A DNA stretch of 37,967 bases, from positions 1 to 37,967 of the forward strand of contig NZ_VBVX01000023.1 of the NCBI RefSeq assembly GCF_005981925.1, written 5' to 3'. The notes under the pieces were generated by a model that was given only the letters and a program-made list of their open reading frames with translations, made no database searches and had not been told where the DNA came from. The DNA comes from Streptomyces albidochromogenes. Its GTDB lineage: Bacteria > Actinomycetota > Actinomycetes > Streptomycetales > Streptomycetaceae. Both the position numbers and the translations under genes were made by a program. How positions within the stretch are numbered: the stretch's first letter is position 1; the number at the start of each line of letters is the position of its first letter. Positions 1-37,967 of the stretch are shown piece after piece.

Positions 1-388
1 GGGGCGGAGCGAGCCGGGAGATCTCGTCGTGGGACAGGCCGAGCAGCCGGCCGGCGTCGCTCTGGCTGACGCGCCAGTCCTCGACCAGGGTCCGGGCGGC
101 GTCGGCGAGGGCGTGAGGCGGGGTTCCACCGTTGGTGACACGGTGCGCTGTCGCTCTCCGTACGTCGCGCTGTACGTCGTACAGGAGCGCGGCGAACTCG
201 GGTACGACCAGCTCCACGGTGATCGTGTCCGGTCGGAGGCCGTGCGCCCGGGCGACGGCGTCACGTGCCATGGTCTCGGCCTCGTCGAGGGTGCGGCACT
301 GGGTGTGGACGGCGGCCTGCGGGATGTCGACGGCCCACCAGCGGCCGATTCTGTGCAACCGCGCTTGGGCCTGGTAGCCGGCGTTCAT
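1..388 (-). CDS. HicB-like protein with C-terminal HTH, partial (3' end outside window)
   Basis: The reverse strand reads without a stop from an ATG at 388 to the window edge (129 codons visible). The start is supported by an AAGGAGG Shine-Dalgarno about 9 nt upstream. The N-terminal half (about residues 5-45) has a compact beta-beta-alpha look (RWWAVDIPQ..., LDEAETMARDAVA) like HicB or antitoxin-type RNase-H-like folds. The visible C-terminal part (WRVSQSDAGRLLGLSHDEIS) reads as a helix-turn-helix, so a DNA-binding, antitoxin-like regulator is likely. No HicA partner is visible in the window; it could lie to the left. The family assignment is an inference from pattern; the coding status is well supported by the RBS, the codon bias and the long open frame. 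Confidence 0.6.
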   Translation of the reverse strand, partial: MNAGYQAQARLHRIGRWWAVDIPQAAVHTQCRTLDEAETMARDAVARAHGLRPDTITVELVVPEFAALLYDVQRDVRRATAHRVTNGGTPPHALADAARTLVEDWRVSQSDAGRLLGLSHDEISRLAPP

Positions 389-525
389 GGGCTCAGCCTC
401 CTTGGGATTGCGGTGGCGAGGGGTGCGGTGGCGCGGATCGCGGGGCGTGAGTCTGGGACGCGGGTCGTCAGGGTGACGTCAGGGTGAAGAGGGCGGCGGC
501 CGTGGCCGGGCTCGGGCGGCGGTGG

Positions 526-1461
526 TCAGCCGAGGCACACCCCGATCAGGCACACGTGCGCCGGTGACGCGGGCTCGTCCGCCGGTGCCTTGGGCAGGAG
601 GCCCACCACGGTGCCGATGACGCCGGGGCGATCGGCGGAAGCCGGCGCTCTGGTCTCCGGAGCCGGGGCCGGGGGCGGGGCCTGCGGATCGTCGCGGTCC
701 GTGGCGTCGGCGGTGCCGCCGCTGCCGCTGCCACCACCGCTGCCCCCGCCCGTCGCCGGTCCGGGGGCCGCTTCGGCTGCGGTCCCGGGCGCCGCCGTGG
801 ACGCGTGCTGAGCCTGCGCGCCCCTGGGCGCGGGGGCGGCGGCCCGGTCCGGGGCGGCGGTACGGCCTCGGCGGTCCGTTGGCGCGTCGGAAGACACGGC
901 GGCAGTGCGGTGCTGCCCGGTGGCCGGGGCGTCCGGGTGCGTGGCGGGGTCCTGTGCGCTGCGCGGCTTTCGCTGCTCGGACGACGAGTCGTCCGCCGCT
1001 GCTCCGGGCGTGGTCGACGCGCTCACCGGCTCCGGCGGCGGGGCCGCCTGGGTGTGCCCGGAGGAGGGCCGGGTGGCCGACAGTACGGCCACGGTCAGGC
1101 CGCCGCCGAAGAGTGCGACGGCGGTGGCGGCCGCTGCCCGACGCCGGTGCTTCTTCCAGCGTGCGAGCTGCCGGCGCCGTGCCGCCCGGCCCCGGCCGGT
1201 GGCGGCCGTTCCCGCGAAGCCGCTGGACGCCTCGGTGCCCGGAGTGCCCGGGGCGTCCGAGGTGGGCGGGGCTTCCGGTGCGTCCGGCGTGGCGGTGTCG
1301 GCCAGGTGAGCGCCGGCGTGGCCGGGCGTCGGTGCGGGTGCCTCCGCGGACGCGCCGGGGAGCAGGTCGGCGGGCGGGGCGATGTCCGGAGCGTAAGCGC
1401 CGCATCCGGGACACACGAGGGCGCCGTTGAGATGCCGGCGGCAGGACGAGCAGTAATCCAT
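526..1461 (-). CDS. SCO2400-family zinc-ribbon, single-pass membrane protein
   Basis: This 311-residue protein starts with a double CxxC zinc ribbon (MDYCSSCRRHLNGALVCPGC, residues 1-20). That opening is the hallmark of a Streptomyces-specific family annotated as SCO2400. A basic stretch (RRRQLARWKKHRRRAAA) is followed by one hydrophobic segment (about residues 115-135), then a long Pro/Ala/Ser/Gly-rich low-complexity region and a short conserved-looking tail with two cysteines (HVCLIGVCLG). The predicted topology is a cytosolic zinc ribbon with a disordered exported tail. An in-frame upstream extension to 1953 exists, but it has shadow-like composition and the zinc ribbon fixes the start at 1461. 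The function of the family is unknown to me. Confidence 0.75.
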   Translation of the reverse strand: MDYCSSCRRHLNGALVCPGCGAYAPDIAPPADLLPGASAEAPAPTPGHAGAHLADTATPDAPEAPPTSDAPGTPGTEASSGFAGTAATGRGRAARRRQLARWKKHRRRAAAATAVALFGGGLTVAVLSATRPSSGHTQAAPPPEPVSASTTPGAAADDSSSEQRKPRSAQDPATHPDAPATGQHRTAAVSSDAPTDRRGRTAAPDRAAAPAPRGAQAQHASTAAPGTAAEAAPGPATGGGSGGGSGSGGTADATDRDDPQAPPPAPAPETRAPASADRPGVIGTVVGLLPKAPADEPASPAHVCLIGVCLG

Positions 1462-2116
1462 CTGCGATCTTTCTGCTGACTGCGCCCCCAAGGACGCGCG
1501 ACCTGTTCCAGTTCGCACGCGGGATCGCACGCGGGATCGAGCGGCGCTCACGCTAGCGGGGCCCGCCGAAGGTGCTGCGCAGCCCTTGTGAGGCTGCTGC
1601 GAAGATTTCTCGCCGGGCGACTGTGACAGGGAGTGACCGGCCGGGAGCGCATATCGCCCGCGACCGCTGCATCTGCCCAGGTCCGTGGCCCGCCGCCCGC
1701 ACGCCTTGTCGGTCCGCCCGTACGCCTCGCCGGTCGGTGGGCACGGCAACCGGGCGGGCCCACCGGCACCAGGGGGCCCGTACCCCACCTGGCTCGCCGC
1801 GGCGTCGCCGGTCAGCGGGCGTCGGCCCCGTACATCTCCGTCAGGTCGCGCGTGTGGTGCGGGGCGGCGCCGTACTGCGGCATCTCCACCGGATCCCCCC
1901 TGACTCCGTGCCGCGCAGCCGCACCACGCCCGGGACGGTCGCGCCAGCGCCACGGCCGTGGGACGGCAGGACGGTCACGGAACCCACCCGAACGGTTGTG
2001 CCTGGTTACGGCCCCCAACGCACCGCGTCAGAAAGCCTCCTGACGAACCGAACCACTGCGCATCCGATCGGTCGGACAACAACGGCCCCCGCCCGCGCTC
2101 GCGCTAGTGTGCGGGG
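1462..2116. other. Intergenic region, no convincing gene
   Basis: This 655-bp stretch separates the SCO2400-family gene from the epimerase gene and must hold both promoters. The ORFs in it are arginine/proline-rich shadows. The only small frame I looked at twice is on the minus strand, 1812-1883. It would encode a 23-residue peptide beginning MPQYGAAPHH, with GGTGGAG directly against the start. That is too little to call a gene. Confidence 0.4.
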
Positions 2117-3067
2117 GTGAGCCTTCATGTCGTTGTCGGATTCGGGCCCGCCGGGGCGGCAACTGCCCGGCTGCTGGCCGCACAGGGCCATTCCGTACGA
2201 GTCGTCACCAAGTCGGGCCGCGCTCCGGAGCCCGGCGTCGAGCACGTCGCACTGGACATGCTGGACACGGCGGACAGCAAGCGGCTGATCGACATCGCGC
2301 GGGGCGCCACCGCGATCTACAGCTGCGGCGCACCGCCGTACCCGCGCTGGGCGAGCGAATGGCCGCCGATGGCGGCTTCGCTCTGCGCGGCCGCCGAGGC
2401 GACCGGGGCGGTACTGGTCATGCTGGGCAACCTGTACGGCTACGGTCCGGTGGACGGCCCCATGACCGAGGATCTGCCGCTCGCGGCCACCGGCCCCAAG
2501 GGCCGCGTACGGGCCGCGGTGTGGGAGCTGGCACGGCAACTGCACGAACTGGGTCGGATCAAGGCGGTCGAACTGCGGGCGTCGGACTTCTTCGGCCCGG
2601 GAGTGACCGCCGGCGGGCACCTGGCGGAGCGGGCCGTCCCGCGCCTGCTGCGCGGCAAACCGGTCTCCACGCTCGGCGACCCGGACGCCCCGCACAGCTG
2701 GAGTTACGTCCCCGACGTCGCCAGGGCCCTGGTCGAGGTCGCGGACGAGGAGCGGGTCTGGGGCCGGGCCTGGCACGTACCGACGGCGCCCCCGCTCTCC
2801 ACCCGGGAGATGGTGGGCCGCCTTGCCGCGCAGGCAGGCACCGCCCCCGTCGCGGTACGCAGACTGCCGCCGGTCGTGGTGCGCGTCGCGTCGCTCGTCT
2901 CACCGTTGCTCCGCGAACTGGACGAGATCCGCTACCAGTTCGACCGCCCCTTCGTGATCGATGCGAGCGCGTACGAGGCCGCACTGACGGTCCGGGCCAC
3001 ACCGGTCGAGGAGCAGATCAAGGCGACGTTGACCTGGTGGCGCGACCGGCTGAACGCCACGGGGTGA
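2117..3067 (+). CDS. NAD(P)-binding NAD-dependent epimerase/dehydratase-family protein
   Basis: The 316-residue protein opens with a Rossmann nucleotide-binding strand-loop-helix (VVVGFGPAGAATARLLAAQG, GxGxxG type, residues 5-24). A basic residue after strand 2 (VVTKSGR) favours NADP. The rest follows the extended SDR/NmrA-like plan: ATAIYSCGAPPY near residue 65-76, then LVMLGNLYGYGP (about 100-111) in place of the catalytic serine/tyrosine region. An HSWSYVPDVARALVEV segment (about 195-210) is typical of atypical sugar epimerases. A classical YxxxK active site is not clear, so the substrate and even the reaction are open. The GTG start gives a tight N-terminal beta strand. It is monocistronic, with no related gene beside it. 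Confidence 0.75.
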   Translation: MSLHVVVGFGPAGAATARLLAAQGHSVRVVTKSGRAPEPGVEHVALDMLDTADSKRLIDIARGATAIYSCGAPPYPRWASEWPPMAASLCAAAEATGAVLVMLGNLYGYGPVDGPMTEDLPLAATGPKGRVRAAVWELARQLHELGRIKAVELRASDFFGPGVTAGGHLAERAVPRLLRGKPVSTLGDPDAPHSWSYVPDVARALVEVADEERVWGRAWHVPTAPPLSTREMVGRLAAQAGTAPVAVRRLPPVVVRVASLVSPLLRELDEIRYQFDRPFVIDASAYEAALTVRATPVEEQIKATLTWWRDRLNATG

Positions 3068-3419
3068 CGGAAGCCGGCACCGACGCGCGCTCCGCCCCGC
3101 CCCGTTCGCGCACCTCATCGAACGCGGCATGGTGCAGGTAGGCCTCCTGGTCCGGGCGGAAAAGGAGTGCGACGGCCCTCCGTAGGCCGCCGGAGCCCAG
3201 CGCGTACCGTTCAAGCGGCAGCTTTCCCCAGGTCCCGAACTCCCCAACCGCGCCGCCCGCAACCGCCTTTGACGACGACCGACGGGGCACGGCACACGTG
3301 GGCCTTCGACGGGTGGCTGTGTGAGCGGACGTGCGCGTACGTATTTTCCCATTCGTACGCCTTCCGCCCTCCGCTCAGGACTACGGTGTCGCTTCACAAG
3401 AACTGCACGAGGGGGGACC
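3068..3419. other. Intergenic region with possible minus-strand gene remnant
   Basis: This stretch of about 350 bp lies between the epimerase gene and the Excalibur gene. On the minus strand, roughly 3085-3265, a frame reads GKLPLERYALGSGG and then LLFRPDQEAYLHHAAFDEV. That has normal amino-acid composition, unlike the arginine-rich shadows around it. It has no good start and runs into the 3' end of the epimerase gene, so it may be the remains of a decayed gene. The promoter and the GAGGGGGG ribosome site for the TTG start at 3420 also lie here. Confidence 0.3.
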
Positions 3420-3911
3420 TTGAGCAATCCGTACACGATCAGTCCGTCGTCTGCTCCTCAGCCCGCTGGAGGAGCACGGCCCCTGTCGAAGATGAAGCGC
3501 ACCTACGCCGGCGGGGTGCTGCTCATGCTGGTCGGCTTCGGCTGCGGCAGTGTCGCCGGCGGCGACGCGGGGGACGAGCGAGTGGCGGCAGCGGCCGTGA
3601 AGGCCGGCCCTGGCCCGACCGTTACCGAGACGATGGCTGCCAAGCCGGCTGCCACGGTGACGGCAACCACGACAGCCGAGCCCCGAGCGACGGTCACGAA
3701 GCCAGGCCCGACGGTAACCGTCACGGAGACGGAATCCGCTGACGCTTACGACCTCGGCAGCGAAGAAAGCGAGGAGGGCAACTCGGCGGTCTACTACGAG
3801 AATTGTGCCGCCGCCCGCGCTGCGGGTGCCGCGCCGGTCCACCGCGGCGATCCTGGCTACGGCAACCACCTGGACCGGGACAACGACGGCACCGGCTGCG
3901 ATTGGGGCTGA
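3420..3911 (+). CDS. Membrane-anchored protein with C-terminal Excalibur calcium-binding domain
   Basis: The 163-residue product is read from a TTG codon placed 5 nt after GAGGGGGGA, a much better start than the GTG further upstream at 3321. A single hydrophobic segment (about residues 27-45, YAGGVLLMLVGFGCG) anchors it. A long Thr/Val/Ala-rich linker with repeated TVT motifs follows. The last 40 residues form an Excalibur domain: YYENCAAARAAGAAPV, then a DRDNDGTGC calcium loop near the end with the two conserved cysteines. Excalibur domains sit on extracellular surface proteins in actinobacteria and firmicutes. The likely location is outside the membrane. The linker is probably wall-spanning. 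The specific role is unknown. Confidence 0.8.
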   Translation: MSNPYTISPSSAPQPAGGARPLSKMKRTYAGGVLLMLVGFGCGSVAGGDAGDERVAAAAVKAGPGPTVTETMAAKPAATVTATTTAEPRATVTKPGPTVTVTETESADAYDLGSEESEEGNSAVYYENCAAARAAGAAPVHRGDPGYGNHLDRDNDGTGCDWG

Positions 3912-4032
3912 CGCCCGACGCCTGAGCCGGGCCACCCGGACTGTTCTCGCTCCGCTGGGGGCACGGATGGGGCACGAGTGGCGGCAGTGCCACAGAACCT
4001 GCTGAGGTTCATGCTCCAGGTGGGCTGGAGGG

Positions 4033-4434
4033 TCAGAGAGGGATGATGCGGACCTGGCTGCCGCAGAGCTTGGCCATGTCGTCGCTGTCGGACGTCAGCA
4101 GGGCGACCGGTTTCGGCTGGCGGAGCGCGACCTCGGCGACCGTGGCGTCGATGGCGTACTTGTGCCCGTGCAGCCCGGCGCCTTTGAGGAGCTCAGCCGC
4201 CGCTTTCGCCGCCCGCTCGGTGACCGGCTCCACCTTGACACGGGACAAGGCCCATTTCAGGCGAGGCATGTTGGTACGGGAGTGGGTGACTTTGACGATG
4301 GTGTTCGCCCCAATCACCAGGTCAGCTCCCATGTCGTGGAAGACCTGCAGCATCGCGAGGAGCTTGCGGTCCTGCGCGATCCAGGCGAAGAGCCCTTCTG
4401 AGTCCAGGACAACGGTTTCGATGCGCTCGTTCAC
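4033..4434 (-). CDS. PIN-domain toxin of a type II toxin-antitoxin pair (VapC-like)
   Basis: The 133-residue protein starts at a GTG whose GTGA overlaps the antitoxin stop, so the two are translationally coupled. PIN features are an early acidic strand (VVLDSEGLFAWI, Asp near residue 10), a central acidic helix region, and the C-terminal half with HKYAIDATVAEVAL (about 92-105) and LLTSDSDDMAKL (about 113-124). The last two supply the conserved acidic residues that bind Mg2+ for RNA cleavage. VapC-type toxins cut tRNA or rRNA; the target of this one is unknown. The longer in-frame extension to 4749 overlaps the antitoxin and is not real. The pair lies only about 270 bp outside the left attachment site of the integrated element. 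Confidence 0.8.
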   Translation of the reverse strand: MNERIETVVLDSEGLFAWIAQDRKLLAMLQVFHDMGADLVIGANTIVKVTHSRTNMPRLKWALSRVKVEPVTERAAKAAAELLKGAGLHGHKYAIDATVAEVALRQPKPVALLTSDSDDMAKLCGSQVRIIPL

Positions 4435-4679
4435 GCGGCGTCCGCGCCCTTGGAGGAGCCGTCTCCGCCAAAGATCTTCGCGTGGGCCTCGGCGAGCTCC
4501 TCGGCGCTGAAGCCTCCATGCTCTTCCTCGTGCCGGCGGAGGTCGTCGCCCAGAAGCTGGTGCCTGATCTGGCGGGCCACGGCTGCCGCCACATAGCCGG
4601 AGACGTTGTCCGTAAGCTTGCGGAGCTCCGCCACTTGATCGCTGGGGAGCGTGACGGTGATGCGAGTCGTTGAGGACAT
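4431..4679 (-). CDS. Ribbon-helix-helix antitoxin partner of the PIN toxin
   Basis: The 82-residue protein begins MSSTTRITVTLPSDQVAEL, a beta strand plus helix typical of CopG/Arc (RHH) DNA-binding antitoxins. A second helix contains NVSGYVAAAVARQ. The acidic C-terminus (EEEHGGFSAEELAEAHAKIFG) would be the toxin-binding tail. No Shine-Dalgarno precedes the ATG. A TATGCT hexamer ends 6 nt before the ATG, which would place transcription initiation at the start codon (leaderless mRNA). That hexamer lies inside a perfect inverted repeat, so autoregulation by the antitoxin is likely. The upstream in-frame extension to 4907 is discarded because it would run through the operator. Confidence 0.8.
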   Translation of the reverse strand: MSSTTRITVTLPSDQVAELRKLTDNVSGYVAAAVARQIRHQLLGDDLRRHEEEHGGFSAEELAEAHAKIFGGDGSSKGADAA

Positions 4680-4686
4680 GCAGAAA

Positions 4687-4702
4687 GCATACTGGAGTAT
4701 GC
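4687..4702 (-). promoter_or_regulatory. Palindromic operator/-10 of the toxin-antitoxin pair
   Basis: The sequence is GCATACT-GG-AGTATGC, a perfect 7-bp inverted repeat 8 nt upstream of the antitoxin ATG. Read on the minus strand it contains TATGCT at -10 spacing from the start codon. RHH antitoxins bind such short palindromes over their own promoter; binding here is inferred. Confidence 0.65.
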
Positions 4703-4914
4703 ATAGGAGGGCTTGGGTTCCGCCTGACACTCGACAGTCGAGGTCGCACGATCGAATCGGCCCGGCTTCTGGCGTTCCAGCTGGTCGCGGCGGGATTGAC
4801 AAGTCGCAGCGGGTCCCCTTGCCGGGCTGCTCGGTGAGCCCGGCTCGAACACCGGCCGGGGGCCGACCGTCAGGTACGGCCCCGCGGGGCCCCACGGCAC
4901 GGCACACAGAACGA

Positions 4915-4939
4915 AGGCCCAGGTCTCAGACCTGGGCCT
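4915..4939 (-). terminator. Original terminator of the tRNA-Gly gene, displaced by integration
   Basis: A perfect 11-bp stem (AGGCCCAGGTC / GACCTGGGCCT) with a 3-nt loop. Read on the minus strand it is followed by a T-rich run (TTCGTTCTGTG). It sits 5 bp beyond the left attachment repeat, where a tRNA terminator would be before the element inserted. Confidence 0.7.
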
Positions 4940-4944
4940 CATCA

Positions 4945-4988
4945 TGGAGCGGGTGACGAGAATCGAACTCGCGCTCTGAGCTTGGGAA
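4945..4988 (-). repeat. attL: 44-bp tRNA-Gly 3' fragment
   Basis: This copy is identical over 44 bp to 15593-15636 and corresponds to the tRNA-Gly gene from the anticodon loop to the encoded CCA. Identity ends abruptly after GGGAA on the element side (TCACTG here, GCTCAT at the other end). On the outer side it ends just before TGGAGC. This is the left junction of the element. Confidence 0.92.
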
Positions 4989-5388
4989 TCACTGATCACT
5001 TGAGGGCAACCCTGGCCAGGACCTGCCGTAACGGCTCGACCGTCTCCAGCTGAACGATGCCGCGATGGCTCGCAGTGACCGCTGTTGGCCGGGCGTTCTG
5101 GTGCGCTTCTGGTGCACCGCGACCATGGCTCCCGCGAGATCGAGGAGCGGCGGGTGAGGACGTGAGACGACCAGGCTCAGGCTGTGTCCCTGTTCAGCGA
5201 CAGCGCCTGAGTCTTGCCCTGACCTGGGTGTGGGCAGTCTAGGAGGGCCCGTTGTCAGACCCTTGGTCGATACTGGAAACCGAGTCGCAGAAGAGGAGGA
5301 AGAATGCCACCAAGTGGTGCATGACGGGCAAAGTTCTCTTGCCTGGACAAGCGCTGCGCAAGGAGGGTTTGGCTCGTAGCCTGGGACC
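4989..5388. other. Left end of the element, no intact gene; possible degraded gene
   Basis: Four hundred bases between attL and the first cargo gene. On the minus strand the end of one frame (about 5000-5100) reads RGIVQLETVEPLRQVLARVA followed by a stop. That looks like a real protein C-terminus, but the upstream part continues sensibly only in another frame (PHPPLLDLAGAMVAVHQK). This could be the frameshifted remnant of a gene. AAGGAGG near 5369 and the promoter of the 5389 gene also lie here. Confidence 0.35.
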
Positions 5389-6300
5389 ATGTTGAAGCGA
5401 AAGCTGGTCTTCTACCGGTGGGCGTCCGTGGCTGGCCGGGACGAGTTCGATCCGGCAGCGGTTGCGGGGCGCCTGGCGCAAGAGATCAGTACTAACCGCG
5501 ACCATCAGATGGTCAAAAAAGACGGCGTCATCACGGCCGTGGAAGTAGTTGATTCGGGAGGGGGCAGGGAGCCGGTCAAGTTTCGCGTGCTCGCCCTTCG
5601 GGGAGAGGAGGACCGTCCCTTCAAGTGGGATCCAGCCGCTTCGATCGGTCCGCTTTCCCTATTGGCTAATGAATACCCGGCAGATGCTACGCATGTAGCC
5701 ATTTGGCCGGACGGGTATTGCGCGCATGACATGGGTAGGCATTCCCCCAGGCTTTCAAGGTTGTCATTCTTCCTGCGGCAGCGAATGCTGTCGTACGTGC
5801 AGTTCGAACCACTGTACAACGAGGATGCCTTTCGCAGGCTGGAAGAGATGGCGGGGCAATTCCGCTCATTTGACCTGGCGATGACGAAGCCGGAATATGC
5901 GACCCGAGACAGGGGTACTTTCGAGAAGCTGTGGCCGGCGGTTGCGGGGGAAGAACTTCCCTCGGTGCGTGTCAGCCTCGGCATGGGGCGATATGGGCCG
6001 AAGAATAGGTATATCGATCAGGATCTAGAAGATGAGTTGCTTGATCTTGCGGCGAACGCAAGTGATCTCCTGACGGGGATGGTAGTGCGTGGGCGGAATA
6101 AGAGGTCAGGGCGAGTTGAGCAGGTGAACTTGCTGACGGAGCGGCTGAACACTGAGGTCGAGTTGCCCCATCGGACTGACATTCCATCGGCCCCCCGCGT
6201 GGAGTCTGTATTCCATGAACTTGATCAGGCATACAAGGACTTCAAGCAGAGGGGTGTCTTCGAGACCACGTCGACTGCGGAGCTGATGCATAAACCATAG
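5389..6300 (+). CDS. Unknown 303-residue cytosolic protein, first gene of cargo cassette
   Basis: I do not recognise a family. The protein is soluble with no signal peptide, rich in mixed charged and aromatic residues. It begins MLKRKLVFYRW and carries KFRVLALRGEEDRPFKW around residue 65-80, THVAIWPDGYCAHDMGRHSP around 101-120, and ends in a charged helical region. Codon use is clearly less GC-biased than in the neighbours; for example 6001-6060 holds ATAGG, ATCGATC, GATCTAG and TTGCTTGATCTT. That points to recent acquisition. The membrane-protein gene starts 23 bp downstream, so the two are probably one operon. A soluble sensor/effector paired with a small multi-spanning membrane protein in a mobile element resembles the layout of many defence or exclusion systems; this role is inference only. 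Confidence 0.75.
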   Translation: MLKRKLVFYRWASVAGRDEFDPAAVAGRLAQEISTNRDHQMVKKDGVITAVEVVDSGGGREPVKFRVLALRGEEDRPFKWDPAASIGPLSLLANEYPADATHVAIWPDGYCAHDMGRHSPRLSRLSFFLRQRMLSYVQFEPLYNEDAFRRLEEMAGQFRSFDLAMTKPEYATRDRGTFEKLWPAVAGEELPSVRVSLGMGRYGPKNRYIDQDLEDELLDLAANASDLLTGMVVRGRNKRSGRVEQVNLLTERLNTEVELPHRTDIPSAPRVESVFHELDQAYKDFKQRGVFETTSTAELMHKP

Positions 6301-6323
6301 AACTTGACATTCAGGGGGCGGGC

Positions 6324-6839
6324 ATGTCTGGGATCATGGGGAAGGTCAACCGGAATTGGTGGGTAATTCCCATCGTAGCTTTTGCGTGTGCGCTAGCCTG
6401 CCTCCTCGTCAACCTGGCGCTGGGGGGACCCCGTCTATTGGCGGGAGTGGACCCCGACTTGCGAAAGGATATCTACTCCTCTCTGACCGGTTCCTCTAGC
6501 GGCCTGCTCGGCTTTGCGCTGGCTGCGGTTGCAATCCTGTCTGCGTTTGCCCCAAAAGTTGATGCACGAGGAGCGAATCGTCGGAGAGAGAGGGAGATGG
6601 CGGACGCGCGTAGTGATATCGCAAAATGTCTGATCGTGACAAGCCTATTCCTGATGATGATTCTGGTCGTGTCGACGATTGCTATCGGAATTGATGCCGA
6701 ACGTGGCGGGAATCGTCCGATCTCAATCACAATCATTTCTGCCGCATTTTCTAGCCTGGTTGGCCTGTTAATCTCTGGCCTGGGTGTGACGCTGTCAATT
6801 CTTGAGAGAAATAATCAGCCCCAACGAACGTACAGGTGA
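6324..6839 (+). CDS. Unknown four-helix membrane protein, second gene of cargo cassette
   Basis: The 171-residue protein has four hydrophobic segments at about residues 13-35, 57-76, 102-123 and 135-160. A basic loop (ARGANRRREREMADARSD) lies between the second and third, which predicts a cytosolic loop. The GGGGGCGGG stretch before the ATG serves as ribosome site. Base composition is AT-rich for this genome, and codons such as AAA, TCT and ATT are common. Residue 149 is encoded by TTA (6768-6770), the rarest Streptomyces codon, which needs the developmental bldA tRNA. No enzyme motif is visible. It is probably co-transcribed with the 303-residue protein and may form a complex with it. Possibilities include an abortive-infection membrane effector or an entry-exclusion protein. 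Confidence 0.72.
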   Translation: MSGIMGKVNRNWWVIPIVAFACALACLLVNLALGGPRLLAGVDPDLRKDIYSSLTGSSSGLLGFALAAVAILSAFAPKVDARGANRRREREMADARSDIAKCLIVTSLFLMMILVVSTIAIGIDAERGGNRPISITIISAAFSSLVGLLISGLGVTLSILERNNQPQRTYR

Positions 6840-7181
6840 TCAACGAGGTCGGTGGAGCGGGTTTGGCCGGTGGCCTGCCCGGTTTGGGGTCGAGCATGAT
6901 CAGGGGGCCGTACGCTGGCCGGCAACTCGGGCAGGCTGTGCCCCTGCCCGGGATTTGAACGAGTGGCCCCCTGGTCTTGCTCGACGCGGGACCCGAACTG
7001 GGGAGGTGGCTAAAGCCGTGGAGCCGACCGCCCCAGCCACAGAGGGGTTTCCCACCTTCTGCCCGCTGCACGTAGCGCGCCGCCGGGCGCGGCCAGCCGG
7101 GGCGGAGACAGGAGGCAGGCCGCGCCGCAGAGGCGGCGCGCGCCCGCGCCGTGCGCGGGCCTTGATTAAGTAGGGAAAGTT
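6840..7181. other. Non-coding stretch with GC-rich inverted repeats
   Basis: This 342-bp gap lies between the cargo cassette and the convergent Nudix gene. It contains the tandem hairpins listed separately at 7121-7160. A T-arm-like string (CCGGGATTTGAACGAG, near 6950) does not extend into a tRNA. The base composition returns from AT-rich to GC-rich about 6840, marking the right edge of the cargo. No ORF here looks real. Confidence 0.5.
7121..7160 (-). terminator. Tandem GC hairpins downstream of the Nudix gene
   Basis: Two perfect hairpins stand side by side. The first is CGCGCCGC / GCGGCGCG (7121-7140, 8-bp stem, 4-nt loop). The second is GCCCGCG / CGCGGGC (7142-7160, 7-bp stem, 5-nt loop). 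They begin about 20 bp past the stop of the minus-strand Nudix gene and face the end of the cargo cassette, so they probably terminate transcription from one or both sides. A T-tract is lacking, which is common in Streptomyces. A role as a replication or transfer structure cannot be excluded. Confidence 0.55.
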
Positions 7182-7637
7182 CTACCGCGCTGGGCTCAGG
7201 CGCTTGCCGTCGTGGCTTCGGACGTGCGGGCCTTCCTCGTCCAGGGCGTCCAGGAGCCGAACTGCGTAGACCTCGGACATCCGCTCGGCTACTTCTTCGG
7301 GCGTGAGCCAGGCAACCGCGGTCGACTCGTCGGACGTGCGCTCGACGCCACCGGAGGGCTTGCAGCGGAAGACCAGGGCGACGATGCCCCGCGTCGTGTT
7401 CTTGTAGACGCCGGACAGCTCGTCCACCTCGACGTGGATGCCGGTCTCCTCCAACACCTCGCGCCTAACGCCCTCTTCGGGTGCCTCGGAAAGCTCCAGG
7501 ACTCCGCCCGGAAGCTCCCATGTCCCGTTGTCTGCGCGGCGGATCGCCAGTAGCCGACCGTCCTCGCGCAGCACCGCTCCGGCTACAGACACGGAGTGCA
7601 GCGGCGTTGACGTGCTTTGCTGGGACCCGTTACTCAT
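7182..7637 (-). CDS. Nudix hydrolase, Pif-like immunity protein of the AICE
   Basis: The 151-residue protein carries a complete Nudix box, GVLELSEAPEEGVRREVLEE followed by TG (about residues 45-67), matching GX5EX7REUXEEXGU. A preceding AIRRADNGTWELPGG segment fits a NUDIX fold that hydrolyses nucleoside diphosphate derivatives. In pSAM2 the Nudix protein Pif blocks redundant transfer between donor cells, and the gene holds the same place here, next to the GntR regulator. The start at 7637 has no Shine-Dalgarno. A TATGCT ends 7 nt before it, so a leaderless transcript is plausible. An alternative ATG lies at 7649. A GntR-type operator half (ACTCAT) overlaps the start codon. The substrate cannot be told from sequence. 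Confidence 0.85.
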   Translation of the reverse strand: MSNGSQQSTSTPLHSVSVAGAVLREDGRLLAIRRADNGTWELPGGVLELSEAPEEGVRREVLEETGIHVEVDELSGVYKNTTRGIVALVFRCKPSGGVERTSDESTAVAWLTPEEVAERMSEVYAVRLLDALDEEGPHVRSHDGKRLSPAR

Positions 7638-7647
7638 GTACAGGAGC
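7632..7647. promoter_or_regulatory. GntR-type operator between the divergent Nudix and GntR genes
   Basis: ACTCAT-GTAC-AGGAGC resembles the perfect palindrome at 8536-8551 (ACTCAT-ATAC-ATGAGT) and the site at 8500-8515. It covers the Nudix start region and lies 20 bp before the GntR gene, so the regulator probably controls both. Binding is inferred. Confidence 0.6.
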
Positions 7648-7667
7648 ATAGGAGGAAGTGAAGGACT

Positions 7668-8447
7668 ATGGGAACTGCGGTGGGAGGTGGCAGGGCCGTA
7701 CCTCGGTACGTGCAGATCGCCGACGAGATCGTGCAGCAGATCAGGGCGGGTCTCCTCAAGCCTGGAGAGATGGTGCCGAGTGAGTCCGAGCTGGTCGAGC
7801 GCTACGGCGTATCCGGCGGGACGATCCGCAAGGCCATGGTGGAGGTCCGGGCCAGTGGGCTCGTAGATACCCGCCACGGCAAGGGCTCGATGGTGAAGGA
7901 CCGGCCGCCCGTACGGCAGCGGTCGTCGGACCGGTTCCGTAGGTCGCACAGGCGTGGTGGCAAGGCTGCGTACCTGGCTGAGTCTGAGCAGTCGGGCGCA
8001 ACGGCGAAGGTGAACCTCCTGTACAGCGGCGCTCTGGATGCGCCCGAGGAGATCGCCGAACGGCTCGCCATCGAGGCCGGCACCCAGGTGCTCGCGCGGC
8101 GGCGCCTCTACTTCCGCAACGGGACTCCCGTCGAGACGGCTACCTCGTACGTTCCGTGGGACGTGGCTAAGGACATCCCCGAGCTGTTCGCTGAAAACCC
8201 CGGCCCTGGTGGCATCTACGCCCGCCTGGAGGATCACGGGCATGAGTTCGCCGAGTTCGTCGAGACCCTGCAAGCGCGTCTTGCCACGAAGGCGGAGGCT
8301 TCGGAGCTGGCTCTGAACCCGGGTGCCCCTGTTGTGCACCTCATCCGCAACGCGGTGACCGAAGAAGGGCGCGTGGTGGAGGTCTGCGACACGCTCATGG
8401 CCGCTGACCAGTTCGTTTTCAGCTACAGGATCCCAGCCACAGACTGA
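7668..8447 (+). CDS. GntR-family (HutC/UTRA) transcriptional regulator, KorSA-like
   Basis: The 259-residue protein has an N-terminal winged helix of GntR type: YVQIADEIVQQIRAGLLKPG, PSESELVERYGVSGGTIRKA (about residues 30-60), then RHGKGSMV for the wing. A C-terminal UTRA ligand-binding domain follows (about residues 100-255). It includes LARRRLYFRNGTPVETATSY and the closing FSYRIPATD. In pSAM2 the GntR protein KorSA represses the transfer-activating genes and keeps the element integrated; order and family match here. A strong ribosome site (GGAGGAAGTGAAGG) precedes the ATG. The repeated ACTCAT..AGGAGT sites at 7632 and 8500-8551 are the likely operators. A basic insert (RSSDRFRRSHRRGGKAA) links the two domains. 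Confidence 0.88.
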   Translation: MGTAVGGGRAVPRYVQIADEIVQQIRAGLLKPGEMVPSESELVERYGVSGGTIRKAMVEVRASGLVDTRHGKGSMVKDRPPVRQRSSDRFRRSHRRGGKAAYLAESEQSGATAKVNLLYSGALDAPEEIAERLAIEAGTQVLARRRLYFRNGTPVETATSYVPWDVAKDIPELFAENPGPGGIYARLEDHGHEFAEFVETLQARLATKAEASELALNPGAPVVHLIRNAVTEEGRVVEVCDTLMAADQFVFSYRIPATD

Positions 8448-8496
8448 CGCTCGCTCAACTGCCCTCAGCCCGCCGCGACTTCTTCGTCCCGGCGGG

Positions 8497-8580
8497 TTGA
8501 CTCATGTATAGGAGTGATGCACTCTTCTTCATGTCACTCATATACATGAGTGGCGGAGTCCATCACCTCTGTAGGAGTGA
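8497..8580 (+). promoter_or_regulatory. Transfer-operon promoter region with clustered GntR-type operators
   Basis: There are three related sites. ACTCAT-GTAT-AGGAGT is at 8500-8515. ACTCAT-ATAC-ATGAGT is at 8536-8551 and is a perfect palindrome, 7 bp per arm with the flanking C/G. A degenerate copy, CTCTGTAGGAGTG, lies just before the SCO3933-type gene. TTGACT (8497-8502) could be a -35, and TATACA inside the second site could be a -10. Operator binding there would block polymerase. AGGAG at 8573-8577 is the ribosome site for the GTG at 8586. Confidence 0.65.
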
Positions 8581-8585
8581 TCTCT

Positions 8586-8918
8586 GTGCAGTTGATCCCT
8601 GTAGACATGACCGGCGTGACCGTGATGGTCGCCCAGCCGCCCCGGCCGAAGATGAAGGACAAGAAGAACGGGCTCATCGCCGTCGACACCGAGACCGGCA
8701 AGCCGCTGATGGTGGTGGACGTGCTGTTCGTGGCGAACGGCAGCGCCGACGTCGTCACCGTCGCCGTCATCGAGGACGACATCTCTGGTGAGCTGACCAC
8801 GGGCACGCCGGTCGCGCTTACCGGCCTGGTGGCCCGGCCCTGGGAGAACGACTTCAACGGGCAGAAGCGGCACGGGATTTCGTTCCGCGCCGCTGCCGTC
8901 ACCTCGCTGGCGGCCTGA
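8586..8918 (+). CDS. SCO3933-family regulatory protein of AICE
   Basis: The 110-residue protein is read from a GTG 8 nt after AGGAG. The ATG at 8550 used by a longer frame lies inside the operator, so it is unlikely. The N-terminal pattern IPVDMTGVTVMVAQPPRPK and the C-terminal VALTGLVARPWENDF...GISFRAAAV match the small all-beta family that precedes traSA in many AICEs and is annotated as SCO3933-family regulatory. It appears to have an OB-like fold; no enzymatic motif is present. It is the first gene after the GntR operators and ends 3 bp before traSA, so it is the leader of the transfer operon. A role in controlling replication or transfer is known only by association. Confidence 0.78.
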   Translation: MQLIPVDMTGVTVMVAQPPRPKMKDKKNGLIAVDTETGKPLMVVDVLFVANGSADVVTVAVIEDDISGELTTGTPVALTGLVARPWENDFNGQKRHGISFRAAAVTSLAA

Positions 8919-8921
8919 CCG

Positions 8922-10268
8922 ATGACCACCGAACAGGTCCTCGCGCTCATCAGCCTCGTGCTGATCGTCGCGGGTCTGCTGGCTCTCCGCCACCAGCGTC
9001 CCGTCTGGTACTGGGTCGCTTTCGGAGCCCTGGCAAAGCTGGCCCGGATCTCGATCACGTACCGCTCGGTCATGGAGGCGTGTGGCCTCACCGAGCCGCC
9101 GTCTCGCTTTCGGCTCACCGTCGCCGCCGCCACAAGGCGAACCCCCTCCCGGATGGTTCCGCGCCTGACTCGGGTCCGTATCACCGCCAGTGGCCTGGTG
9201 TTACGGATCAAGATGCAGCCGGGGCAGGAGGTGCACGACTTCGAAACGGCGACCGAGCGCCTGCGGCACTCTTGGCACGCGTACGCAGTACACGTCTCGG
9301 CGCTCTCTCCGGGCTGGCTTCAGGTCAAGGTTGTCGGGTACGACGTGCTGCGCAAGGTCGTGATGCCTCGCGCCGCAGAACCCAAGCTGCTGAGGGTCCC
9401 AGTAGCACTGCGCTCCGACGGGGCGGTGCATACAAGGGACTTCCGGACCGTTGCGCATGAGCTGGTGATGGGCGCGACGGAGTCGGGGAAGTCGGTGTAC
9501 CTGCGCGGCCTGGTGGCGGGGCTCGCTCCCCAGCCTGTCGCTCTGGTCGGCATCGACTGCAAGTGGGGCGTGGAACTGGCCCCCTTCGCTTCCCGCCTCT
9601 CGGCTCTGGCCTGCACCCCTGAAGAAGCCGCGGACCTGCTTGACGCCCTGGTCGTGGAGATGACCGAGCGGTACGAACTGATCAGGACCGTTCAGCGTCT
9701 CGCGCCCGGCTCTTCTCCGGAGTCGATTACCTCGGACATCTGGGGGCTGCCCGACGACATGAGGCCGGTGCCTGTCGTCCTCTTCATCGACGAGGTGGCA
9801 GAGCTCTTCCTCACGGCGTCCGCCGCCGACGAGAAGCGCCGGGACCAGATGGTCACGCAGCTCGTGCGGGTCGCCCAACTCGGCCGGGCTGCCGGCATCT
9901 ACCTGGAGGTGTGCGGCCAGCGCTTCGGCGCCGAACTCGGCAAGGGCGCTACCGCGTTGCGGGCCCAGCTCACTGGGCGAATCTCCCACCGGGTCAACGA
10001 TGAGACCACCGCCAAGATGGCGCTTGGGGACATCAGCCCTGTGGCCGTTCTCGCCGCGACCAACATCGGGCCGGAACAGCGGGGCATGGCGGTGGCTGGT
10101 GACTCTTCCGGGGGCTGGTCCCTCGTCCGTACTCCGTTCATCGGTCTGGCCGAGGCGGTCGCGGTCTGCGATGAGCACGCGCACCTGACGCCCGGTCTCC
10201 CTGGACTGGAAGCGTTCCGGCCGATAGCGGCCCCCGACGCCTTCGCCCTGGTCCCGGACAAGGACTGA
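8922..10268 (+). CDS. traSA: FtsK/SpoIIIE-type conjugal DNA translocase
   Basis: The 448-residue protein has an N-terminal hydrophobic helix (about residues 7-22, ALISLVLIVAGLLAL) and possibly a second (about 28-40). An FtsK-like motor follows, with Walker A GATESGKS (184-191) and Walker B VVLFIDE (285-291). A conserved VTQLVRVAQLGRAAGI stretch and the C-terminal GISHRV-type sensor region (GRISHRVNDETTAKMALGD) complete the family pattern. TraSA-type proteins form a hexameric pore and move double-stranded plasmid DNA between hyphae, unlike type IV secretion. The length fits pSAM2-type TraSA. Leu94 is encoded by TTA (9201-9203), so translation should depend on the bldA tRNA. It overlaps or nearly abuts its neighbours on both sides (3 and 4 bp), consistent with one operon. 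Confidence 0.92.
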   Translation: MTTEQVLALISLVLIVAGLLALRHQRPVWYWVAFGALAKLARISITYRSVMEACGLTEPPSRFRLTVAAATRRTPSRMVPRLTRVRITASGLVLRIKMQPGQEVHDFETATERLRHSWHAYAVHVSALSPGWLQVKVVGYDVLRKVVMPRAAEPKLLRVPVALRSDGAVHTRDFRTVAHELVMGATESGKSVYLRGLVAGLAPQPVALVGIDCKWGVELAPFASRLSALACTPEEAADLLDALVVEMTERYELIRTVQRLAPGSSPESITSDIWGLPDDMRPVPVVLFIDEVAELFLTASAADEKRRDQMVTQLVRVAQLGRAAGIYLEVCGQRFGAELGKGATALRAQLTGRISHRVNDETTAKMALGDISPVAVLAATNIGPEQRGMAVAGDSSGGWSLVRTPFIGLAEAVAVCDEHAHLTPGLPGLEAFRPIAAPDAFALVPDKD

Positions 10269-10272
10269 CGCC

Positions 10273-10911
10273 ATGCGGTCATCGTTCCGGCTGGACGCCG
10301 TACTCGTGCAAGCCGTGATCGCCGGTGCTCTGTCCTTCTCCCACCTGCACGACCTCGCTGAAGCGGCCGGGCAGGACGGTTGGAAGGCATGGGCCTACCC
10401 GGTCTCCGTGGATCTGCTGCTCGTCGCCGCCTGGCGTCGGCTGCGCAGCCTGCGGGACTCCGACGCTCCGAGGCGGGCCGCCTGGTCCTGGTTCGCTGTC
10501 GCCCTTGCCGCCTCCCTCGGGGCGAACGTCGCCACCGCCGGGTTGCTCGACCTTGGAGACGTACCGGACTGGCTGCGCATCCTCGTCGCCGGGTGGCCGG
10601 CACTCGCCTTCCTCGGCGGAACGCTCCTCGTGCACTCCCCGGACGCCGAGCGTGTGGAGCCGACGCCGCTCGAAACGGTCGAGGCCCAACCCGAGCTGGT
10701 ACGGGAAGAGACCGCCGAGTCTGCGCCCGTCCCGGCCCCGGCACTGCCTGCTGCCTCGCCTGCCGTACCGCCCGCACTGATCACCCACGCACGGAAGCTC
10801 GCCGACGACCACAAGTCGGCCACAGGTCAGCCCATCGACACCAACACCCTGCGCGCTCGCCTCGGTGTCCCCGCCCCGATGGCCGACGCCATCGCCGCCC
10901 AACTCGCCTGA
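10273..10911 (+). CDS. DUF2637 membrane protein of the transfer operon
   Basis: The 212-residue protein has an N-terminal membrane region with about four hydrophobic segments. These cover AVLVQAVIAGALSFSHLHDL, YPVSVDLLLVAAW, WFAVALAASLGANVATAGLL and LVAGWPALAFLGGTLLVH (residues about 8-121). This is the DUF2637 pattern found after traSA in Streptomyces plasmids and AICEs. A Glu/Pro-rich linker leads to a C-terminal stretch (ALITHARKLADDHKSATGQP...LRARLGVPAPMADAIAAQL) that reads as a small helical HTH-like module. The start lies 4 bp after traSA. Such proteins are thought to take part in transfer or intramycelial spread. Confidence 0.82.
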   Translation: MRSSFRLDAVLVQAVIAGALSFSHLHDLAEAAGQDGWKAWAYPVSVDLLLVAAWRRLRSLRDSDAPRRAAWSWFAVALAASLGANVATAGLLDLGDVPDWLRILVAGWPALAFLGGTLLVHSPDAERVEPTPLETVEAQPELVREETAESAPVPAPALPAASPAVPPALITHARKLADDHKSATGQPIDTNTLRARLGVPAPMADAIAAQLA

Positions 10912-10923
10912 CGGAGGTTCCGC

Positions 10924-11169
10924 ATGTCCAGTTCCATCGGCGCTTCGATCCGCTTCCACCTGACAGACAAGCCGTTCGTCATGTGCCACGACTACGGCCC
11001 GAAGCGCACTCCGATTCTTGCCGTGCAGGACAAGCACGCGTCGTTCACCCTCTGCGCTCGCGAAAGCCTCACCCCGGCCGAGCACCTCAAGTTCGCGCGG
11101 GAGCTGCTCGAAGCCGCCACCGCCTACGCCGTCGCTGTCGAGACGTACACGTCCGCCCAACTCGCCTGA
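10924..11169 (+). CDS. Small unknown AICE protein (81 aa)
   Basis: This soluble 81-residue protein is preceded by ACGGAGG, 6 nt before the ATG. The N-terminal half is beta-rich (SSIGASIRFHLTDKPFVMCH, ILAVQDKHASFTLCARE). The C-terminal half is a helix (AEHLKFARELLEAATAYAVAVETY). I see no catalytic motif. Its place between the DUF2637 gene and the small zinc-finger-like gene is a usual place for conserved transfer-operon proteins of unknown function. Confidence 0.7.
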   Translation: MSSSIGASIRFHLTDKPFVMCHDYGPKRTPILAVQDKHASFTLCARESLTPAEHLKFARELLEAATAYAVAVETYTSAQLA

Positions 11170-11184
11170 GAGGAAGTGAGCCTC

Positions 11185-11373
11185 ATGCCTCGCAACCGCT
11201 TCTGGGACGTCGACCGCATCGGGCCGATCCAGATCGGAACCCACCGCGACCGTCAGGGCCGGGAGGCGCACGCCGCCGCCTGCACCGCTCCCGGCTGCGA
11301 CTGGTCGGCCGACTACCTCAACCGCGCCGCCGCCGAGCTGGCCGCACGCACCCACCGCTGCAACCCCCGCTGA
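11185..11373 (+). CDS. Mobile element transfer protein (62 aa, Cys/His-rich)
   Basis: The 62-residue product starts at the ATG at 11185, 9 nt after GAGGAA; a GTG at 11176 is in frame but too close to the ribosome site. IGPIQIGTHRDRQGREAHAA near the start is characteristic of the small family called mobile element transfer protein in AICEs. So are ACTAPGCDWSADY and the closing AAELAARTHRC. The two spaced cysteines plus the C-terminal THRC suggest a single zinc-binding module (CxxxxC...HxC). The function is unproven; the family always travels with traSA and spd genes. Confidence 0.8.
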   Translation: MPRNRFWDVDRIGPIQIGTHRDRQGREAHAAACTAPGCDWSADYLNRAAAELAARTHRCNPR

Positions 11374-11393
11374 GAGCAGAGGAGATCACCGCC

Positions 11394-11549
11394 ATGGACG
11401 TACCGCTCTGGCTCGCCCTGATCGTCGTCGGCGCACTCGGTATCAAGCTCGTCCGCCCGCCGCTGTGGTTGGTCGCCGTCCTGCTTTTGGGCGGCTACCT
11501 CCTCGCCGACAGTTTCCTGACCCCGGTCATCGACCCGCTCGCCAAGTAA
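11394..11549 (+). CDS. Tiny membrane protein (51 aa) of the spread region
   Basis: This 51-residue protein is made almost entirely of two hydrophobic helices (LWLALIVVGALGIKLV, residues 5-20, and LWLVAVLLLGGYLLADSFL, residues 24-42) with a short polar tail. It has a clear GAGGAG ribosome site 8 nt upstream. It lies 20 bp after the transfer-protein gene and 22 bp before the next, so it belongs to the same operon. Short hydrophobic proteins here are usually counted among spread (Spd) functions that widen pocks after transfer. Confidence 0.72.
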   Translation: MDVPLWLALIVVGALGIKLVRPPLWLVAVLLLGGYLLADSFLTPVIDPLAK

Positions 11550-11571
11550 CCCGCCTGGAAGGAGAACCACC

Positions 11572-11859
11572 GTGTTCAAGCCCAAGTACCCGGCGCCCGA
11601 CACGTACGTCCCGACCGCTCACACGCCCGCCCCGGTCGCGGTCGAGAAGTCTGCCCCGCCGGCACCCACGCCCGCTCGGTCCGGCGTCGTCGACGCTGCC
11701 CGCAGCAATCCCGCTGCCGCCGTGACCGGTGTCGTCGTGGTCGGCGTGGTGCTCACCTCCTCGCTCCTGGCCGTGGCCATCACCGGGCTCGCGCTGTCCA
11801 TCAGCGGCGTCGTGCTGCTGCTCCTGGTCCGCCTGCTCCGCCAGGAACTCAACCGCTGA
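11572..11859 (+). CDS. SpdD/SpdB-like spread protein (95 aa)
   Basis: The first 45 residues are Pro/Ala/Thr-rich (FKPKYPAPDTYVPTAHTPAP). They are followed by a double-length hydrophobic region at about residues 49-86 (AAVTGVVVVGVVLTSSLLAV, then ITGLALSISGVVLLLLV) and a basic end (RLLRQELNR). This matches small Spd proteins of Streptomyces conjugative plasmids, which sit in the membrane and help spread incoming DNA through septa. AAGGAGAA stands 6 nt before the ATG. It is the last gene before a structured intergenic repeat. Confidence 0.75.
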   Translation: MFKPKYPAPDTYVPTAHTPAPVAVEKSAPPAPTPARSGVVDAARSNPAAAVTGVVVVGVVLTSSLLAVAITGLALSISGVVLLLLVRLLRQELNR

Positions 11860-11860
11860 C

Positions 11861-11946
11861 CGGCCTCCGGGTGGTGCCACAAGCCGCCAAGCATCGCCAC
11901 CGCCCGGACGGCCTACGCAACCCCTTCCAACCGCGACGAAGGAGAA
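11861..11946 (+). repeat. Structured intergenic repeat, copy 1 (before the GGDEF gene)
   Basis: This 86-bp leader is about 80% identical to 12511-12597. It contains the stem CCGGGTGGTG (11867-11876) / CACCGCCCGG (11898-11907) around a loop holding CACAAGCCGCCAAGCATCGC, then CCTTCCAACCGC and a GAAGGAGAACC ribosome site. Paired positions change together between the copies (T-A here, C-G in copy 2), which supports an RNA hairpin. Likely roles are attenuation, an RNA-processing site or protein binding. Confidence 0.65.
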
Positions 11947-11948
11947 CC

Positions 11949-12509
11949 GTGGACCCGCAAGCACTCGCCTTATCCCTGCCCCTGCTCGGCTGGGCCGCCC
12001 ACTCCAGCTACCTCGCCCACCGGCTGGCCACCGCACGCCGCGACCCACTCACCGGCCTGCACACCCGAGCCGGGTGGACCGCTGCCGCCGAACGCATCGC
12101 CCGCCGTCACCGGGACGCGGTCGTCCTGCTGCTCGACCTGGACGACTTCAAGAACCTCAATGACTCGTACGGCCATGCCGCCGGGGATGCCGCGCTGACC
12201 ACCACCGCCACCCGCCTCGCTGCCTGGTGCGGTCGACACGGCGTCGCTGGCCGTCTCGGTGGAGACGAGTTCGTCGCTGTGACCCCCGACGCTGACCGCA
12301 CTGCGGAGCTCGACACGCTCGCCCGCTCGCTCAATGAGCCGTTCCCGTACGGCGGCCAGTCGCTTCCTGTCTCCGTCTCGGTCGGCTGCTGCCGCCTCGC
12401 GGAACTGGCCACTCGCACTCTCAGCGACGCGCTCACCGCCGCCGATGCCGCGATGTATGCCGCCAAGGGCACCCCCGGCCGTCGCGGCCCTCGCCCCGCT
12501 TCTCGCTGA
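11949..12509 (+). CDS. GGDEF-domain protein, predicted diguanylate cyclase, in AICE
   Basis: The 186-residue protein is essentially one GGDEF domain behind a short N-terminal hydrophobic stretch (about residues 5-22). Signature elements are all present: DPLTGLHTRAGW (32-43), LLLDLDDFKNLNDSYGH (60-76, with the metal-binding Asp63), RLGGDEF (102-108, intact catalytic motif), VSVSVGC (141-147) and the closing ADAAMYAAKG (165-174). The RxxD feedback site normally found just before GGDEF is absent (GRHGVAGR). That predicts an active enzyme making c-di-GMP without product inhibition. Leu8 is a TTA codon (11970-11972), so translation should need bldA. The start is a GTG after GGAGAACC. c-di-GMP drives BldD dimerisation and delays sporulation in Streptomyces, so this gene could affect development during transfer. 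Confidence 0.88.
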   Translation: MDPQALALSLPLLGWAAHSSYLAHRLATARRDPLTGLHTRAGWTAAAERIARRHRDAVVLLLDLDDFKNLNDSYGHAAGDAALTTTATRLAAWCGRHGVAGRLGGDEFVAVTPDADRTAELDTLARSLNEPFPYGGQSLPVSVSVGCCRLAELATRTLSDALTAADAAMYAAKGTPGRRGPRPASR

Positions 12510-12510
12510 C

Positions 12511-12597
12511 CGACCTCCGGGCGGCGCACAAGCCGCCAAGCATCGCCGCCGCCCGGACGGTCCGGCCCCTTCCAACCGCAATCGAAAGGACCACCAT
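12511..12597 (+). repeat. Structured intergenic repeat, copy 2 (after the GGDEF gene)
   Basis: The second copy of the leader at 11861-11946 has a perfect 10-bp stem, CCGGGCGGCG (12517-12526) / CGCCGCCCGG (12547-12556). The loop string ACAAGCCGCCAAGCATCG is identical, and the following CCTTCCAACCGC is shared. The two copies bracket the GGDEF gene exactly, as if that gene had been added with a duplicated leader. Confidence 0.65.
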
Positions 12598-12598
12598 C

Positions 12599-12793
12599 AT
12601 GGCCCAGCACACCCATGCCCGGACGCGCGTTTGCCCCGACTGTGACGGCTTCCCCCTCGTCGCTATCGACACCGGCACCCGCCTCCCCGACGGCACCCGC
12701 GCCACCCTCACTGTGACCTGCCGCCGCTGCAGGGGCACGGGCATCACGACGGCCCCGGCCCCGCTCGCCCTCGGCCAGCGGAGGGCTGTGTGA
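12599..12793 (+). CDS. Small zinc-finger-like protein (64 aa) before repSA
   Basis: The 64-residue protein has two CxxC knuckles, CPDC (about residues 12-15) and CRRC (about 41-44). The latter is followed by GTG in the DnaJ-like CRRCRGTG pattern, so it should bind one zinc. AAAGGACC precedes the ATG. The stop overlaps the repSA GTG start (GTGA), giving translational coupling with the replication initiator. Proteins of this kind are common just before repSA in AICEs. A nucleic-acid-binding accessory role in replication is likely but unproven. Confidence 0.75.
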   Translation: MAQHTHARTRVCPDCDGFPLVAIDTGTRLPDGTRATLTVTCRRCRGTGITTAPAPLALGQRRAV

Positions 12794-14172
12794 CCGACAC
12801 CGCTACCCTCGCGGGCCTGGACCCGGACACCTTCGGCGATCTGCTGCGGGTGGCCGGGTCTCCGGGCTTCGACCGCTGGCGCGACCAGGTGCGGCGTACC
12901 GGCGGCTGTGCGAACCCGATCCACCTCACCGGCTGGACGCTCACCAAAGACAAGGCCACCGGCCAGGCTCTGCACCACTACTCCACCGAGGACGAGCCCG
13001 GCGGACGACTCCGCGTCGCCTGCGGCAACCGCCGCGCCTCGCGCTGCCCGGCCTGCGCCTGGATGTACGCCGCCGACACCTACCACCTGATCCGGGCGGG
13101 GCTCGCGGGCGACCAGGACAAGGACGTGCCGGCCACTGTCCGGGATCACCCGCGCGTCTTCGCCACGCTCACCGCGCCGAGCTTCGGTCCAGTCCACAAC
13201 CGCCCGGATTCCGGCCGCTGCCGCTGCGGCACCCACCATGCTCCCGACGACGACGCACTCGGCACGCCGCTCGACCCGGACACCTACGACTACGCCGCCG
13301 CCGTGCTCTTCAACAACCATGCCGGGAACCTCTGGCAGCGCTTCACCAACCGGCTCCGCCGCGAGATCGCCGCCCGAGCGGGACTCACACAGCGGGAACT
13401 CAAGGAAGTCGTACGCGTCTCATACGGCAAGGTCGCAGAGTTCCAGAAGCGCGGGGCCGTCCACTTCCATGCCGTCGTACGCCTCGACGGGCCTGCTGGA
13501 CCCAAGGACCCGCCGCCCTCCTGGGCCACCGTGCAGCTGCTGACCGACTCCATCCACGCCGCCGTCGTCCACTCGTACACGTCCATCACCGTCCCGGCCG
13601 CCGCCGACCAGCCCGCCCGGGAACTGCGCTGGGGCTCCCAGCTCGACATCCGGCCCATCCGCGCCTTCGAGGCCGGCACCGACATCACCGAACAGGGCGT
13701 CGCCTCCTACGTGGCCAAGTACGCGACCAAGGCAGCCGAGACGACCGGCACCATTGACCGCCGCGTCGGCAACCGTGAGGTCCTGGTGCTCCTCGAGGTA
13801 CCGGACCACCCGCGCCGCCTCATCGAAGCGTGCTTCGACCTGGACGGCCTGTACCCGGATCGGAGACTGCGGGCCTGGGCGCACATGCTCGGCTTCCGCG
13901 GTCACTTCTCCAGTAAGTCACGCCGCTACTCGACCACCCTCGGTGCCCTCCGCCAGGTCCGCGCCGACTATCGCGCCACCCAGCAGCGCGAAGAGTTGGG
14001 CCTGTCCGACCCCGACCAGGACCCGACGGTCCTCGTGCTCACCGACTGGCAGTACGCGGGGCAGGGCCACACACCCGGTGAGTCCGTACTCGCCGCCTCC
14101 ATCGCCAGAGATCTCCAGCTCAACCGCGAAACCGCACGCGAAGCCCTCGCCCTGGAAGGAGACCGGTCGTGA
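12790..14172 (+). CDS. repSA: Replication initiator protein RepSA (rolling-circle type)
   Basis: The 460-residue protein matches RepSA of pSAM2-type elements. A cysteine-rich zinc motif (CGNRRASRCPACAWMYAADT, about residues 78-97) precedes a TLTAPSFGPVH strand (motif 1). A metal-binding HUH-like motif occurs in KRGAVHFHAVVRLDG (about 218-232), and a SYVAKYATK stretch (about 304-312) supplies the candidate nicking tyrosine. Such initiators nick a double-strand origin, usually inside or next to their own gene, and start rolling-circle replication after excision. It is coupled by GTGA overlaps to the gene before and to xis after, so replication and excision are produced together. The C-terminal region (about 400-460) is helical. 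Confidence 0.9.
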   Translation: MTDTATLAGLDPDTFGDLLRVAGSPGFDRWRDQVRRTGGCANPIHLTGWTLTKDKATGQALHHYSTEDEPGGRLRVACGNRRASRCPACAWMYAADTYHLIRAGLAGDQDKDVPATVRDHPRVFATLTAPSFGPVHNRPDSGRCRCGTHHAPDDDALGTPLDPDTYDYAAAVLFNNHAGNLWQRFTNRLRREIAARAGLTQRELKEVVRVSYGKVAEFQKRGAVHFHAVVRLDGPAGPKDPPPSWATVQLLTDSIHAAVVHSYTSITVPAAADQPARELRWGSQLDIRPIRAFEAGTDITEQGVASYVAKYATKAAETTGTIDRRVGNREVLVLLEVPDHPRRLIEACFDLDGLYPDRRLRAWAHMLGFRGHFSSKSRRYSTTLGALRQVRADYRATQQREELGLSDPDQDPTVLVLTDWQYAGQGHTPGESVLAASIARDLQLNRETAREALALEGDRS

Positions 14173-14381
14173 GTGACCACCTGCTGACCGTTGAGCAAGC
14201 CGCCGAACGCCTCGGCACCACCGTCCGCTTCCCCCGGAGGCTCATCGCTGAACGGCGTATCGCCTTCGTCAAGGTCGGCCGCCATGTGCGGATCGCGGAA
14301 AGCGTCCTGGACGCCTACATCAACGGCAACACGGTGCAGCCCATCAACCGTCGTCGTTCCCGCTACGGGAGGGCTGCCTGA
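14169..14381 (+). CDS. xis: Excisionase (Xis), MerR/HTH_17 type
   Basis: The 70-residue protein is a single winged helix of the excisionase family: LLTVEQAAERLGTTVRFPRR (residues 5-24) as helix-turn-helix and FVKVGRHVRI (about 34-43) as the wing. A basic tail follows (NRRRSRYGRAA). In this family the position after the second helix is usually WTVRRLI; here it is RFPRRLI, which may only be variation. Its start overlaps the repSA stop (GTGA) and its stop overlaps the int start (TGATG). With Int it catalyses excision between attL and attR. Confidence 0.88.
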   Translation: MSDHLLTVEQAAERLGTTVRFPRRLIAERRIAFVKVGRHVRIAESVLDAYINGNTVQPINRRRSRYGRAA

Positions 14382-15541
14382 TGGGCAACAAGAAAGGAAG
14401 TCGCCGGCGCTTCGGTGCGGTGCGGCAGTATCGGTCCGGCCGTTGGACCGCCAGCTACCTGGGCCCGGACGGACAGGAGTTCCGCGCACCCGAGACGTTC
14501 GCGACCAAGCGCGACGCTGAGGTGTGGCTCTCACAGATTGAGGCCGACCTCTCGCGCGGTAACTGGCAGGACCCGGACGCGGGCGCCGTGAACTTCAAGG
14601 AATACGCGCTCCAATGGGTCGACGAGCGTGGGCTCGCTCCCACCACGGATGAGCTGTACCGCCGACTGCTGCGGCTGCACCTCCTGCCCACCTTCGAGGG
14701 CCTGGACCTCGACGAGATCACCGCACCCCGCGTCCGCACCTGGCGGGCCGAACGACTGGCCGCCACCGGCGCCGCGACGACCGTCGCCAAGGCGTACCGA
14801 CTGCTCAAGGCTGTTATGGAGACAGCCGTCGATGACGAGCTGATCCGCCGCAATCCGTGCCGCATCAAGGGCGCGGGCAAGGAGTCGGCCGCCGAACGGC
14901 AGATCGCCACCGTCGACCAGGTCGACCAGCTCGCCAACGCGGTCGGGCCTCGCTGGCGGCTGATGGTCTACCTCGGCGCGTACGGACCTATGCGACCGGA
15001 GGAACAGGCGGAGCTCCGCCGAAAGGATGTCGACCTGGACGACATGACCGTCCGGATCCGCCAGGCAGCACCCGAGCTGACCACCGGCAAGCGGGCCGAG
15101 GGGCCGACGAAATCCGAAGCGGGAAAGCGCGTCGTGGTTCTGCCGGCCTTTCTGCGGACCGACCTCCGACGCCACCTCGACTGGTACGCCGAGAAGGGAC
15201 CGGACGGACTTCTGTTCGTGGGGGAGAAGGGCAAGCCGTTCCGGCGTTCCACCTTCGGGCGGAAGTGGCGCAAGGCCCGCGCTCTCGTCGGCATGCCGGA
15301 CGGCTTCCGGTTTTACGATCTTCGTCACACCGGTCACACCCTCGCGACCCGTTCCGGGGCCACGCTCAAGGACACGATGGTCCGGGCCGGGCAGTCGTCG
15401 GAGAAGGCCGCGCTGATCTATCAGCACTCAGATTTTGAGCGACAGCAGGAAGTGGCGAGCGGGCTGGATGATCTCGTGCGGGCCGCCCGCAAGAAGGCTG
15501 ATCGGGGGCCTTCTGGTGCGGATCTGGTGCGCGACGCTTGA
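14381..15541 (+). CDS. int: Tyrosine-type site-specific integrase
   Basis: The 386-residue integrase has an N-terminal arm-binding region (about residues 10-60) and a SAM-like core-binding domain (70-165). The catalytic domain (about 175-370) follows. Catalytic residues seen are Arg205 (GPMRPEE), Arg315-His316 (YDLRHTGHT) and the nucleophile Tyr347 (AALIYQHSD). The histidine of the HxxR box is Tyr312 and the later His/Trp of the GH(S) box is Gln338 (RAGQSS). Both replacements occur, as far as I recall, in other actinobacterial integrases, so activity is still likely. The gene ends 52 bp from the intact tRNA, as expected for an enzyme that acts on the adjacent attachment site. Confidence 0.92.
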   Translation: MGNKKGSRRRFGAVRQYRSGRWTASYLGPDGQEFRAPETFATKRDAEVWLSQIEADLSRGNWQDPDAGAVNFKEYALQWVDERGLAPTTDELYRRLLRLHLLPTFEGLDLDEITAPRVRTWRAERLAATGAATTVAKAYRLLKAVMETAVDDELIRRNPCRIKGAGKESAAERQIATVDQVDQLANAVGPRWRLMVYLGAYGPMRPEEQAELRRKDVDLDDMTVRIRQAAPELTTGKRAEGPTKSEAGKRVVVLPAFLRTDLRRHLDWYAEKGPDGLLFVGEKGKPFRRSTFGRKWRKARALVGMPDGFRFYDLRHTGHTLATRSGATLKDTMVRAGQSSEKAALIYQHSDFERQQEVASGLDDLVRAARKKADRGPSGADLVRDA

Positions 15542-15561
15542 ACTGGTCCAGACAACAAAGA

Positions 15562-15586
15562 AGCCCCGGGCCGATGGCCTGGGGCT
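15562..15586 (-). terminator. Element-borne terminator serving the tRNA-Gly gene
   Basis: An 11-bp stem, AGCCCCGGGCC / GGCCTGGGGCT (one G-T pair), with a 3-nt loop, immediately beyond the tRNA 3' end. On the minus strand it is followed by TTCTTTGTTGTC. It replaces the displaced chromosomal terminator at 4915-4939 and may also stop int transcription from the other side. Confidence 0.7.
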
Positions 15587-15592
15587 CTTGCG

Positions 15593-15636
15593 TGGAGCGG
15601 GTGACGAGAATCGAACTCGCGCTCTGAGCTTGGGAA
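15593..15636 (-). repeat. attR: 44-bp repeat within the intact tRNA-Gly
   Basis: Identical to 4945-4988. It covers the tRNA 3' half from the anticodon loop to CCA. The integrating element restored the tRNA by carrying this sequence in attP. Confidence 0.92.
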
Positions 15637-15666
15637 GCTCATGTTCTACCATTAAACTACACCCGC
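15593..15666 (-). tRNA. tRNA-Gly, anticodon CCC
   Basis: On the minus strand a 74-nt cloverleaf is readable with the CCA encoded. The acceptor GCGGGTG pairs with CACCCGC, the discriminator is T, and the D-loop is TTTAATGGTAGAA. The anticodon arm GAGC-TTCCCAA-GCTC has anticodon CCC, and the T-arm is GCGAG-TTCGATT-CTCGT. A weak -10-like TACACT lies upstream (15702-15707). The gene is the integration site of the AICE, and its 3' 44 nt come from the element. Confidence 0.95.
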
Positions 15667-15866
15667 ACAGCGGGCCGTTGGGTGGCGCCGCTTCGTCGGA
15701 CAGTGTACCCCAGGTCCCGCTCCGGTGTGTGCGACCCGGGGTGCGGGGGCGGGTTTTCGTGGTGTCGGGTGGGCGTACCTTTGGGGGCGGAGTGCCGCCT
15801 GGAGTGGCGTCCCGTTCATCCCCTAATGTGGCCTTCTCGTCCACGCTTTGTTGGGGAAGGGACCTG

Positions 15867-16040
15867 ATGGACTTGATGGAGCCCACCGTCGTCCGTTGTG
15901 CCGAAGGGCACGTGTTCAGCACCACATCGTTCCCGTTGCAGCAGCTCGGAGCCGGCCGCATCGGCCCGGGGCGGCTCATCCGCTGTCCGCGCTGTGCGCG
16001 GCTGCGGCACGCCGTGCCGGTGGTGCTGGAGCAGCGCTAG
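15867..16040 (+). CDS. Small conserved zinc-ribbon-like protein (57 aa)
   Basis: The 57-residue frame starts at an ATG 6 nt after GGAAGGGA. It begins [20 protein letters not shown] and later has [15 protein letters not shown], giving one Cys/His knuckle (CAEGH) and one CxxC, so it probably folds around one zinc ion. Proteins like this are, as far as I recall, found next to dcd in Streptomyces. The longer in-frame versions starting upstream cross the tRNA and are not real. The function is unknown. Confidence 0.65.
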
Positions 16041-16122
16041 AGATCGGCCGGAGGCCGGAGCGGTGTGGCGCGCGGGGTCGTCCGATTGGGGCGGGCCCGC
16101 GCGCTCTGCGTATCCTCGGGGC

Positions 16123-16698
16123 GTGCTTCTCTCAGACAAGGACATCCGGGCCGAGATCGACGCCGGACGCGTGCGTATTGATCCGTACGACGAATCCATG
16201 GTGCAGCCCTCGAGCATCGACGTGCGGCTCGACCGCTACTTCCGGGTGTTCGAGAACCACCGCTACCCGCACATCGACCCGGCCGTCGAGCAGGCGGACC
16301 TGACGCGGCTGGTGGAGCCGGAGGGGGACGAGGCCTTCATCCTGCACCCCGGGGAGTTCGTGCTGGCGTCGACGTACGAGACGATCACGCTGCCGGACAA
16401 CCTCGCCTCGCGGCTGGAGGGCAAGAGTTCGCTGGGGCGGCTCGGGCTCGTGACGCACTCGACCGCCGGATTCATCGACCCCGGGTTCTCCGGGCACGTG
16501 ACGCTCGAGCTCTCGAATCTGGCCACGCTGCCGATCAAGCTCTGGCCCGGCATGAAGATCGGGCAGCTGTGCATGTTCCAGCTGAGCTCGCCCACCGAGT
16601 TCCCGTACGGCTCCGAGCGGTACGGGTCGCGTTATCAGGGCCAGCGCGGGCCGACGGCCTCGCGGTCCTTCCTCAATTTCCATCGGACGCAGGTGTGA
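16123..16698 (+). CDS. dcd: dCTP deaminase
   Basis: The 191-residue protein has the length and motifs of trimeric dCTP deaminases. It opens [20 protein letters not shown] and continues with [17 protein letters not shown] (26-42), [19 protein letters not shown] (about 102-120) and [16 protein letters not shown] with the catalytic glutamate. The tail [15 protein letters not shown] closes over the nucleotide. It converts dCTP to dUTP, or, if bifunctional as in mycobacteria, directly to dUMP, for thymidylate synthesis. The GTG start is chosen because it gives the conserved N-terminus; upstream frame extensions overlap the preceding gene. Confidence 0.95.
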
Positions 16699-16720
16699 TG
16701 CCGGGTATGGGTGCATGGGT

Positions 16721-17218
16721 ATGAGTGCTGTACGGGAAAATCTGACCTACGAGGGCTTCGGCAACGCCGTGCGTGAGCTCGCGCAGACGATCGCCGACGA
16801 CGGGTACGAGCCCGACATCGTGCTGAGCATCGCGCGCGGCGGCGTCTTCGTCGCCGGCGGCCTGGCCTACGCCCTCGACGTCAAGAACATCCACCTGGTG
16901 AACGTCGAGTTCTACACCGGCGTCGGGACGACCCTGGAGATGCCGGTCATGCTGGCGCCGGTGCCGGACGCGATCGACTTCAGCAACAAGAAGGTCCTGA
17001 TCACGGACGACGTCGCCGACACCGGCAAGACGCTCAAGCTCGTGCACGACTTCTGCCTCGACCACGTGGCGGAGGTCCGCAGCGCGGTCATCTACGAGAA
17101 GTCCCACTCGCTCGTGAAGTGCGAGTACGTGTGGAAGCGCACCGACGAGTGGATCAACTTCCCCTGGAGCGTCCAGAAGCCGGTCGTCCGGCGCAGCGGG
17201 CAGGTCCTGGACGCGTAG
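16721..17218 (+). CDS. Phosphoribosyltransferase (xanthine/hypoxanthine-guanine type)
   Basis: This type I PRTase-fold protein of 165 residues carries the PRPP loop VLITDDVADTGKTLK (about residues 91-105). Early it has a PDIVLSIARGGVFVAGGLAY segment typical of Gpt/XGPRT enzymes, and a C-terminal hood (EWINFPWSVQKP). It transfers a phosphoribosyl group to a purine or related base in salvage; the base is not certain. An alternative ATG at 16715 adds two residues (MG); neither start has a strong ribosome site. It follows dcd by 22 bp, so the two nucleotide-metabolism genes may be co-transcribed. A strong hairpin terminator follows the stop. Confidence 0.82.
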   Translation: MSAVRENLTYEGFGNAVRELAQTIADDGYEPDIVLSIARGGVFVAGGLAYALDVKNIHLVNVEFYTGVGTTLEMPVMLAPVPDAIDFSNKKVLITDDVADTGKTLKLVHDFCLDHVAEVRSAVIYEKSHSLVKCEYVWKRTDEWINFPWSVQKPVVRRSGQVLDA

Positions 17219-17254
17219 GCGGGCGGTACGCGGAGAGTACGCGAGCTACGAGAG

Positions 17255-17283
17255 GGCCCCGGCGCGGATGTCGCGCCGGGGCC
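17255..17283 (+). terminator. Bidirectional terminator between PRTase and Yip1-family genes
   Basis: A perfect 12-bp stem, GGCCCCGGCGCG / CGCGCCGGGGCC, with a 5-nt loop between two convergent genes, followed by TTCGTCG on the plus strand. Confidence 0.8.
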
Positions 17284-17306
17284 TTCGTCGTGGGGTGGTT
17301 CCCGCG

Positions 17307-18239
17307 TCAGATCGTGCCGAGCTTGATCAGGGACAGCAGCGCCACCAGCTGGATCGCGGACGCGCCCAGCGCCTTCTGCCACGGCAGGTCGTGCGACTTG
17401 CTCACCATCGAGGTGAACAGGGCCCCCGCCGCCAGCCAGGTCACCCAGCCCAGTACCTGCACGAGACCGTTCTCGCCGCCCAGGAAGATCGCGAAGACCA
17501 GGCGCGGGGCGTCCGTCATCGACATGATCAGCATCGACAGCCCGACGGTCGGCTGCCAGGAGCCGTCACCGCCGAGCTGGCGGGCCAGCGTGTGCGTCAC
17601 CGCGCCCAGGATGAGGCCGCAGATGATCACCGCGACGCCGGTGGTCAGGACGTACGGGATGGCGTTCGACAGGGTCGCGTTGATGGCCTCCTCGCGCGCC
17701 TTGTCGAAGCCGAAGACCGCCAGCAGGCCGTACAGGAAGGTGACGACCAGGGCCGGTCCCCAGACCGGGTAGTCGCGCGTCTGCCAGAACGTCGGGCCGG
17801 GGCGCAGCACGATGCCGCTCAGCAGCTGCTTCCAGTGCAGGCGCGGGCCCGCGGGCGGCGCGGGGGTGTTGCCGGAGTGGTAGGCGCCGCCGTCGCCGTA
17901 CGGGTCGTCGATGCTGAAGGCGGTGGTGTGGCCCGGGTTGTTGTTCGCGGCGTACGGGTCACCGCCCCCGGGGCCGCCGCGCCCGCCCTGGCCTCCGTAG
18001 CCGCTCTGCCCGCCCTGGCCGTGGCCCTGGTGGGGGTGCGGCTCGCCGAAGTATTCGGGCTCGCCGTGCTGTCCGCCGTACTGCGGTGCCTGCGGCCACT
18101 GCTGCTGGCCGTACGGGGGCTGAGGCGATGACGCCTGCTGCCCGTACGGCGGTTGCTGCCGTTGCCGCTGCTGTTGCCGCTGCGGTTGTTGTTGCGGGGT
18201 GCGGTTGTCCCGGCCGCGTCCGATCCTGAATCCAGCCAC
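17307..18239 (-). CDS. Yip1-family membrane protein with Gln/Gly-rich N-terminus
   Basis: The 310-residue protein begins MAGFRIGRGRDNRTPQQQPQ, then runs through a long low-complexity region rich in Gln, Pro, Gly and Tyr (about residues 15-110). The C-terminal half has five hydrophobic helices: YPVWGPALVVTFLYGLLAVF, AIPYVLTTGVAVIICGLILG, VGLSMLIMSMTDAPRLVFAI, LVQVLGWVTWLAAGALF and GASAIQLVALLSLIKLG. This is the Yip1/YIP1 pattern seen in actinobacteria, where the role is unknown. I prefer the GTG at 18239 because the sequence from there reads as the conserved N-terminus; an ATG at 18320 would add 27 residues. Confidence 0.78.
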   Translation of the reverse strand: MAGFRIGRGRDNRTPQQQPQRQQQRQRQQPPYGQQASSPQPPYGQQQWPQAPQYGGQHGEPEYFGEPHPHQGHGQGGQSGYGGQGGRGGPGGGDPYAANNNPGHTTAFSIDDPYGDGGAYHSGNTPAPPAGPRLHWKQLLSGIVLRPGPTFWQTRDYPVWGPALVVTFLYGLLAVFGFDKAREEAINATLSNAIPYVLTTGVAVIICGLILGAVTHTLARQLGGDGSWQPTVGLSMLIMSMTDAPRLVFAIFLGGENGLVQVLGWVTWLAAGALFTSMVSKSHDLPWQKALGASAIQLVALLSLIKLGTI

Positions 18240-18364
18240 GTAATCGAACGTACCTGGTCCGGATGCGCCGTATGCCGGGCCTGCCGCAACAGGCCCGGCT
18301 TTGCGGCCGAGCTGTGACATCCCCTAGGGGGTCCCTGACGGGTTGTCCACCCCTGTGCGTCGCC

Positions 18365-18388
18365 CACCCGCCCATGGGCGGGCGGGTG
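18365..18388 (-). terminator. Terminator-like hairpin after the FG-GAP gene
   Basis: The stem CACCCGCC / GGCGGGTG with an 8-nt loop starts about 33 bp beyond the stop codon of the minus-strand gene at 18422. The inner CCCGCCCATGGGCGGG is a perfect palindrome. There is no T-run. Confidence 0.5.
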
Positions 18389-18421
18389 ACGCCGGGCGTA
18401 GCGCGGTTGTCGCCGTGATCG

Positions 18422-19870
18422 TCAGCCGGACATGTTCGCGCCCAGGCGCGGCGTGCCCGCCGTCGAGATGCCCGCGGCGGTCAGGCCGATGCTGCGACCC
18501 GTGGTCGAGATCTTCGTGCCGTCGGAACGGAACGCCACGACGACACCGTCCTGCGCGTTCTCCCACGGCACGCCGACCGTCAGGTCCGCCTTGCCGTCGC
18601 CGGTCGTGTCGGAGAGGAAGACCTCGCCGCCGAAGCCGTCGAGCTTCTCGCTCGCGCCGGGGACGCCGGGGGTGTCCTGCTCGATCGCCTGGGCGCCCGA
18701 GGCGGAGAAGCCGTTCGGCGTGCCGTAGAGGACGGTGACCATGCCGGCGTCGGCCATGCCGTCGAGGTCCTCGTTGGCGGCGCCGACGGCCAGGTCCTGG
18801 AGGCCGTCGCCGTTGATGTCACCCAGGGAGAGTTCCCAGCCGAACCCGTCGCCGGTCTCCGAACTTCCCGGAACGCCGGGGCTGTCCTGCGTGATCGTGT
18901 CCTTGCCCCCGGTCGGGCCGCTCGCCGTGCCGTAGAGGACCTGGACCGCGCCGCCCTTCGCCACACCGCCGTCGCCGTCCCAGGTGTTGCCGATGACGAT
19001 GTCGCCGAAGCCGTCGCCGTTGGTGTCGCCGATGTCGGTGACGATGCCCGCCGGGAGCTTCCTGGCGCCGGTCGTGGTCATGCCCGCCGCACTGCCGGGA
19101 AGGTAGTAGTTGGCGTTGTACGCGTACTCGCCCGGGCTGTCGCCTTCGTAGCCGTCGACGACCAGGTCGGTGCGGCCGTCGTTGTTCACGTTGCCGGCGG
19201 TGATGTTGAAGATGTCGTGGCCCTCGATCGCGAGGACCTGGGTGGTGACGGTGTAACGGCCGCCGGTGGCACCCGACTTGCTGATACCGCCGCGGTAGAC
19301 GTCGATCTTGTTGTTGTCGGCGGTGAGGGCCAGGTCCGGCTTGCCGTCCCCGTTGAAGTCGCCCGCGGCCATTACCGAGCCGAAGTGATCGTGCCGGGTG
19401 GGCGTCGGGTCGGCGACGGTGATGCCGCCGGCCAGGCCGGTCGCGCTGCCGAATACGACGGTGACCGTGCCGCCGTCCACGTCCGAGCCGACGTCCTCGA
19501 AGCGCGCGCCGATGGCGAGGTCGGCGTACCCGTCCGCGTTGAAGTCGGCGGTGGCCGTGTGGCCGCCGAAGGCGTCCGCCTTCTCCGCCGAGCCCGGGAC
19601 GCCCGCCGTCTCCTGGGTGAGCGTCTGGATCTTCTGGGCGCCCGCGCCGGCCGGGGAGCCGTACAGGACGGTCACGGCGCCCGCGCCGGCGTGGCCCTTG
19701 ACGGTGGCTCCGGAGGCGGAGACCGCCAGGTCGCGGAAGCCGTCGCCGTTGAAGTCGCCCTGGAGCCCGGCGGGTACGGCGGCGGCCGCGCCGGCTCCGG
19801 CGACGAGCAGGCCGCCGGTGAGGGCGGCCGCGGTCGCGACGGCGAGGGTGGTGCGGAGGGAGCTGCGCAT
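18422..19870 (-). CDS. Secreted FG-GAP/VCBS repeat (integrin-like beta-propeller) protein
   Basis: The 482-residue protein starts with a Sec signal peptide (MRSSLRTTLAVATAAALTGG, then LLVAGAGAAAAV; cleavage expected near residue 35). The start has AGGAG 8 nt upstream. The mature part consists of repeated FG-GAP blades, each with a calcium loop of DFNGDG..DLA type: DFNGDGFRDLAVSA, DFNADGYADLAIGA, DFNGDGKPDLALTA, NVNNDGRTDLVVDG, DTNGDGFGDIVIGN, DINGDGLQDLAVGA and DTTGDGKADLTVG. Seven blades fit a closed propeller. Such proteins are exported in Streptomyces and may bind polysaccharide or protein; there is no enzymatic motif. A second FG-GAP gene lies upstream in the same orientation. Confidence 0.85.
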   Translation of the reverse strand: MRSSLRTTLAVATAAALTGGLLVAGAGAAAAVPAGLQGDFNGDGFRDLAVSASGATVKGHAGAGAVTVLYGSPAGAGAQKIQTLTQETAGVPGSAEKADAFGGHTATADFNADGYADLAIGARFEDVGSDVDGGTVTVVFGSATGLAGGITVADPTPTRHDHFGSVMAAGDFNGDGKPDLALTADNNKIDVYRGGISKSGATGGRYTVTTQVLAIEGHDIFNITAGNVNNDGRTDLVVDGYEGDSPGEYAYNANYYLPGSAAGMTTTGARKLPAGIVTDIGDTNGDGFGDIVIGNTWDGDGGVAKGGAVQVLYGTASGPTGGKDTITQDSPGVPGSSETGDGFGWELSLGDINGDGLQDLAVGAANEDLDGMADAGMVTVLYGTPNGFSASGAQAIEQDTPGVPGASEKLDGFGGEVFLSDTTGDGKADLTVGVPWENAQDGVVVAFRSDGTKISTTGRSIGLTAAGISTAGTPRLGANMSG

Positions 19871-20042
19871 GCGGAGTTCTCCTGCGGCATGCCGGGACAC
19901 GTGGTGCGCGTCCGAGTCAATGGGGTGCGATCGCCCGTGTTCGCCGGGAGTTGTCCTCGGGGACACGTGGTGATCAGCGCACAGGAGACCGCCGAGGGCG
20001 GCGGATGGTTGTACGGCGGTACGGATGGTTGTGCGGGCCGGG

Positions 20043-21143
20043 TCAGCCCTGCCCGGCCGAGAAGACCGCCGTGGAGAAGGAGATGGTCCTGCCGGTGGCC
20101 GAGGAGCGGTACGTGATGACGTCGGTCGTCTCGCCCCGGTGCGTACGCGTCACCGTGTCGGGCTTCCTGTCGCCGTCGAAGTCGGCGTGCCGCAGCACGT
20201 TCGTCACGGGTGCCTCCTCCCCGGCCGGCAGGGCGCTGGGCCGGGCGTCGACCGCTGTGAAGGTGTACGCGCCGCCGGGGCGCCCGGGGCCCGCCGGGCC
20301 GCCGAGCAGCAGCGTCGCGCGCTCGGCGGTGCCGGGCTGGTGCGGGCGGGGGGCGGAGACCAGGTCGTCGTAGCCGTCACCGTTGACGTCCGGTGCGCGG
20401 TCGGGGGCGACCAGCACCGGACCGGCGCCCGGGAGCGCTCCCGCGGCCGCGCGCGGGGCGCCGGCGCGGGTGAAGGGGCCGCGCAGATAGCTGAGGCGGC
20501 CGCCGCTCGCCGTCACGGCCAGGTCGTTGGCGTCGTCGCCGTCGAAGTCGCCGCAGACGGGGTGGCCGGGCCACTCGTTGCCGAAGCGGGCGCGGTCGGG
20601 GATGCGGAGCTTCACCGCCTTGCCGGTGAGGCCGTCCGCGCCGCCGAAGAGGATCTGGAGCGGTACGGGCGGCATGCCGGTGCCGTTGAACGGCGGGTCG
20701 GTGGTGACCACCAGGTCCGCGTAACCGTCCTTGTCGAGGTCGCAGGCCGCCTCGGCGTCGAACGCGGCCGGCAGCACGCCCCCGGTGCGGGCCGCGTTGC
20801 GGGCGGGCGTCAGGAGCTGGCGTGCGGAAGGGTCGAAGACGCGCGGGGGCTTCGCGCCGTACACGACGCCGATGCCCGCGTCGTCGCCCATCCGCTCCTC
20901 GGGCCCCTTGACCAGGTCGTTGAGGACGAGGTCGCGGTGGCCGTCGCCGTTGAAGTCCTCGGCGACGCGGCTGCCCCTGCCGTGCGGTACGGGGTGGACG
21001 GGCGCGGCGGCCTTGGCGGCCTTCGCGGCCAGGACGGTGGGGGAGGCGCCGGCGTCCGGGGCGTCGTCGCGGTCGGGGGAGGCGCCACAGCCCGCCAGCA
21101 GTACCGCGCAGCTCACTGCTGCCACCGCGATCGCTCTTCGCAT
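20043..21143 (-). CDS. FG-GAP repeat lipoprotein
   Basis: The 366-residue protein has a lipoprotein signal peptide ending in the lipobox LLAGC (about residues 15-19), so it should be tethered to the outer face of the membrane. FG-GAP calcium loops follow: DFNGDGHRDLVLND, DLDKDGYADLVVTT, DFDGDDANDLAVTA, DVNGDGYDDLVSAP and DFDGDRKPDTVTRT. Five clear blades are fewer than the seven in the neighbouring secreted paralogue. The two genes are tandem, about 170 bp apart, and the pairing of one released with one anchored protein may be functional. No catalytic motif. Confidence 0.85.
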   Translation of the reverse strand: MRRAIAVAAVSCAVLLAGCGASPDRDDAPDAGASPTVLAAKAAKAAAPVHPVPHGRGSRVAEDFNGDGHRDLVLNDLVKGPEERMGDDAGIGVVYGAKPPRVFDPSARQLLTPARNAARTGGVLPAAFDAEAACDLDKDGYADLVVTTDPPFNGTGMPPVPLQILFGGADGLTGKAVKLRIPDRARFGNEWPGHPVCGDFDGDDANDLAVTASGGRLSYLRGPFTRAGAPRAAAGALPGAGPVLVAPDRAPDVNGDGYDDLVSAPRPHQPGTAERATLLLGGPAGPGRPGGAYTFTAVDARPSALPAGEEAPVTNVLRHADFDGDRKPDTVTRTHRGETTDVITYRSSATGRTISFSTAVFSAGQG

Positions 21144-21223
21144 GACCTACCCCGCCCGTATCGCCCGTTTCAGTTGCCACATGATGCTCTTTTTTGACCG
21201 CCGAGTTAAGTGGGACGTACGAA

Positions 21224-21260
21224 AGCGGCCGGACCTGCCCCCGAGGCAGATCCGGCCGCT
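21224..21260 (-). terminator. Terminator of the Fe-S oxidoreductase gene
   Basis: A long hairpin with outer stem AGCGGCCGGA / TCCGGCCGCT and inner stem CTGCC / GGCAG, separated by one C-A mismatch. On the minus strand it is followed by TTTCGTAC. It starts 20 bp after the stop at 21280. Confidence 0.75.
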
Positions 21261-21279
21261 CCCTTCTCGCGCGTACGTG

Positions 21280-23547
21280 CTACTTCGCCGGTTCGGGCTC
21301 CGGCGCGTCCTCGGACTGCGGCTCGTCCTCGGGTGCGGCCGGGGTCTTCACCGAGTCGAGGAGCAGCTGCGCCACGTCCACGACCTGGAGGGACTCCTTG
21401 GCCTTGCCGTCGTTCTTCTTGCCGTTCACCGAGTCGGTGAGCATGACGAGGCAGAAGGGGCAGGCCGTGGAGACGATGTCCGGGTTGAGGGACAGGGCCT
21501 CGTCCACGCGCTCGGTGTTGATGCGCTTGCCGATGCGCTCCTCCATCCACATGCGCGCGCCGCCGGCGCCGCAGCAGAAGCCGCGCTCCTTGTGGCGGTG
21601 CATCTCCTGCTGGCGCAGGCCCGGGACGGCCGACATGATCTCGCGCGGCGGCGTGTAGACCTTGTTGTGACGGCCCAGGTAGCACGGGTCGTGGTACGTG
21701 ATGAGGCCCTCGACCGGGGTCACCGGGATCAGCTTGCCCTCGTCGATGAGGTGCTGGAGCAGCTGCGTGTGGTGGATGACCTCGAACTCGCCGCCGAGCT
21801 GCGGGTACTCGTTCGCGATCGTGTTGAAGCAGTGCGGACAGGTCGCGACGATCTTCTTCGACGTCTTGGGCTTCTTCGTCGCCGGGTCGTCGTCGTCCTC
21901 GCCGTACGCCATGTTCAGCATGGCGACGTTCTCCTGGCCGAGCTGCTGGAACAGCGGCTCGTTGCCCAGGCGGCGGGCGGAGTCACCGGTGCACTTCTCG
22001 TCGCCGCCCATGATCGCGAACTTGACGCCCGCGATGTGCAGCAGCTCCGCGAAGGCCTTCGTGGTCTTCTTCGCCCGGTCCTCCAGGGCGCCGGCGCAGC
22101 CGACCCAGTAGAGGTACTCGACCTCGGACAGGTCCTCGATGTCCTTGCCGACGATCGGGACCTCGAAGTCGACTTCCTTGGTCCACTCGACGCGCTGCTT
22201 CTTGGCCAACCCCCAGGGGTTGCCCTTCTTCTCCAGGTTCTTGAGCATCGTGCCGGCCTCCGACGGGAAGGCGGACTCGATCATCACCTGGTAGCGGCGC
22301 ATGTCGACGATGTGGTCGATGTGCTCGATGTCGACCGGGCACTGCTCGACGCAGGCGCCGCACGTGGTGCAGGACCACAGCACGTCCGGGTCGATGACGC
22401 CGTTCTCCTCCAGCGTGCCGATGAGCGGACGCTCGGCCTCCGCCAGAGCCGACGCGGGAACGTCCTTCAGCTGCTCCTCGGTCGCCTTCTCGTCGCCCTC
22501 CATGGTCTTGCCGCCGCCCGCGAGCAGGTACGGCGCCTTGGCGTGGGCGTGGTCGCGCAGCGACATGATCAGCAGCTTCGGGGACAGCGGCTTGCCGGTG
22601 TTCCAGGCGGGGCACTGCGACTGGCAGCGGCCGCACTCTGTGCAGGTGGAGAAGTCGAGGATGCCCTTCCAGCTGAACTGCTCGACCTGGCTGACGCCGA
22701 AGACCGCGTCCTCGGCCGGGTCCTCCCAGTCGATCTCCTTGCCGCCGGTCGTCATCGGCTGGAGCGCGCCCAGGGCGGTGGAGCCGTCGTCCTCGCGCTT
22801 GAACCAGATGTTCGGGAAGCCGAGGAAGCGGTGCCACGCGACACCCATGTTGGTGTTCAGCGAGACGGTGATCATCCAGATCAGCGAGGTGCCGATCTTG
22901 ATCATCGCGGTGAAGTAGATCAGCGTCTGGAGCGTGGAGACGCTCAGGCCCTCGAAGGCGAGGACGAGCGGGTACGACACGAAGTACGCGGCGTCGTAGC
23001 CGTCCACGTGGTGGATCGCGCCTTCGAGGCCGCGCAGCACCAGGATCGCCAGGCCGATCGTCAGGATGATGTACTCGACGAAGTACGCCTGCCAGGCCTT
23101 CGAGCCGGCGAAGCGCGACTTGCGGCCGGCCCGCGAGGGCAGGTTCAGCAGGCGGATCGCCATCAGGACGACGATGCCCACGACCGTCATCAGGCCGATG
23201 AACTCGATGTACATCTCGAACGGCAGGAAGCCGCCGATGACCGGCAGCACCCAGTCCGCCTGGAAGAGCTGGCCGTACGCCTGGGCGAGGGTCGGCGGCA
23301 GCGTCAGGAAGCCGATCGCGACGAACCAGTGCGCGACGCCGACGATCCCCCACCGGTTCATCCGGCTGTGGCCGAGGAACTCCTTGGCGAGGGTGATCGT
23401 GCGCTGCTTCGGATTGCCGGTGCGGCTGCCCGCGGGCACGGGCTGGCCCAGCTTGACGAACCGGTAGATCTGCGCGACGGCTCGGGCGATGAGCGCAACG
23501 CCGACCACGGTCAGGACCAGCGACACGATGATCGCGGCGAGTTGCAT
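21280..23547 (-). CDS. Membrane (Fe-S)-binding oxidoreductase, heterodisulfide-reductase/FadF type
   Basis: The 755-residue protein combines three parts. The first is an N-terminal membrane region of about five or six helices (residues 3-25, 65-85, 95-135, 160-190 and around 210-235). The second is a ferredoxin-like pair of clusters, CTECGRCQSQCP (near 300) and CTTCGACVEQCP (near 390). The third is two CCG domains of heterodisulfide-reductase type (WVGCAGALEDR near 484 and CCGAGGARMW near 659, with HDPCYLGRHN between). FadF-like proteins of this build pass electrons from acyl-CoA dehydrogenation (via ETF) to the quinone pool. The start has GAGGAG 9 nt upstream; the longer frame to 23598 is unlikely. 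An acidic Pro/Glu tail ends the protein. A candidate operator lies upstream. Confidence 0.85.
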   Translation of the reverse strand: MQLAAIIVSLVLTVVGVALIARAVAQIYRFVKLGQPVPAGSRTGNPKQRTITLAKEFLGHSRMNRWGIVGVAHWFVAIGFLTLPPTLAQAYGQLFQADWVLPVIGGFLPFEMYIEFIGLMTVVGIVVLMAIRLLNLPSRAGRKSRFAGSKAWQAYFVEYIILTIGLAILVLRGLEGAIHHVDGYDAAYFVSYPLVLAFEGLSVSTLQTLIYFTAMIKIGTSLIWMITVSLNTNMGVAWHRFLGFPNIWFKREDDGSTALGALQPMTTGGKEIDWEDPAEDAVFGVSQVEQFSWKGILDFSTCTECGRCQSQCPAWNTGKPLSPKLLIMSLRDHAHAKAPYLLAGGGKTMEGDEKATEEQLKDVPASALAEAERPLIGTLEENGVIDPDVLWSCTTCGACVEQCPVDIEHIDHIVDMRRYQVMIESAFPSEAGTMLKNLEKKGNPWGLAKKQRVEWTKEVDFEVPIVGKDIEDLSEVEYLYWVGCAGALEDRAKKTTKAFAELLHIAGVKFAIMGGDEKCTGDSARRLGNEPLFQQLGQENVAMLNMAYGEDDDDPATKKPKTSKKIVATCPHCFNTIANEYPQLGGEFEVIHHTQLLQHLIDEGKLIPVTPVEGLITYHDPCYLGRHNKVYTPPREIMSAVPGLRQQEMHRHKERGFCCGAGGARMWMEERIGKRINTERVDEALSLNPDIVSTACPFCLVMLTDSVNGKKNDGKAKESLQVVDVAQLLLDSVKTPAAPEDEPQSEDAPEPEPAK

Positions 23548-23608
23548 TGGGGGCTCCTCGGGCCTGCGAGGTGAGAAATACGGGGGACGGCTGAGCATCT
23601 TGCTGGGA

Positions 23609-23622
23609 TTACTAAGCGGTAA
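23609..23622 (-). promoter_or_regulatory. Candidate TetR-type operator before the Fe-S oxidoreductase gene
   Basis: TTAC-TAAGCG-GTAA is an inverted repeat about 60 bp upstream of the start codon, overlapping TAAG-CGGTAA-CTTA. The stretch is conspicuously AT-rich for this genome and resembles sites bound by TetR-family regulators of fatty-acid genes. This is inference only. Confidence 0.35.
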
Positions 23623-23707
23623 CTTATTCAGCCCGTGCTGAGCGTACCCATTTATGCCGCCGCACTGTAGTTGGGCAGGCGGTGATCTGTGTCGCGTAAG
23701 GCTTCCC

Positions 23708-24199
23708 TCAGCGCCTGCCGGCGAGGGCGGCGGGCACGGTGCGGGCCAGGACGGCCAGGTCCAGGCCGAGCCAGTGCTGCTCGATGTAGTGCTGGTCCAG
23801 TACGTCCATCTCCTCCCACGGCAGTCCCGAGCGCCGGCCGACCTGCCACAGCCCGGTGACGCCCGGCCGCACCCCCAGTCTCGCCCGTGTCGCCGACGGA
23901 TGGCCCGGAGCCAGCGGGCACGGCCCGACCAGGGACATCTCGCCGCGCAGCACGTGCAGCAGGCGGGGCAGCACGTCCAGCCGCGTCCGGCGCAGCAGCC
24001 GGCCTACCGCGGTGCGGGGGTCGGTGCGCAGCGTCAGCATCGGGAAAGGGCGGCCGGCCAGGCCCGCGCGGGTACTTCGTACGAGCGGCGGGCCCGGCGA
24101 CGTCACGGCGGTGGCGGTCGCGGTGAGGAGCAGGAGGGGCGCGGCGAGCGGCAGCAGGGCCGAGGTGGCCACCAGATCGAAGATCCGCTTCGCGTGCAT
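23708..24199 (-). CDS. Short bacterial sugar transferase (WcaJ/undecaprenyl-phosphate type)
   Basis: The 163-residue protein keeps the core of the bacterial sugar transferase family. It has one N-terminal membrane helix after KRIFDLVATS (residues 4-30) and PLLLLTATATAVTSPGPPLV. It also has RTRLDVLPRLLHVLRGEMSL followed by VGPCPLAPGH (about 70-100) and RPGVTGLWQVGRRSGLPWEE (about 110-130). The family transfers a sugar phosphate to undecaprenyl phosphate to begin an exopolysaccharide unit. This version is shorter than usual (about 200 residues); the FKFRSM region is reduced to PFPMLTLRTD, missing the usual Lys-Phe-Arg, so activity is uncertain. No other polysaccharide genes are nearby. Confidence 0.72.
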   Translation of the reverse strand: MHAKRIFDLVATSALLPLAAPLLLLTATATAVTSPGPPLVRSTRAGLAGRPFPMLTLRTDPRTAVGRLLRRTRLDVLPRLLHVLRGEMSLVGPCPLAPGHPSATRARLGVRPGVTGLWQVGRRSGLPWEEMDVLDQHYIEQHWLGLDLAVLARTVPAALAGRR

Positions 24200-24309
24200 G
24201 GGCGTACCATTTCATGGGATTCGCCCCTGAATGGGGCTCCGCCAACCGTGGGCGTGCCGTACCCGTCCCGTCCCCGTGCCGTGCTCATGCAGATAAGGGC
24301 CGCATAAGA

Positions 24310-24330
24310 GTTGAGTCGACCCCACTCAGG
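24310..24330 (+). promoter_or_regulatory. HAIR-like HspR box, distal (dnaK promoter)
   Basis: GTTGAGT-N7-ACTCAGG, one mismatch per arm to the HspR consensus CTTGAGT-N7-ACTCAAG. It lies just upstream of a -35-like TTGACG (24335-24340), so HspR here could cover the promoter. Confidence 0.75.
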
Positions 24331-24334
24331 TCTG

Positions 24335-24382
24335 TTGACGCGATCGCCTCCGTCATGCATCCTTGAGTCTGTTCCACTCAAG
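24335..24382 (+). promoter_or_regulatory. dnaK promoter with perfect HAIR box
   Basis: TTGACG (24335-24340) and CATCCT (24358-24363) give a 17-bp spaced promoter. The following CTTGAGT-CTGTTCC-ACTCAAG (24362-24382) is a perfect inverted repeat of HAIR type over the start of transcription. HspR, encoded as the last gene of this operon, binds such boxes with DnaK as co-repressor. Confidence 0.85.
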
Positions 24383-24400
24383 TCAGCTGGAGGAATCGAA

Positions 24401-26253
<1,853 letters not shown>

Positions 26254-26257
<4 letters not shown>

Positions 26258-26931
26258 CGGAGGAGACTCCGGGCTTCGAGGAGAAGCCCGACGTCCCTTC
26301 CGGCGCCACTCCCGAAGACGCCGAACCGCAGGCCGCCGCGCCCGACAAGGCAGGGGCCGACTCCGTCGAGGAGTCGGGCCCGGCGGCCCCGGCCGGGGAC
26401 GTACAGGACGTAGCTCTGACGGCGCAGCTGGACCAGGTACGCATGGCGCTCAATGAGCGCACCGCGGACCTCCAGCGGCTCCAGGCGGAGTACCAGAACT
26501 ACCGTCGCCGCGTGGAGCGGGACCGGGTCACGGTCAAGGAGATCGCTGTGGCGAACCTCCTGAGCGAGCTCCTCCCCACCCTCGACGACATCGGCCGCGC
26601 GCGGGAGCACGGCGAGCTGGTGGGCGGGTTCAAGTCGGTGGCCGAATCGCTGGAGACGGTCGCCGCCAAGATGGGCCTGCAGCAGTTCGGCAAGGAGGGC
26701 GAGCCCTTCGACCCGACGATCCACGAGGCTCTGATGCACTCGTACGCGCCGGACGTCGACGAGACCACGTGCGTCGCGATCCTTCAGCCGGGCTACCGGA
26801 TCGGCGAGCGGACCATCCGTCCGGCGCGGGTCGCGGTGGCCGAGCCCCAGCCCGGTGCGACGCCCGCGAAGGCGGACGAGCCCGCGGCCAAGGCCCCGGA
26901 CGAGGAGAGCGGTGGCCCGGACGAGGGCTGA
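26254..26931 (+). CDS. grpE: Nucleotide exchange factor GrpE
   Basis: The 225-residue protein overlaps the dnaK stop by 4 bp. An acidic disordered N-terminus (about 1-55) precedes the long coiled-coil helix ([20 protein letters not shown] onward, [12 protein letters not shown]). The four-helix and beta-wing head contains [33 protein letters not shown] and [20 protein letters not shown]. It exchanges ADP for ATP on DnaK. A Pro/Ala/Glu-rich tail of about 35 residues follows, which is common in Streptomyces. Placement and motifs leave little doubt. Confidence 0.97.
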
Positions 26932-26979
26932 CGTGAGCAGGAGCAGTACACCTAGCGGCAGGAAGGAGGGACGTCGGGG

Positions 26980-28167
26980 ATGAGCACGAAGGACTTCGTC
27001 GAGAAGGACTACTACAAGGTTCTCGGCGTCCCGAAGGACGCCACCGAGGCCGAGATCAAGAAGGCGTACCGGAAGCTCGCCCGCGAGTTCCACCCGGACG
27101 CCAACAAGGGCGACGCCAAGGCGGAGGACCGCTTCAAGGAGATCTCCGAGGCGAACGACATCCTCGGTGACCCCAAGCGGCGCAAGGAGTACGACGAAGC
27201 GCGTGCTCTGTTCGGGAACGGCGGCTTCAGGCCGGGCCCGGGCGCCGGCGGCGGCACCTTCAACTTCGACCTGGGCGACCTCTTCGGAGGCGCCCAGGGC
27301 GGGGCCCAGACCGGCGGTGCCGGCGGGTTCGGCGGCGGCCTCGGGGACGTCTTCGGGGGCCTGTTCAACCGGGGCGGCCCGGGTGCGCGTACCGGTACGC
27401 AGCCGCGTCGCGGCCAGGACATCGAGTCCGAGGTGACGCTCAGCTTCACCGAGGCGGTCGACGGGGCCACGGTCCCGCTGCGCATGTCCAGCCAGGCTCC
27501 CTGCAAGGCCTGCTCCGGCACGGGCGACAAGAACGGCACACCGCGCGTGTGCCCGACCTGCGTCGGGACCGGCCAGGTGTCGCGCGGCGGCGGTGGCGGG
27601 TTCTCGCTCACCGACCCGTGCGTCGACTGCCGGGGCCGCGGGCTCATCGCCCAGGACCCCTGCGAGGTCTGCAAGGGCAGCGGCCGTGCCAAGTCGTCGC
27701 GGACCATGCAGGTCCGGATCCCGGCTGGCGTCTCCGACGGCCAGCGGATCCGGCTGCGTGGCAAGGGCAGTCCCGGTGAACGGGGCGGCCCGGCGGGCGA
27801 CTTGTACGTCGTGGTCCACGTCGGCGCCCACCCGGTCTTCGGCCGCAAGGGCGACAACCTCACCGTCACCGTGCCCGTCACCTTCGTGGAGGCGGCGCTC
27901 GGCGGCGAGGTGAAGGTCCCGACGCTGGGCGGCCCGCCGGTCACCCTCAAGCTGCCGGCCGGCACCCCCAACGGCCGCACCATGCGCGCCCGCGGCAAGG
28001 GAGCGGTCCGCAAGGACGGCACCCGCGGCGACCTGCTGGTCACCGTGGAGGTCGAGGTGCCCAAGGACCTTGACGACAAGGCCCGTGAGGCGCTGGAGTC
28101 CTACCGTGAGGCGACCGCGGGGGAGGACCCGCGGGCGGAGCTGTTCCAGGCCGCGAAGGGAGCATGA
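26980..28167 (+). CDS. dnaJ: Chaperone DnaJ (J-domain protein with four zinc-finger repeats)
   Basis: The 395-residue co-chaperone has an N-terminal J domain (about residues 9-75; DYYKVLGVPKDATEAEIKKA and the HPD triad in REFHPDANKGD). A Gly/Phe-rich region follows (about 80-145). Then come four CxxCxGxG repeats (CKACSGTG, CPTCVGTG, CVDCRGRG and CEVCKGSG, about 170-235) and the C-terminal peptide-binding domains (VRIPAGVSDGQRIRLRGKG). It stimulates the ATPase of DnaK and hands over substrates. The ribosome site is AAGGAGGG. It lies 48 bp after grpE and ends just before hspR in the same operon. Confidence 0.97.
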   Translation: MSTKDFVEKDYYKVLGVPKDATEAEIKKAYRKLAREFHPDANKGDAKAEDRFKEISEANDILGDPKRRKEYDEARALFGNGGFRPGPGAGGGTFNFDLGDLFGGAQGGAQTGGAGGFGGGLGDVFGGLFNRGGPGARTGTQPRRGQDIESEVTLSFTEAVDGATVPLRMSSQAPCKACSGTGDKNGTPRVCPTCVGTGQVSRGGGGGFSLTDPCVDCRGRGLIAQDPCEVCKGSGRAKSSRTMQVRIPAGVSDGQRIRLRGKGSPGERGGPAGDLYVVVHVGAHPVFGRKGDNLTVTVPVTFVEAALGGEVKVPTLGGPPVTLKLPAGTPNGRTMRARGKGAVRKDGTRGDLLVTVEVEVPKDLDDKAREALESYREATAGEDPRAELFQAAKGA

Positions 28168-28168
28168 G

Positions 28169-28618
28169 ATGGACCCGCGCATGCGTCGTAACCCGTACCA
28201 GCTGACCGACGAGACACCCGTGTACGTCATCTCGGTCGCGGCGCAGCTCTCCGGCCTGCACCCGCAGACCCTGCGGCAGTACGACCGCCTCGGCCTGGTC
28301 TCCCCGGACCGCACGGCCGGGCGCGGCCGGCGCTACTCGGCCCGCGACATCCAACTGCTGCGCCAGGTGCAGCAGTTGTCGCAGGACGAGGGCATCAACC
28401 TGGCCGGCATCAAGCGGATCATCGAACTGGAGAACCAGGTGACCGCGCTCCAGCAGCGCGTCGCCGAACTCTCCGCGGCTGTCGACGGCGCGGCGGCCGC
28501 GCTCCAGCAGCGCGAGGCGCAGGTGCACGCGTCGTACCGGCGCGACCTCGTCCGGTACGAGGACGTGCAGCAGGCGAGCGCGCTGGTGGTCTGGCGGCCC
28601 AAGAGGCCGGCGGAGTAG
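28169..28618 (+). CDS. hspR: Heat-shock repressor HspR (MerR family)
   Basis: The 149-residue protein starts one base after the dnaJ stop. It has a MerR-type winged helix: PVYVISVAAQLSGLHPQTLR, QYDRLGLVSPDRTAGRGRRY (about residues 17-57). A coiled coil follows (IIELENQVTALQQRVAELSA, about 85-130). HspR binds HAIR boxes as a repressor of dnaK, clpB and lon, using DnaK as co-repressor. Two boxes lie before this operon and one before clpB at 34137, so all three targets here are its own regulon. The earlier in-frame GTG start overlaps dnaJ and is rejected. Confidence 0.95.
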   Translation: MDPRMRRNPYQLTDETPVYVISVAAQLSGLHPQTLRQYDRLGLVSPDRTAGRGRRYSARDIQLLRQVQQLSQDEGINLAGIKRIIELENQVTALQQRVAELSAAVDGAAAALQQREAQVHASYRRDLVRYEDVQQASALVVWRPKRPAE

Positions 28619-28646
28619 TCCCGACGAGCACGGCGCGTACGCGAGG

Positions 28647-28682
28647 AAGGCCCGTCACCCACGACTCGGGGTGACGGGCCTT
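28647..28682. terminator. Bidirectional terminator after hspR
   Basis: A perfect 14-bp stem, AAGGCCCGTCACCC / GGGTGACGGGCCTT, with an 8-nt loop, then TT on the plus strand and TT on the minus strand; it separates hspR from the convergent secreted-protein gene. Confidence 0.85.
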
Positions 28683-28744
28683 TTGCTGTCCTGCGGACGC
28701 CGGCCCGCCCGGCCCGCGGGAGGTCCGGTCCGGAGGGGCGGACC

Positions 28745-30742
28745 TCAGGGAAGCCGGTCCGCCGCGGGCGTCGCCGAGACCTCCGCCGACAGCGGGGCCT
28801 CGCCGCCCGCCGCGTCCACGGCCGCGACGGCGTAGCAGTACGTCGTCCCGTTGGTCACTTCGGTGTCCCTGAACTCGTTGTCCGTGGTCAGCGGCAGAAC
28901 GGTCGCGTTCTCCTTCGTGACGCCCGGCTCCGTCGCGCGGTAGACGCGGTAGCCGGTGATCGCGGGCGCGTCCTCGTCGGCCTCCACGTGGTCCCAGACG
29001 AACCACACCATCCCGTCGTGGCCCGACACGTCGTAGATCCGGGTCGCGGCCGGCGGCCGGTGGGTCTGCCGGACGGGCTTGAAGGAACCGGAGGCGGGGG
29101 AGGCGACGCCGTACGGGGTGACGGCGACGACGGCGTAGAACTGGTCGCGCTCGTCGGCCGGGACGTCGTCGACGCTCAGCGCGGGGTCCCGCGTGACGCG
29201 GTAGGGCTGCGCGTCGGGCCCGGTGGGGACGGGGCCGGCCGCGCTCCGGTAGACGCGGTACTCGGTGACCGGGACGTACGGGCCCGCCGCCCACGTGAGC
29301 TCCAGCAGGCCGCCGGTGAGCGTGCCGGTCAGCGCCCGGGGCGCGGTGGGAACGGACTCGGGGCCTACCGCGCGCGTGCCGGACACCCACAACGTCCTCG
29401 CCGACTCGTTGCCCGCCGCGTCGACGGCCGCGATCCGGTAGCGGAAGCGCTGCCCCGCCTGGCCGGTGGTGTCCCGGAGGGTCTGTTCCGCCGTCGTGCC
29501 GACCTTCGTCTCGACGTCGAGGTCCTCCGGGGCGCGGTAGACGTGGTACGCCGTGGTGTCGGCGGGGGAGCCGCTCTGCCAGGACAGCGTGACGCCCTGG
29601 TCGTCCTCGGCGGTGACGGCGGGCGCGGTGGGCGGGAGGGGCGGCGTGGTGTCCGGGCCCGCGACGGCCACGTGGGCGGCGTACGGCGAGGCGTTCCCGG
29701 CCGCGTCGAGCGCCTTCACGGTGTACTTGTACGAGGTCACCGCCGGGTCCAGGGCGGTGTCGCCGTACGCCGGCGTCCCCACCGTCGCGACCTTCGTGTA
29801 CGTGCGCGAGTCGCCGGCGGCCCGGTACACGTCGTACTTCACCGCGTCCGCGACCGCCGTCCAGGTGAGGGAGTTCGCACCGTCCGCGTGCTTCCCCGCG
29901 AGGCCGGTGGGGGCCGCGGGCGGCGTCGCGTCGACGGTGGTGACGGGCATGTCGACGCTGCCGGGGCCCTCGCGGCCCGCCTTGTCGACGGCGCGGACCT
30001 CGTAGTACCAGACCTGGCCGGTCGCGGGCGGGACGCCGGTGTACGTCGTGCCCGTGAGGTGGGCCGCGCCCGTGACGTCGACGTACGTGGCGGTGTCCTT
30101 GAGGCGGCGGAAGACGCGGTATCCGGCCAGGTCCATCTCGGCGTTCGGCGACCAGGTGACGGTGGCCCTGCGGGTGGCCGTGTCGTACGTCGTCCGCGCC
30201 CCGGCGGGGGCCAGCGGCGGCGTGGTGTCGACGTCCGGCGACGTGCGCGGCGCGTAGGTGAAGGCGACGCTCGCGGAGCCGGTGAAGGCGGCGTAGTCGA
30301 CGCGCAGGGTGTGGACGCCCCTGGGCACGGTGACGTTCACCGTCTTCTTCTGGACGGTGGTCACGTCCCGCCACAGGTCGATTCTCAGCTCCCCGTCGAC
30401 GTACACCCTGATCCCGTCGAGGGCCTCGGCGGTGAGCGAGAACGGCCCGCCCGAGCCGAAGTCCCGGGTGAGGGACCAGCGGACGCCGAAGTGGTCGGCG
30501 GGGAGGGTCACGCCCGCCGGGTCGCCGGTGCCGTAGTTCTCGCTGATGGCGGCGTCGCACACGGTCGCGGCGGGCGTTCCGGAGAAGGTCGTGTTGGCGA
30601 AGAACTGCGCCTGCCACTGCGGCGATGCGCAGGGGGCGGCGAAGGCGGGCGGGGCCCCGAGGGCGCACAGCGTCGCGGTGCCCAGCGCGAGCGCGGTGGC
30701 GGCACCGAGGCTGCGCAGGGGGGGTCTGAAGTCCACGTGCAC
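28745..30742 (-). CDS. Secreted PA14 and fibronectin type III repeat protein
   Basis: The 665-residue protein has a Sec signal peptide (about residues 1-35; FRPPLRSLGAATALALGTAT, cleavage after AFA). Then comes a PA14 domain (about 38-160; WQAQFFANTTFSGTPAATVC, IRVYVDGELRIDLWRD, VPRGVHTLRVDY), a carbohydrate-binding module. About five fibronectin type III repeats follow, each starting TPP.AP or similar and ending YRVYR or YDVYR. Streptomyces uses such proteins as extracellular or wall-bound binding proteins. No catalytic domain is present. I chose the GTG at 30742, which has GGAAAG 11 nt upstream; an alternative GTG at 30778 has no ribosome site. Confidence 0.83.
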   Translation of the reverse strand: MHVDFRPPLRSLGAATALALGTATLCALGAPPAFAAPCASPQWQAQFFANTTFSGTPAATVCDAAISENYGTGDPAGVTLPADHFGVRWSLTRDFGSGGPFSLTAEALDGIRVYVDGELRIDLWRDVTTVQKKTVNVTVPRGVHTLRVDYAAFTGSASVAFTYAPRTSPDVDTTPPLAPAGARTTYDTATRRATVTWSPNAEMDLAGYRVFRRLKDTATYVDVTGAAHLTGTTYTGVPPATGQVWYYEVRAVDKAGREGPGSVDMPVTTVDATPPAAPTGLAGKHADGANSLTWTAVADAVKYDVYRAAGDSRTYTKVATVGTPAYGDTALDPAVTSYKYTVKALDAAGNASPYAAHVAVAGPDTTPPLPPTAPAVTAEDDQGVTLSWQSGSPADTTAYHVYRAPEDLDVETKVGTTAEQTLRDTTGQAGQRFRYRIAAVDAAGNESARTLWVSGTRAVGPESVPTAPRALTGTLTGGLLELTWAAGPYVPVTEYRVYRSAAGPVPTGPDAQPYRVTRDPALSVDDVPADERDQFYAVVAVTPYGVASPASGSFKPVRQTHRPPAATRIYDVSGHDGMVWFVWDHVEADEDAPAITGYRVYRATEPGVTKENATVLPLTTDNEFRDTEVTNGTTYCYAVAAVDAAGGEAPLSAEVSATPAADRLP

Positions 30743-30855
30743 GGCTGGCGGCTCTTTCCGTTGGAGGAGAGGAGTCACAGACGTGGGGGGAGAGCGCTGA
30801 CTGTAGGGCCGAGGTTAGTGGCTGACGCCGGTCTTTTCAGGCCGAGTTGAAGGAT

Positions 30856-31869
30856 TCACCCCTGGGGGTCGACGCCCGTCGACGGCGGTGCGGCGGCCGG
30901 GACCGGGGCGATGCCGGACTGGACGAGGAGTGCGCCCAGGTGGGTGCGGCCGGAGGCGTTGAGGGCCTGCGCGAGTTTGGCGATGTGGGAGCGGCAGGTC
31001 CGTACGCTGATGCCGAGCTTGCGGGCCGCCACCTCGTCGGTGTTCCCCTCGACCAGCAGACGCGCGACGCTGCGCTGCACGGCGGTGACGGGGGTGCCCG
31101 GGGACACCGCCGGCAGCTGCTCGGCGAGGGGGGTGGCCTGGGCCCACAGCACTTCGTAGACCTGGACGAGATAGGTGACCAGGGCGGGGTGCCGGATTTC
31201 GAGGGCGACGTCCCGCTCGCGGGTGGCGGGGATGAACGCGACCGTCCGGTCGACGACGATCAGCCGCTCGATGCTCTGCTCCAGGGTGCGCACCTGCGGG
31301 TGGCCGGGGGGAAAACGCGCCAGGTAGTCCCTCAGGTGGGGGCAGTAGCGCGCCGAGTGCTGGTACAGGTGCCGGACGGTGGCGCCCCGTTCGATGGCGG
31401 GCAGGGCGTGGCCCAGGCCCTGCTGGAGGGCTTTCAGCGGCCGGGTGCTGCCCGGCTGAGCGGTCAGGATCTCCCGCGTCGCCAGGGTCATGGCGTCGTC
31501 GAGCGTGGCGTTGATGCGGGGCATGCCCTCCAGCACGGTGATGGCGAGGTTGGGGTCCTCGCTGGCGACGGCGGTGAGGGGCGCCAGCGAGTCGGCCAGC
31601 GCGGTGCTGAGCCGGATGCGCTCGCTGATCTCCCGGGTGATGGGCTGCAGCAGATGCGCGAGGCCGGTGGCCGGCGGCACCGGGCGCATCCACGCGGCGT
31701 CCCGCGGGTCGGGGTGGACCAGCGCCATGTCGATGAGGCAGGGGGCCGGCGCGAGGTCGGCCCGGGTGATGCGCCCCGTGCGCAGGGCCTCGGTGTAGAG
31801 CCGCAGCCCGGCGTCGCACAGTTCCCGGTCGCCGTGCGAATGCGCCGGTTTCGCCTCGTCTTCGCCCAT
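30856..31869 (-). CDS. LuxR-type HTH regulator A (paralogue of the gene at 31960)
   Basis: The 337-residue protein has a C-terminal HTH of LuxR/GerE type (about residues 262-320; VQRSVARLLVEGNTDEVAAR, then KLGISVRTCRSHIAKLAQAL). The N-terminal part shows CDAGLRLYTEALRTGRITRA near the start. A central domain contains QSIERLIVVDRTVAFIPATR (about 194-213), a TrmB-like or PLD-like pattern seen in Streptomyces HTH proteins of unknown ligand. It lacks phosphoreceiver and ATPase domains, so it is probably a one-component sensor. It is closely similar along its full length to the next gene, in tandem. Both are read away from the secreted-peptide gene, so this pair may sense that peptide or a derived signal. 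Confidence 0.82.
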   Translation of the reverse strand: MGEDEAKPAHSHGDRELCDAGLRLYTEALRTGRITRADLAPAPCLIDMALVHPDPRDAAWMRPVPPATGLAHLLQPITREISERIRLSTALADSLAPLTAVASEDPNLAITVLEGMPRINATLDDAMTLATREILTAQPGSTRPLKALQQGLGHALPAIERGATVRHLYQHSARYCPHLRDYLARFPPGHPQVRTLEQSIERLIVVDRTVAFIPATRERDVALEIRHPALVTYLVQVYEVLWAQATPLAEQLPAVSPGTPVTAVQRSVARLLVEGNTDEVAARKLGISVRTCRSHIAKLAQALNASGRTHLGALLVQSGIAPVPAAAPPSTGVDPQG

Positions 31870-31959
31870 CTGCCCTCCCCCCGATTCATGCAGTGCAAGA
31901 AGATGACGGTGGCGAAAGCGTAGTCAGGCGGGGAGGGTGGGCGGTGACCGGGGACGTGG

Positions 31960-32943
31960 TCAGTGATCCTGATCCAGAATGCCGGACTGCGCGATGAGGA
32001 AGCCGAGTTGGGCGCGGCTTCCGCTGCCGAGGGTGGCGGCGAGCTTGGCGATGTGAGCGCGCGCGGTCCGTACGTTCATCCCGAGCCGCCGGGCGATGGC
32101 CTCGTCGACGTACCCCTCGACGAGCAGCTTGGCGATCGAACGCTGGACGCCGGATATGCCGTCGGGTGTGTGGTCGTAGGAGACCCGCTCCTGGAGGGGG
32201 ACGCCGCGCTGCCAGAACTGCTCGAAGACGGCGGCGAGGTACTCCACCAGGCCGGGATGGCGCAGTTCCAGGGCCACTTGGCGGTCGTCGCGCGCGGGGA
32301 TGAAGGCGACCGTGCGGTCGAAGATCATCAGCCGTTCTATGAGCTGTTCCAGGGTGCGGATCTCGACCTTGCCCTCGGCCATGCGTTCCGCGTACGCGAG
32401 GGTGCCCTGGCTGTGCCGGACGGTGTGCTGGTAGAGGGTCCGCATGCTGATGCCGCGGTTGATGAGCGCCTGGCCCCGCTCCAGCGCCGAGTTGAGGGCG
32501 TGTTCGCTGCGGCCGCCGCCCGGCTGGACCGTGAGCACCTCGGTGTGGCACTCGGCCGTGGCGAGGTCAATGGCCGCGTTGATCCGGTTGATCCCCTCCA
32601 GCACGGTGATGGCGTGAGTGGTCGGCGGGTCCTGTGCGCTGATGGCCAGGAACGGCTCGAAAGAGTCGGTAAGTTCAATGGAGAAGTGTCTGCGCTCACG
32701 GATCTCGCGTTCGATCGGGTGGAGACGCTGTGCGAGTGCCGCGGACGGCGGAACCGGCCGCAGCCAGTTGGCGTCGTCCGGATCCGGGTGCAGCAGGGCG
32801 AATTCCATCAGGCAGGGAGCCGGGGCCACCTCGGTACGGGCGATGCGTCCGGTGCGCAGAGCACTGGCGTAGAGACGCCTTCCCTCGTCACAAAAATCGG
32901 TGACGGCATGGGGATGTGCCTGATTTGAGTCACTTGCGGTCAT
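31960..32943 (-). CDS. LuxR-type HTH regulator B, divergent to the secreted-peptide gene
   Basis: The 327-residue protein has the same plan as the gene at 30856. The N-terminal CDEGRRLYASALRTGRIART contains the strongly shared ALRTGRI. The shared core is LEQLIERLMIFDRTVAFIPA (about 201-220). The C-terminal HTH has VQRSIAKLLVEGYVDEAIAR and RLGMNVRTARAHIAKLAATL. The ATG at 32943 has a GGGGGTGG ribosome site. It is divergent to the peptide gene with a 130-bp shared promoter region that holds an inverted repeat (TCCTG-N6-CAGGA). It most likely controls that region. The tandem duplication with regulator A suggests two related inputs. Confidence 0.83.
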   Translation of the reverse strand: MTASDSNQAHPHAVTDFCDEGRRLYASALRTGRIARTEVAPAPCLMEFALLHPDPDDANWLRPVPPSAALAQRLHPIEREIRERRHFSIELTDSFEPFLAISAQDPPTTHAITVLEGINRINAAIDLATAECHTEVLTVQPGGGRSEHALNSALERGQALINRGISMRTLYQHTVRHSQGTLAYAERMAEGKVEIRTLEQLIERLMIFDRTVAFIPARDDRQVALELRHPGLVEYLAAVFEQFWQRGVPLQERVSYDHTPDGISGVQRSIAKLLVEGYVDEAIARRLGMNVRTARAHIAKLAATLGSGSRAQLGFLIAQSGILDQDH

Positions 32944-33073
32944 TAATCCACCCCCCAGGGTCCTGAACGTGCAGGAACATGATGCATCGGCCCAGTGGTG
33001 TTGACGTGGCCGAATAGGCCATGGTCTTGGTGCGGGGAGAGAAGAAACCCTTCAAGTGAGGACGAAGCCGACC
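32944..33073. promoter_or_regulatory. Divergent promoter region of the peptide cassette
   Basis: This 130-bp region lies between regulator B and the peptide gene. It contains an inverted repeat TCCTG-AACGTG-CAGGA (32961-32976) and a palindrome GATGCATC a few bases on. A -35-like TTGACG begins at 33001, pointing toward the peptide gene. It is the obvious place for the regulators to bind, but no operator is proven. Confidence 0.45.
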
Positions 33074-33259
33074 ATGTACAAGAGAATGCTTCGCTCGGTG
33101 CTTGCCACTGCCTTCGCAGCCGGGCTGGCCCTCGGCGCTGCAACGACCATGGACCTCGCCTGGGACAGTAAGCCTGCGGGCGGCGCCGTGGTCGGCACGC
33201 AGTCCGATACGCCGCCAGACCTTGGCTGGGACAGCGCGCCGGCCAAGACAGACGCATGA
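33074..33259 (+). CDS. Small secreted peptide with two DL(A/G)WDS.PA repeats
   Basis: The 61-residue product begins MYKRMLRSVLATAFAAGLAL, a short Sec signal peptide with a basic start and hydrophobic core (cleavage expected near residues 21-25). The rest has two related 9-residue units: DLAWDSKPA (27-35) and DLGWDSAPA (49-57), separated by a Gly/Thr/Pro spacer. The codons of the two units differ at Leu, Ser, Pro and Ala, so the protein and not just the DNA is conserved. No cysteines. The stop overlaps the next start (ATGA), which couples it to the Rieske-like gene. The start at 33074 follows GAGGA by about 11 nt; a GTG at 33056 would add six residues. A pheromone or a precursor of a modified peptide are the first ideas. 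Confidence 0.72.
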   Translation: MYKRMLRSVLATAFAAGLALGAATTMDLAWDSKPAGGAVVGTQSDTPPDLGWDSAPAKTDA

Positions 33260-33576
33260 CTGTTCCACCGGACGACCGGACCTTCAGGCGTGAAATGGCC
33301 ACTGCCTACCGATCGGGCTGGCACTTCATCGACCTCGTCACGGCCATTCCCCACCGTGGCGACTCGCTGATGGTCACCCTGTTCGGCGAGCCGATCCTGG
33401 TCGCGCGTGAAGAGGATGAGGACGTCCGTGCCTACCGGTGCCTTCGCAAGCCCCGTGGCGCCCCGCAACCCGTTCGCTGTGCCGTGCGCTACGGCATGGT
33501 CTTCGTCAATCTCGACCAGCGTGACCACCAGCTGATCGAGCCGCAAACCAGCACCGCCACCCCCCGCAGCGCCTGA
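33256..33576 (+). CDS. Rieske-like small protein lacking the iron-ligand histidines
   Basis: This soluble 106-residue protein is translated from an ATGA overlap with the peptide gene. The central part reads like the Rieske domain of ring-hydroxylating enzymes: WHFIDLVTAIPHRGD (22-36), VTLFGEPILVAREED (40-54) and VRAYRCLRKPRGAPQPVRCA (57-76), then YGMVFVNLDQRD (79-90). The usual metal sites would be CxHRG and CxxHGW. Cysteines 62 and 75 are near the right places, but both histidines are missing. A 2Fe-2S cluster is therefore unlikely. The fold may have been kept for binding a peptide or protein partner. The similarity is by eye; a profile search is required to confirm it. A very strong terminator follows. 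Confidence 0.65.
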   Translation: MTVPPDDRTFRREMATAYRSGWHFIDLVTAIPHRGDSLMVTLFGEPILVAREEDEDVRAYRCLRKPRGAPQPVRCAVRYGMVFVNLDQRDHQLIEPQTSTATPRSA

Positions 33577-33618
33577 CGCGATTCCCCCGTCGTTCCAATC
33601 GCCCAGGCGCTCCCCCAC

Positions 33619-33660
33619 ACAGCGGCGCCATCGTGGACCTGAACACGATGGCGCCGCTGT
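33619..33660. terminator. Strong bidirectional terminator closing the peptide cassette
   Basis: A perfect 17-bp stem, ACAGCGGCGCCATCGTG / CACGATGGCGCCGCTGT, with an 8-nt loop, between the convergent Rieske-like and PPOX genes. Confidence 0.85.
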
Positions 33661-33678
33661 GCTGCGTCCGCGGGGTTC

Positions 33679-34104
33679 TCAGGCCGACGCGCTCGGGGCC
33701 CGCCCCATCGCCCGGTCCAGGGTGATCTCGATCAGGACCCGGTCCGGGTTCGGCGCGGGCGTGCGCCCGTACCGCTCGGCGTAGCGGCGTACCGCCTCCG
33801 CGATCCGCTCGGGGTCCGTGACGACGACCGCGCGTCCTTCGAGCGTCGCCCAGTGGCCGCCCTTCACCTGGCAGACGGCGACCCGCGCGCCCGCCTCGCC
33901 GGCTGCCAGCACGTTCGCCACCTTGGTGCTGCTCTTGTTGGTGATCACGCGGGCGGTCCCGGCCTCCGGGTCGTACGTCACGCCCACCGGCACCACGTGC
34001 GGCGAGCCGTCCGGCCGCAGGGTTGTCAGCGTGCACAGGTGGTACTCGCGCCAGAAGGCGAGGTAGTCCGGGCTCGGGTTCCGTACGTCGAGGTGGTTGG
34101 CCAT
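33679..34104 (-). CDS. PPOX-class (pyridoxamine-phosphate-oxidase fold) F420/FMN-dependent protein
   Basis: The 141-residue protein fits the split-beta-barrel flavin family: [20 protein letters not shown] followed by [12 protein letters not shown] (about 14-45), then [20 protein letters not shown] (about 51-70), [20 protein letters not shown] (about 75-94) and a C-terminal helix. Streptomyces and mycobacterial members use F420 or FMN to reduce a substrate; which one is unclear. No Shine-Dalgarno precedes the ATG. A TACTCT hexamer ends 6 nt upstream, suggesting a leaderless transcript. The gene is divergent from clpB and shares its HAIR-box promoter region, so HspR could influence it. Confidence 0.8.
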
Positions 34105-34136
34105 GGCGCCAGAGTAGCCGGGCTGTCCTTCTCTGC

Positions 34137-34157
34137 CTTGAGTGGAATAGACTCAAC
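34137..34157. promoter_or_regulatory. HAIR box (HspR site) of clpB
   Basis: CTTGAGT-GGAATAG-ACTCAAC, one mismatch from the perfect HAIR consensus. TTGAGT within it can serve as a -35 with GCGTAT (34161-34166) as -10, so HspR bound here would directly block clpB transcription. It is also 33 bp upstream of the divergent PPOX gene. Confidence 0.85.
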
Positions 34158-34220
34158 TTTGCGTATGCTGAACAAGTCAAAGCTGGAAGCAGTACCGCCC
34201 GCCGAGGAGGAACGAGCGCA

Positions 34221-36806
<2,586 letters not shown>

Positions 36807-36921
36807 GCACTCCGGGAGCGGGTTCAGCGCAGGGCGAAGGACCCGCGCCCGCTTTCGCGACTAGGGTCGATGTCAGGCAGCCACGCGAAGACCGCACACG
36901 CGAATCCCAGGAGTACTGAAA

Positions 36922-37458
36922 ATGTCTATCGACCCGTCCTCGATCCCGAACTTCGGGGGCCAGCCCGAACCGCAGCCCGAAGGGCCCGCCGGCCCCGTCG
37001 TCCCCGACCAGGACCTCGTCAAGCAGCTGCTGGAGCAGATGGAGCTGAAGTACGTCGTCGACGACGAGGGCGACCTCGCCGCGCCGTGGGAGGAATTCCG
37101 CACGTACTTCATGTTCCGTGGCGAGGACGACCAGCAGGTCTTCTCGGTGCGGACCTTCTACGACCGGCCGCACCAGATCGAGGAGAAGGTCCAGCTCCTC
37201 GAGCTGATCGACGACTGGAACCGGCGCACCCTGTGGCCCAAGGTCTACAGCCACACCCACGACGACGGCACCGTCCGTCTCATCGGTGAGGCCCAGATGC
37301 TGATCGGCACCGGCGTCAGCCTCGAGCACTTCGTGTCCTCGACGGTCGGCTGGGTCCGCGCCTCGATCGAGTTCGACAAGTGGCTCGTCGAGCAGCTCGG
37401 TCTGGAGAAGGACGTCGACTCCGCCGAGGGCGAGAGCGACGGCGACGGCGAGGCCTGA
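36922..37458 (+). CDS. YbjN-domain protein
   Basis: The 178-residue protein has a Pro-rich N-terminus (about 1-30), then a YbjN/type-III-secretion-chaperone-like fold. This covers [20 protein letters not shown] (about 32-51), [20 protein letters not shown] (about 57-76), [20 protein letters not shown] (about 92-111) and a last helix ([20 protein letters not shown]). An acidic tail ends it. YbjN proteins are widespread in actinobacteria; the function is not known. AGGAG lies 9 nt before the ATG. It is monocistronic, about 115 bp after clpB. Confidence 0.82.
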
Positions 37459-37468
37459 GCCCCGCCCG

Positions 37469-37847
37469 TCACCACGGCACCGGGGCGATCGTCACCAGGT
37501 ACGCCCCGTAGCCCAGCGACAGCCCGGCCAGGGCGGCGGTCACCACGACCGCGGTCCTCGGCCGGGCTTTCGCCATGGCGTGCGCGAGGGGCAGCAGGAG
37601 GGGGAAGGCGGGCAGGAGGAAGCGCGCCTTGGACTCGAAGAATCCGGAGCCGCCGACCGTGATGAGCAGCAGTACGGCCGGGTAGACCAGCAGCGGCAGC
37701 GGCGGGCGGTCCTCCAGGAGCAGCAGGGCGAACAGCACCAGCGCCACCGCGACCACCACCATGACCACCGGGAACGCCAGGACCTCGGCGCGCACCAGCA
37801 GGCGCCGTACGAAGTCGGGCGCTCCGGCGCCGAAGTCGAAGCGCGAG
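37469..37847 (-). pseudogene. C-terminal fragment of polytopic membrane protein (glycosyltransferase-like)
   Basis: The minus strand encodes a hydrophobic protein end with three or four helices: [60 protein letters not shown] and [39 protein letters not shown] resembles the C-terminus of actinobacterial membrane mannosyltransferase-like proteins. Going upstream the frame continues as [20 protein letters not shown], then passes into low-quality sequence and meets a stop (37943-37945) with no start codon; the earliest GTG is at 37795. Just there a different frame is spermidine-synthase-like. So the gene seems to have lost its N-terminus in a deletion, or the assembly is faulty. Confidence 0.55.
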
Positions 37848-37967
37848 CCCGTCGCCGCCGCCGAGGATCGCCACCCGCGTGTGGCGCCCGCGCATCGCGG
37901 GGTGCACCAGCGCCTCGTGGTACCGGTGCTCGTCGCGGCCGCTCACCCGCAGCCGCCCGTCGAGGTA
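37836..37967 (-). pseudogene. Spermidine-synthase-like fragment, truncated and cut by the window edge
   Basis: The 44 codons at the right edge on the minus strand read [35 protein letters not shown], then GGGDGLALR. This is the centre of a spermidine synthase/polyamine aminopropyltransferase: [13 protein letters not shown] and LGGGDG are the classic SAM-pocket motifs. The expected continuation after GLALRE is missing; the frame turns arginine-rich (RRRSARLRT). At the same point the neighbouring membrane-protein frame becomes sensible. The 5' part lies outside the window. A catalytic Asp would have been downstream, so this piece cannot be active as it stands. Confidence 0.55.

Follow-up and report, generated by a model that had tools for sequence, protein, structure and literature searches.

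We consider it highly probable that the clpB-linked locus described here, contained in a 37,967-nt stretch of Streptomyces albidochromogenes DNA (hereafter the window), is a one-component, species-specific pentapeptide pheromone system sensed by a LuxR-type regulator, LuxR1. An earlier note on this DNA had guessed at either peptide signalling or peptide modification. The signalling half of that guess is now strongly supported, as the parts occur together, the repeated peptide core is kept within and varies between species, and residues of the receptor co-vary with it; the modification half is not supported.

Layout and distribution of the locus

The precursor is encoded by a 61-aa ORF on the forward strand (33074..33259), which comprises the leader MYKRMLRSVLA, a hydrophobic stretch and two core copies, DLAWD (33152..33166, +) and DLGWD (33218..33232, +). 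The ORF and its two repeats, DLAWDSKPA and DLGWDSAPA, are as had been described, with the correction that the conserved unit spans 4–5 rather than nine residues. The stop codon of the peptide gene overlaps by 4 nt, again as reported, with the start of a gene for a highly conserved 106-aa Rieske-like protein (33256..33576, +) in which the His ligands are replaced by Arg. Two regulators that are 51% identical to each other are encoded in the direction opposite to the peptide gene: LuxR1 (327 aa; 31960..32943, −), the putative cognate peptide receptor, with a sensor at approximately residues 53–250 and a LuxR HTH at approximately 260–322, and LuxR2 (337 aa; 30856..31869, −), a tandem TrmB-LuxR paralogue that we regard as accessory and the number of which varies among genomes. 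The coordinates and the level of identity agree with the proposed pair of tandem paralogues diverging from a shared promoter, the gap between LuxR1 and the peptide gene being 130 nt. A constant place for LuxR2 in the unit could not be upheld, since the number of extra paralogues ranges from 0 to 4 per locus.

The locus is flanked on one side by the gene for a 677-aa fibronectin type III repeat protein with a signal-like N-terminus (28745-30778, −), located between dnaJ and the LuxR genes, and on the other by a pyridoxamine-phosphate-oxidase-like (PNPOx) gene (33679..34104, −), a constant neighbour that we do not count as a component of the system and that was used as a control. The position of the cassette beside clpB is confirmed (clpB, 34221-36806), with grpE/dnaJ (26254-28164) on the other side. 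A perfect inverted repeat with a loop of 8 (33618..33661) is likely a bidirectional terminator. The hairpin that the earlier note had called a terminator is thus present; its stem is of 18 rather than 17 bp, it has no T tract, and a consensus terminator scan made no call there.

A first, peptide-driven scan yielded 44 Streptomyces loci, all 44 with the order LuxR1 (divergent)–peptide–Rieske-like–PNPOx, with clpB next in 43/44 and LuxR2 variable. To guard against bias towards the peptide, the Rieske-like protein was used as a second query. Of 393 Streptomyces genomes, 322 proved to carry the Rieske-like gene; across the order, a sample covering six genera had it in Streptomyces only. From these we took 209 loci. 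As a secreted-type precursor is kept directly upstream of the Rieske-like gene in 208 of them, the peptide is not a chance ORF; the precursor carries [D/E]xxW in 202/209 loci, and in all 202 of these LuxR1 is divergent and adjacent. Six further precursors start the core with N (NTSWP, NTVWP, NTQWP and NSTWP). The earlier note had allowed that the parts might never be found together, or that the repeat might not be kept in orthologues: the parts are found together at the frequencies just given, and the repeat is kept, as detailed below. The sole locus with no recognised peptide (L196; G023:C1:88194-95017) belongs to a genome with a normal locus (L195) and represents a diverged extra copy. Diverged copies of the Rieske-like gene are also seen at L197 and L200, where the peptide keeps five DIAW copies.

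Precursors begin with MYKRMLRSxLA or close variants and continue with a hydrophobic stretch and then the core, present in 1 to 20 copies that are separated by Pro/Gly/Ala-rich linkers. The core, [D/E]-X2-X3-W, comes in 39 versions across species, and yet within a single precursor it hardly varies: all copies have the same core in 155 of the 164 distinct multi-copy precursors, as compared to a mean of 4.0 and a maximum of 12 single-core precursors when cores are shuffled among precursors (permutation). Identity among the copies of one precursor is 1.0, 0.985, 0.966 and 1.0 at the four core positions, 0.72 at the next residue and 0.17–0.45 at other offsets; between precursors, the values for the core positions and the next residue are 0.78, 0.21, 0.24, 1.0 and 0.12. 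Synonymous codon differences are nearly as common within precursors as between them (at X3, 0.46 vs 0.54). With the amino acids of the core the same and the synonymous codons different, the copies are therefore old and held by selection, rather than products of recent duplication. Since 29 of 192 precursors stop exactly one residue past the final W, and none stops 0, 2 or 3 residues past it, the signal unit is most likely the pentapeptide [D/E]-X2-X3-W-X5. The window precursor, with DLAW and DLGW, belongs to the small group of nine multi-copy precursors whose cores differ, and possibly represents a transition from one word to another. One precursor (L203; 207 aa) has approximately 20 core copies: 19 read DTKW, and the final one, at the C-terminus, DQAW.

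Co-variation of putative receptor and core

To relate receptor to signal we used a co-change test on a tree of 176 loci, which scores how often a LuxR1 column changes on branches where X2 or X3 also changes. Residue 136 of LuxR1 changes with X2 on 13/17 branches (1.9 expected, z about 9), and residues 153 and 145 change with X3 on 14/19 (3.7 expected) and 8/11 (1.8 expected) branches, respectively. Weaker columns are 185, borderline for X2, and 181, borderline for X3. The mean z over 223 LuxR1 columns is near 0, and no LuxR1 column is linked to X5. In the same tree test, zero columns of the Rieske-like protein or of PNPOx track the core, and zero residues of the Rieske-like protein track the leader.

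The pairings read as a code. For X2 and residue 136 they are almost deterministic: S goes with Met in 53/53 cases, P with Leu in 21/21, T with Val in 27/27, I with Val in 43/44 and F with Ala in 3/3; for X3, T goes with Gly153 (34/35), A with Ala153 (20/22) and H with Phe or Tyr145 plus Lys181 (4/4). Disjoint sister pairs point the same way: residue 136 differs in 6 of the 9 pairs with a changed X2 vs 1 of the 41 with an unchanged one (p 3.5e-5, top of 209 columns), and residue 153 in 7/19 vs 1/37 pairs for X3 (p 1.4e-3, third of 210 columns). The sister pair L123/L160, for example, has DTHW/DSHW with Val/Met at 136. When the tree is built without LuxR1, and is then poorly resolved, the 136–X2 link is kept, and 153 and 145 leave the top list for X3. 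Because the X3 columns depend on a tree that includes LuxR1, we regard the link between 136 and X2 as firm and that between 153/145 and X3 as probable.

Two other candidates for reading the peptide were rejected. The Rieske-like protein does not qualify as a specificity partner, as zero of its columns follow the core or the leader, and LuxR2 and the other tandem paralogues do not qualify as receptors of the same peptide, as the local core is not reflected in their code positions. Nor does the code carry over to distant paralogues: the receptor next to DPGWQ, for example, has T at 136. Up to four extra LuxR paralogues are found beside LuxR1 (L032, L044, L111, L127 and others). One of the extra paralogues, on the opposite strand, is almost invariant at the code positions, where it reads MVL or LVL followed by RGL, which suggests a conserved ligand.

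Proposed mechanism and alternatives

In the mechanism that we propose, the small ORF would encode a Sec-type precursor holding one to about twenty copies of the signal, DLAWD and DLGWD in this strain. The precursor would be secreted and cut outside the cell or during export, and the freed pentapeptide would re-enter, presumably through an oligopeptide permease, and bind the PLD-like sensor of LuxR1, where 136 would read X2, and 153/145 and probably 181 would read X3. Binding would alter the interaction of LuxR1 with the TCCTG-N6-CAGGA operator and with targets elsewhere, and the Rieske-like protein may partner, in the cytoplasm, either the precursor or the response. Of this scheme, the steps that we infer are export and cleavage of the precursor, uptake of the peptide, its binding by LuxR1, use of the operator and the output.

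Alignments place the Rieske-like protein with the N-terminal Rieske region of ring-hydroxylating oxygenases, a homology that is weak and consistent. As the earlier note had seen, its metal histidines are missing: the alignments show the CxH...CxxH motif as C62-L-R64...C75-A-V-R78, with both His replaced by Arg. Mean column identity is 84–85%, and C62 is Leu in L018 and L030. The oxygenase domain is absent from the protein. Our guess is that it is a leader- or LuxR1-binding partner.

How the peptide acts could be read differently. Co-variation with LuxR1 speaks of contact or of common selection and says nothing on export, so the precursor could stay tethered or cytoplasmic and inhibit LuxR1 directly, its repeats adding avidity, rather than give rise to a secreted signal. 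We consider this unlikely, given that the precursors have a basic start and a hydrophobic stretch, that multiple copies lie between Pro/Gly/Ala-rich linkers as if to be cut out, with cores found at the extreme C-terminus, and that a purely internal inhibitor leaves the species-specific words unexplained. Less probable still is that the peptide is the core of a modified natural product (RiPP), with the Rieske-like protein as its tailoring or leader-binding partner. While the leader–core layout, the 4-nt overlap with the Rieske-like gene and the invariant core Trp would all suit a RiPP, in the Rieske-like protein both His ligands are gone and the oxygenase domain is absent, the constant neighbours in the loci read include no candidate for another modifying enzyme, and the Rieske-like residues ignore both core and leader; it is on these grounds that the modification half of the earlier guess lacks support. 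The signalling pentapeptide itself is possibly modified.

It could also be argued that neither pattern reflects selection, the identity of repeats within a genome arising from unequal crossing-over or gene conversion and the differences in LuxR1 from joint transfer of the whole block. Some precursors do contain units that look recently duplicated (L008, L041, L203). However, the linkers have not become homogeneous and the copies within a precursor differ in their synonymous codons, and the small number of LuxR1 columns that follow the core, with a mean z near 0 over 223 columns, is not as joint transfer predicts; we hold this explanation to be very improbable. The pheromone reading is the one that we retain.

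Family of the putative receptor, known systems and paralogous loci

The shared promoter carries a candidate operator, TCCTGAACGTGCAGGA (TCCTG-N6-CAGGA, 32961..32976). The palindrome is exact in 132/202 loci and is followed by a conserved AACATGATGCA; through it, LuxR1 presumably regulates its own expression. In the source genome the home site is the sole full operator match and reversed-pattern controls are equally frequent; a regulon search there with the operator found no enrichment of the motif away from the home site. A further palindrome, on contig C280, was dropped; the ORFs on either side of it resemble a transporter and a pseudouridine synthase.

The predicted structure and profile matches indicate that LuxR1 is a TrmB/phospholipase-D-like sensor joined to a C-terminal LuxR HTH. 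The sensor profile matches TrmBL2 (E 7e-7), and the LuxR1 model (pLDDT 79, pTM 0.55, from a shallow alignment of 48 sequences) has TrmBL2 and PLD enzymes as its top Foldseek matches and superimposes on the TrmB sugar-binding domain 2f5t with Z 14.8 and an rmsd of 2.5 over 129 residues. At the C-terminus, the LuxR1 family profile matches GerE 1fse (4e-7). The Pfam GerE/LuxR HTH model scores LuxR2 above the cut-off of 23.5 (26.8 bits) and LuxR1 below it (18.1). Pfam finds in LuxR1 no TPR repeats, the sensor being alpha/beta and TrmBL2/PLD-like instead; no acyl-homoserine-lactone (autoinducer-binding) domain, the sensor region being TrmB-like; and no TrmB match, the N-terminal TrmB HTH not having been found. 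That HTH is present in the paralogues L216 and L228.

Several known systems share features with the one described here. Yeast alpha-factor comes from a precursor much like ours in layout, in which several copies of a single short signal, spaced apart, are arrayed behind a secretion leader; the organism, the receptor and the processing are unrelated. Any link to the 655-Da factor that S. coelicolor imports through BldK would be speculative. Closest in logic is RRNPPA signalling, which likewise has a small precursor adjoining a one-component or cytoplasmic regulator, a short peptide, specificity groups and presumed import by oligopeptide permease; an adjacent small precursor with a signal-like N-terminus is present in all loci that we analysed. 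RRNPPA receptors have TPR repeats and are described in Firmicutes (PMC9765709), whereas LuxR1 is actinobacterial and has a TrmB/PLD-like sensor and a LuxR HTH. As receptor fold, signal family and phylum differ, the system is not a member of RRNPPA. The archaeal TrmB/TrmBL2 regulators share the fold of the sensor domain, but TrmB binds sugars and has its HTH at the N-terminus, whereas in LuxR1 the HTH is C-terminal and of the GerE type, and it is with a peptide that the protein co-varies. LuxR quorum-sensing receptors and actinobacterial LuxR solos share this C-terminal HTH, but LuxR1 has no acyl-homoserine-lactone domain. We found no description of this peptide–TrmB-LuxR system in the open-access full texts searched, and the same literature reports no Streptomyces peptide pheromone for which an intracellular receptor is known. 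While the general idea of peptide pheromones is already known, this ligand–receptor family appears to be new.

In S. coelicolor, we take SCO3661 to be clpB and SCO3668 to be hspR; by gene order alone, SCO3664 is then probably LuxR1, and SCO3665 and SCO3666 its tandem paralogues. Transposon insertions in SCO3664 (a "regulator") are among the mutants in which actinorhodin increases more than 50-fold, and in some of these mutants more than 200-fold (PMC6585502). A published list of LuxR proteins includes SCO3665 (327 aa) and SCO3666 (PMC3282765). SCO3664 is missing from that list, which the score of LuxR1 below the Pfam LuxR cut-off would explain. If SCO3664 is the receptor of S. coelicolor, the effect of its loss on actinorhodin implies that synthetic pentapeptides might switch antibiotic production and wake silent clusters. 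The specificity code lends itself to a test in which one residue (136 or 153) and one peptide letter are exchanged. On the question of what the many actinobacterial LuxR-type regulators sense, a ligand and a receptor are here named together; if true, the reading points to a hitherto undescribed peptide language among antibiotic producers.

The clpB-linked locus has relatives elsewhere. TrmB-LuxR paralogues number 1–15 per genome in the relatives sampled from five genera of the order, and in a sample of the phylum matching proteins occur in 9/170 genera. Small secreted-looking ORFs near the paralogues end in DMGWQ, DAGWQ, DLGWQ, DPGWQ, NISWD, GFGWD, DLSWG, DLTWG, GFSWG, DERWG, CGACWE, CLSCWG, CAGCWS or CTSCWG, and other ORFs near them carry DNNWP or DFVWP repeats. 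In 89 non-main loci, with ORFs called crudely and several of the pairings provisional, W is penultimate in 16 of 49 divergent secreted-like ORFs vs 8 of 144 other ORFs (p 5e-6), and it is penultimate in 10 of 211 ORFs of unrelated regions. We think it likely, though with less assurance than for the clpB-linked locus itself, that these loci represent a new class of cell–cell signalling that extends from Streptomyces to further genera of the order and in which secreted xxxWx pentapeptides (often [D/E]xxWx, elsewhere CxxCWx) are read by cytoplasmic TrmB-LuxR receptors, 1–15 per genome and probably in several parallel channels, the clpB-linked branch having a readable residue code and probably serving to restrain antibiotic production. 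The source genome itself encodes a distant TrmB-LuxR paralogue, 30% identical, with a divergent, secreted-looking 72-aa ORF that ends in DMGWQ; this unlinked pair (L215/L048) lies on contig C197, with the LuxR gene at 430-1422 (−) and the peptide, ending RDMGWQ, at 1637-1855 (+). In other genera, the ORFs at L231, L234, L277, L282 and L283 end in CxxCWx (CGACWE, CLSCWG, CAGCWS, CTSCWG, CAGCWG), and may form a subclass of these signals that carries a disulfide.
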